Shown in pieces: positions 1-46,330 of a DNA stretch of 46,330 nt. Under the pieces are notes generated by a model. The model ran no database searches. It was not told the DNA's origin and saw nothing but the letters and a program-made list of their open reading frames with translations. Position 1 is the first letter of the stretch. Each line of letters begins with the position of its first letter. Origin of the DNA: Pelagibacteraceae bacterium AG-422-B15 (GTDB lineage: Bacteria; Pseudomonadota; Alphaproteobacteria; Pelagibacterales; AG-422-B15); contig CAJJBG010000014.1 of the NCBI GenBank assembly GCA_905182345.1, forward strand, positions 1 to 46,330. Direction: 5' to 3'. The position numbers and the translations under genes are program-made.

Positions 1-1
1 T

Positions 2-346
2 AGAAGTAAAAGTTTTGGAGGTAGGAGCGAAGGTTTTAAGAAACCATTTAAGAAAAGATCATTTGGAGACTCTGATTCAAAAGAAGGTAGTTTTAAGAAA
101 CCATTTAAGAAAAGATCATTTGGAGACTCTGATTCAAAAGAAGGTAGTTTTAAGAAACCATTTAAGAAAAGATCATTTGGAGACTCTGATTCAAAAGAAG
201 GTGGTTTTAAGAAACCATTTAAGAAAAAAACTGAAGGAAGATCTGAGGGATTTTATAGCTCTTCAAAGAAGAAATCATTTTCAGGCAAAAAGAGTTTTGC
301 AAGTTCGAGCAAAGGAATGTTTAAAAAATCTAAGAGCAGAGATTAA
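2..346 (+). CDS. C-terminal basic repeat tail of a DEAD-box RNA helicase-like protein (5' truncated by window edge)
   Basis: Frame +2 is open from the window start to TAA at 344-346. It encodes RSKSFGGRSEGFKKPFKKRSFGDSDSKEGSFKKPFKKRSFGDSDSKEG...SKSRD*, a Lys/Arg/Gly/Ser/Phe-rich tail typical of RhlE/DeaD-type helicases. The helicase core is not in the window, so the family is inferred. Confidence 0.6.
   Translation, partial: RSKSFGGRSEGFKKPFKKRSFGDSDSKEGSFKKPFKKRSFGDSDSKEGSFKKPFKKRSFGDSDSKEGGFKKPFKKKTEGRSEGFYSSSKKKSFSGKKSFASSSKGMFKKSKSRD
32..226 (+). repeat. In-frame tandem repeat: one 54-nt and two 57-nt units plus a partial unit (GSFKKPFKKRSFGDSDSKE)
   Basis: Near-identical units at 32-85, 86-142 and 143-199, with a partial unit at 200-226 (ggtggttttaagaaaccatttaagaaa). 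Confidence 0.95.
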
Positions 347-460
347 GAGCTTAAGCCGTACCTATATTTAGATAATGGGCTTATTGAATTCAAAAATATT
401 TTTTATAACAGAATATAATCATGTGAGTTAAAGGATGCTTTAAGACCTTATTCATAAACT

Positions 461-853
461 TTATTTTTTAGTAAAATTTTCAATCATTTGTTGCATCATT
501 TTGTGAATTATATTGACACCCTGTAGGGGTCTTATAAAAACTTTAAATTCAATAATCATTCCTTCCTCATTCCAAGTAATTAAATCAATGCCATTAATTT
601 CTATGCCTTTAATATTTACTTCAAATTCAAGAGTTGCATGATTTTCATTTATAATTTCTTTGATATAAGTGAAAGACTTGTTATTAAAAACTTGAGATGC
701 TGCCATTAAGTAAAGCAATGTTAAGCTCTTTCCTTTTTGTGGAGTAAAAACTACTGGGGAATAGAAGACTACATCTTCAGCAAGAATAGACTTTAATAGG
801 CTGTGATCTTGACTTACCAAGACCTTGTGCCATTTTTCTATTGGGTTATTCAT
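461..853 (-). CDS. SnoaL/NTF2-like fold small protein
   Basis: 130 aa, MNNPIEKWHKVLVSQDHSLLKSILAEDVVFYSPVVF..., typical of the SnoaL/NTF2-like layout. Directly follows xerC. Confidence 0.6.
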   Translation of the reverse strand: MNNPIEKWHKVLVSQDHSLLKSILAEDVVFYSPVVFTPQKGKSLTLLYLMAASQVFNNKSFTYIKEIINENHATLEFEVNIKGIEINGIDLITWNEEGMIIEFKVFIRPLQGVNIIHKMMQQMIENFTKK

Positions 854-1777
854 TCATTTATTTTTAGCCAAAGGATGAGTTTTTGTATAGATGTTTAGTA
901 ACTGTGAATTTTCTACTTTGGTATATCTTTGTGTTGTAGATAAACTACTATGACCTAGTAGCTCTTGAATAGTTCTTAAATCCCCGCCATTTTCAAGCAA
1001 ATGTGTAGCAAATGAGTGTCGTAATGCGTGTGGAGTTGCTGTTTCCGGTAATGATAGTACAACTCGAATTTTTTCTAATGCATATTGAATTATTCTTGGA
1101 CTTAATCTTTTCATTCTTTTGCCCAGAAATAAAGGGTCCTCATTACTGAATTCAAATGGACAAACTTTAATGTAATCAGAAATACTATTTTTTATATAAT
1201 CCATTACAGGTACAATCCGTTCTTTATTACCTTTTCCTTTTATAACTAAATAATCATTCGTTGTCATATCGCAGTAATTTAAGTTTAATGCCTCTGATAT
1301 TCTTAATCCACAACCATAAAGTAATAATAAAATTGTTTGATTGCGTTGACCTATCCATTTTTCATCATCTATATTTTTAGCCTCTTTAATAACTGCAATT
1401 GCGAGATCAGCCATAATAGGACGAGGGAGACTCTTTTTATGCCTAGGGCCTTTCAATGCAATAATTGGTGAGTTATTAATTTTTTTTATTCTTATTAGGT
1501 AGTTAAAAAATGATTTGAGTGAAGATATTTGCCTTCCTATAGACACATTGGAATTACCTAAGTTTTTCTGTTCCGCAAGATATCCCCTAAAGTTTGTATT
1601 TGTGAGATTGCTTAAGTCAACTAAATTTGGGTCGCTACCAAGGTAATTTGTAAGAAAAACAATAAATTTTTTAACATCTCTTTGATATGCAGATAAAGTA
1701 TTTTCACTCAATCCTTTGAGATTTTTTAAATTACCTATCCAATCTAAAAAATCTTTTTTTAATATAAATTCTTCCAC
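854..1777 (-). CDS. xerC: Tyrosine recombinase XerC
   Basis: Tyrosine recombinase catalytic motifs (GCGLRISEAL, HALRHSFATHLLENGGDLRTIQELLGHSSLSTTQRYTKV) and N-terminal SAM-like domain; adjacent to the priA locus. Confidence 0.9.
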   Translation of the reverse strand: MEEFILKKDFLDWIGNLKNLKGLSENTLSAYQRDVKKFIVFLTNYLGSDPNLVDLSNLTNTNFRGYLAEQKNLGNSNVSIGRQISSLKSFFNYLIRIKKINNSPIIALKGPRHKKSLPRPIMADLAIAVIKEAKNIDDEKWIGQRNQTILLLLYGCGLRISEALNLNYCDMTTNDYLVIKGKGNKERIVPVMDYIKNSISDYIKVCPFEFSNEDPLFLGKRMKRLSPRIIQYALEKIRVVLSLPETATPHALRHSFATHLLENGGDLRTIQELLGHSSLSTTQRYTKVENSQLLNIYTKTHPLAKNK

Positions 1778-1788
1778 CTAAGAATAAG

Positions 1789-2445
1789 TTACAAAATTGA
1801 TTGTTTAGTTTCTGCCCAATCTTTAAGAAAAGCATCAAGACCTTTTTTTGTTAATTCGTGATCATACATTTCTAAAAAAACTTTAGGCGGGAGCGTAACA
1901 GTGTCTGCACCAATGATTGCTGATTTTGCTATATGATCCAGGCTCCTTACAGAGGCAACCAAAATTTTAGTATTTAATGCTATATAGTTCGAATAGATAG
2001 ATTTTATATTGCTAATCAAATCTAATCCATTTTCACCAATATCATCTAGCCGACCAATAAAAGGTGATACATATGTTGCTCCAGATTTAGCAGCCAGAAG
2101 AGCCTGATTTGCTGAAAAGCAAAGCGTCACATTCGTCCTTATTTTTTTATTTACTAAGAATACACACGCCTTAAGTCCCTCTAAAGTTAGAGGCAATTTC
2201 ACAACAATATTTTTTGCAATCTTTGATAACTTTAAGCCTTCATTAATCATTCCTTCAGTGTCAATTGCTGTAACTTCTGCGCTTATAGGACCATCAATAA
2301 TTCTAGAAATTTTTTCTAAAACAGAAAAGAAGTCTTGTCCAGATTTTGCCACAAGAGACGGATTGGTAGTAATGCCATCTACTAAGCCTGTTTCACTTAG
2401 ATCTTTTATAACATCTACTTCTGCCGTATCTAAAAAAAAGTCCAT
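1789..2445 (-). CDS. fsa: Transaldolase / fructose-6-phosphate aldolase family
   Basis: MDFFLDTAEVDVIKDLSETGLVDGITTNPSLVAKSG and VKLPLT motifs. The track start at 2511 is over-extended; conserved N-terminus begins at the ATG at 2445. Confidence 0.85.
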   Translation of the reverse strand: MDFFLDTAEVDVIKDLSETGLVDGITTNPSLVAKSGQDFFSVLEKISRIIDGPISAEVTAIDTEGMINEGLKLSKIAKNIVVKLPLTLEGLKACVFLVNKKIRTNVTLCFSANQALLAAKSGATYVSPFIGRLDDIGENGLDLISNIKSIYSNYIALNTKILVASVRSLDHIAKSAIIGADTVTLPPKVFLEMYDHELTKKGLDAFLKDWAETKQSIL

Positions 2446-2501
2446 ACTATTTTGATTTATATTTACTGCTATACTTATAACATGAAACAAAAATATTACA
2501 T

Positions 2502-4499
2502 ATGAATTCATTGCCTAGTATGACCAATTTTGCCAACATTTTAGTTGCATATCCTCTAGATCAAGAGTTCACTTATGCCTTTACTGAAGAGCAACAAATT
2601 AAAATTGGTTCTATAGTATTAGTTTCATTTAGAAGCAAAAAATACTTAGGCGTCGTAAGAAGTATTGGAAAAACTACAAATGTAGATCTTAATAAAATTA
2701 AATCTATTGCCGATGTTTCAAATTATACATTGCCTCAAAAAATACTAAAGTTTTTAGATTGGATTGCCTCTTATAATCTTATTTTTAAAGGTCAGGTCTT
2801 AAAAATGATTTTACCAAAAAGTGACACCTACTTTCTTTTGAAAGATGAGGTTGAGACAAATATCGAGCAAGCTGTGGCTAATCAACTAGAACTTAATGCA
2901 ACACAAAATAAAGCTAAGGTAGAGATAGAAGCTATTATTCAAGATAATGATTATTCAACAATTCTACTTGATGGCATGCCAGGCTCTGGAAAAACAGAAG
3001 TGTACTTTCAATTAATTGAAAAAAATATAGCAAATAAAAAACAATCTTTAATAATGTTTCCAGAAGTATCTTTAACTAATGAGTTTATTAATAGAATTGA
3101 AAAAAGATTCGGATATTCACCAGATATTTGGCATAGTAAAATTACACCCTCAAAAAAGAAAAAAATTATCCATAGAATTTTATCTGGAGACACTAAAATA
3201 TTAGTTGGAACTCGATCTGCTTTATTTTTACCATATAAAAATCTTGGTATGGTTGTAGTTGATGAGGAGCATGACTCTTCTTATAAGCAAGAAGAAAAAG
3301 GGATATATAATGCCAGAGATATGTCGGTTGTAAGAGCTTCAATAGAAAAGTTTACAGTTGTGCTAGTTAGTGCGACACCATCCCTTGAAACTATTTATAA
3401 TATTAATCAAAAAAAATATTTTCATATTAGATTAGAAAATAAATTTTCAAAAACGCCTGAGCCTAAAATTCAGATAATAGATATGAAAAAATCAAAGCTT
3501 AAGAAGAATAATTGGGTATCTGAAGAATTAAAAAAAATTATAAAAAGTAGACTGTCAAAAAAAGAACAGTCACTTCTATTTATCAATAAGAGAGGTTATG
3601 CACCTATGATTATTTGTAAAAGTTGTGGCCATAAATTTACATGTAAAAATTGTTCTAGTTATCTTGTTGAACATTTAAAAGATAAGAAGTTACTATGTCA
3701 TCATTGTGGTTATAAATTAGGCTCATTCAAAATTAAATGCCAGAGTTGTAATAATGAAGATGATTCTTTTGTCGATTATGGAGCAGGTATAGAAAAAATT
3801 TATAATGAAATTGCAAGAGATTTTCCAACTGCACAAATATGTCTTTTTTCTAGCGATCATATAAAATCAAATGATGATCTTAATGATAAAGTTGAAAAAA
3901 TATTTAATAATAAATTTGATATCATCATTGGAACTCAACTTATAACTAAAGGATATCATTTTCCTAATTTAACATGTGTAGGAGTGGTTGATGCCGACAT
4001 GACATTAAGAGGTGGAGATTTACGAGCATCTGAAAAGACCTATCAAATGCTTTATCAGGTAGCAGGTAGGGCAGGAAGAGGAAATATAGCAGGTGATGTT
4101 TATTTGCAAACTTACTTCCCTGAAAACGAAACAATAAAAGATTTAACTAAAATGGATAGAGAGCAATTTTATAAAAAAGAATTAAAAATTAGAATGAATG
4201 CAAATCTCCCTCCAGTTTCAAAAATGGCAGCAATTATCGTTTCAGGTAGTAATATATCTGAAGTACAGCAAGTTTGCTTGAGGTTATCTCAGTCTATGCC
4301 CAAAATAGATAATGTAGATTTTTATGGACCGGCTCCAGCACCACTATCTAGATTAAAGGGTAAACATAGGCTTAGATTCTTAATTCATGAGAAAAAAGGC
4401 AGAAAAATACAAAAAATTATACAGCATTGGCTTGCTAAGGTGCCACGTTCATCAACTGTTTTGATTACAACTGATATTGATCCTCATAACTTCACATAA
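2502..4499 (+). CDS. priA: Primosomal protein N' (replication restart helicase PriA)
   Basis: Walker A (LDGMPGSGKTEVY), DEEHD box, and zinc-binding CKSCGHKFTCKNCSSYL...CHHCGYK...CQSC. Confidence 0.95.
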   Translation: MNSLPSMTNFANILVAYPLDQEFTYAFTEEQQIKIGSIVLVSFRSKKYLGVVRSIGKTTNVDLNKIKSIADVSNYTLPQKILKFLDWIASYNLIFKGQVLKMILPKSDTYFLLKDEVETNIEQAVANQLELNATQNKAKVEIEAIIQDNDYSTILLDGMPGSGKTEVYFQLIEKNIANKKQSLIMFPEVSLTNEFINRIEKRFGYSPDIWHSKITPSKKKKIIHRILSGDTKILVGTRSALFLPYKNLGMVVVDEEHDSSYKQEEKGIYNARDMSVVRASIEKFTVVLVSATPSLETIYNINQKKYFHIRLENKFSKTPEPKIQIIDMKKSKLKKNNWVSEELKKIIKSRLSKKEQSLLFINKRGYAPMIICKSCGHKFTCKNCSSYLVEHLKDKKLLCHHCGYKLGSFKIKCQSCNNEDDSFVDYGAGIEKIYNEIARDFPTAQICLFSSDHIKSNDDLNDKVEKIFNNKFDIIIGTQLITKGYHFPNLTCVGVVDADMTLRGGDLRASEKTYQMLYQVAGRAGRGNIAGDVYLQTYFPENETIKDLTKMDREQFYKKELKIRMNANLPPVSKMAAIIVSGSNISEVQQVCLRLSQSMPKIDNVDFYGPAPAPLSRLKGKHRLRFLIHEKKGRKIQKIIQHWLAKVPRSSTVLITTDIDPHNFT

Positions 4500-4587
4500 A
4501 AAGAGCACTAATGACATTCAAGTGCTTGAAAAATCCTATACTTAATGATACGCAATGACTTTAAAACTAATCAAAAAATAGCGACTA

Positions 4588-5142
4588 ATGTCAAAAATGA
4601 GTCATTCAGCTTCAGCCTCAAGATATGCCAATGCACTATTCCAACTAGCTAAAGAAGCAAAGGTATTAGATAGCATTTCTGTTGATTTGGATAAAATAAT
4701 GGAACTTTTATTAGAGCATAATGAGTTTGCATCCTTTATAAAAAATCCATCTATTAAAAACTTTAACAAGATCAGTTTATTAGACATTATTTCAGATAAA
4801 CTTGAGCTATCTAAGTTAACAAAAGATTTTTTAGGAGTAGTTACAAAAAAAGGACGTATAAGTAACTTAGAAGATATTATTAAAAGTTATAGAGATCTAC
4901 TGGCTGATTTCAATGGAATAAAAAATGCTTACGTTGCTTCGGCAAAAGCATTATCAGAAATTCAAGTCAAATCTATTAAACAAAAACTAAAAGAAAAGTT
5001 CAATTCAGAATTTATTATACACACGCAAACAGATGAAAGTTTGATTGCAGGCTTAAAAGTTCAAATTGGAAGTCAAATGATCGATAGTACAATTAAAAGT
5101 AAATTAAACGCATTAAAAGCTAAAATGAAAGAGGTAGCATAA
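4588..5142 (+). CDS. atpH: F0F1 ATP synthase subunit delta
   Basis: [14 protein letters not shown]-terminus; immediately upstream of atpA. Confidence 0.93.
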
Positions 5143-6665
5143 TGGATATTCAACCATCAGAAATATCAAAAATTCTAAAAGAAGAAATTAAAAATTTTGG
5201 ATCAGATTCAGAAATACTGGAAGTCGGGCAGGTTTTATCTGTTGGTGACGGTATTGCAAGAATATATGGATTAGACAATGTGCAAGCTGGAGAAATGGTC
5301 GAATTTAGTAATGGTGTTAAAGGAATGGCATTAAATCTTGAGAGCGATAATGTTGGAGTAGTTTTATTTGGAGGTGATTCTGGCATTAAAGAAGGTGACA
5401 CAGTCAAGAGAACTAATTCAATTGTTGATGTACCTGTAGGTAAAGAATTATTAGGGCGTGTTGTCGATGCATTAGGAAATCCTATTGATGGTAAGGGACC
5501 GATTAATTCTGAGAACAGATCTCGTATCGAGGTAAAAGCTCCAGGAATTATTCCAAGAAAATCTGTTTCTGAGCCAATGCAAACTGGTTTAAAAGCAATC
5601 GATAGCTTAATACCTGTTGGCCGTGGTCAACGTGAGTTAATTATTGGTGATAGACAAACCGGTAAAACTGCAGTTGCAATTGATGCAATTATTAACCAAA
5701 AATCAATTAATGAGTCTCCAGATGAATCAAAAAAACTATACTGTTTCTATGTTGCCATAGGACAAAAGAGATCTACAGTGGCTCAAATTGTAAAAACATT
5801 AGAGGACGCAGGTGCAATGGCATACACAACTGTAATTGCTGCTACTGCCTCTGATCCTGCTCCGCTTCAATTCCTAGCACCTTACGCTGGTTGCTCTATG
5901 GCAGAGTATTTTAGAGATAATGGAATGCATGCTTTAATTGTTTATGATGATTTATCTAAACAGGCTGTAGCATATAGACAAATGTCACTATTACTTAGAA
6001 GACCTCCTGGCCGCGAAGCATTTCCTGGTGATGTATTTTATCTACACAGTAGATTATTGGAGAGAGCTGCAAAGCTAAATGATGAAAATGGTGGTGGATC
6101 TCTAACTGCCCTACCAATCATTGAAACACAAGCTAATGATGTGAGTGCTTTTATACCTACGAATGTTATTAGTATTACAGATGGCCAAATATTCTTAGAA
6201 ACAGAATTATTTAACCAAGGTATCAGGCCTGCTGTTAATGTAGGGCTATCAGTTTCGAGAGTTGGATCAGCTGCCCAAACAAAAGCAATGAAAAAAGTTT
6301 CAGGTTCTATTAAACTTGAGTTAGCACAATATAGAGAAATGGCTGCGTTTGCTCAGTTTGGATCAGACTTAGATGTTTCTACTCAAAACCTACTGAATCG
6401 AGGCTCAAAATTAACTGAACTATTAAAACAAGATCAGTATTCACCCATGACAGTTGCTGAGCAAGTAATTTCAGTTTTTGCTGGAGTAAAAGGATATCTT
6501 GATGACCTCGAGCTAAATCAGATTAAAGATTTTGAGAAAAATTTCTTTATTAAGATTAACTCTTCAAACCCAGAGTTAATTATAAAGATAAATAGCACAG
6601 GGATTTTAGATGATGAGGCTGAAAAAACTTTAATCAGTGCGATAGAGGAGTTTAAAAAAGCTTAA
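5142..6665 (+). CDS. atpA: F0F1 ATP synthase subunit alpha
   Basis: [15 protein letters not shown] Walker [13 protein letters not shown], and conserved alpha-subunit sequence throughout. Confidence 0.98.
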
Positions 6666-6672
6666 TTATCTT

Positions 6673-9002
<2,330 letters not shown>

Positions 9003-9007
9003 TTAAT

Positions 9008-9391
9008 ATGTCAGAAACTTTTAGTATAAAATTAGTTACACCATCTAAAGTTTTTTTAGAAACCTCTGCATCTTTAGTTACAGTTCCTGCAACCGAAGGT
9101 GATATGGGCTTTTTGGCTAATCATGTAAGTTTTATTTCAGCTGTAAAGCCGGGCTTTATATCAATTGTGTTTGAAAATGGTGATGAAAAAAGTGTTTATA
9201 TAAATGAAGGTTTTGTGCAATTTATTGATAATAATTTATTAATTATTGCCGTTGAGTTAACTGAAAAAGAAAATATTAGTTCTAATTTTATTGATACAAA
9301 AATTAATGAGCTAGAGTCTCTGTTAATAGATGACGTTAGCAACATTAAGATTCAAGGTAAAATAGAAAGCTTAAAATCTTTAAGTATTTAA
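9008..9391 (+). CDS. atpC: F0F1 ATP synthase subunit epsilon
   Basis: FSIKLVTPSKVFLE...VPATEGDMGFLANHVSFISAVKPG; follows atpD. Confidence 0.93.
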   Translation: MSETFSIKLVTPSKVFLETSASLVTVPATEGDMGFLANHVSFISAVKPGFISIVFENGDEKSVYINEGFVQFIDNNLLIIAVELTEKENISSNFIDTKINELESLLIDDVSNIKIQGKIESLKSLSI

Positions 9392-9396
9392 TTATT

Positions 9397-9861
9397 TTAA
9401 AGAAATTCAGAAAATTCTTCTAAAGCGCTTTTATAAAGATCTCGTTTAAAAGAAACAATTAATTCCAACATTTCATTTTGATCAGCCCATTTCCAATTTT
9501 TAAATTCGGGATGCTTGGTATGAATATTTATTTCAGTGTCATTTCCAAAAAATTTTATAATAAACCATTGTTGGATTTGACCCTTATATTTCCCCTTCCA
9601 AAGTTTTTTTTGCAGACTAGTAGGAAGATCATATTTATACCAATTTCTGGTTTTACTTAAGATCTCATAGTTAGATGAAATTCCAGTCTCTTCAAAAAGT
9701 TCACGCCTGCATGTCTGTTCTGGTGTTTCATCATTATCTATTCCTCCTTGAGGCATTTGCCAGGCAGATTGGTCTTTATCAAGTCTTTGGCCAATGAATA
9801 TTTTCTTTTCATTATTAATAATCATCATACCAACACCTCTCCTATAGTCTCTAGATACCAT
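9397..9861 (-). CDS. rppH: RNA pyrophosphohydrolase (Nudix)
   Basis: YRRGVGMMIIN; Nudix box GGIDNDETPEQTCRRELFEETGI. Confidence 0.92.
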   Translation of the reverse strand: MVSRDYRRGVGMMIINNEKKIFIGQRLDKDQSAWQMPQGGIDNDETPEQTCRRELFEETGISSNYEILSKTRNWYKYDLPTSLQKKLWKGKYKGQIQQWFIIKFFGNDTEINIHTKHPEFKNWKWADQNEMLELIVSFKRDLYKSALEEFSEFL

Positions 9862-9862
9862 C

Positions 9863-11014
9863 TTAATTAATGATGCTATCTTTTATTAAGAGATCAAGAG
9901 CATAGTCTAGTTGATTATCTGTGTTATCAGCAGGATCAGATTTTTTTGACCTTGTAACTTCTATATCAGGAGTAATTCCAATTTTATGAATAGAATCACC
10001 AGATGGAGTATAATATAAGGCTGTTGTTAATCTGATTGCACTTCGATCATTTAAAGGGAATATAGTTTGTACTGAGCCTTTGCCATAAGACTGCTCTCCC
10101 ACGATTATAGCTCTTTTATGATCTTGTAGGGCTCCAGCTACAATCTCAGATGCTGAAGCTGAACCTCTATTTATAAGTACTATTATGGGTTTACCATTAG
10201 TCATGTCACCTCGTGACGCCTTAAAAGATCCTATATTAGATTTATCTTTACCTTTGGTAGAAACTATTTCTCCAGAAGTTAAAAAATTATCTGTTACTTC
10301 GATAGATTGCCCTAAAAGACCTCCTGGATTATTTCTTAAATCCAACACGAAGCCTATTATTTTATCTTTTCCAATTTCAGTAGTAAGTGCCTTAATTGCT
10401 TTTTTAATTCCACGGTCAGCCTGTTCGCTAAAAGAAATGAGTTTAATATATCCTACATTTCCTTCTTTTCTATACTTCACAGCTTCAACAGTAATAATTG
10501 CTCGTGTTATCGAAATATCAAGTGGCTCTTCTTCATTTTCTCTTGCTATTTTAAGTTTAACTGTGGTTCCAACCAATCCCCTTAATTGATCTACAGCCTC
10601 TGTAAGAGAAAGACCAAATATACTCTCATCATCAATATGTGTAATGTAATCACCAGGTTGTATTCCTGCTTTTGCCCCAGGAGTTCCATCTATAGGAGAA
10701 ATAATTTTTACAAACCCATTTTCCATTGTTACTTCAATTCCCAAGCCACCAAATTTCCCATTTGTCTCTTCTTGCATATCCTTGTAATTATCTAGGTTCA
10801 TGTAGCTAGAGTGAGGATCAAGAGATTGTAGCATGCCATTAATTGCAGCTTCTATTACCTCTTCTTCATTTATTGTCGTAACATAGTTCGAGCGTATTGT
10901 TTGAAATACATCTCCAAAAGTATCTAGTTTTTTATATAAGTTTTCATTGCTTGCATTTAATGAAAAAGAAAAAAGAAAAACAACAAAGAATATAGATAAA
11001 GATAATTTTTTCAT
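9863..11014 (-). CDS. ctpA: Carboxyl-terminal processing protease (S41 family)
   Basis: Signal peptide, PDZ domain, S41 core (VLDLRNNPGGLL, NRGSASASEIVAGALQDHKRAIIVGEQSYGKGSVQ). Confidence 0.93.
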   Translation of the reverse strand: MKKLSLSIFFVVFLFSFSLNASNENLYKKLDTFGDVFQTIRSNYVTTINEEEVIEAAINGMLQSLDPHSSYMNLDNYKDMQEETNGKFGGLGIEVTMENGFVKIISPIDGTPGAKAGIQPGDYITHIDDESIFGLSLTEAVDQLRGLVGTTVKLKIARENEEEPLDISITRAIITVEAVKYRKEGNVGYIKLISFSEQADRGIKKAIKALTTEIGKDKIIGFVLDLRNNPGGLLGQSIEVTDNFLTSGEIVSTKGKDKSNIGSFKASRGDMTNGKPIIVLINRGSASASEIVAGALQDHKRAIIVGEQSYGKGSVQTIFPLNDRSAIRLTTALYYTPSGDSIHKIGITPDIEVTRSKKSDPADNTDNQLDYALDLLIKDSIIN

Positions 11015-11015
11015 A

Positions 11016-11444
11016 TTATATTTTATGATAGGGATGGTTCATCTTAATAGTTGTAGCTCTATAAATTTGTTCTAATAATATTATTGTAGCAAAAGAATGA
11101 GTAAGTGTCATTGGGCTAATTGAAAGAAGTAAGCCAGCTTTTTCTTTTGCCTTATCACTAAATCCAAGTGTGCTACCGATGAAAAAACTTATTTTTTTAT
11201 GTGAGGTGTTAAAGATGAAATCTGCAAATTCAACTGAATTGAGGTATTTACCTTTTTCATCTAGCAACACATTTAAATTTGACTTATCCAATTCTTGATC
11301 CATTTCCTTTATGGTAATTTGTTTAGTGATTATAGGGTCAATAAGCTTTTTTGCAGAACCTTGTATTCTTTCTAGGAAAGTATCAGCCAATATTTTTTCA
11401 GACTTAAATCTTAATTTATCTAAGTATAAGACTTGAATCTTCAT
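11016..11444 (-). CDS. rlmH: 23S rRNA (pseudouridine1915-N3)-methyltransferase RlmH
   Basis: SPOUT-type FFIGSTLGF, LSISPMTLTHSFATIILLEQIYRA, NHPYHK C-terminus. Confidence 0.9.
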   Translation of the reverse strand: MKIQVLYLDKLRFKSEKILADTFLERIQGSAKKLIDPIITKQITIKEMDQELDKSNLNVLLDEKGKYLNSVEFADFIFNTSHKKISFFIGSTLGFSDKAKEKAGLLLSISPMTLTHSFATIILLEQIYRATTIKMNHPYHKI

Positions 11445-11773
11445 TCACTATAAGACTCTAAGTCAACTGACCACATCTTTTCTAGATTATAAAATTCTCG
11501 AACTTCTTTCTTAAAAAGATGAACAATAATATCACCACAATCCATAACAATCCAACCAGTAGATTTATCACCCTCAATATTAGCACCTTTAAATCCAGAG
11601 TTTTTTAAATTTCGATATATAGATTGAGAGAGTGCATTTATATGTCGATTGGAAGTTCCAGTGGCAAAAATCATGTGACTTGCAATAGATGTTTTCTTTG
11701 AAACATCCATAGATAGAATGTGCTCAGCTTTATTAGCTTCTAAATCTGTAATTATACTATGAAGATTGTCCAA
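11441..11773 (-). CDS. rsfS: Ribosomal silencing factor RsfS
   Basis: ATGTSNRHINALS...GWIVMDCGDIIVHLFKKEVREFYNLEKMWS. Confidence 0.93.
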   Translation of the reverse strand: MDNLHSIITDLEANKAEHILSMDVSKKTSIASHMIFATGTSNRHINALSQSIYRNLKNSGFKGANIEGDKSTGWIVMDCGDIIVHLFKKEVREFYNLEKMWSVDLESYSE

Positions 11774-11774
11774 T

Positions 11775-12332
11775 TTATTTTTCTAATCTTAATTCTGTAG
11801 ATGATATGTTTTCTTTAAAGTCTTTAATGAATATCCAGCATGGATTTTTTTTATACAATAGTCCTCTAGAATTATAATTCAATCTATATTTTTCATATTT
11901 TTTGCCTATGTAGCTATCAATTATATGGTTTTCAAAACCAAGTCGGTTAAATACTGCAATTGGCACTTCTTCAAAAATATTTTCATAATCTTTCCATTTA
12001 TCTAAGGATATAAATGAATCGGCACCCATTAAATATATAAAATTATCATGAATATTTTTCTTTTTTATATGTCTTAAGTTATCAATAGCATAAGTAGAAT
12101 TTGTTTCTTCTTCAGTACAAATAAGTTTAATTTTAGTGCCATTGGCAATTAAGGCTGCTTTTTTAATTCTTAGGTCGTAAGGTAAATATTCCTCTTTAGA
12201 TTTTAATGGATTCTGTTTTGTTATTAGCCACCAAACTGAATCTAGATCTAGCAATTCTATAGCCGATAAACTAAGCTTCATGTGACCTAAGTGTGCAGGA
12301 TTAAATGAGCCTCCAAGTATTCCAATTTTCAT
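11775..12332 (-). CDS. nadD: Nicotinate-nucleotide adenylyltransferase
   Basis: GILGGSFNPAHLGHMKLS nucleotidyltransferase motif; MGADSF; STELR near C-terminus. Confidence 0.93.
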   Translation of the reverse strand: MKIGILGGSFNPAHLGHMKLSLSAIELLDLDSVWWLITKQNPLKSKEEYLPYDLRIKKAALIANGTKIKLICTEEETNSTYAIDNLRHIKKKNIHDNFIYLMGADSFISLDKWKDYENIFEEVPIAVFNRLGFENHIIDSYIGKKYEKYRLNYNSRGLLYKKNPCWIFIKDFKENISSTELRLEK

Positions 12333-12335
12333 TTT

Positions 12336-13598
12336 TTATTGAGACCTTATCTGGCCTGATCCTTTAACAATATACTTATAGGTAGTTAGAGCTTCTAAGC
12401 CAACGGGACCACGTGCATGCAATCTCCCTGTAGCTATTCCAATTTCTGCTCCCAATCCAAATTCACCACCATCGGCAAATTGTGTTGAGGCGTTATGCAT
12501 GACTATTGCACTATCAACCAGCCTAAGAAATTCATTGGCTATTTCATTGTTTTCTGAAATTATACTTTCAGTATGTCCTGATCCATATTTTGCAATATGG
12601 TCAATTGCGCCATATACATCTTTAACCAACTTTACAGAAATAATAGAGTCTAAATATTCAGTGCTCCAATCTTCAATTTTTGCAGGGATTATTCTATTAT
12701 CAATCTTCATGCTATCAGCGTCACCTCTGACTTCACAATTAGCATCCATTAAATCAGATATAATTTTAGGCAAATTATTTTTGGCATATTCTTCATCTAT
12801 TAATAATGTTTCTACTGCACCACATATTTCAGTTCTTCTTAATTTAGCATTATGTATAATTTTTATAGCAGTATCTAAATCAGCTGAATTATTTACGTAT
12901 ATATGGCATATCCCATCTAAATGACCTATGACAGGAACTTTTGCTAAATCCTGAACTTTTTTAACCAATCCTTTTCCACCACGTGGAATAATAACATCAA
13001 TATGATCAACCATATCTCTAAGCATATAATCTACAGCAGCTCTATCAGTAGTTTCAACAAATTGAATTATATTTTCATCTACTTCACTTTCAATAATTGC
13101 AGAATTAATTGCTTTGGCTAAACTTAGGTTAGAATTATAAGATTCTGACCCACCTCGTAAGATGCAAGCATTGCCAGCTTTTATACAAAGAACACTAGCA
13201 TCAACAGTTACATTTGGACGACTTTCATAAATAATTCCTATAACACCTAAAGGTACAGATATTTTATTAATTAATAATCCATTGGGTCTTTCAGTTTTAA
13301 AAAGTATTTTTCCAACAGGATCAGGAAGTTCAGCAATTGCTTCTACAGACTTAGCTATGTTCTCAATCTTATTTTCATCTAATATTAATCTATTAATCAT
13401 AGGATCTGCAGCACCCTTTTCTCTTGCCAACTTTACATCTTCTTCATTGGCCAAAATAATTATATTTTTGTCAGCTCTTATCTTCCTGGCAATGGATATT
13501 AAGATTTTATTTTTACTCTCTGTAGATAATGATTTTAATTTAGAGCTGGCAAGGACACTCTTTCTACCAATATTATCCATGTAATCTCTGATAATCAT
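12336..13598 (-). CDS. proA: Glutamate-5-semialdehyde dehydrogenase
   Basis: VPLGVIGIIYESRPNVTVDASVLCIKAGNACILRGG; LRRTEICGAVETLL; GEFGLGAEIGIATGRLHARGPVGLEALTTYKY. Confidence 0.97.
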   Translation of the reverse strand: MIIRDYMDNIGRKSVLASSKLKSLSTESKNKILISIARKIRADKNIIILANEEDVKLAREKGAADPMINRLILDENKIENIAKSVEAIAELPDPVGKILFKTERPNGLLINKISVPLGVIGIIYESRPNVTVDASVLCIKAGNACILRGGSESYNSNLSLAKAINSAIIESEVDENIIQFVETTDRAAVDYMLRDMVDHIDVIIPRGGKGLVKKVQDLAKVPVIGHLDGICHIYVNNSADLDTAIKIIHNAKLRRTEICGAVETLLIDEEYAKNNLPKIISDLMDANCEVRGDADSMKIDNRIIPAKIEDWSTEYLDSIISVKLVKDVYGAIDHIAKYGSGHTESIISENNEIANEFLRLVDSAIVMHNASTQFADGGEFGLGAEIGIATGRLHARGPVGLEALTTYKYIVKGSGQIRSQ

Positions 13599-14704
13599 AA
13601 TAGTACCAAATCATCCTTATGGATCATTTCTTCTCGATAAGAGTAGCTTAGAATATTACCAATTTCATTACTTTTATGACCCATAATTTTTATACCTTCT
13701 ATAGAGGAATAACTAGCTAAACCAATTCCAATTTTACTTTTAGCTTTAGACAATATCTCGATTGCGTCACCTCTTTCAAACTCACCTGAAATTTGAACAA
13801 TTCCAGCAGGAAGAAGACTGCTACCTTTTATTAGAGCTTGTTTTGCACCATCATCAATTACAACAGAACCAACTGGTTTCATAGTTCCAACTATCCATTG
13901 TTTTCGTGCTGCAAGGGGAGTTTTATTTGGCTCAAACCAAGTACAGGGCCGCCCATTAAATAGTGCTTGAACAGGATTATTTACAGTTCCATTTGTAATA
14001 GCCATATGACATCCTGCAGATAACGCAGTTTTGGCTGCCATTACTTTAGTCTTCATTCCACCCTTACCTGTATTAGAAACAGAAGAGCCTGCCATATCTT
14101 CTATTGTTGAATTTATTTCTGTAACATGATTAATTAATTTTAGTTTTTCATTATTTTTTGGATCAGCTGAATATAGGCCATTAATATTAGATAATAGAAT
14201 TAAACAGTCAGCTCCAGTTATTTGTGCAACTCTTGCTGCTAGACGATCATTATCTCCATACTTAATTTCATTTGTTGCAATGGTATCATTTTCATTAACG
14301 ACAGGAGTAATATTTAATTTTAATAAGGTATCAATAGTTCTTCGTGCATTTATTGATCGCCTTCTTTTTTCAGTATCGTCTAACGTTAATAATATTTGAG
14401 AAATTTTTGATTCATATTTTTCAAAAGCATTCTTAAAAGCTATCATTAATTGAATCTGACCGATGGCTGCGAGTGCTTGGTGTTTATCTAGGCTGAGCTC
14501 CTTCATCTCTAAATTTAAATCTTTTGCACCAAGAGCTATGGCACCAGATGACACAATAATGACATCCTTATTTTGGTTTTTTAAAAAACTTACATCTTCG
14601 GCTAGAGAAATTAGCCATTCTTTATTTAGTTTGTTATTTTCTTTATTAAAGAGTAGGGATGAGCCAATCTTAATTACAATTCTTTTTGTTGTTTCAAGTT
14701 TCAT
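13595..14704 (-). CDS. proB: Glutamate 5-kinase (with PUA domain)
   Basis: RIVIKIGSSLL, VSSGAIALG, GTGGMKTK-like STGKGGMKTKVMAA; C-terminal PUA-like region. Confidence 0.95.
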   Translation of the reverse strand: MKLETTKRIVIKIGSSLLFNKENNKLNKEWLISLAEDVSFLKNQNKDVIIVSSGAIALGAKDLNLEMKELSLDKHQALAAIGQIQLMIAFKNAFEKYESKISQILLTLDDTEKRRRSINARRTIDTLLKLNITPVVNENDTIATNEIKYGDNDRLAARVAQITGADCLILLSNINGLYSADPKNNEKLKLINHVTEINSTIEDMAGSSVSNTGKGGMKTKVMAAKTALSAGCHMAITNGTVNNPVQALFNGRPCTWFEPNKTPLAARKQWIVGTMKPVGSVVIDDGAKQALIKGSSLLPAGIVQISGEFERGDAIEILSKAKSKIGIGLASYSSIEGIKIMGHKSNEIGNILSYSYREEMIHKDDLVLL

Positions 14705-15680
14705 TTTCTTTATCAGAACCTAATATAATATTTTTTAATTCTTCAATTCCCTCATTTGTTATTGTTGAAATAATAAAAATACTGCTTTTTATTTTTTTCT
14801 TTAAAGCTTTAAGTATTTTTTCAGCTTCATCTTGTGTTATTAAATCAGATTTATTAAGTACAACTATCTCACTTTTTTTATCAAGTTCAATATTATAGCT
14901 TTTTAATTCATTTCGGATAGTTTTGTAGTTATCGAGTAGATTTGACTCAGATATGTCTAACATATGTATAATAGAGGTACACCTCTCTATATGCCTTAAG
15001 AATTGAAAACCAAGACCAGTTCCTAAGTGAGCACCTTCAATTAATCCAGGTATATCAGCAATTATTTTCTCTCTGTCACCCTTTCTCATCACACCAAGCT
15101 TTGGAGCAGTAGTAGTAAAAGGGTACTCACCAACTTTAGTTTTGGCAGCCGAAATTTTTCTTAAAAGACTAGATTTTCCAGCATTAGGCAGACCGACTAG
15201 CCCAGTATCAGCAATAAGTTTTAGTTTAAAAAGTACGTCAGCCTCATGACCTTTTTCACCCAATGTAATTTTCCGAGGAGTTCTATTTGTTGATGATTTG
15301 AAGTTAGTATTTCCTAGGCCGCCCTTACCTCCGGAGAATAAAAGAATTTTTTTATTATCTATAATATCTTCAATTAACTCGTCATCTTCATAAATTTGAG
15401 TTCCAATTGGAAGCTTCATTATGATGTCTTTTCCGGCAGCACCATTGCGCTTTCTTCCGGCACCATGAACTCCTTTTTTAGCCCTAAAATGTTTTTGAAA
15501 TCTAAAATCAACTAAGGTATTTAAGCCCTTAATGCCTTGGACATATATATGTCCGCCACGTCCTCCATTACCACCATCTGGTCCACCATATTCAATATAT
15601 TTTTCTCTTCTAAAGCTAAGACAGCCATCTCCACCATCTCCACTTTTAATATAAACTTTGGCCTCATCGATAAACTTCAT
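14694..15680 (-). CDS. obgE: GTPase Obg/CgtA
   Basis: Gly-rich Obg N-domain (GGDGCLSFRREKYIEYGGPDGGNGGRGGHIY), GLPNAGKSSLL, ADIPGLIEGAHLGTGLGFQFLRHIERC. Confidence 0.96.
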   Translation of the reverse strand: MKFIDEAKVYIKSGDGGDGCLSFRREKYIEYGGPDGGNGGRGGHIYVQGIKGLNTLVDFRFQKHFRAKKGVHGAGRKRNGAAGKDIIMKLPIGTQIYEDDELIEDIIDNKKILLFSGGKGGLGNTNFKSSTNRTPRKITLGEKGHEADVLFKLKLIADTGLVGLPNAGKSSLLRKISAAKTKVGEYPFTTTAPKLGVMRKGDREKIIADIPGLIEGAHLGTGLGFQFLRHIERCTSIIHMLDISESNLLDNYKTIRNELKSYNIELDKKSEIVVLNKSDLITQDEAEKILKALKKKIKSSIFIISTITNEGIEELKNIILGSDKENET

Positions 15681-15740
15681 GATTCTAAGCTTGTATTATA
15701 TTAATCGAATAAATTAAATGTAATGAATTAAGACTAAATC

Positions 15741-16004
15741 TTAGTTCGCAGTTTTTGGTGCAACAGAAATATATGTCTTTCCATTTTTCTTTTTACCAAA
15801 AGTTACAATGCCTTCAACTAGAGAAAATATTGTATGGTCTCTTCCTAGGCCTACATTGTCACCTGGATGCCATTTAGTCCCACGCTGTCTTGCAATTATA
15901 TTTCCAGGTATAACAACTTGACCACCAAATTTTTTGATACCAAGTCTTCTACCGGCTGAGTCTCTGCCGTTTCTAGATGAACCACCTGCTTTTTTATGTG
16001 CCAT
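15741..16004 (-). CDS. rpmA: 50S ribosomal protein L27
   Basis: [29 protein letters not shown]. Confidence 0.98.
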
Positions 16005-16010
16005 TATAAA

Positions 16011-16445
16011 TTATTCCTTTACCTTACTTGCAGCTACTTTTTTAACTGCTTTTTTCTTAATTTCGGTAGTAGCATCAGTGTCTTTCTCAACTTTAGCCGC
16101 CTTGACACTCTCTGCTTTTGGAAATGTCAAGCCGGGTACTTCAATACTTAAAACCTTAAGAAAAGTTATATCTTGTCTATGACCATTTTTTCTTCTGAAA
16201 TTTTTACGCCTTTGTTTCTTAAAAATAAGGATTTTTCTGTCTCTGTCTTGTTTTATAATTTCAAGATTAACTTTTGCATCTTTAATATTGGGACTGCCTA
16301 GACTTAATTCTGTACCATCAGATGCAAATAAAACGTCATTTACAGTGATCTTTTCACCATCTTCACCAGCAACTTTATTAACTGTAAGAATAGTATCATT
16401 TGACACTTTATATTGTTTTCCACCACTGGATATTACTGCAAACAT
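16011..16445 (-). CDS. rplU: 50S ribosomal protein L21 with Lys-rich C-terminal extension
   Basis: MFAVISSGGKQYKVSNDTILTVNKV; KKQRRKNFRRKNGHRQ. The track start at 16493 adds 16 aa; L21 normally begins at MFAVI (ATG at 16445). Confidence 0.95.
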   Translation of the reverse strand: MFAVISSGGKQYKVSNDTILTVNKVAGEDGEKITVNDVLFASDGTELSLGSPNIKDAKVNLEIIKQDRDRKILIFKKQRRKNFRRKNGHRQDITFLKVLSIEVPGLTFPKAESVKAAKVEKDTDATTEIKKKAVKKVAASKVKE

Positions 16446-16624
16446 ATGTATGAATTCTTTTTGATTGTTAAAGTCTGGTGAATATAACCCCACCTAACTT
16501 TATGTCAATAGGCTATATTATATAGAAATAACTAGGTTTTATAGGCTTTTTAATGCTAAAATTTAAAGTAGAACAGGATAAAATAAATACATATATTAAT
16601 AAGAACACTGGGAAAACCTAAGAT

Positions 16625-17839
16625 ATGCCGTTAAAAATCAACTCTTTTATAGGTCTCAGGCCAATTAAAAAACTATTAAGTACAATAGTGTCCTCTTCTT
16701 TTGATAATTTAAGTGACAAAGAAATTAAAAGAGCATCAAGAAATACTAACTGGAATTTTCTTAATATTTTAAGTCCTAAGATTTTATTTCCAAATTATAG
16801 TGAAAAACAGCTAACTAAATATGTACGTGACTATTTAAAAAGCATGATCGATAATAAAGTGCTTTTTAGAGATGAGGTTCCAAATTACTATATTTATAAG
16901 CTTAGCAAGAATTCTAAAACTCAGTATGGTATTATTGCATCCATTGAAATCACTAAACAATCTCAGAAACTTATTTTGCCACATGAAGAAACCTTTATTG
17001 CAAAAGAAAAAGCAATCTTACGAAACCTTGAGCTAACTAAAACTCAGGTGGGCCCAGTTTATTTATCTTATGAAAATAAGAATGATTTAATTTTATTATA
17101 TAAAAGGTATGCAAAAATAAAACCAGAATATTTTTTTATAAGTGAAGGTGGTACTAAACATTCTTTATGGGCAACTAAAAATGATAAAGATAGAAAAGAT
17201 ATACATAAAGCATTAGCAAAAATTAAAAAATTATATATTGCTGATGGACACCATAGGTTTGCTGCAGTTACTAAATTGCTTAATAGAGTTAAAAATAAAA
17301 ATATTAAATCTATCCCATTATTAGCAGCTTTATTCGATCACTCATCTGTAAATATACTTAGCTATAATAGGCTTGTTAAACTTAAAGATAACAATCCTGA
17401 AGAAATATTACATTTAATAAAAAAGTCATTTCCGAACTTAAAATACTCTAAATTTAAAAAACCAAATACCAAAGGTGAAGTAATGATTTTTATTTGTAGG
17501 AAATGGTTTACATTTAATTTATTAAAAACTACTTCAAGTACAGATAACTCTAAAAGCACAGATATAGATTTGATTAATAAGCTAATTATTAATAAAATTT
17601 GTAGAATTAAAAAAAATGAGTACAAAAACCATATAAGTTTTTTACCTGGTAAACTTAACTACAAAGATCTTGAGAAGAAAGTTAAAAATAATAAGACCAG
17701 CATAGGGTTTTTTGTTTGCCCTATGACTATGCATGAGATAATGTCTATTTCTAACAAAAATGCTATAGTTCCTCAAAAATCAACATATTTTGATCCGAAA
17801 CTTATTGATGGACTTGTAAACTTAGAAATGAAATTATAA
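16625..17839 (+). CDS. DUF1015 family protein
   Basis: Family-like motifs IADGHHRFAA and FVCPMTMHEIMSISNKNAIVPQKSTYFDPKLIDGLVN; next to serC/serA as often seen for DUF1015. Confidence 0.85.
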   Translation: MPLKINSFIGLRPIKKLLSTIVSSSFDNLSDKEIKRASRNTNWNFLNILSPKILFPNYSEKQLTKYVRDYLKSMIDNKVLFRDEVPNYYIYKLSKNSKTQYGIIASIEITKQSQKLILPHEETFIAKEKAILRNLELTKTQVGPVYLSYENKNDLILLYKRYAKIKPEYFFISEGGTKHSLWATKNDKDRKDIHKALAKIKKLYIADGHHRFAAVTKLLNRVKNKNIKSIPLLAALFDHSSVNILSYNRLVKLKDNNPEEILHLIKKSFPNLKYSKFKKPNTKGEVMIFICRKWFTFNLLKTTSSTDNSKSTDIDLINKLIINKICRIKKNEYKNHISFLPGKLNYKDLEKKVKNNKTSIGFFVCPMTMHEIMSISNKNAIVPQKSTYFDPKLIDGLVNLEMKL

Positions 17840-17841
17840 AA

Positions 17842-18999
17842 ATGACTGATAAACCAACTATAAAACCAAACTCACCATTATTTTCTTCCGGCCCTTGCTC
17901 TAAACCACCAGGGTGGTCATTGGATGAATTAAAAGGAGCTGTTTTAGGGAGATCACACAGATCTAAAATTGGAAAAGCTAAACTCCAGTCCGTAATAACT
18001 GAAACTAGAGAAGTATTAGATATTCCCGATGATTATAAGCTAGCAATAGTTTCAGCTTCAGATACAGGAGCAGTAGAAATGGCAATGTGGTCCTTACTTG
18101 GAGAAAGAGGAGTTGAGGTTTATGCTTGGGAAAATTTTGGGAATGACTGGTGTGTAGATGTATCTAGTCAACTACCCCTAGAAGACAAATTAGTAACCGT
18201 AGCTGATTATGGTAATCTGCCAGATTTTTCAAAATCTAACTCTGATAACGATATTATTTTTACGTGGAATGGGACTACATCAGGAGTTAGAGTAAAAGAT
18301 GCAAGTTGGATTAAAGATGATCGTAAGGGTTTAACCATATGTGATGCAACATCAGCAATTTTTTCTATGAAACTTGACTGGCCTAAGCTTGATGTAACTA
18401 CATGGTCTTGGCAAAAAGTTTTAGGAAGTGAAGCTGCACATGGAATGATAGCGTTGTCTCCACGTGCGATTAAAAGACTTGAAAGTTATACGCCAAGTTG
18501 GCCAATACCAAAAATATTTAGACTGGCCACAAATAAAAAAGTTAATGAAGGAATATTCTCTGGAGAGACAATTAATACCCCCTCTTTGTTGTGTGCAGAA
18601 GATGTGTTGTATTCGCTACGGTGGGCAAAATCAATTGGCGGCATGTCAGAGTTAATTAAGATTTCAGAGAATAATCTTAAATTAGTTGAAGAATGGATTG
18701 CAACAAATGATTACTTTGATTTTCTTCCAGTAGATCCTGAAACAAGGTCTTGTACATCGATATGTATTGTTCCTAAAGAAGAGTGGTATAAAAATCTAGA
18801 TAAAGATACAAAAAAAATATTTATGGGACATATTTATTCTATCTTAGAAGAAAATGATGTAGCCTATGATATAAATTCTTATAAGACTGCACCCTTAGGC
18901 ATCAGAATCTGGGGAGGTTCAACAGTTCAAAATGAGAATGTTAAATTATTATTGCCTTGGATTGACTGGGCATACGAGCAAAGTAAATTGAAAGTTTAA
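17842..18999 (+). CDS. serC: Phosphoserine aminotransferase (alphaproteobacterial/Methanosarcina type)
   Basis: SSGPCSKPPGWSLDELKGAVLGRSHRSKIGKAKL; TWSWQKVLGSEAAHGMIALSPRA. Confidence 0.93.
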   Translation: MTDKPTIKPNSPLFSSGPCSKPPGWSLDELKGAVLGRSHRSKIGKAKLQSVITETREVLDIPDDYKLAIVSASDTGAVEMAMWSLLGERGVEVYAWENFGNDWCVDVSSQLPLEDKLVTVADYGNLPDFSKSNSDNDIIFTWNGTTSGVRVKDASWIKDDRKGLTICDATSAIFSMKLDWPKLDVTTWSWQKVLGSEAAHGMIALSPRAIKRLESYTPSWPIPKIFRLATNKKVNEGIFSGETINTPSLLCAEDVLYSLRWAKSIGGMSELIKISENNLKLVEEWIATNDYFDFLPVDPETRSCTSICIVPKEEWYKNLDKDTKKIFMGHIYSILEENDVAYDINSYKTAPLGIRIWGGSTVQNENVKLLLPWIDWAYEQSKLKV

Positions 19000-19005
19000 T
19001 AACTT

Positions 19006-19944
19006 ATGAAAAAAATTTTAATAGCTGACAATATATCAAGTGTCGCTAATAAAATTTTTGAAGAAAATGAACTGCTTTTTGACATAAAAATAGGCCTTTC
19101 TGAAGATGAGTTAATAAGTATAATTCCAGAATATTCTGCTTTACTTGTGCGATCTGGAGTCACAGTAACAAGAAAAATTATAGATAACGCATCTGTGCTT
19201 AAGGTTATTGGCAGACCAGGTGTAGGTGTTGACAATGTTGACTTAGCTGCTGCTAGTGAAAATAATATTATAGTTATGAATACACCTTTGGGCAATGTCC
19301 AAGCTACTGCTGAATTAACTTTTGCTCTTATACATTCCTTGTTTAGAAAAATAACAGATGCCAATAATTCTATGCATGCAAATAAATGGGATAAAAAAAT
19401 ATTTATAGGGAATGAATTGAACAAAAAAAATATCGTTATAGTTGGTTTTGGTAACATTGGAAAAAAAATTTCTCAAATTAGTATTGCCTACGGAATGAAA
19501 GTATTTGTGGTAAGTAAATCAATATCTGTGAAAGATGAACGTGAATATAATGTTAAAGCAGTTTCATTTGATGAATCTCTAGAGCTTGCAGATATTATTA
19601 CTTTTCACAATAAACTTTCAGCCCAATCGAAATATATGATTAACAGTGAATCAATAAGTAAAATGAAAGATTCGGCTGTAGTTATTAATTGTGCAAGAGG
19701 TGGAATAGTTAATGAGAGTGATCTAAAAGAGGCTATTCAAAATAAAAAAATTTATGGATACGGTGTAGATGTTTATGAAAATGAACCCGATTTAAAATCT
19801 ATATTTACTGGAATGAATAATGTAGTTATGACTCCACATATAGGTGCAAGCACTAAAGAGGCACAGGAAAAAGTCGCAAAACTTATCGCAGAACAAATAG
19901 TTGATTATTTGCTTCATGATAAGATTAGCAATCAAGTAAAATAA
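19006..19944 (+). CDS. serA: D-3-phosphoglycerate dehydrogenase, short form lacking an ACT domain
   Basis: GRPGVGVDNVDLAAA, VGFGNIGKKISQ, NCARGGIVNESDL, MTPHIGASTKEAQEKVA; ends at 312 aa without a regulatory domain. Confidence 0.88.
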   Translation: MKKILIADNISSVANKIFEENELLFDIKIGLSEDELISIIPEYSALLVRSGVTVTRKIIDNASVLKVIGRPGVGVDNVDLAAASENNIIVMNTPLGNVQATAELTFALIHSLFRKITDANNSMHANKWDKKIFIGNELNKKNIVIVGFGNIGKKISQISIAYGMKVFVVSKSISVKDEREYNVKAVSFDESLELADIITFHNKLSAQSKYMINSESISKMKDSAVVINCARGGIVNESDLKEAIQNKKIYGYGVDVYENEPDLKSIFTGMNNVVMTPHIGASTKEAQEKVAKLIAEQIVDYLLHDKISNQVK

Positions 19945-19945
19945 A

Positions 19946-20671
19946 ATGAGTAAAAATTTGATTTTAGTTCGCCATGGACGAAGCACATGGAATTTAGAAA
20001 ATAAATTTACTGGTTGGGTTGATGTAGAGTTGGCTGACATGGGAATAGAGGAGGCAAAAAAATCTGGAAATTTAATTAAAGATATTAATTTTAATCCTCA
20101 AAACTGTTTTACATCATATTTAAAAAGAGCTCAAAACACTCTTTCATATATACTTGATGAGTTAGATATCAAAGAAACAAGCCATATAAGTAAAAGTTGG
20201 GCTCTAAATGAAAGGCATTATGGGAGTTTACAGGGCCTTAATAAGAATGAAACTTTGAATAAATATGGTGAAGAGCAATTTTTAATGTGGAGGCGAAGCT
20301 ACGATACGCCCCCTCCAGAACTAGATACAGACAGTGAAATGAATCCAAATAATGACCCAAAATATAAAGATCTTAAGGGTGTTAAGCTCCCTCTTTCAGA
20401 GTGTTTAAAAGATACTTATGAAAGAGTGATTCCATATTGGAATGAATCTATTTTACCAAGTTTATTAAAAGGAGATACATTAATTGTTGCTCATGGAAAT
20501 AGCCTAAGAGCTCTCTGCAAAGAGCTATTTAATATATCAGATTATGATATTGTAAAACTTGAAATTCCTACTGGAAATCCATTACTTTTGGAATTAGATA
20601 ATAGTTGCAAAATAATTAAAGCCAGATATCTTGACTCATCTAGGGCTGAAATAATCCCTGAAATTATATGA
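19946..20671 (+). CDS. gpmA: 2,3-bisphosphoglycerate-dependent phosphoglycerate mutase
   Basis: LVRHGRSTWNLENKFTGWVDVELA; LNERHYGSLQGLNK; VAHGNSLRAL. Confidence 0.95.
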   Translation: MSKNLILVRHGRSTWNLENKFTGWVDVELADMGIEEAKKSGNLIKDINFNPQNCFTSYLKRAQNTLSYILDELDIKETSHISKSWALNERHYGSLQGLNKNETLNKYGEEQFLMWRRSYDTPPPELDTDSEMNPNNDPKYKDLKGVKLPLSECLKDTYERVIPYWNESILPSLLKGDTLIVAHGNSLRALCKELFNISDYDIVKLEIPTGNPLLLELDNSCKIIKARYLDSSRAEIIPEII

Positions 20672-20686
20672 TTTTAAGGATTTATT

Positions 20687-21859
20687 ATGACAGATGTATT
20701 TATAACTTCAGCGACTAGAACAGGCGTAGGATCATTCAGTGGCTCTTTAAGTAACCTTCAGGCCCATGATTTAGGAAAAATTGTTATTGAGGATTCTCTT
20801 AAAAAATCTTCTGTTGAATCAACTGAAGTAGATGAAGTGATACTTGGTCAAGTTTTAACAGCTGGCACAGGACAAAATCCCGCAAGACAAGCTTCTATTA
20901 ATGCAGGAATTTCAAAGGAAACTCCAGCATGGGTAGTAAACCAAGTTTGTGGATCTGGACTAAGAACTGTTGCACTGGGATTTCAAGCAATTAAGAACCA
21001 AGACGCAAATATTATAATAGCTGGTGGGCAGGAAAGTATGAGTCAATCTCCTCATTGTATGCATTTAAGGTCTGGTACAAAAATGGGCGATGCAAAAATG
21101 ATTGATACAATGATAAAAGATGGCTTATGGGACGCATTTAATGGATATCACATGGGGTCTACAGCAGAGAATGTTGCTGAAAAATTTCAAATTACAAGAG
21201 AACAACAAGATGAGTTTGCTTTTAATTCTCAGCTAAAAGCAAGTAAAGCAAAAGCAGCGGGGTTATTTAAAGATGAAATAACTCCAGTAGAAATTGTATC
21301 TAGAAAAGAAACAACAATATTTGATCAAGATGAATATATAAAAGATAATATTCAGTTAGAAAAACTTTCATCTTTAAGGCCAGCTTTTGCGAAAGATGGG
21401 TCGGTTACAGCAGCAAATGCAAGTGGAATTAATGATGGAGCTGCCGCACTAACCCTGATGAATGAAGCAGAGCTTGCCAAGAGAAATATTGAACCCCTGG
21501 CTAGAGTTGTGTCCTGGGCAAGTGTTGGAGTTGATCCATCTATTATGGGTACTGGTCCAATACCGTCGGTACGAAAAGCATTAGAAAAAGCTGGCTGGTC
21601 GATTAATGATTTAGATTTAATAGAATCAAATGAGGCTTTTGCTGCACAAGCATGTGCAGTAAATAAAGAATTAGGCTGGGATACCAGTAAGGTAAATGTT
21701 AATGGGGGTGCTATTGCCATAGGCCACCCAATAGGAGCTTCTGGCGCAAGAATTCTTGTTACACTACTTCATCAAATGAAAAGACAGGATGCAAAAAAAG
21801 GCCTTGCAACACTATGCATTGGCGGCGGTATGGGTATAGCACTTTGTGTTGAACGATAA
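20687..21859 (+). CDS. phaA: Acetyl-CoA C-acetyltransferase
   Basis: Thiolase motifs VCGSGLRTV, GGQESMSQSPH, NVNGGAIAIGHPIGASGARILVTLLHQM, CIGGGMGIALCVER. Confidence 0.94.
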   Translation: MTDVFITSATRTGVGSFSGSLSNLQAHDLGKIVIEDSLKKSSVESTEVDEVILGQVLTAGTGQNPARQASINAGISKETPAWVVNQVCGSGLRTVALGFQAIKNQDANIIIAGGQESMSQSPHCMHLRSGTKMGDAKMIDTMIKDGLWDAFNGYHMGSTAENVAEKFQITREQQDEFAFNSQLKASKAKAAGLFKDEITPVEIVSRKETTIFDQDEYIKDNIQLEKLSSLRPAFAKDGSVTAANASGINDGAAALTLMNEAELAKRNIEPLARVVSWASVGVDPSIMGTGPIPSVRKALEKAGWSINDLDLIESNEAFAAQACAVNKELGWDTSKVNVNGGAIAIGHPIGASGARILVTLLHQMKRQDAKKGLATLCIGGGMGIALCVER

Positions 21860-21880
21860 TAATAATTAGGAGAAATATTT

Positions 21881-22603
21881 ATGACAAGAATAGCACTAGT
21901 AACCGGCGGAACAAGAGGAATTGGGGGAGCAATATCAATTGCATTAAAAAACCAAGGCTGCAAAGTTGCTGCTACTTATAACTCAAACTCAGAAAAAGCT
22001 AATGCTTTTGCAGCAGAAAATAAAATTGATGTTTTTCAATGGAATGTTGCTGATTCTGCAGCGTGTGAAGCTGGAGTTAAAGAGGTAACAGAAAAATTAG
22101 GTGCAGTTGATATCCTTATTAATAATGCAGGTATTTCAAAAGCAGCAATGTCACATAAAATGACTATCGAACAATGGGATGATGTTATTAGAACTGATTT
22201 AGATTCAGTGTTTTATATGACGAGGTGTGTTTTAGAGAGCATGAGAGAAAAATCATTTGGTAGAATTATTTCTATCTCTTCAATTAATGGCCAAAAAGGT
22301 GAGATGGGTCTAGTAAATTACAGTGCAGCTAAAGCTGGAGTATTAGGCTTTACTAAAGCTTTGGCGCAAGAAACAGCTAGAAAAAATATTACAGTCAACG
22401 CTATAGCACCCGGCTATATCGATACAGAAATACTAGCTGATGCTTCAGAAGATTTTTTAAAAAGTTTAATAACTAAGATTCCTGTAGGTAGATTGGGAAC
22501 TGTTGAAGAAGTTGCTAGAGCAGTTACTTTTTTAGCTAGTGATGATGCAGGCTTTATTACTGGCTCTACAATTACTGCAAATGGTGGGCAATACTTTACT
22601 TAA
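21881..22603 (+). CDS. phaB: Acetoacetyl-CoA reductase (SDR)
   Basis: TGGTRGIGGAI; INNAGISKAAMSHKMTIEQWDDVIRTDL; NYSAAKAGVLGFTKALAQE; AGGAG-like RBS upstream; adjacent to phaA. Confidence 0.93.
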   Translation: MTRIALVTGGTRGIGGAISIALKNQGCKVAATYNSNSEKANAFAAENKIDVFQWNVADSAACEAGVKEVTEKLGAVDILINNAGISKAAMSHKMTIEQWDDVIRTDLDSVFYMTRCVLESMREKSFGRIISISSINGQKGEMGLVNYSAAKAGVLGFTKALAQETARKNITVNAIAPGYIDTEILADASEDFLKSLITKIPVGRLGTVEEVARAVTFLASDDAGFITGSTITANGGQYFT

Positions 22604-23361
22604 TAAGAGTCTTTAGCAGATCGAATTAATGCAAAAGTCTCTTCGCTAGTAATCTTGTTATTAGAGAAGAGGCTTTTAATCTTGTTATTATCTGCCTGAA
22701 AAAATAAATTTAATTTTATTTCCTCAGAAACAGTTGTAGGTATTGATGGTAAATTATTTTTCCTTAAGCCTTCAACTTCTTTAATTTTTTTTTCTATTTT
22801 ATTGTCATTTTTAATTGATTGAGTAAATAATGCATTGTTTAGAGTGTATTCATGGCCACAATATATTTGTGTATCACGTGGTAAGGCTCTTATCTTACAA
22901 ATTGAATCCCACATTTGTTTTGATGTTCCTTCAAATAATTTTCCGCAACCTAACGAAAAAATAGTATCACCAGTAAATACAGCTTTTTTAGACTCTAGAT
23001 AGAATGCAATATGACCCAAGGTGTGCCCAGGAACTTCGATGACTTTAAATATATAGCCATCAAAGATAAATTCTTCATTTTCACTTAGGAGTAAATCTAT
23101 TCCAGGAATTCGATTCTTATCTTTTTTACTTCCAATAACTGATGCGTTATATTTTTTTTTAAGATCTAAATTTCCACCAACGTGATCAAAGTGATGGTGA
23201 GTATTTAATATATATTTAAGATTCAAATTATTTTTTTCAATAAACTTAATTATTGGTAAAGATTCTGATGGATCTATTACTAAAGCTTGGTTTTCAAATG
23301 AAATTATATAAGCGTAATTGTCATTTAAACATGGAATAATATTAATTTCTAAATCATTCAT
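22600..23361 (-). CDS. gloB: Hydroxyacylglutathione hydrolase (glyoxalase II)
   Basis: LNTHHHFDHVGGN; PGHTLGHIAFY; FTGDTIFSLGCGKLFEGTSKQMW; YCGHEYTLNNALF. Confidence 0.94.
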   Translation of the reverse strand: MNDLEINIIPCLNDNYAYIISFENQALVIDPSESLPIIKFIEKNNLNLKYILNTHHHFDHVGGNLDLKKKYNASVIGSKKDKNRIPGIDLLLSENEEFIFDGYIFKVIEVPGHTLGHIAFYLESKKAVFTGDTIFSLGCGKLFEGTSKQMWDSICKIRALPRDTQIYCGHEYTLNNALFTQSIKNDNKIEKKIKEVEGLRKNNLPSIPTTVSEEIKLNLFFQADNNKIKSLFSNNKITSEETFALIRSAKDSY

Positions 23362-23366
23362 ATAGT

Positions 23367-23978
23367 TTATTTTTTAGAAATTAAAAAAATACCATCTTCA
23401 GCAAAAAAATTATCTATCCAACTTTTATTTTTAAAGTTTTCAATTAAGTGATTTTTTAAATTAGCTTTTTTTTCAATTTTTATATCTATTGTATTACACA
23501 GATCAATAAAGTCATAAATGGTACAAAAATGTAGATTTGGAGTTTCATACCATGAATAGCTTAACTGATCACTTACGGGCATAGTTCCATTTAGCATTAA
23601 ATGTAAACGAATTTTCCAATAGCCAAAATTAGGAAATGAAATAATAGCCTTATTAGATATTCTTACTAATTCTTCTAAAACTTCCTTGGGTTTTTTTGTT
23701 GCTTGTAGGGTGTAGGTTAAAATAGAAAAATCAAAGGAATTGTCTGGATAGTCAGATAAATCTTTGTCAGCATCCCCTTGAATCACTGAAATGCCTTTAG
23801 ATAGGCATTCACGAATTTTATCTTGATCAATTTCAAGCCCACGACCATGAATTTGTTTTTTATTCTCTAAGAAGTGAAGTAAGGAACCGTCGCCACAGCC
23901 AACATCAATTACACTTGATTTAGATGGTATAAGTTTTGCAATTATATCAAAATCTTTATTGGTATTAAACAAACTCAT
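23367..23978 (-). CDS. metW: Methionine biosynthesis protein MetW
   Basis: [59 protein letters not shown]. Confidence 0.93.
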
Positions 23979-25093
23979 AGCTTTTTATAGGTTGCATCTA
24001 GGAATTCTTCAACCGTAGAGAAAAACTCAGGCTCATCAAGTAAAAAAGAATCATGCCCTTTATCAGTAATAATTTCTACAAAACTAACATTTAAACTTAA
24101 TGCGTTAAATGTTTTTACTATTAATTTATTTTCAGCAGTAGGATATAGCCAATCACTTGAAAAGGATGCACATAATATATGTGATTTCGTGTCTTTAAAT
24201 GCCTTAATTAATGAGCCACCATGATCTGCTCCTAAATCAAAGTAATCCATAGCTCTGGTAATATACAGGTAGCTATTAGCATCAAAGCGATCTACAAACT
24301 TAAAACCCTGATGACGTAAATAGCTTTCTACCTGAAAGTCTGCATCAAAAGAAAATTCAATTTTACTTTTATTTTGTAAATTTCTACCAAATTTTTCATG
24401 TAGCGATTGTTCTGATAGATAACTAATATGAGCTGCCATTCTAGCAACAGACAAGCCTTTGATTGGCTTGGTGTTAAATTCATTATAATTGCCAGATTTC
24501 CACTCAGGATCTGCCATAATTGCTTGTCTTGCTAGCTCGTTAAGAGCAATATTCTGAGCAGAATGACTTGTGGTAGTAGCAATTGGTATTGCAGAAAAAA
24601 TATGATCTGGAAACTGTGATAGCCATTCAAGAACCAACATTCCACCCATGGATCCTCCAACAACTGAAAAAAGTTTAGTTATATTTAAGTTGTCTATTAA
24701 TAATTTCTGGGCCTTAACCATATCTGAAATAGTAATAACAGGAAAACTAAGTCCATATTCTTTTCCTGTTTCAGGATTTACCTCATTAGGACCAGTTGAT
24801 CCCATGCACCCACCAATTACATTGGGACATATTATAAAATACTTATCAGTATCGATAGATTTACCAGAACCTATTAAAAGTGACCACCAACCATTTTTCT
24901 TGGTAATAGGATGTTCACTTGCAACATATTGGTCTCCAGTTAAGGCATGGCAGACCAGTATGGCATTAGACTTATCTGAATTAAGTGTTCCATAGGTTGT
25001 ATAGGCTGTTTTAAATGGTCCAAGCGATTTTCCACAGTCTAAGACTAGGGGATTATTCTTGGATGCTAACTCTACAATTATATTTTCGTTCAT
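23975..25093 (-). CDS. metX: Homoserine O-acetyltransferase
   Basis: [64 protein letters not shown]; adjacent metW. Confidence 0.95.
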
Positions 25094-25121
25094 GTTTTAA
25101 AAAAAATTATACAGCATGCAT

Positions 25122-25153
25122 AAAAAAACCACCTAACAACTAAGCTTGGCGGT
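25122..25153 (-). terminator. Rho-independent terminator between the SAM-II-like aptamer and metX
   Basis: Minus strand ACCGCC-AAGCTTAGTTGTTA-GGTGGT-TTTTTT: 6-bp stem with one G-U pair, extendable across a bulge, followed by a U run. Confidence 0.75.
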
Positions 25154-25163
25154 CAATAGATCA

Positions 25164-25218
25164 CCTCTTTAGCTGTTTTTATTTTGCGCCCGCAAGCTGT
25201 AAATCAAATCAGCGCACC
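25164..25218 (-). ncRNA. SAM-II-type riboswitch aptamer upstream of metX
   Basis: Minus strand GGTGCGCTGATTTGATTTACAGCTTGCGGGCGCAAAATAAAAACAGCTAAAGAGG: P1 UGCGC/GCGCA, loop start UGAUUU, A-rich linker and GCUAAAG tail followed by a purine-rich SD-like stretch. From memory this matches the SAM-II (RF00521) layout, including the marine metX aptamer. Confidence 0.87.
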
Positions 25219-25221
25219 TTT

Positions 25222-25250
25222 TTCATACTATTTGATTGATTATAAGTCAA
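25222..25250 (-). promoter_or_regulatory. Putative sigma70-type promoter for the riboswitch-metX transcript
   Basis: Minus strand TTGACT (25250-25245), 17-nt spacer, TATGAA (25227-25222); predicted start falls just before the aptamer. Confidence 0.55.
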
Positions 25251-25326
25251 TTACGCAAATAAAATAATAATCAATTTTAAAAGAATTTCTTTAAAATTAG
25301 TCAATATTCACATATCAATTAGTTAA

Positions 25327-26412
25327 ATGATTAAAAGTAAAATTATAAAAAATATTAAAAATTACCAAGGTGGCAAAAGTGAAATTCTTGGAATGAAAAG
25401 TGTTATTAAGCTCTCATCCAATGAATCACCATTTGGTCCAAGTAAGAAAGTATTAAAAAAAATTAAAGAGCTATCTCTAAATACAAATAGATACCCAGAA
25501 AGTAATAGCATTGATTTAAAAAAGTCTATTTCCAAGAGACATAATATAGCTATTACCAACATTTTTTGTGCTAATGGTTCCGATGAAATTCTTGGATTAA
25601 TTTGTCAGTTATATTTAAACAAAGGTGATGAAGTTATTATTCCAAAAAATAGTTTTTTAATGTATGAAATTTATTCAAAAATTAATGGAGCTAAAATTAT
25701 AAATAGTCAGACAAACGATTTTGCTGTTAATACAGATAATATACTTAAAAAAATTACTAAAAAAACAAAAATTATATTTATAGCAAATCCAAATAATCCT
25801 ACAGGATTATCAATTCCAAAATCCAATTTAGATAATTTTATTAAAAAAATTCCAATACGAATATTAGTTGTTTTAGATGGTGCTTATGCTGAATATCTAG
25901 GTAATAAAAATTATGAAAGCGGTATGAGCTATGTTTCAAATTACAAAAATGTTCTTGTAACAAGAACATTCTCTAAAATTTATGGTTTAGCTTCATTAAG
26001 ATTGGGTTGGTGCTATGCTAATGAGAAAATTATAAGGCTACTTGATAAAATAAGAGGCCCATTTAATGTTAATAAAATTGCTCAAGCAGCAGGATCAATA
26101 GCTATATTAGAAAAAAGCATAGAAAAGAAGTTGATATCTCATAATACAATTTGGTTGAATAAAATTAAAGATGAGCTTAAGAAACTTCCATTAGTAATTT
26201 ATGATAGTGAGGCAAATTTTTTATTTATAAAGCTTAAAAAAGGTATAAAAGAAAAAGAAAATCTAAATAAATATTTATTAAACAAGTCTATCATTATAAG
26301 AACTTTAGATAACTACAATATTCATGACTGCATTAGAATTACAGTGGGAACTGCAAAAGAAAACTTAGTATTAATAAAATCTTTCAAATCCTTTTATAGC
26401 AATGAAAAATAA
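25327..26412 (+). CDS. hisC: Histidinol-phosphate aminotransferase
   Basis: KLSSNESPFGPSKKV; NPNNPTGLSIP; TRTFSKIYGLASLRLGWCYA. Confidence 0.92.
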   Translation: MIKSKIIKNIKNYQGGKSEILGMKSVIKLSSNESPFGPSKKVLKKIKELSLNTNRYPESNSIDLKKSISKRHNIAITNIFCANGSDEILGLICQLYLNKGDEVIIPKNSFLMYEIYSKINGAKIINSQTNDFAVNTDNILKKITKKTKIIFIANPNNPTGLSIPKSNLDNFIKKIPIRILVVLDGAYAEYLGNKNYESGMSYVSNYKNVLVTRTFSKIYGLASLRLGWCYANEKIIRLLDKIRGPFNVNKIAQAAGSIAILEKSIEKKLISHNTIWLNKIKDELKKLPLVIYDSEANFLFIKLKKGIKEKENLNKYLLNKSIIIRTLDNYNIHDCIRITVGTAKENLVLIKSFKSFYSNEK

Positions 26413-27331
26413 TATAAAATTCGAAAATATTGCCATAATTGGTCTTGGTTTAATCGGCTCATCATTGGCGCTTGCTTTAAAAAAGCATAAGATTGCAAAA
26501 TCAACAACAGGGTATGCTAAAAGTGCAAAGACAAGGCAAATAGCTAAAAAGCTTAAGCTAGTATCTAAAGTTGAGTCATCGCTTGAAAAAACAGTAAAAA
26601 GTGCTGATTTAGTCATTATTTGTACCCCATTAAGTACATATAAAACATTAATTGGTTCGATAAGGCCATACTTAAAAGTAGGGGCAATTATCTCTGATGT
26701 TGGGTCAGCTAAAAGCAAAGTTATGGCTGATGCTGAAAAAATACTTGGCAATGATTTTGATTTTATTCCAGCTCATCCAATAGCTGGAACAGAGCAAAGT
26801 GGCCCAGAAGCAGGATTCTCAGAACTTTTTATAAACCGTTGGTGCATTGTTACGCCGTATGCACATAGCAAAAAAAAGAACATTATATTAATAAAAAAAC
26901 TATGGCAGAAAATAGGAAGCAGTGTCGAGGTAATGACTCCCGAACATCATGATAGAGTTTTGGCAATAACATCACACCTACCACATTTAATAGCATATAA
27001 TATTGTTAATACGGCTGCTGACTTAGAAACAGTAACAAAATCTGATGTTATTAAATATAGTGCTAGTGGATTTAGAGATTTTACCAGAATTGCATCGTCA
27101 GATCCGACTATGTGGAGAGACATATTTATTAATAATAAAGAGGCTGTCTTAGAAATGATTGGCAGGTTTTCAGAAGATTTAAGCGTTTTACAAAAAGCAG
27201 TCAGGTGGGGTGATGCTGCTGCTTTATTTAAGTTATTTAGTGGCACTAGAAAGATTAGAAAAAAAATTATTGCAGCAGGTCAAGATATTGATACTGCCGA
27301 TTTTGGTAGAGTCAAAAAGAAATTAAAATAA
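26402..27331 (+). CDS. tyrA: Prephenate/cyclohexadienyl dehydrogenase
   Basis: IIGLGLIGSSLALALKKH; SDVGSAKSKV; PAHPIAGTEQSGPEAGFSELFINRWCIVTP; overlaps hisC end. Confidence 0.92.
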   Translation: MKNNIKFENIAIIGLGLIGSSLALALKKHKIAKSTTGYAKSAKTRQIAKKLKLVSKVESSLEKTVKSADLVIICTPLSTYKTLIGSIRPYLKVGAIISDVGSAKSKVMADAEKILGNDFDFIPAHPIAGTEQSGPEAGFSELFINRWCIVTPYAHSKKKNIILIKKLWQKIGSSVEVMTPEHHDRVLAITSHLPHLIAYNIVNTAADLETVTKSDVIKYSASGFRDFTRIASSDPTMWRDIFINNKEAVLEMIGRFSEDLSVLQKAVRWGDAAALFKLFSGTRKIRKKIIAAGQDIDTADFGRVKKKLK

Positions 27332-27967
27332 GTTACTTAAATCAAATTCAAAAAACAATAGTTTAATTTTATTATTTTTTATATTTATAGGTGCTGTAAA
27401 TTTTTTACTACCATCTTCTTCATAAATACTTACTTGTAGATTTCCATTTAGTATATTTTTGTTATAGTTAATTTTGCCATCTATTAAAATATTATTAAAT
27501 GTTTTTTTAATAGTACCAAAAATCAAACTTTTATAATTTACATTATTTTCTTCAAAAATTATTGAGAGGTTTTGAATTTGGCCTTCATTAAATATAATGG
27601 TCATGCGACTTTGTTCATTATTAATATTCAAACTATGTATCAAATCTTTATATGACAGTAATGATGATTCTGATTGAATAAGAATCTTTCTAAGTGAAGT
27701 GGGAGATACACTAATTTTAAGTTCAGGTATTTCTATCTTGAAATAAGCGTCATTGTTTAGTTCTACTATTGTATTTTTTAAATTTGCTTCAAGTCTATAA
27801 GGGTAGCCAGAAATATTGACTTCACTAGATTGAATATTATTTGAGCTTAGTGTTTGAATAATATTACTTTTAAATTTTATAGATGTGTAAAGCCAGTAGA
27901 CAGAATAAATAACAAGCAACAGGATAATGGAGGCAGTAATTCCTTTAAAAAAATTTGTTTTATTCAT
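27323..27967 (-). CDS. DUF2125-like membrane-anchored protein
   Basis: N-terminal TM segment, then SGYPYRLEANLKNTIVELN, typical of DUF2125; position next to tyrA agrees with alphaproteobacterial gene order. Confidence 0.6.
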   Translation of the reverse strand: MNKTNFFKGITASIILLLVIYSVYWLYTSIKFKSNIIQTLSSNNIQSSEVNISGYPYRLEANLKNTIVELNNDAYFKIEIPELKISVSPTSLRKILIQSESSLLSYKDLIHSLNINNEQSRMTIIFNEGQIQNLSIIFEENNVNYKSLIFGTIKKTFNNILIDGKINYNKNILNGNLQVSIYEEDGSKKFTAPINIKNNKIKLLFFEFDLSNLF

Positions 27968-28052
27968 AAATTGCTAACAGAACTATATACAACTAAAGCA
28001 TTGTTTTAATGCATTAAATTTAAGTTATCCACAGTTTCAAAATTAAATTTAG

Positions 28053-28799
28053 TTACAATGTGGATTGATTTTGGGCTTCTAATAGCAGTTCGTCAGATTT
28101 TTGTTCAATTTTATACTCTAGAACTTTACTAAATTCCTCACTTTTCAATCCAGGTTGAATTGGCCTTAGAAACTCTATTACTATAGTGCCCGGATAACGC
28201 AAAAATTTTCTTCGAGGCCAAAAATATCCAGCATTAACAGCCACAGGTAGGCAGGGAATATTTAGTTCACTATATAGTGCTGTAATACCATATTTATATT
28301 TTTTTCTCTCTCCTATGGCTGTTCGGGTTCCCTCAGGAAAAATCAGTAGTGGCCTAGGATCTTTATCCATACTGATTTTTGCCGCACTTACCAGAGTTTC
28401 AATTGGCGTTTCACCTTTTTTTCTATTTACATAAATAAAGTTGGCTTTTTTAAATGCAAGTCCAACAATAGGAATATAGAGCAATTCTTTTTTTGCAACT
28501 ACACTTGGCTCTTTAATTATGTAATTTAGAAACATTGCCTCTGCTAAAGATTGATGTTTTGCAGCAATTAAATATTTTCTAAATTTTGGTATATTTTCCG
28601 TGCCACGAAACTCTACCTTAAGGTTCGCCAGATATTTTAAATTGATAAATGAATGTACCGACTGGAATCGTATTAGCCAAAAAATTGCTTTTCTTGGCAT
28701 GACAAAGGTAACTGGTGCTAATAAAATTGAGCTAATTAAAAAAATATAAAAAAATATGTTAGATAGCAATGATCGAATGATTAACATTTTAAATCCCAA
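28053..28799 (-). CDS. plsC: 1-acyl-sn-glycerol-3-phosphate acyltransferase
   Basis: AAKHQSLAEAMFL (HX4D-like, with E) and FPEGTRTAIGERKKYKYG. Confidence 0.9.
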   Translation of the reverse strand: MGFKMLIIRSLLSNIFFYIFLISSILLAPVTFVMPRKAIFWLIRFQSVHSFINLKYLANLKVEFRGTENIPKFRKYLIAAKHQSLAEAMFLNYIIKEPSVVAKKELLYIPIVGLAFKKANFIYVNRKKGETPIETLVSAAKISMDKDPRPLLIFPEGTRTAIGERKKYKYGITALYSELNIPCLPVAVNAGYFWPRRKFLRYPGTIVIEFLRPIQPGLKSEEFSKVLEYKIEQKSDELLLEAQNQSTL

Positions 28800-29388
28800 T
28801 TAATAAGCTTAATGAAGCTCTAACATACTTTATATACTCAAGGCCTAATTTTTTAACCATTAACAATAAATTAGTTGATTGAGTAATATCTATAATATTT
28901 GCAGCATGGTAATATAAAATATTTGTATCATGAAATCTAGAAAACTCTAATTTAACTCTTGGAATATGGTAATCTGATGTCACAATAATTAAATTTTTAT
29001 AGTTAAAATTTCTAGACCATAAATATGCTTCTCTTGAATTCTCAAATGTATTTTTTGAAATTCTATCTATATCTACGCAACAATCAAACAAGTTGTTAGA
29101 GAAGGCATCGTTAGCATATAAAGATCTAATCTTGAGATTTGTAATCTTACTATTAACTCCAGATATAAGGAGTCTTTCGCCAACACCATTTTTTAAAATC
29201 TTAAGTCCGCTAGAAATTCTATTACTGTCTCCCGTTAACACCACTACCGCTTCAATATTATTTTTACTATAGTCATCCATTAAATTTTCTGGGATTTTAC
29301 TAAGGTAGTAAAAAAAATGACTAACTACTAAAACTATTGCTAGGATCAAAGAGATATATACTTTTTTATTAATAAATTGCTGTATCAT
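28789..29388 (-). CDS. YdcF/SanA-like (DUF218) membrane protein
   Basis: N-terminal TM; VVVLTGDSNRISSGLKIL; NTFENSREAY; LIIVTSDYHIPRVKLEF. Confidence 0.88.
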   Translation of the reverse strand: MIQQFINKKVYISLILAIVLVVSHFFYYLSKIPENLMDDYSKNNIEAVVVLTGDSNRISSGLKILKNGVGERLLISGVNSKITNLKIRSLYANDAFSNNLFDCCVDIDRISKNTFENSREAYLWSRNFNYKNLIIVTSDYHIPRVKLEFSRFHDTNILYYHAANIIDITQSTNLLLMVKKLGLEYIKYVRASLSLLIGI

Positions 29389-29436
29389 CTTAAAAAATAG
29401 ATTATTCTAAAAATCAATATTTAACTAAATATTTTT

Positions 29437-29826
29437 ATGATTATTTCCTGCCCATCATGTGATGCAAAATACCTCGTTGACCCAGTTCAAATTAATATTG
29501 GACGCCAAGTAAGGTGCGCACGTTGTAATTTTTCATGGTTTCAAGATAATAAAAACTTTGAAGAGGAAAAAAGTAAGATTATTATAAATAGAAATTCTAA
29601 AAAATCGAATTCAAACTCTAATAAAAATCTTCCTGCAGTTTACAAGGAAAAAAAGAAAATTCCATCTGATCTAATAGTGATGGCCTTCTTTATATTATTT
29701 ATTTTTATTGTTCTGAGTTTTAATTTTTTTAATGAATACGTAACAAGGTTTTATAATAGTCATTATTATGACATAACTGTTTTAAAAATTAATATAATTA
29801 ATTTTTTTAAGTCCATTTTTAACTAG
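29437..29826 (+). CDS. MJ0042-family zinc-ribbon protein with C-terminal TM segment
   Basis: MIISCPSCDAKYLVDPVQINIGRQVRCARCNFSWFQ (CXXC...CXXC) followed by one TM helix. Confidence 0.85.
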   Translation: MIISCPSCDAKYLVDPVQINIGRQVRCARCNFSWFQDNKNFEEEKSKIIINRNSKKSNSNSNKNLPAVYKEKKKIPSDLIVMAFFILFIFIVLSFNFFNEYVTRFYNSHYYDITVLKINIINFFKSIFN

Positions 29827-29849
29827 CAATAACTATTAAAAGTATACGC

Positions 29850-31100
29850 TTAAAGTTCGATCTCTTGCACAATAATATCTTCAAATGATTGCCTTTTTCT
29901 TATTGTAGAAAAAGTATCTTTATCTATTAGTATTTCCTCTATAAGGGGACGAACATTATAATTTGAACTCATTGAAGATCCGTAAGCCCCTGAATTTAGA
30001 ATGGCTAATAAATCACCTTCCTTTACATCGTAAAACTCACTAGTAGATAATAATTTATCTGTTGATTCGCAAATTGGTCCAACAATATCGGTAGGAATTT
30101 TTTCTGTATTTTTAATTTTAGAAACAGGCACTATTTTATGATAACTGTCATATAAAGCTGGCCGCATTAAGTCGTTCATCCCACTGTCGGTAATTATAAA
30201 TTTTTTATTTCCATGTTTTTTAATATATAAAACTTTTGTGATTAGTGCCCCAGTATTCCATGATAAATATCTACCTGGTTCAATTACTATTGTAAGTTCA
30301 TTGGTGTCAAATGAGCTCTTAACTAGGTCTGCATACTCTAGAATAGGAAATTCTTCATTGTTATTTTCATAGTCAACACCATAGCCGCCACCTATATCAA
30401 GTACTTTAATTACCTGCTCATTTTTGTTTATCTTTTTTAACAATTCATTAGTTTTTTTAAAAACTGCTTGAAAAGGTTCAATGTCATGTATTTGACTGCC
30501 AATATGAAAAGCTATACCGACTATATTGAGGTTACTAAAGATTTCTCTATTTAAGAATATTTCTTCAACTTCATCAAATGGAATCCCAAACTTATCACTA
30601 AGACTGCCGGTTGAAATATTTTTATGAGTCTTACCAGCTATATCAGGGTTTAACCTAATACCTATTTGTTGTACTAAGTTAAGTTTATGAGCAATCTTAT
30701 TTATGGCACTTAATTCGCTCACAGATTCTACATTTATTTGGAATATATTATTAGATATTGCATATTCAATCTCCTCATAGGTTTTACCCACTCCTGAAAA
30801 AACTATATCTTGAGGACTAATATTTGCCATTAGAGATTTTCTCAATTCACCAGCGGAAACAACGTCAACACCAGCACCTTCTTTTTGTAGAATATTTAGT
30901 ATTGATAGATTTGAATTTGATTTTGTTGCGTAACAAATTTTTAATTCCAAGTCTTTAAATGCATTTTTTAGAACATTAAAATTATTCTTAAATGCATTAG
31001 CGCTGTAACAATAAAAAGGTGTAGGAATATTTTTAGCTATATCTTTTATTGAAACTTCTTCAGATCTTAAGTCTTCATCTATATAATCAAAATATTTCAC
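29850..31100 (-). CDS. lysA: Diaminopimelate decarboxylase
   Basis: PTPFYCYSANAF, CYATKSNSNL, GIAFHIGSQI, LDIGGGYGVDY, GPICESTDKL, GAYGSSMSSNYNVRP. Confidence 0.95.
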   Translation of the reverse strand: MKYFDYIDEDLRSEEVSIKDIAKNIPTPFYCYSANAFKNNFNVLKNAFKDLELKICYATKSNSNLSILNILQKEGAGVDVVSAGELRKSLMANISPQDIVFSGVGKTYEEIEYAISNNIFQINVESVSELSAINKIAHKLNLVQQIGIRLNPDIAGKTHKNISTGSLSDKFGIPFDEVEEIFLNREIFSNLNIVGIAFHIGSQIHDIEPFQAVFKKTNELLKKINKNEQVIKVLDIGGGYGVDYENNNEEFPILEYADLVKSSFDTNELTIVIEPGRYLSWNTGALITKVLYIKKHGNKKFIITDSGMNDLMRPALYDSYHKIVPVSKIKNTEKIPTDIVGPICESTDKLLSTSEFYDVKEGDLLAILNSGAYGSSMSSNYNVRPLIEEILIDKDTFSTIRKRQSFEDIIVQEIEL

Positions 31101-31104
31101 AGTA

Positions 31105-31227
31105 TTAAATTGCTGTAATTAGAATTATATGGTTCAGAGCAACTGTCTCTGGAAGTTCCAAAGGGCCTTTTTTACCACAACTGAACATTAGTAGCCCTAA
31201 TACTATAAAAAGAGTTATTTTTCTCAT
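31105..31227 (-). CDS. lptM: LptM/YifL-like small lipoprotein (40 aa; not in the ORF track)
   Basis: Manual translation: MRKITLFIVLGLLMFSCGKKGPLELPETVALNHIILITAI*. Signal-like N-terminus, lipobox-like Cys and CGKKGPLELP motif; lies between argH and lysA, the usual position. Confidence 0.8.
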   Translation of the reverse strand: MRKITLFIVLGLLMFSCGKKGPLELPETVALNHIILITAI

Positions 31228-31228
31228 G

Positions 31229-32617
31229 CTATTCAATTTCTTTTTTTGCTTTTTTAATTGCCTTAATAACTTCTAAGGGGCTAGTTCCACCATAGCTTGT
31301 TTTGCTAAATACTACATTTTTTATATTTAGTTTAGGAAAAATCTTGTCAGTAATATTTTTATCAAATTGTTTAAAATCTTTAAGAGAAAGATTTTCTAGT
31401 TTTTTATGATTTTCTTCAGCATAATTAACAATTTTAGCTGTTATTTGATGTGCTTTTCTAAAGGAATAGTTCATATCTTTTACCAGCCAATCCGCTAATT
31501 CTGTAGCATTTGAATAACCATCTGAGGCCGACTCTAATAGCTTTTCTTTATTTAACTTCATACCTTTTAAAATTTCTGTAATCACCTCAATAGAAATATG
31601 GATATTATCACTTGTATCTATTATTAATCGTTTATCTTCCTGAAGGTCCTTACTATATGAAAGAGGTAAAGCTTTCATAATATTTAACATAGAGGAAAGG
31701 TTGCTTGTTAATAAAGCAGCTTTTGCTCTAACTAGTTCGGCAGCATCAGGGTTTTTCTTTTGTGGCATAATTGAAGAACTAGACATCATGTCATCATTAA
31801 TTTTACAGAAATTTATTAAATTAGATGACCATAAAACAATTTCTTCAGCTATTCTTGACAAATGCATCGCACAAACACTTGAAGCATATAAATAATCAAT
31901 TACAAAGTCTCGATCAGATACACTATCAATTGAATTATTTGTTGGGGCGTCAAATAAAAGCCTCTTAGATGTTGTAAATCTATTAATTTTAAATGATGTG
32001 CCTGCCATAGCACAAGCTCCTAGAGGGTTTTTATTTAATCTAGACTTTGTTTCTTTGAATCTTTCAACATCTCGAACAAACATTTCATAATATGCCATAA
32101 AGTAATGGCCAGCTGAAATAGGCTGTGCTGTTTGTAAATGTGTAAAGCCAGGCATAATAACTTCAATATTTTTTTCAGCTAATCTTATAATAGTTTTTTT
32201 TAAATATTTTAGTTCAGAAACTATTTGATCTATATCTTTTCTAAGCCAAAGCTTTAAATCTGTAACAACTTGATCGTTACGAGATCTAGCCGTATGCAGC
32301 TTACCAGCAACATCTCCAATTAATTCTTGAAGTCTATTTTCAATATTCATATGAATATCTTCTAATTCTGGTTTAAAAATAAATTTTTCTTTTTGTATTT
32401 CAATTAATATTTTTTTAAGCCCAGAAATAATCTTATTTTTCTCAGCTATAGTAACTATTTTCTGTTGTGCTAGCATCTCTGCGTGAGCAATTGAACCCTC
32501 TATATCTTCATTAAATAAAAACTTATCAAATTCAATCGAAGTATTAATTTTTGTAAAAACATCTTTATTTTTTTGACTAAAACGATGTCTTAATATGGTA
32601 TTCTTTTTTCTAGACAT
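31229..32617 (-). CDS. argH: Argininosuccinate lyase
   Basis: TARSRNDQVVTDLKLWLR; MPGFTHLQTAQP; SSSIMPQKKNPD. MSRKK start at 32617 preferred over track start 32632. Confidence 0.96.
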   Translation of the reverse strand: MSRKKNTILRHRFSQKNKDVFTKINTSIEFDKFLFNEDIEGSIAHAEMLAQQKIVTIAEKNKIISGLKKILIEIQKEKFIFKPELEDIHMNIENRLQELIGDVAGKLHTARSRNDQVVTDLKLWLRKDIDQIVSELKYLKKTIIRLAEKNIEVIMPGFTHLQTAQPISAGHYFMAYYEMFVRDVERFKETKSRLNKNPLGACAMAGTSFKINRFTTSKRLLFDAPTNNSIDSVSDRDFVIDYLYASSVCAMHLSRIAEEIVLWSSNLINFCKINDDMMSSSSIMPQKKNPDAAELVRAKAALLTSNLSSMLNIMKALPLSYSKDLQEDKRLIIDTSDNIHISIEVITEILKGMKLNKEKLLESASDGYSNATELADWLVKDMNYSFRKAHQITAKIVNYAEENHKKLENLSLKDFKQFDKNITDKIFPKLNIKNVVFSKTSYGGTSPLEVIKAIKKAKKEIE

Positions 32618-32645
32618 TCTATCAATTCTCACTATGTATATTTAT

Positions 32646-33179
32646 ATGAAATCTTATTACTTATCTTCAAAGCTATTGTTGGTATATGCCACAATTTTAT
32701 TGTTTTGCAACCCTTTATATATAAGTGCAGAGGAGTTTAAAAAGATAATATTTGATGAAAAGCCAGGTTTTATAAGTGATTTTGAAGATCTAAATAGTGT
32801 TAAATATGATCTATCTGATTTATCAGGAAAATTAATATTAGTGAATTTATGGGCAACTTGGTGCAAGCCGTGTAAAGAGGAAATGCCTTCACTGGATAGA
32901 CTCCAAGGAAAATTTGACAAAAATAAATTTAAAATTATTGCCATCAACCTCGATAGAGGGCCTAAAGATAAGGCTAAGAAATTTTTCTTAGACAACAATA
33001 TAAAAGAACTCGATCTTTATTTTGATAGTAAAAATAATATTCCTAGAGAAATTAAAGCGCTTGGACTGCCCGTCACTATTTTAATTGATCAAGAGGGCAA
33101 ACAAATTGCTAAATACATAGGACCTGCTGATTGGGATAATCAGTACTTTACTGACTTATTTTCTCAATATTTATTTTAA
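32646..33179 (+). CDS. tlpA: TlpA-family thiol:disulfide reductase
   Basis: Signal peptide MKSYYLSSKLLLVYATILLF; LVNLWATWCKPCKEEMPSLDRL thioredoxin motif. ATG at 32646 preferred. Confidence 0.88.
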   Translation: MKSYYLSSKLLLVYATILLFCNPLYISAEEFKKIIFDEKPGFISDFEDLNSVKYDLSDLSGKLILVNLWATWCKPCKEEMPSLDRLQGKFDKNKFKIIAINLDRGPKDKAKKFFLDNNIKELDLYFDSKNNIPREIKALGLPVTILIDQEGKQIAKYIGPADWDNQYFTDLFSQYLF

Positions 33180-34105
33180 AGAGCTGATTCAAGTTCAGGT
33201 AGAACTTCAAATAAATCCGCAACCAAACCATAGTCTGCAACATCAAATATGGGTGCTTCTTCATCTTTATTAATAGCCACAATAACTTTTGAGTCTTTCA
33301 TTCCTGCAAGGTGCTGAATTGCACCAGATATGCCAACTGCTATATAAAGCTCAGGAGCAACAACTTTACCAGTTTGCCCAACTTGATAATCATTAGGTAC
33401 AAACCCAGCATCAACAGCAGCTCTAGATGCGCCAACTGCTGCATTTAATTTAGCTGCTACCTTATCTAGTAATACAAAGTTTTCACCATTTTGCATTCCT
33501 CTGCCACCAGAAATAATCACTTTGGCAGAAGTTAATTCTGGCCTATCAGATTTTGTTAGTTCTTCCCCAACATATTCTGAAACTTTAGGAATATTTTCTG
33601 GGTTTATCTTAGAAACTTCACATGCATTATCTCCAATAGTACTTAGTTGAAAAGCTGTAGGTCTAATTGTTAGAACTTTTTTTGTATCTGAGGATTGAAC
33701 TGTTGCAATAGCATTACCAGCATAAATAGTCCTAATAAATGTATTAGGAGATTCAACGCCAACAATTTCTGAAATTTGACTTACATCAAGCTTAGCTGCA
33801 AGTCTTGGCATAACATTTTTACCAGTAGTTGTAGCTGCTGCAGCAAAATAATTATAATCCCCAGAAATATCGAAGATAGCGGAGGTTAATTTTTCTGCTA
33901 AAATATTATTGAATTCCTCATTATCTATGTGAATTACCTTGGAAACACCCTCGATTTTACTTGCTTGAAGCACTGCCTCATCAATATTAGTTCCAGCAAT
34001 AAGAACGTGAATGTCCTCACCAAATTCCTTGGCCCCACTTATGGCTTTTAGCCCTTGGTCATTTAATTTATTTTTTGCATGTTCAATAAAAAATAATGTT
34101 GTCAT
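33176..34105 (-). CDS. etfA: Electron transfer flavoprotein alpha subunit
   Basis: [72 protein letters not shown]. Confidence 0.96.
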
Positions 34106-34851
34106 ATTACTCCTGCTTCATTTTTAAGTTTATCAACTAATTCTGATACTGATTCTACTTTAATTCCAGCTTGCCTTTTTGGTGGCTCCATAACTTTTAA
34201 AACTTTTAATCTAGGTGCTATGTCTACACCATAATCTGCTGGAGATTTTTGTTCTATGGACTTCTTTTTGGCTTTCATAATATTAGGTAACGAAGCATAT
34301 CTTGGCTCATTAAGTCTTAGGTCTGTTGTAATAACTGCTGGCATATTAATCTTAATAGTTTGTAAGCCTCCATCAACTTCTCTTGTAACAACAGCCATGT
34401 CTCCTTCAATATCTATTTTTGATGCAAAAGTACCTTGAGCTAAATCAGTTAGAGCTGCAAACATTTGGCCTGTTTGGTTATTGTCACCATCAATTGCCTG
34501 TTTACCCATAATAACAAGACCTGGCTTTTCCTCTTCATAAATTTTTGCCAACACTTTTGCTAGAGCCAACGGTTCTAAAATTTCATCAGTCAAAACATGT
34601 ATTCCTCTATCTGCTCCCATTGCTAGTGCAGTTCTTATCGTCTCCTGACATTGTTGGTTACCAATTGAGATGGCAATTATTTCTTCAGCCTTACCAGCTT
34701 CTTTTAGTCTAATTGCTTCTTCTATAGCAATTTCACAAAATGGATTCATCGACATTTTTACATTGTCAGTTTCGACACCAGTCTGATCAGATTTAACTCT
34801 AATATTAACATAGGGGTCTATAACTCTTTTTACTGGCACTAGGATCTTCAT
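34102..34851 (-). CDS. etfB: Electron transfer flavoprotein beta subunit
   Basis: [56 protein letters not shown]. Confidence 0.96.
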
Positions 34852-34930
34852 TTATAAGTTCTTTCTAATTAAATTATTTAAGAAATATAGGACAAGGAAT
34901 TATATCATTTTTTGCTTTTGATCAAATAAT

Positions 34931-35494
34931 TTAAGTATTCTGTCCAGGCTTCCATAATATATCTCTTTTGCCATTACCATTTTCCACCCTTGATAGTACA
35001 AAAAATAAGTCTGATAAACGGTTTACGTAAGTCATTGAAAAAACGTTCAATTTTTCTTTGTTGCTTAACTCAACAATCAAGCTTTCGGCACGACGTGTAA
35101 CTGTACGAGCATTGTGTAAATATGACGCACCAAGTGATCCTCCGGGCAAAATAAATGAATTTAAACTAGATAAAGGTTTATTAAAATTATCTATATAAGA
35201 TTCTATTTTTTTGACTTGTTTTTCAGTGATTCTCAAAGGTTTAAATTTTGGAGATTTAATAATTGGGTTTGCTAGATCTGCACCAAGATCAAATAAATCA
35301 TTTTGAATTTCAGCAATAATTTTAGTAAGTTTCTTAGATACATGATGCTTAACAATTCCAAGAATAGAATTTAGCTCATCCACAGTACCGTATGCTCTAA
35401 TTCTAATATTATCTTTAGAGACACGTTTTCCAGAGACAAGGCTGGTTTTGCCTTTATCACCTGTTTTTGTATATATTCTTGTTAGCTTAACCAT
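34931..35494 (-). CDS. PduO-type cob(I)alamin adenosyltransferase
   Basis: TRIYTKTGDKGKTSLVSGKRVSKDNIRIRAYGTVDELNS; LPGGSLGASYLHNARTVTRRAE; VNRLSDLFFVLSR. Confidence 0.94.
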   Translation of the reverse strand: MVKLTRIYTKTGDKGKTSLVSGKRVSKDNIRIRAYGTVDELNSILGIVKHHVSKKLTKIIAEIQNDLFDLGADLANPIIKSPKFKPLRITEKQVKKIESYIDNFNKPLSSLNSFILPGGSLGASYLHNARTVTRRAESLIVELSNKEKLNVFSMTYVNRLSDLFFVLSRVENGNGKRDILWKPGQNT

Positions 35495-35496
35495 TT

Positions 35497-35697
35497 TTAA
35501 TTTGAAGCGATATAGATTGAAATCATTATGATCACAATAGCTATAAATTGAAGTAAAATTCTTAGTCTCATTAATTTATTGGAGTATTGCTTATTAAATT
35601 TTCCACCCTTAAGCATACTAAAAATCCCAGTTAAAAGAACTACAGTTACTGCGGCAATGGCAATTGGAATTAATAAATAGTAAAAAACATTTGGCAT
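35497..35697 (-). CDS. HIG1-like twin-transmembrane small protein
   Basis: 66 aa; two TM helices around GGKFNKQYSNKLMRLRILLQF; common neighbour of the adenosyltransferase and etfBA in alphaproteobacteria. Confidence 0.75.
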   Translation of the reverse strand: MPNVFYYLLIPIAIAAVTVVLLTGIFSMLKGGKFNKQYSNKLMRLRILLQFIAIVIIMISIYIASN

Positions 35698-37343
35698 TAA
35701 TTTGAAGCAAGCAGTCTTCTTGCTATAACGTCAGCTTGCATTTCTGCAGCACCTTCAAAAATATTTAAAATTCTTGAATCGCATAGAAGTCTACTAATTG
35801 GATATTCTAAAGCAAAGCCATTACCACCATGTATTTGAAGAGAATTATCTGCAGTTGCCCATGCAACTCTAGCACCTAATAATTTTGCCATACCTGCTTC
35901 TAGGTCACATCTGTTACCTTTGTCCTTTTCCCTAGCAGAGAAATATGTAAGCTGTCTTGCTGCCATAATTTCAGTAACCATAGAAACAATTTTTGAAGAA
36001 ACTCTTGGAAATTGATAAATTGATTGTCCAAACTGGCTTCGGTCTAATGCATACTGCATTCCAGTTTCCATTGATGATTGCGCAACTCCAACGGCTCTAG
36101 CTGCAGTTTGAATTCTAGCCGATTCAAACGTTTCCATTAATTGCTTAAATCCTTTTCCTTCTTCACCACCAAGTAAATTTGATCCTTTTACTTTAAAATT
36201 ATCAAAAGCAATTTCATATTCTTTCATGCCCCGGTAGCCAAGAACTTCAATTTCTCCACCAGACATACCTTTGCTTGGAAACATGTTATCATCATCTCCA
36301 CGTTCTTTTTCAGCCAAGAACATTGAAAGGCCTTTATATCCTTTTTCATTAGGATCTGTCCTTGCTAGCATCGTCATTAGATCACTTCTTGCCCCATGGG
36401 TAATCCAAGTTTTATTTCCAGTAATTGAATAGTCATCTCCAGATTTTACTGCACGAGTTTTTAAAGAAGCTAAGTCAGAACCAATGTTGGGCTCTGTAAA
36501 AACTGCTGTTGGAAGTATTTCTCCAGATGCAATTTTTGGCAACCAATATTTTTTTTGTTCTTCTGTGCCACCAATTAAAAGTAATTCAGATGAAATGTCA
36601 GTTCTAGTTCCTAAAGATCCTATTCCAATGTAACCACGAGCTAATTCTTCAGTAACCACACACATAGATAATTTACTCATTCCAAGTCCACCGTATTCTT
36701 CAGGTATAGTTAGGCCAAAAATACCTAACTCGGACATCTTATTAATAACTTCCATTGGAATTAATTCATCTTTTAAGTGCCATTCATGGGCATAGGGAAC
36801 AACATCGTCTTCTACAAATTTTTTAAACTCTTGAATTATCATTGAAGAAGTTTCGTCTAGCCCAAGATTACCAAAATTCTTACTTGAAAAACTGTCTTTT
36901 AAAATATCTGCAAGCTTAAGCCTGTCAGATGCTTCATTTCCATTTAACATTAAGTCTTTAACAGAACTGGTTGATAGTTCAGTTAACAAACCATTTTTTA
37001 ACCCTAAGTCTTGTGGCCGTGCATATTCAAGTTGAGACATTGGAATTCCATGCCATAATTGAGATAAATATTCTGAAAAAGCAAATTGAAGAATAAGTTG
37101 TTCAGTCTCTAAAAACTTATTTTCACTCTCAAGCTTCTCAGCCCAATTAAATAATTCAGTAAGTGTAGCCTTGTAAGTCGCTATCCAAGCCAGGCCATGG
37201 GCAGCATGTTGCTCTCTGGCCATGAGTTGTTTTGACACCTTGCCGTCTTCCATCACAAGCTTCTTTACTTGTGCCTTTGCAGCATCTGTATACTTACCTA
37301 TAGACTCTAAAGAATCTCTACACTTAATTAATAAATTATCCAT
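35697..37343 (-). CDS. mcd: Acyl-CoA dehydrogenase, likely (2S)-methylsuccinyl-CoA dehydrogenase
   Basis: 548 aa with the N-terminal extension expected of Mcd; ACAD motifs (FTEPNIGSDLASL, YALDRSQFGQSIYQFPRV, QIHGGNGFALEYPISRLLCDSRILNIFEGAAEMQ); next to ccr. Confidence 0.88.
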   Translation of the reverse strand: MDNLLIKCRDSLESIGKYTDAAKAQVKKLVMEDGKVSKQLMAREQHAAHGLAWIATYKATLTELFNWAEKLESENKFLETEQLILQFAFSEYLSQLWHGIPMSQLEYARPQDLGLKNGLLTELSTSSVKDLMLNGNEASDRLKLADILKDSFSSKNFGNLGLDETSSMIIQEFKKFVEDDVVPYAHEWHLKDELIPMEVINKMSELGIFGLTIPEEYGGLGMSKLSMCVVTEELARGYIGIGSLGTRTDISSELLLIGGTEEQKKYWLPKIASGEILPTAVFTEPNIGSDLASLKTRAVKSGDDYSITGNKTWITHGARSDLMTMLARTDPNEKGYKGLSMFLAEKERGDDDNMFPSKGMSGGEIEVLGYRGMKEYEIAFDNFKVKGSNLLGGEEGKGFKQLMETFESARIQTAARAVGVAQSSMETGMQYALDRSQFGQSIYQFPRVSSKIVSMVTEIMAARQLTYFSAREKDKGNRCDLEAGMAKLLGARVAWATADNSLQIHGGNGFALEYPISRLLCDSRILNIFEGAAEMQADVIARRLLASN

Positions 37344-37355
37344 AAAGTATTATGT

Positions 37356-38594
37356 CTACTCCTTAATAGTTTTTAGACCCTTAGAAGATGCTCCTACTAA
37401 TACAGCCATATTTCCAGCCTTATGTTCATTATTAAGCATTTTTTCATGTGCATCTGGAATTTTATTCCATTCAAATACCTCAGACATACATGGATCAATA
37501 ACACCATCATAAACCAGTTCATTGGCAGCACTAGCTTGTTTAGAGTTACCAAAGTGAGATCCTTGAAGTCGCTTACTATGCATCCACAAATATCGTGCAT
37601 CAAGAGTAAGATTATAACCTGTAGTTCCTGCACAGATTACAACCATTCCACCTCTTTTTACAATAAACATAGAGACGGGAACTGTAGTTTCACCTGGGTG
37701 TTCAAATACCATATCTACATTTTTACCTTTTCCAGTAAATTCCCAGAGTGCTTTTCCAAATTTTCTTACTTCTTTCATATAGCCACCATATGCTTCGGCA
37801 TCATCAATATCAGGATGCTCTCCCCAGCAATTAAAATCTTTTCTATTTAGAACTCCTACTGCTCCTAAGCTTTTAACATAGTCAGCTTTTGAATTATCCG
37901 AGATAATACCAATTGGTTTAGCCCCAACTGTTTTAGCCAGCTGAACTGCAAAACTTCCAAGTCCACCAGAAGCACCCCAGATTAAAACATATTGACCTGG
38001 CTTTAATTCGTGAGGGGCATGTCCAAATAACATTCTGTAAGCTGTAACTAGCGTTAAATTATAACAACCACTTTCTTCCCAAGATAGTTGTGGTGGCTTT
38101 TTCATTAATTGATGAGCCTGCACAGAAGTGAACTGAGCAAAAGTACCATCAGCTGTTTCATATCCAAAAACTTTATTAGTCTCAGACAACATTGGTTCTC
38201 CACCATTAACTTCTACATCCTCATGATCCCATTGCATTGCATGAACAACAATTTCATCTCCAACTTTCCATTTTTTAACATCTACTCCAACTTTCCATAC
38301 AATTCCGGAAGCATCCGATCCAGCAATGTGATAATCTTTTTTTGTTACATCAAGAACAGAAATTGGCTTACCTAAACCTGCCCATACGCCATTGTAGTTA
38401 ACTCCAGCAGCCATAACAAAAACCAGCACTTCATTGGGACCTATTTGAGGAACATCAAATTCTTCTTCAATAAAAGATTGCATAGGATTTCCATGCCTAT
38501 CTTTTCTGATAACCCAGGCGAACATTTTTTCTGGAACAAATCCAAGTGGGGGTACTTCACCTATAGCGTAAATCTTTTTTTCTTCTGTGGTCAT
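37356..38594 (-). CDS. ccr: Crotonyl-CoA carboxylase/reductase
   Basis: GEVPPLGFVPEKMFAWVIRKDRHGNPMQSF; MDR core IWGASGGLGSFAVQLAKTVGAKPIGIISDNSKADYVKSLGA; MVFEHPGETTVPVS. Confidence 0.94.
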   Translation of the reverse strand: MTTEEKKIYAIGEVPPLGFVPEKMFAWVIRKDRHGNPMQSFIEEEFDVPQIGPNEVLVFVMAAGVNYNGVWAGLGKPISVLDVTKKDYHIAGSDASGIVWKVGVDVKKWKVGDEIVVHAMQWDHEDVEVNGGEPMLSETNKVFGYETADGTFAQFTSVQAHQLMKKPPQLSWEESGCYNLTLVTAYRMLFGHAPHELKPGQYVLIWGASGGLGSFAVQLAKTVGAKPIGIISDNSKADYVKSLGAVGVLNRKDFNCWGEHPDIDDAEAYGGYMKEVRKFGKALWEFTGKGKNVDMVFEHPGETTVPVSMFIVKRGGMVVICAGTTGYNLTLDARYLWMHSKRLQGSHFGNSKQASAANELVYDGVIDPCMSEVFEWNKIPDAHEKMLNNEHKAGNMAVLVGASSKGLKTIKE

Positions 38595-38720
38595 ATTATT
38601 TTCTCCAAATATTCAAAATTCAACCGAAATATAGCCTAATTTAATCTTTTTTCTAGGTTAATAGGCAGTTTAAGAATAAAATTATATACACTTCTTTTTT
38701 CTCGGCTTATAGCCAGTTTG

Positions 38721-38740
38721 TTATTATTATTATTATTATA
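38721..38740. repeat. Trinucleotide microsatellite (TTA)n
   Basis: ttattattattattattata in the intergenic region between divergent ccr and ecm. Confidence 0.9.
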
Positions 38741-38780
38741 GATAAATCAAAAGAACTGAAAGACAAGTTTAAGGACTAAA

Positions 38781-40748
38781 ATGACAGATAAACCATGGTT
38801 AATACGCACTTATGCAGGACACTCTACTGCTAAAAAATCAAATGAATTATACTTGAATAATCTTTCTAAGGGCCAAACTGGACTATCTATAGCATTCGAT
38901 CTTCCAACTCAAACTGGTTACGATAGTGACCATGTGCTTGCGAGTGGTGAAGTGGGTAAGGTGGGTGTTCCAATTAGCCATATAGGTGATATGCGAACTT
39001 TATTAAATCAAATTCCACTTGATCAAATGAATACTTCAATGACTATTAATGCAACAGCTGGCTGGCTCTTAAGTCTTTATATTGCACTGGCGGACGAACA
39101 AAAGATCGATCGAAATAAATTACAAGGGACTACGCAAAATGATATTATAAAAGAGTACCTATCTAGAGGAACTCATATTTTTCCTCCAGCACCGAGTCTT
39201 CGACTTATATCTGATATGATTACATTTACTTATAAAGAATTACCAAAATGGAATCCTGTAAATATTTGTTCTTACCATCTTCAAGAAGTAGGGGCAAAGC
39301 CAGTTCAAGAGCTTGCTTTTGCACTGTCAACAGCAGTAGCATATTTAGATCGTGTTAAAGAAGCTAACGTACTCTCAGATGATGAATTTGAAAATGTAGT
39401 TGGACGTATAAGCTTCTTTGTTAACTCTGGAATTAAATTTGTTACAGAAATGTGCAAAATGAGAGCTTTTGTAGACTTATGGGATGAGATAACAAAAGAA
39501 AGATATGGAGTAAAAGATCCTAAAAATAGAAGATTTAGATATGGAGTACAAGTTAACAGCTTAGGACTAACAGAACAACAACCTGAAAATAATGTTTATC
39601 GAATATTAATAGAAATGATGGCAGTTGTTTTGTCAAAAGATGCCAGAGCTAGAGCTGTTCAGTTGCCTGCTTGGAATGAAGCGTTAGGATTACCAAGGCC
39701 GTGGGATCAACAGTGGTCATTACGACTTCAGCAAATTCTTGCGTATGAAACAGATCTTTTAGAATTTGAAGATTTATTTAATGGCTCAAAAGTTGTTGAA
39801 GAAAAAGTTGAGCAAATGAAAATAGACGCGAGAAAAGAGTTTAATCATATTCAGTCAATGGGCGGTGCAGTTGTAGGAATTGAAAATAGCTATTTAAAAC
39901 AACAATTGGTGGATTCAAACAAAGAAAGAATTCAAAGAATTAATGATGGTGAACAAATCGTTGTAGGAGTAAATAAATTTAAAGAAACAGAAAAATCACC
40001 TCTCACAGCAAATGATAGCGGCATTGAAACAATAGATTCAAAAGTTGAAATGGAACAAATTAAAGCATTAAATGAATGGCGTAAAAACAGAGATCAAGAG
40101 TTAGTAGATAAGGCTTTAAAAAATCTAATATTAGCTGCAAAATCAGATATTAATATTATGCCTGCGTCTATTGAGGCAGCAAAAGCTGGAGTAACAACTG
40201 GTGAATGGACAAACGTAATGCGAGACGTATTTGGTGAGTTTAGGGCGCCCACAGGTATTACACAGAATGTTAAAACAACGACTAATAATGATTATTTAGA
40301 AATTAAAAAACGCGTAGATGCAATATCTGAAAAAACAGGGCGTCGAATTAAGTTTCTTATAGGTAAGCCTGGCCTAGATGGGCATTCAAGTGGTGCTGAA
40401 CAAATAGCTGTTAGTGCAAGTGATTGTGGAATGGATGTTTTATACGAAGGCATTAGACTTACGCCAGCGCAAATTGTAAAATCTTCCATAGAAGAAGATG
40501 TTCATATTATAGGCTTGTCTATTTTATCTGGTTCGCATATTCAACTGGTTGGAGAGATTATGTCTGAGCTAAAAAAAAATAAAATTGATAATATTCCTGT
40601 TATAGTTGGAGGAATAATACCAATAGATGATGAGGTGACCTTAAAAGCTCAAGGAGTAAGCGCAGTTTACACTCCAAAAGACTACCAACTTAAAGACATT
40701 ATGGCTGACATAGTTAGCATTGTAGAAAATAATATTAATCAAAGTTAG
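38781..40748 (+). CDS. ecm: Ethylmalonyl-CoA mutase (B12-dependent)
   Basis: WLIRTYAGHSTAKKSNELYLNNLSKGQTGLSIAFDLPTQTGYDSDH; C-terminal B12-binding KFLIGKPGLDGHSSGAEQIA (DxHxxG); next to ccr/mcd. Confidence 0.93.
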   Translation: MTDKPWLIRTYAGHSTAKKSNELYLNNLSKGQTGLSIAFDLPTQTGYDSDHVLASGEVGKVGVPISHIGDMRTLLNQIPLDQMNTSMTINATAGWLLSLYIALADEQKIDRNKLQGTTQNDIIKEYLSRGTHIFPPAPSLRLISDMITFTYKELPKWNPVNICSYHLQEVGAKPVQELAFALSTAVAYLDRVKEANVLSDDEFENVVGRISFFVNSGIKFVTEMCKMRAFVDLWDEITKERYGVKDPKNRRFRYGVQVNSLGLTEQQPENNVYRILIEMMAVVLSKDARARAVQLPAWNEALGLPRPWDQQWSLRLQQILAYETDLLEFEDLFNGSKVVEEKVEQMKIDARKEFNHIQSMGGAVVGIENSYLKQQLVDSNKERIQRINDGEQIVVGVNKFKETEKSPLTANDSGIETIDSKVEMEQIKALNEWRKNRDQELVDKALKNLILAAKSDINIMPASIEAAKAGVTTGEWTNVMRDVFGEFRAPTGITQNVKTTTNNDYLEIKKRVDAISEKTGRRIKFLIGKPGLDGHSSGAEQIAVSASDCGMDVLYEGIRLTPAQIVKSSIEEDVHIIGLSILSGSHIQLVGEIMSELKKNKIDNIPVIVGGIIPIDDEVTLKAQGVSAVYTPKDYQLKDIMADIVSIVENNINQS

Positions 40749-40753
40749 TAATA

Positions 40754-41401
40754 ATGTTAAATGGACCTATTTTAGAGCCAGCTAGTGGCAAGACACCAAA
40801 ACAACTGGTTATTTTTGTTCATGGTTATGGTGCAGATGGAAATGATTTAATTGGTTTAGCAAGTTATTTTCAAAATATTCTTCCAGATGCATTATTTCTC
40901 TCACCACATGCTCCCGACCCATGCCCAATGAACCCAGCTGGATATCAATGGTTTGATTTTTCTTCAACAGACCCTGCTAAGTTGTGGACTAACATTTTAA
41001 TTGCTGGCGACCATTTAAATAAATTTATAGATGCCAAATTATCAGAACTTAAACTTAAAGAAGAAAGCTTGGCATTAATAGGTTTTAGTCAGGGAACAAT
41101 GATGGCATTGCACGTTAGCCTTAGAAGAGCAAAACCAATGGCAGCAGTTTTAGGATATTCAGGAAGACTTTTAGGCTCTGAATTGCTTAAAAATGATTTA
41201 GTTTCAAAACCACCAATATATTTAATACATGGCGACCAAGACCCAGTAGTTCATTATCAAGAAACATTAACTGCAGAAAAAATTTTAAGCGAACATGGCG
41301 TAGATATTAAGGTACATATTTCTAAGCAAACACAGCATTCAATAGCAGAAGATGGATTGGGTATAGGTGTTGAGTTTTTAGGGTCTAAATTAAAAAACTA
41401 A
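40754..41401 (+). CDS. Carboxylesterase/phospholipase family alpha/beta hydrolase
   Basis: VIFVHGYGADGNDLIGL; IGFSQGTMMAL; LIHGDQDPVVHYQ; catalytic His in KQTQHSIAEDG. Confidence 0.9.
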   Translation: MLNGPILEPASGKTPKQLVIFVHGYGADGNDLIGLASYFQNILPDALFLSPHAPDPCPMNPAGYQWFDFSSTDPAKLWTNILIAGDHLNKFIDAKLSELKLKEESLALIGFSQGTMMALHVSLRRAKPMAAVLGYSGRLLGSELLKNDLVSKPPIYLIHGDQDPVVHYQETLTAEKILSEHGVDIKVHISKQTQHSIAEDGLGIGVEFLGSKLKN

Positions 41402-41407
41402 AACTTA

Positions 41408-41935
41408 TTATATTTTTTCAGCAAGATAGACTGCCGTTTGAGTAGTTTTTCTTATAAATTTTCTTAAGACACTATAGCCAATTGCCTGATGAGAACCCAT
41501 ATTAATTGCCGCTTGTTTATGCCCCTCTTCATCTTTTTGAAACTTTTTAATTTTAGCCTGAAGCTCAGGCTCAACGCCCTCAAGCATGTCTATTTGTTTT
41601 TGGTAATGCTCAACTATTACTTCTTCTACGGCTTCAGTACAGGCATAAGCTGCCTTAGGCCCCATAATTGCAGTAGATATGCCGATTGCTGTAGCGCCAA
41701 ACTCCCAAACAGGGCCCAATAGCGTCGGTCGAACATTATGCCTCTTTATCTCTGCATTGAAGAAATCTAAATGCTCTTGCTCGTCTTCTGCCATTTGAGA
41801 AATTTTTATGACATCATCATGTTTGCCTAAAAACTTAAGGACTTTTCTTTGAGCATCATAGATTCTTTGAGCACCAATCTCACCCGCCTGGTTAACCCTA
41901 ATAATTTTATCTATTAATTTATTTTTTTCATTCAT
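41408..41935 (-). CDS. coq7: Demethoxyubiquinone hydroxylase (COQ7)
   Basis: IRVNQAGEIGAQRIYDAQ; MAEDEQEHLDFFN; CTEAVEEVIVEHYQKQ; KDEEGHKQAAI. Confidence 0.92.
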   Translation of the reverse strand: MNEKNKLIDKIIRVNQAGEIGAQRIYDAQRKVLKFLGKHDDVIKISQMAEDEQEHLDFFNAEIKRHNVRPTLLGPVWEFGATAIGISTAIMGPKAAYACTEAVEEVIVEHYQKQIDMLEGVEPELQAKIKKFQKDEEGHKQAAINMGSHQAIGYSVLRKFIRKTTQTAVYLAEKI

Positions 41936-42417
41936 ATTCTTTTATATAGTGCAGTTATATTTAAAATCAAAAGCCCTAACATGACTAAAGCATTTAGTTC
42001 GGCAATAGATATTAGACTTAATAGTACAGTTGGCTCATCACAACGAACAATAGGCGCATTAAGAAGCTGTGTTGACAAAGCTTCAATATTTAAATCCATA
42101 CTATTTCCTGAACACCCACTTTTACCAACCCATAGCTTTCTCTCTATACCAACATGATAAGTTGCATATAAAAACCCAATAAGAGATAAGCTTATGTAAG
42201 TAATTTTAGTAATTGTTAGCAAAAGAGATTTCTGAAAATTTACACAAACACTAACAAATGCTATTATTCCAATTAAATAATAAGGATAACGTTCTTTGAT
42301 GCACATTTCACAAGGAGCCAGTCCAAATAAGTACTGAAGGATATAAACAGCTACTAATGCTATCAAAGCTATAGCAAGGTTGATAATAATATAATTTTTA
42401 ATAAGGATTATTTTCAT
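41932..42417 (-). CDS. dsbB: Disulfide bond formation protein B family
   Basis: LFGLAPCEMCIKERYPYY (CXXC), second Cys pair (SGCSGNSMD...APIVRCDEP), multiple TM segments. Confidence 0.88.
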   Translation of the reverse strand: MKIILIKNYIIINLAIALIALVAVYILQYLFGLAPCEMCIKERYPYYLIGIIAFVSVCVNFQKSLLLTITKITYISLSLIGFLYATYHVGIERKLWVGKSGCSGNSMDLNIEALSTQLLNAPIVRCDEPTVLLSLISIAELNALVMLGLLILNITALYKRI

Positions 42418-43019
42418 TAAATAATAAATTGATAAGTTATGTATAATAATAAAATAGATAAAAATATAAAAATAGAAATTAAATTTAATTTTTTATCAAT
42501 AGTATTAATTATTTGTTCTCCATATTTCCAAACTAAGAATCCTATTAAATAAAATCTTATACCTCGAGATAAAATTGCAGCTAATAAAAAATTCCACACA
42601 GTAATACCTAATGTACCACTGGATAGTGTGATAATTTTAAATGGCAATGGAGTAAATCCTCCAATAAAGACATACATAAAACCATAGTCATTTACTTTAT
42701 CTTTAAAGAAATCAAATTGAGTTGAATAATTATAAAAATTAAGAATATTTCCCACAATAGATTCAAAAAAGAATAAACCAATATAGTATGCGGTTAGTCC
42801 ACCTACAATTGAGCCAAAGAAAGAAAAAAATACAATTTTAAAAACTTTGGTTCTATCCGACACCATCATTGGCACCATAAATATCTCTTGTGGTATTGGA
42901 AAAAATATAGCCTCAATGTAACCTATTATAAAAACAAATGGCATTGCAAATCGAGTATTAGAAAAAGCTTTAATTTGATTATCAATTATGGCTTTAAAGA
43001 AGTTGAATATTTTTCTCAT
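42417..43019 (-). CDS. YqaA/DedA-family membrane protein
   Basis: GYIEAIFFPIPQEIFMVPMM; GSIVGGLTAYYIG; GFTPLPFKIITLSSG; polytopic. Confidence 0.85.
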   Translation of the reverse strand: MRKIFNFFKAIIDNQIKAFSNTRFAMPFVFIIGYIEAIFFPIPQEIFMVPMMVSDRTKVFKIVFFSFFGSIVGGLTAYYIGLFFFESIVGNILNFYNYSTQFDFFKDKVNDYGFMYVFIGGFTPLPFKIITLSSGTLGITVWNFLLAAILSRGIRFYLIGFLVWKYGEQIINTIDKKLNLISIFIFLSILLLYITYQFII

Positions 43020-43157
43020 ATTAATGATTAATTTTATAGAATTAATACAATATACATCAAATAAATAAAACTATGTCCTGTCAATTTACAAATTATTCTT
43101 TATTTATAAGCTTAATTATTTGAAACTAGATAGAATTAGTCTTAGTTTACCTTTAAT

Positions 43158-43163
43158 TATAAT
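43158..43163 (+). promoter_or_regulatory. Putative -10 box of the tRNA-Leu transcript
   Basis: Consensus TATAAT ending 8 nt before the tRNA 5' end; no convincing -35 found. Confidence 0.45.
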
Positions 43164-43171
43164 TAAATTTG

Positions 43172-43256
43172 GGGGGTATGGCGGAATTGGTAGACGCGCC
43201 AGATTCAAAATCTGGTGGCTTCGGTCGTCTCGGTTCGACTCCGAGTATCCCCACCA
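43172..43256 (+). tRNA. tRNA-Leu (anticodon CAA)
   Basis: GGGGGTA acceptor pairs with TATCCCC + A + CCA; D-arm GGCGGAATTGGTAGACGCG; anticodon arm CCAGA-TTCAAAA-TCTGG; variable arm; T-arm CTCGG-TTCGACT-CCGAG; encoded CCA. Confidence 0.97.
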
Positions 43257-43273
43257 AATCTAAAGTTCAAAAA

Positions 43274-44683
43274 ATGAGAATTATAAATGTATTAGAATTA
43301 GACTATCAAGAGCCCATTAGTTTTTTTCAAAAATTAAAGGGTTTAGATGGGTTAACCTATTTAGATAGCGGGGGTAAAGATGAAGCTTTAAATCAGTATA
43401 GTTATATTGCAGCACTACCAGTATTAAAGATTCATAAAAAGGAAAGTAATATTTTTATTGATAATAAAACTACCAATAGGTCTTTTTTTGAAATTATTGA
43501 AGATTTACTGGATACTTTACAGACACAAAAGATTCCAAATTTACCAAGCTTCCAATGTGGCTTAGCTGGATTTATTTCATATGAGGCATGCCTAGAAATT
43601 GAAAAAATTAAAAATGTAAAAAATAGTAATTATGATTTTGATGATATCTGGTTTGGTTTATATGATGTTGTCTTTGCCTTTGATCACAAAAAACGTAAGA
43701 CATATGTATTCTCGGTAAATTTAGATGATTATCAAGAGAATACAGACAATATGTTAAATATTGTAAAGTCAGAATATTTATTAGATCTATATAAAACTGA
43801 TGCAGTTGAAATTAAAGATCAACATAATTTCAATTTTGAATGGAAGCCTAATCAAGATAAAGATTCCTATAAACAATCAATTAATAAAATTTTAGAATAT
43901 ATTAAGGCAGGAGATATATTTCAGGCAAATTTTACTCACTGCTTTGTTGCTACCAACAATAATTTGAATAATCATTTTGACATATATTTAAATTATAGAA
44001 AAAAAACTCAAACACCATTTTCCGCCTTTATATCTAATAATAAAGATGATGCAGTATGCTCATTTTCTCCTGAAAGACTTTTAAGCTTGGATGATAACAT
44101 AATTACAGCTGCTCCAATAAAAGGAACTACTCCGCGTGGGTTAACTGATAAGCAAGATAAGGCATTAATTGCTGACTTAGTTAAAAGTAAAAAAAACTTA
44201 GCCGAAAATTTGATGATAGTTGATGTATTGCGCAATGATATCTCTAGAGTCTCTATTACAGGAAGTGTTGAGGTCAAAAAATTAGCATCACTTGAAACTT
44301 ACGAAAATGTTCATCATCTAGTTTCATATATATCGAGTAGAATTCAACCTAGTAAAAAAGCTGTAGACTTGCTAAAAGCTTGCTTACCAGGTGCATCAGT
44401 GACCGGTGCCCCCAAAATAAGAGCAATGGAAATAATTAGTGAATTGGAAGAAACTGCAAGGGGTCCCTATTGTGGTGCTCTTGGATATATTTCATTGTGT
44501 GGATCATTAGATATGAATATTCCCATTCGAACCATTTTATTAACCAAAGATAAAATAGTTGTTAATTGTGGTGGGGGAATCGTAAGTGATTCTGATTCTG
44601 AATTAGAGTATCAAGAGTCTATTGATAAGATTAGTAATTTATTAAATAATGACTATGACCAAAGTCAGATTAAACTAAATTGA
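43274..44683 (+). CDS. pabB: Aminodeoxychorismate synthase component I
   Basis: Chorismate-binding motifs IKAGDIFQANFTHCF, SPERLL, PIKGTTPRG, DVLRNDISRV, PGASVTGAPKIRAMEII, GPYCGALGY. Track start at 43169 lies in the tRNA; ATG at 43274 preferred. Confidence 0.92.
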   Translation: MRIINVLELDYQEPISFFQKLKGLDGLTYLDSGGKDEALNQYSYIAALPVLKIHKKESNIFIDNKTTNRSFFEIIEDLLDTLQTQKIPNLPSFQCGLAGFISYEACLEIEKIKNVKNSNYDFDDIWFGLYDVVFAFDHKKRKTYVFSVNLDDYQENTDNMLNIVKSEYLLDLYKTDAVEIKDQHNFNFEWKPNQDKDSYKQSINKILEYIKAGDIFQANFTHCFVATNNNLNNHFDIYLNYRKKTQTPFSAFISNNKDDAVCSFSPERLLSLDDNIITAAPIKGTTPRGLTDKQDKALIADLVKSKKNLAENLMIVDVLRNDISRVSITGSVEVKKLASLETYENVHHLVSYISSRIQPSKKAVDLLKACLPGASVTGAPKIRAMEIISELEETARGPYCGALGYISLCGSLDMNIPIRTILLTKDKIVVNCGGGIVSDSDSELEYQESIDKISNLLNNDYDQSQIKLN

Positions 44684-44688
44684 TACCT

Positions 44689-45516
44689 ATGATTATTTAT
44701 GCAAATGGAAAATATATCCCACAAAAAAAACTAACTTTCGATATATCAGATAGAGGGTTATTATTAGGTGATGGTATTTTTGATACGATGCTTTATCAAG
44801 AAAAATTAATTTATTATAATGATCATTACAAAAGACTAAAGTCTACAGCTAAGCTACTTTCTTTTAACTTCAATTTAACTAATGAACAATTAAAAAAAAT
44901 TATTAACAATTTGATAATTAAAAATAATTTTCAAAATAAAAAAATTGCTATCAGAACCAATATAACAAGAGGAATTTCGAAAAGAGGCTTAGATTTTGAA
45001 AAGTCTCACAAAGTTGGAATTTATATAAAATTAAATTTAATTCCTAAATCATTATTCATGAAACCAATTAAATTAGGATTAGCTAGCATTAGAAGGAATA
45101 GTACATCTCCTATTTCTCAAAATAAGACACTTAATTATTTAGACAATGTAATTGAAAAAAATAGAGCTGCTAAAAATGGCTGTGAAGATGCAATATTTTT
45201 AAATATTAATGAAAAAGTTAGTTGCACAACTACTTCAAATATATTTTATGTTCAAAAAAATAAGATATATACTCCTCCTTTAAAGGATGGAGTTCTAAAT
45301 GGTGTCATGAGAGAACAATTTCTCAAAAAAAAGATTGCAACAACGCAAACCACAGCATTAAATAACCTACTGAAAAGTGAGCATATTTTTTTAACAAATA
45401 GTATTTTTGGGATAAGGCCAGTTAAATCAATATTTGGATACAGAAAAACATTTGAAGATAATAAAAAATTCTATACAAATCTTATAGATATTTTAGAAAA
45501 TAAAAAAATCATATGA
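44689..45516 (+). CDS. pabC: 4-amino-4-deoxychorismate lyase / class IV aminotransferase
   Basis: MIIYANGKYIPQKKLTFDISDRGLLLGDGIFDTMLYQ; EDAIFLNINEKVSCTTTSNIFYV; follows pabB. ATG at 44689 preferred over TTG at 44680. Confidence 0.85.
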   Translation: MIIYANGKYIPQKKLTFDISDRGLLLGDGIFDTMLYQEKLIYYNDHYKRLKSTAKLLSFNFNLTNEQLKKIINNLIIKNNFQNKKIAIRTNITRGISKRGLDFEKSHKVGIYIKLNLIPKSLFMKPIKLGLASIRRNSTSPISQNKTLNYLDNVIEKNRAAKNGCEDAIFLNINEKVSCTTTSNIFYVQKNKIYTPPLKDGVLNGVMREQFLKKKIATTQTTALNNLLKSEHIFLTNSIFGIRPVKSIFGYRKTFEDNKKFYTNLIDILENKKII

Positions 45517-46330
45517 ATGTATTAAAAAATATTAGAACAGAGTGGACATATCTAAGTTTTTTGTTACCCCTGCTTAACAAGACTAATAAGTTAGATAAAA
45601 ATCTTACTCTTACTGTCGCAGATTTAATAGAGGAGCAGGTTGATAAGAATCCTAATTTAATTGCGCTAGAGTATGAGGATAAAAAATATACTTATCAGCA
45701 ACTTGATCAAGAAGCTAACAAAGTAGCAAATTGGGCAATAGATAAAGGCTATAAATATGGAGATGTTATTTCTCTTTTAATGGAGAATAAGCCCGAATTC
45801 TTATTTGCTTGGATTGGATTAGCAAAAATAGGTATTATAACAGCATGCTTAAATTCAAATATTAAAGGCAAGTCATTATCTCATTGTATTGGTGCATCAA
45901 AGAGTGCATCTATTATTATTGGCGAGGAATGTCTAGATAATTTCTCCTCTGCAGAAGATATTCTTGATCAAAAAATTGATGCATTTATTTATGGAGAAGA
46001 AGTTCAAGGCTTTGAAAATATTAAATCTGATAATTATTCAAGACCTGATAAGAAACATAGAAAAGATTTAATCAATACTGATTCTTTATTTTACATATAC
46101 ACCAGTGGAACAACAGGCCTCCCTAAGGCCTCTAAATTTAATCATGCAAGGTTTGTAGCTGGAGCATCATTACAATCAATGTCATTAAAAATGAATACAA
46201 GTGATAAAACTTATATGGTTTTACCACTGTATCATTCGACAGGTGGCGTTGTGGGTGTTGGAGCTACATTTTTAACAGGTGGCACACTTGTGCTTAGAAG
46301 AAAATTTTCTGCTGAGAATTTTTGGAAAGA
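45513..46330 (+). CDS. Long-/very-long-chain acyl-CoA synthetase (FATP-like), 3' truncated by window edge
   Basis: Open frame from ATG 45513 to the window end (absent from the ORF track). AMP-binding motif FYIYTSGTTGLPKASKFNHARF; LPLYHSTGGVVGVGATFLTGGTLVLRRKFSAENFW. Confidence 0.88.
   Translation, partial: MNVLKNIRTEWTYLSFLLPLLNKTNKLDKNLTLTVADLIEEQVDKNPNLIALEYEDKKYTYQQLDQEANKVANWAIDKGYKYGDVISLLMENKPEFLFAWIGLAKIGIITACLNSNIKGKSLSHCIGASKSASIIIGEECLDNFSSAEDILDQKIDAFIYGEEVQGFENIKSDNYSRPDKKHRKDLINTDSLFYIYTSGTTGLPKASKFNHARFVAGASLQSMSLKMNTSDKTYMVLPLYHSTGGVVGVGATFLTGGTLVLRRKFSAENFWK

Follow-up and report, generated by a model that had tools for sequence, protein, structure and literature searches.

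A divergent SAM-II riboswitch upstream of metX in a SAR11-order bacterium, with a predicted antiterminator between terminator loop and aptamer core

Near-consensus promoters a few nucleotides before the P1 stem and terminators after P2 have been described for SAM-II riboswitches (Corbino 2005, PMC1273637), and among the riboswitches of alpha- and betaproteobacteria it is this class that most frequently comes with terminators, by mechanisms not established experimentally (Barrick & Breaker 2007, PMC2258182). Most SAM-II elements have been viewed as transcriptional and the crystallised metX RNA as translational (Huang & Lilley 2018). This metX RNA from the Sargasso Sea, studied by crystallography and smFRET, is described as acting by blocking the Shine-Dalgarno sequence (PMC10907184, PMC6061858, PMC9373788), and the sequence of the 52-nt RNA is listed in PMC8494917. 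In the SAM-II/SAM-V tandem before bhmT of Ca. Pelagibacter ubique, the SAM-II half of the full-length RNA is unresponsive to SAM, an effect for which the linker was found to be causal and which was called puzzling (Feng 2024, PMC11508383). How SAM-II aptamers drive terminators is thus still unproven, and structural work has centred on one RNA assumed to be translational.

The window considered here, a stretch of 46,330 nt, belongs to a 1.2-Mb genome of the same order as Ca. Pelagibacter, with a metX 86% identical to that of Pelagibacteraceae AG-422-B15 single-cell genomes. TTGACT-N17-TATGAA, an aptamer, a U-tailed hairpin and metX all lie on the minus strand at the place given by an earlier reading of the DNA letters (the sequence-only reading), as set out in Table 1. 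Since the promoter-aptamer-terminator order was already described in 2005, this layout is ordinary, and the locus adds one more member to a known class. Transcription is predicted to start near 25216, at about the first P1 nucleotide, and metW is presumably co-transcribed with metX. The leader sits in the divergent hisC/metX spacer, so that no upstream gene needs the terminator. Between hisC and the riboswitch promoter there is also a block resembling ATATGTGAATATTG..CTAATTTAAAG..AAATCTTT (window about 25272-25320), conserved in several family genera, which is perhaps a hisC promoter or operator.

Table 1. Features of the metX leader and downstream genes, in window coordinates
Feature	Position	Strand	Basis or remark
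-35-like hexamer TTGACT	25245..25250	-	sequence; TTGAC[A/T] kept in 43/43 family leaders
-10-like hexamer TATGAA	25222..25227	-	sequence; 17-nt spacing from TTGACT
SAM-II (RF00521) aptamer	about 25163..25217	-	cmscan 31.5 bits, E 4e-5; family alignment and pair counts
P1 stem	25216-25211 with 25190-25185	-	family alignment and pair counts
P2 pseudoknot core	GC 25193-25192 with 25173-25172; CUU 25196-25194 with AAG 25169-25167	-	
GCUAAAG of the aptamer	25173-25167	-	sequence
GAGG, Shine-Dalgarno-like, in P2 3' strand	25164..25167	-	sequence; metX ATG 70 nt downstream
Predicted antiterminator helix 1, 5' strand AACAGCUAA, overlapping the P2 core	25169..25177	-	9 bp with 25143-25135; minimum-energy fold, nascent RNA
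Predicted antiterminator helix 2, 5' strand GGUG	25162..25165	-	pairs with CGCC 25151-25148 in terminator 5' arm
Terminator 5' arm GACCGCC	25148..25154	-	hairpin evaluation; one G-C to A-U compensated pair in relatives
Terminator loop AAGCUUAGUUGUUA	25134..25147	-	14 nt
Predicted antiterminator helix 1, 3' strand UUAGUUGUU, within the terminator loop	25143-25135	-	
Terminator 3' arm GGUGGUU and U tract (U tract 25128-25122, seven Ts)	25122..25133	-	
Hairpin GACCGCC...GGTGGTT overall	25154-25127	-	
metX (homoserine O-acyltransferase), regulated gene	23975..25093; ATG 25093-25091	-	NCBIfam PRK00175 516.6 bits
metW	23367..23978	-	TIGR02081 258 bits; 4-nt overlap with metX

The match of the leader to RF00521 (SAM_alpha) covers model positions 1-79 and does not reach the gathering score of 36; genome-wide it is the best match to this model (E 1.4e-5), yet still under the cut-off, as is the RF01726 match (25.6 bits), and at gathering thresholds cmscan reports only a tRNA across the window. 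An RF02424 sRNA match, below its cut-off and on the opposite strand, mirrors the aptamer sequence and was rejected. As the Rfam score alone leaves doubt, relatives were used to decide identity. RF00521 has a match in 43 of 53 family genomes, one per genome and in all 12 that are at least 90% complete, and the gathering score is exceeded in 37 of the 53 (37-46 bits). Of the 43 leaders extracted, 42 come from relatives and one is the window's own; all stand just upstream of metX, whose products are 72-87% identical to the window's MetX (100% for its own copy), and promoter, aptamer and terminator follow in identical order in every one. TTGAC[A/T] lies at a near-fixed distance upstream in all 43 leaders; the -10 hexamer of the window is weak, with 4/6 positions, where most relatives carry TAATAC or TAATAA. 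The above-threshold RF00521 match whose absence the sequence-only reading had named as a refutation is missed by the window copy (31.5 against 36) and found in most of its homologues, which identifies the window copy as a divergent true member, and the SAM-II layout that had been proposed holds. The other search named there, with RF01826, gave no SAM-V match at the leader (cmscan, 24800-25600); the SAM-V of this genome is elsewhere, before bhmT.

The core GAUUUG / UUGC / GCUAAA is present in order together with the P1 stem, and in the 20 distinct family leaders it is invariant while the flanks drift. Family pair counts show the inner pairs of P1 never broken, and between L1 and the 3' strand of P2 95.7% of cells are standard pairs; most P2 pairs never vary, so that covariation there speaks neither for nor against the pseudoknot. 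P2a is very weak in the window. The genomic context is the one expected for SAM-II, with the methionine genes metX-metW downstream in an alphaproteobacterium. On these comparative grounds the SAM-II membership of the orthologous element can be regarded as secure despite the low window score, and the window leader is a divergent SAM-II riboswitch and a putative SAM sensor. A change of ligand to the spermidine type was considered and rejected, as that class derives from SAM-I and not from SAM-II.

An intrinsic terminator between aptamer and gene is conserved in all 43 family leaders, with 98% of stem cells paired and one pair that alternates between G-C and A-U by compensation. In the window the hairpin has about -8 kcal/mol. 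A generic terminator scanner found no terminator at the leader, because the loop measures 14 nt and the scanner allows at most 8.

The loop of this terminator offers a second pairing, in which UUAGUUGUU forms 9 bp with the P2 core strand AACAGCUAA of the aptamer. Folded up to the U tract, the leader adopts P1 and a second hairpin, AACAGCUAA/UUAGUUGUU, and GGUG pairs with the 5' arm of the terminator. RNAs that stop immediately short of the terminator 3' arm fold to P1 plus antiterminator in 19 of the 20 distinct family leaders and the full RNAs fold to the terminator in most of them, the window, L116 and L119 staying in the antiterminator, by predictions that ignore the pseudoknot, SAM and kinetics. 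The antiterminator is predicted to exclude both the pseudoknot and the terminator: coexistence is impossible because helix 1 uses P2 core bases and helix 2 the terminator 5' arm, and also because the single nucleotide (A25134) between the loop strand and the 3' arm cannot span a 9-bp helix.

Within the family, identity across the 20 distinct leaders is 96% for the loop segment that pairs and 72% for the linker before it, and 89% of all antiterminator cells are paired (helix 1 90%, helix 2 84%) compared with 27-51% when the partners are slid. Covariation in the antiterminator does not go beyond shuffles, its score being reached by 53 of 500, as the aptamer strand hardly varies. The pair 25163-25150 occurs as U-G, U-A and C-G, so that covariation of the terminator base leaves its pairing in the antiterminator intact. 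Shuffling the loop alone reproduces the 9 bp of the window in 0.5% of trials, and the corresponding frequencies for the other leaders, which are related to one another, run from 0.03% to about 34%, mostly 1-11%. Whole-leader folding energy gave no signal (z about 0). An antiterminator first picked by eye in the window, AGCUUGCGG of the aptamer with CCGCcAAGCU of the terminator, was dropped, as relatives have CCGCCAAACUUAG and the pairing is not conserved.

The reading we favour, with a probability of roughly 0.7, is that the SAM-II riboswitch represses metX(W) through premature transcription termination, with the loop-core helix as antiterminator. Sequence and comparison show the elements and how well they are conserved, together with pairings that exclude each other and the folds predicted for them; SAM binding, the start site and SAM-dependent termination are what we infer, as follows. 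Transcription would begin at about the first P1 nucleotide. With SAM bound, the P1/P2 pseudoknot would hold GCUAAAG and the following GAGGU, leaving the terminator arms GACCGCC/GGUGGUU to pair, so that the polymerase would stop in U7 and release a transcript of about 90-95 nt. If SAM is lacking, P1 would stay and P2 open; the terminator loop would then pair through UUAGUUGUU with the freed AACAGCUAA, and GGUG with CGCC in the terminator 5' arm, blocking the terminator and allowing metX to be transcribed. P1 is compatible with both states, in keeping with its being protected whether SAM is present or not, the response coming from P2 and L1. The RNA would accordingly form either the sensor or the anti-stop structure, not both, and metX would probably be off when SAM is plentiful. 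Homology and conservation support the earlier proposal of control by termination instead of Shine-Dalgarno sequestration, and so does the specific antiterminator, which the sequence-only reading had not seen; the mechanism is still something we infer.

Beyond the family, capture of the core by the terminator loop (at least 7 bp) was found in 32 of 35 distinct leaders with a terminator from the SAR11 order (Pelagibacterales; metX and bhmT) as against 3 of 48 from other Alphaproteobacteria, whereas pairing of the P2a strand with the terminator 5' arm (at least 6 bp) was found in 0/35 and 26/48, respectively. The core-capture counts refer to distinct sequences, related within groups and without phylogenetic correction, and leave aside two metF leaders of group g5, found with a covariance model after the idea had formed, which have a 9-bp complement to the core. 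In these two (L295, L298) a SAM-II element and a core-capturing terminator precede a metF-like gene. The loop sequences differ from gene to gene together with their targets: SAR11 bhmT leaders set a loop CGCUUUAGC against an aptamer GCUAAAGCG, the matched pair GCUAAAGCG/CGCUUUAGC occurring in L249, L254 and L295; the bhmT leader L159 has CUAUUUA against UAAAUAG, and metX leaders of group g9 have UUUAGCU against AGCUAAA. The bhmT leader of the window's own genome (L156 1395-1600; C7:91565-91735) is a SAM-II/SAM-V tandem whose terminator loop pairs with GCUAAAG. Its SAM-II half was missed by both Rfam SAM-II models and reaches 59.7 bits with model R1, which was built from order members with this very copy included. 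The window leader is most likely a transcriptional OFF switch, and its predicted platform is a variant common to much of the SAR11 order.

Core capture is absent in the metX leaders of g5, in g7 and in the Pelagibacter g6 metX leaders examined, and is therefore not universal in the order. These Pelagibacter g6 metX leaders (L160-L165, L167-L169, L171-L174, L316, L317, L319) have a U tract of about 7-9 nt directly after the aptamer, without a GC hairpin, and further downstream carry CTCACAATTC, in several cases also TCAGC, complementary to the aptamer 5' half (GAATTGCGAG, GCTGA). At most g6 SAM-V loci among L218-L247 a compact SAM-II-like element abuts SAM-V without a terminator, and AATCGGTAGGC between the two elements complements GCCGATT of the first aptamer. 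The E-class leader L182, from a distant alphaproteobacterium, shows a 12-bp match of terminator loop to aptamer core, hinting at an independent origin of core capture. Viral contigs held one distant metX only (58% identity, GC-rich), with about 90 nt upstream in the contig end, too short to judge a leader.

Control could instead be mainly translational, with the GAGG in the P2 strand serving as a distant or standby Shine-Dalgarno sequence for metX that is occluded by SAM, and the terminator acting as constitutive attenuation, as reported for Sinorhizobium metA. There, initiation at a start 74 nt downstream, beyond a terminator without a predicted antiterminator, depends on the GAGG of the SAM-II element (PMC9373788), and the earlier flat exclusion of the purine stretch in the window as ribosome-binding site of metX was thus too strong; the spacing in the window is 70 nt, and no clear Shine-Dalgarno sequence lies close to the metX ATG. 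The window leader has, unlike Sinorhizobium metA, a conserved predicted antiterminator, the A that follows GCUAAA is variable, and the place of the purine stretch in the aptamer consensus makes a ribosomal role unnecessary; g3 relatives, moreover, have GGA just before the metX ATG. We consider translational control unlikely at this locus.

It may also be asked whether terminator and aptamer are real but their complementarity is chance reinforced by shared descent, so that only P2 sterics or GGU/ACC pairing couple the two. Short AU-rich helices are easily found (for some leaders, about 11% of shuffled hairpins attain 8 bp), and the antiterminator covariation is weak. What speaks against this account is that the core is one and the same target for loops whose sequences vary among metX, bhmT and metF and from family to family, with aptamer and loop changing in step, that the loop is more conserved than the linker, and that core capture is rare in other Alphaproteobacteria; the account seems similarly improbable. 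Far less probable again is a decayed SAM-II relict that has lost SAM sensing and whose terminator merely dampens metX: the score below gathering and the weak P2a and -10 would suit it, but not a core that stays invariant amid drifting flanks. No single leader proves the loop-core antiterminator, the case for which rests on its recurrence with different sequences at three genes, on loop conservation and on the contrast with other Alphaproteobacteria. If it is right, ocean bacteria of very high abundance would offer a concrete switch helix that can be mutated.

Compared with the described metA element RF00521 (Corbino 2005, PMC1273637), the window leader shares P1 and an H-type pseudoknot P2, the same core, a promoter just before P1, a terminator after P2 and a methionine gene downstream; it differs from the class in its score of 31.5 bits, the very weak P2a and a terminator loop that targets the P2 core. 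In most other alphaproteobacterial leaders examined, by contrast, the 3' strand of P2a pairs with the terminator 5' arm. In Sinorhizobium meliloti metA, too, a terminator and about 70 nt in all separate the GAGG of the aptamer from the start codon, but there no SAM-II-driven antiterminator could be predicted by the authors, whereas one is predicted in the window; S. meliloti metZ resembles the window in its predicted SAM-driven termination (both PMC9373788). What appears new here is a conserved terminator loop that pairs with the SAM-II P2 core as antiterminator, no earlier description of which was found in the SAM-II literature searched, Poiata 2009 and Gilbert 2008 lying outside that search.

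The bhmT tandem of Ca. P. ubique (Feng 2024, PMC11508383; PMC9481103) also has SAM-II followed by a terminator, in which CGCUUUAG (nt 66-73) is complementary to CUAAAGCG of the aptamer (nt 45-52); the window leader differs in lacking SAM-V and in the sequence and register of its loop. The three oligos of Feng 2024 match locus L235, where these two segments can pair. Those on the U tract and further downstream restored SAM-II binding; as this rescue lies downstream of the 45-52/66-73 pairing and is not specifically predicted by it, that study was rejected as direct proof and gives support by consistency only. The exact 52-mer of the Sargasso Sea RNA, for its part, was found upstream of metX in a SAR11-order genome of the g9 group (L158/L272; G185 C3:53488-53562). 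At this native locus the aptamer runs straight into GCCCAGUUUAGCUGGGC-U9 (GCCCAGTTTAGCTGGGC-T9 as DNA), where UUUAGCU complements AGCUAAA, and metX begins after the U tract, a possible earlier AUG being absent in several relatives, which suggests that the native RNA is under transcriptional control. The odds seem to us about even that all of the following hold together: that SAM-II elements of the SAR11 order share a platform in which the loop, not the P2a strand, captures the core; that the crystallised Sargasso Sea metX SAM-II is natively such a transcription attenuator; and that this antiterminator accounts for the unexplained loss of SAM binding by SAM-II in the full-length tandem before bhmT. 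Should the loop-core antiterminator be right, the level at which the best-studied SAM-II RNA regulates would deserve a second look, and the silence of SAM-II in the full-length Pelagibacter tandem would have a simple account.
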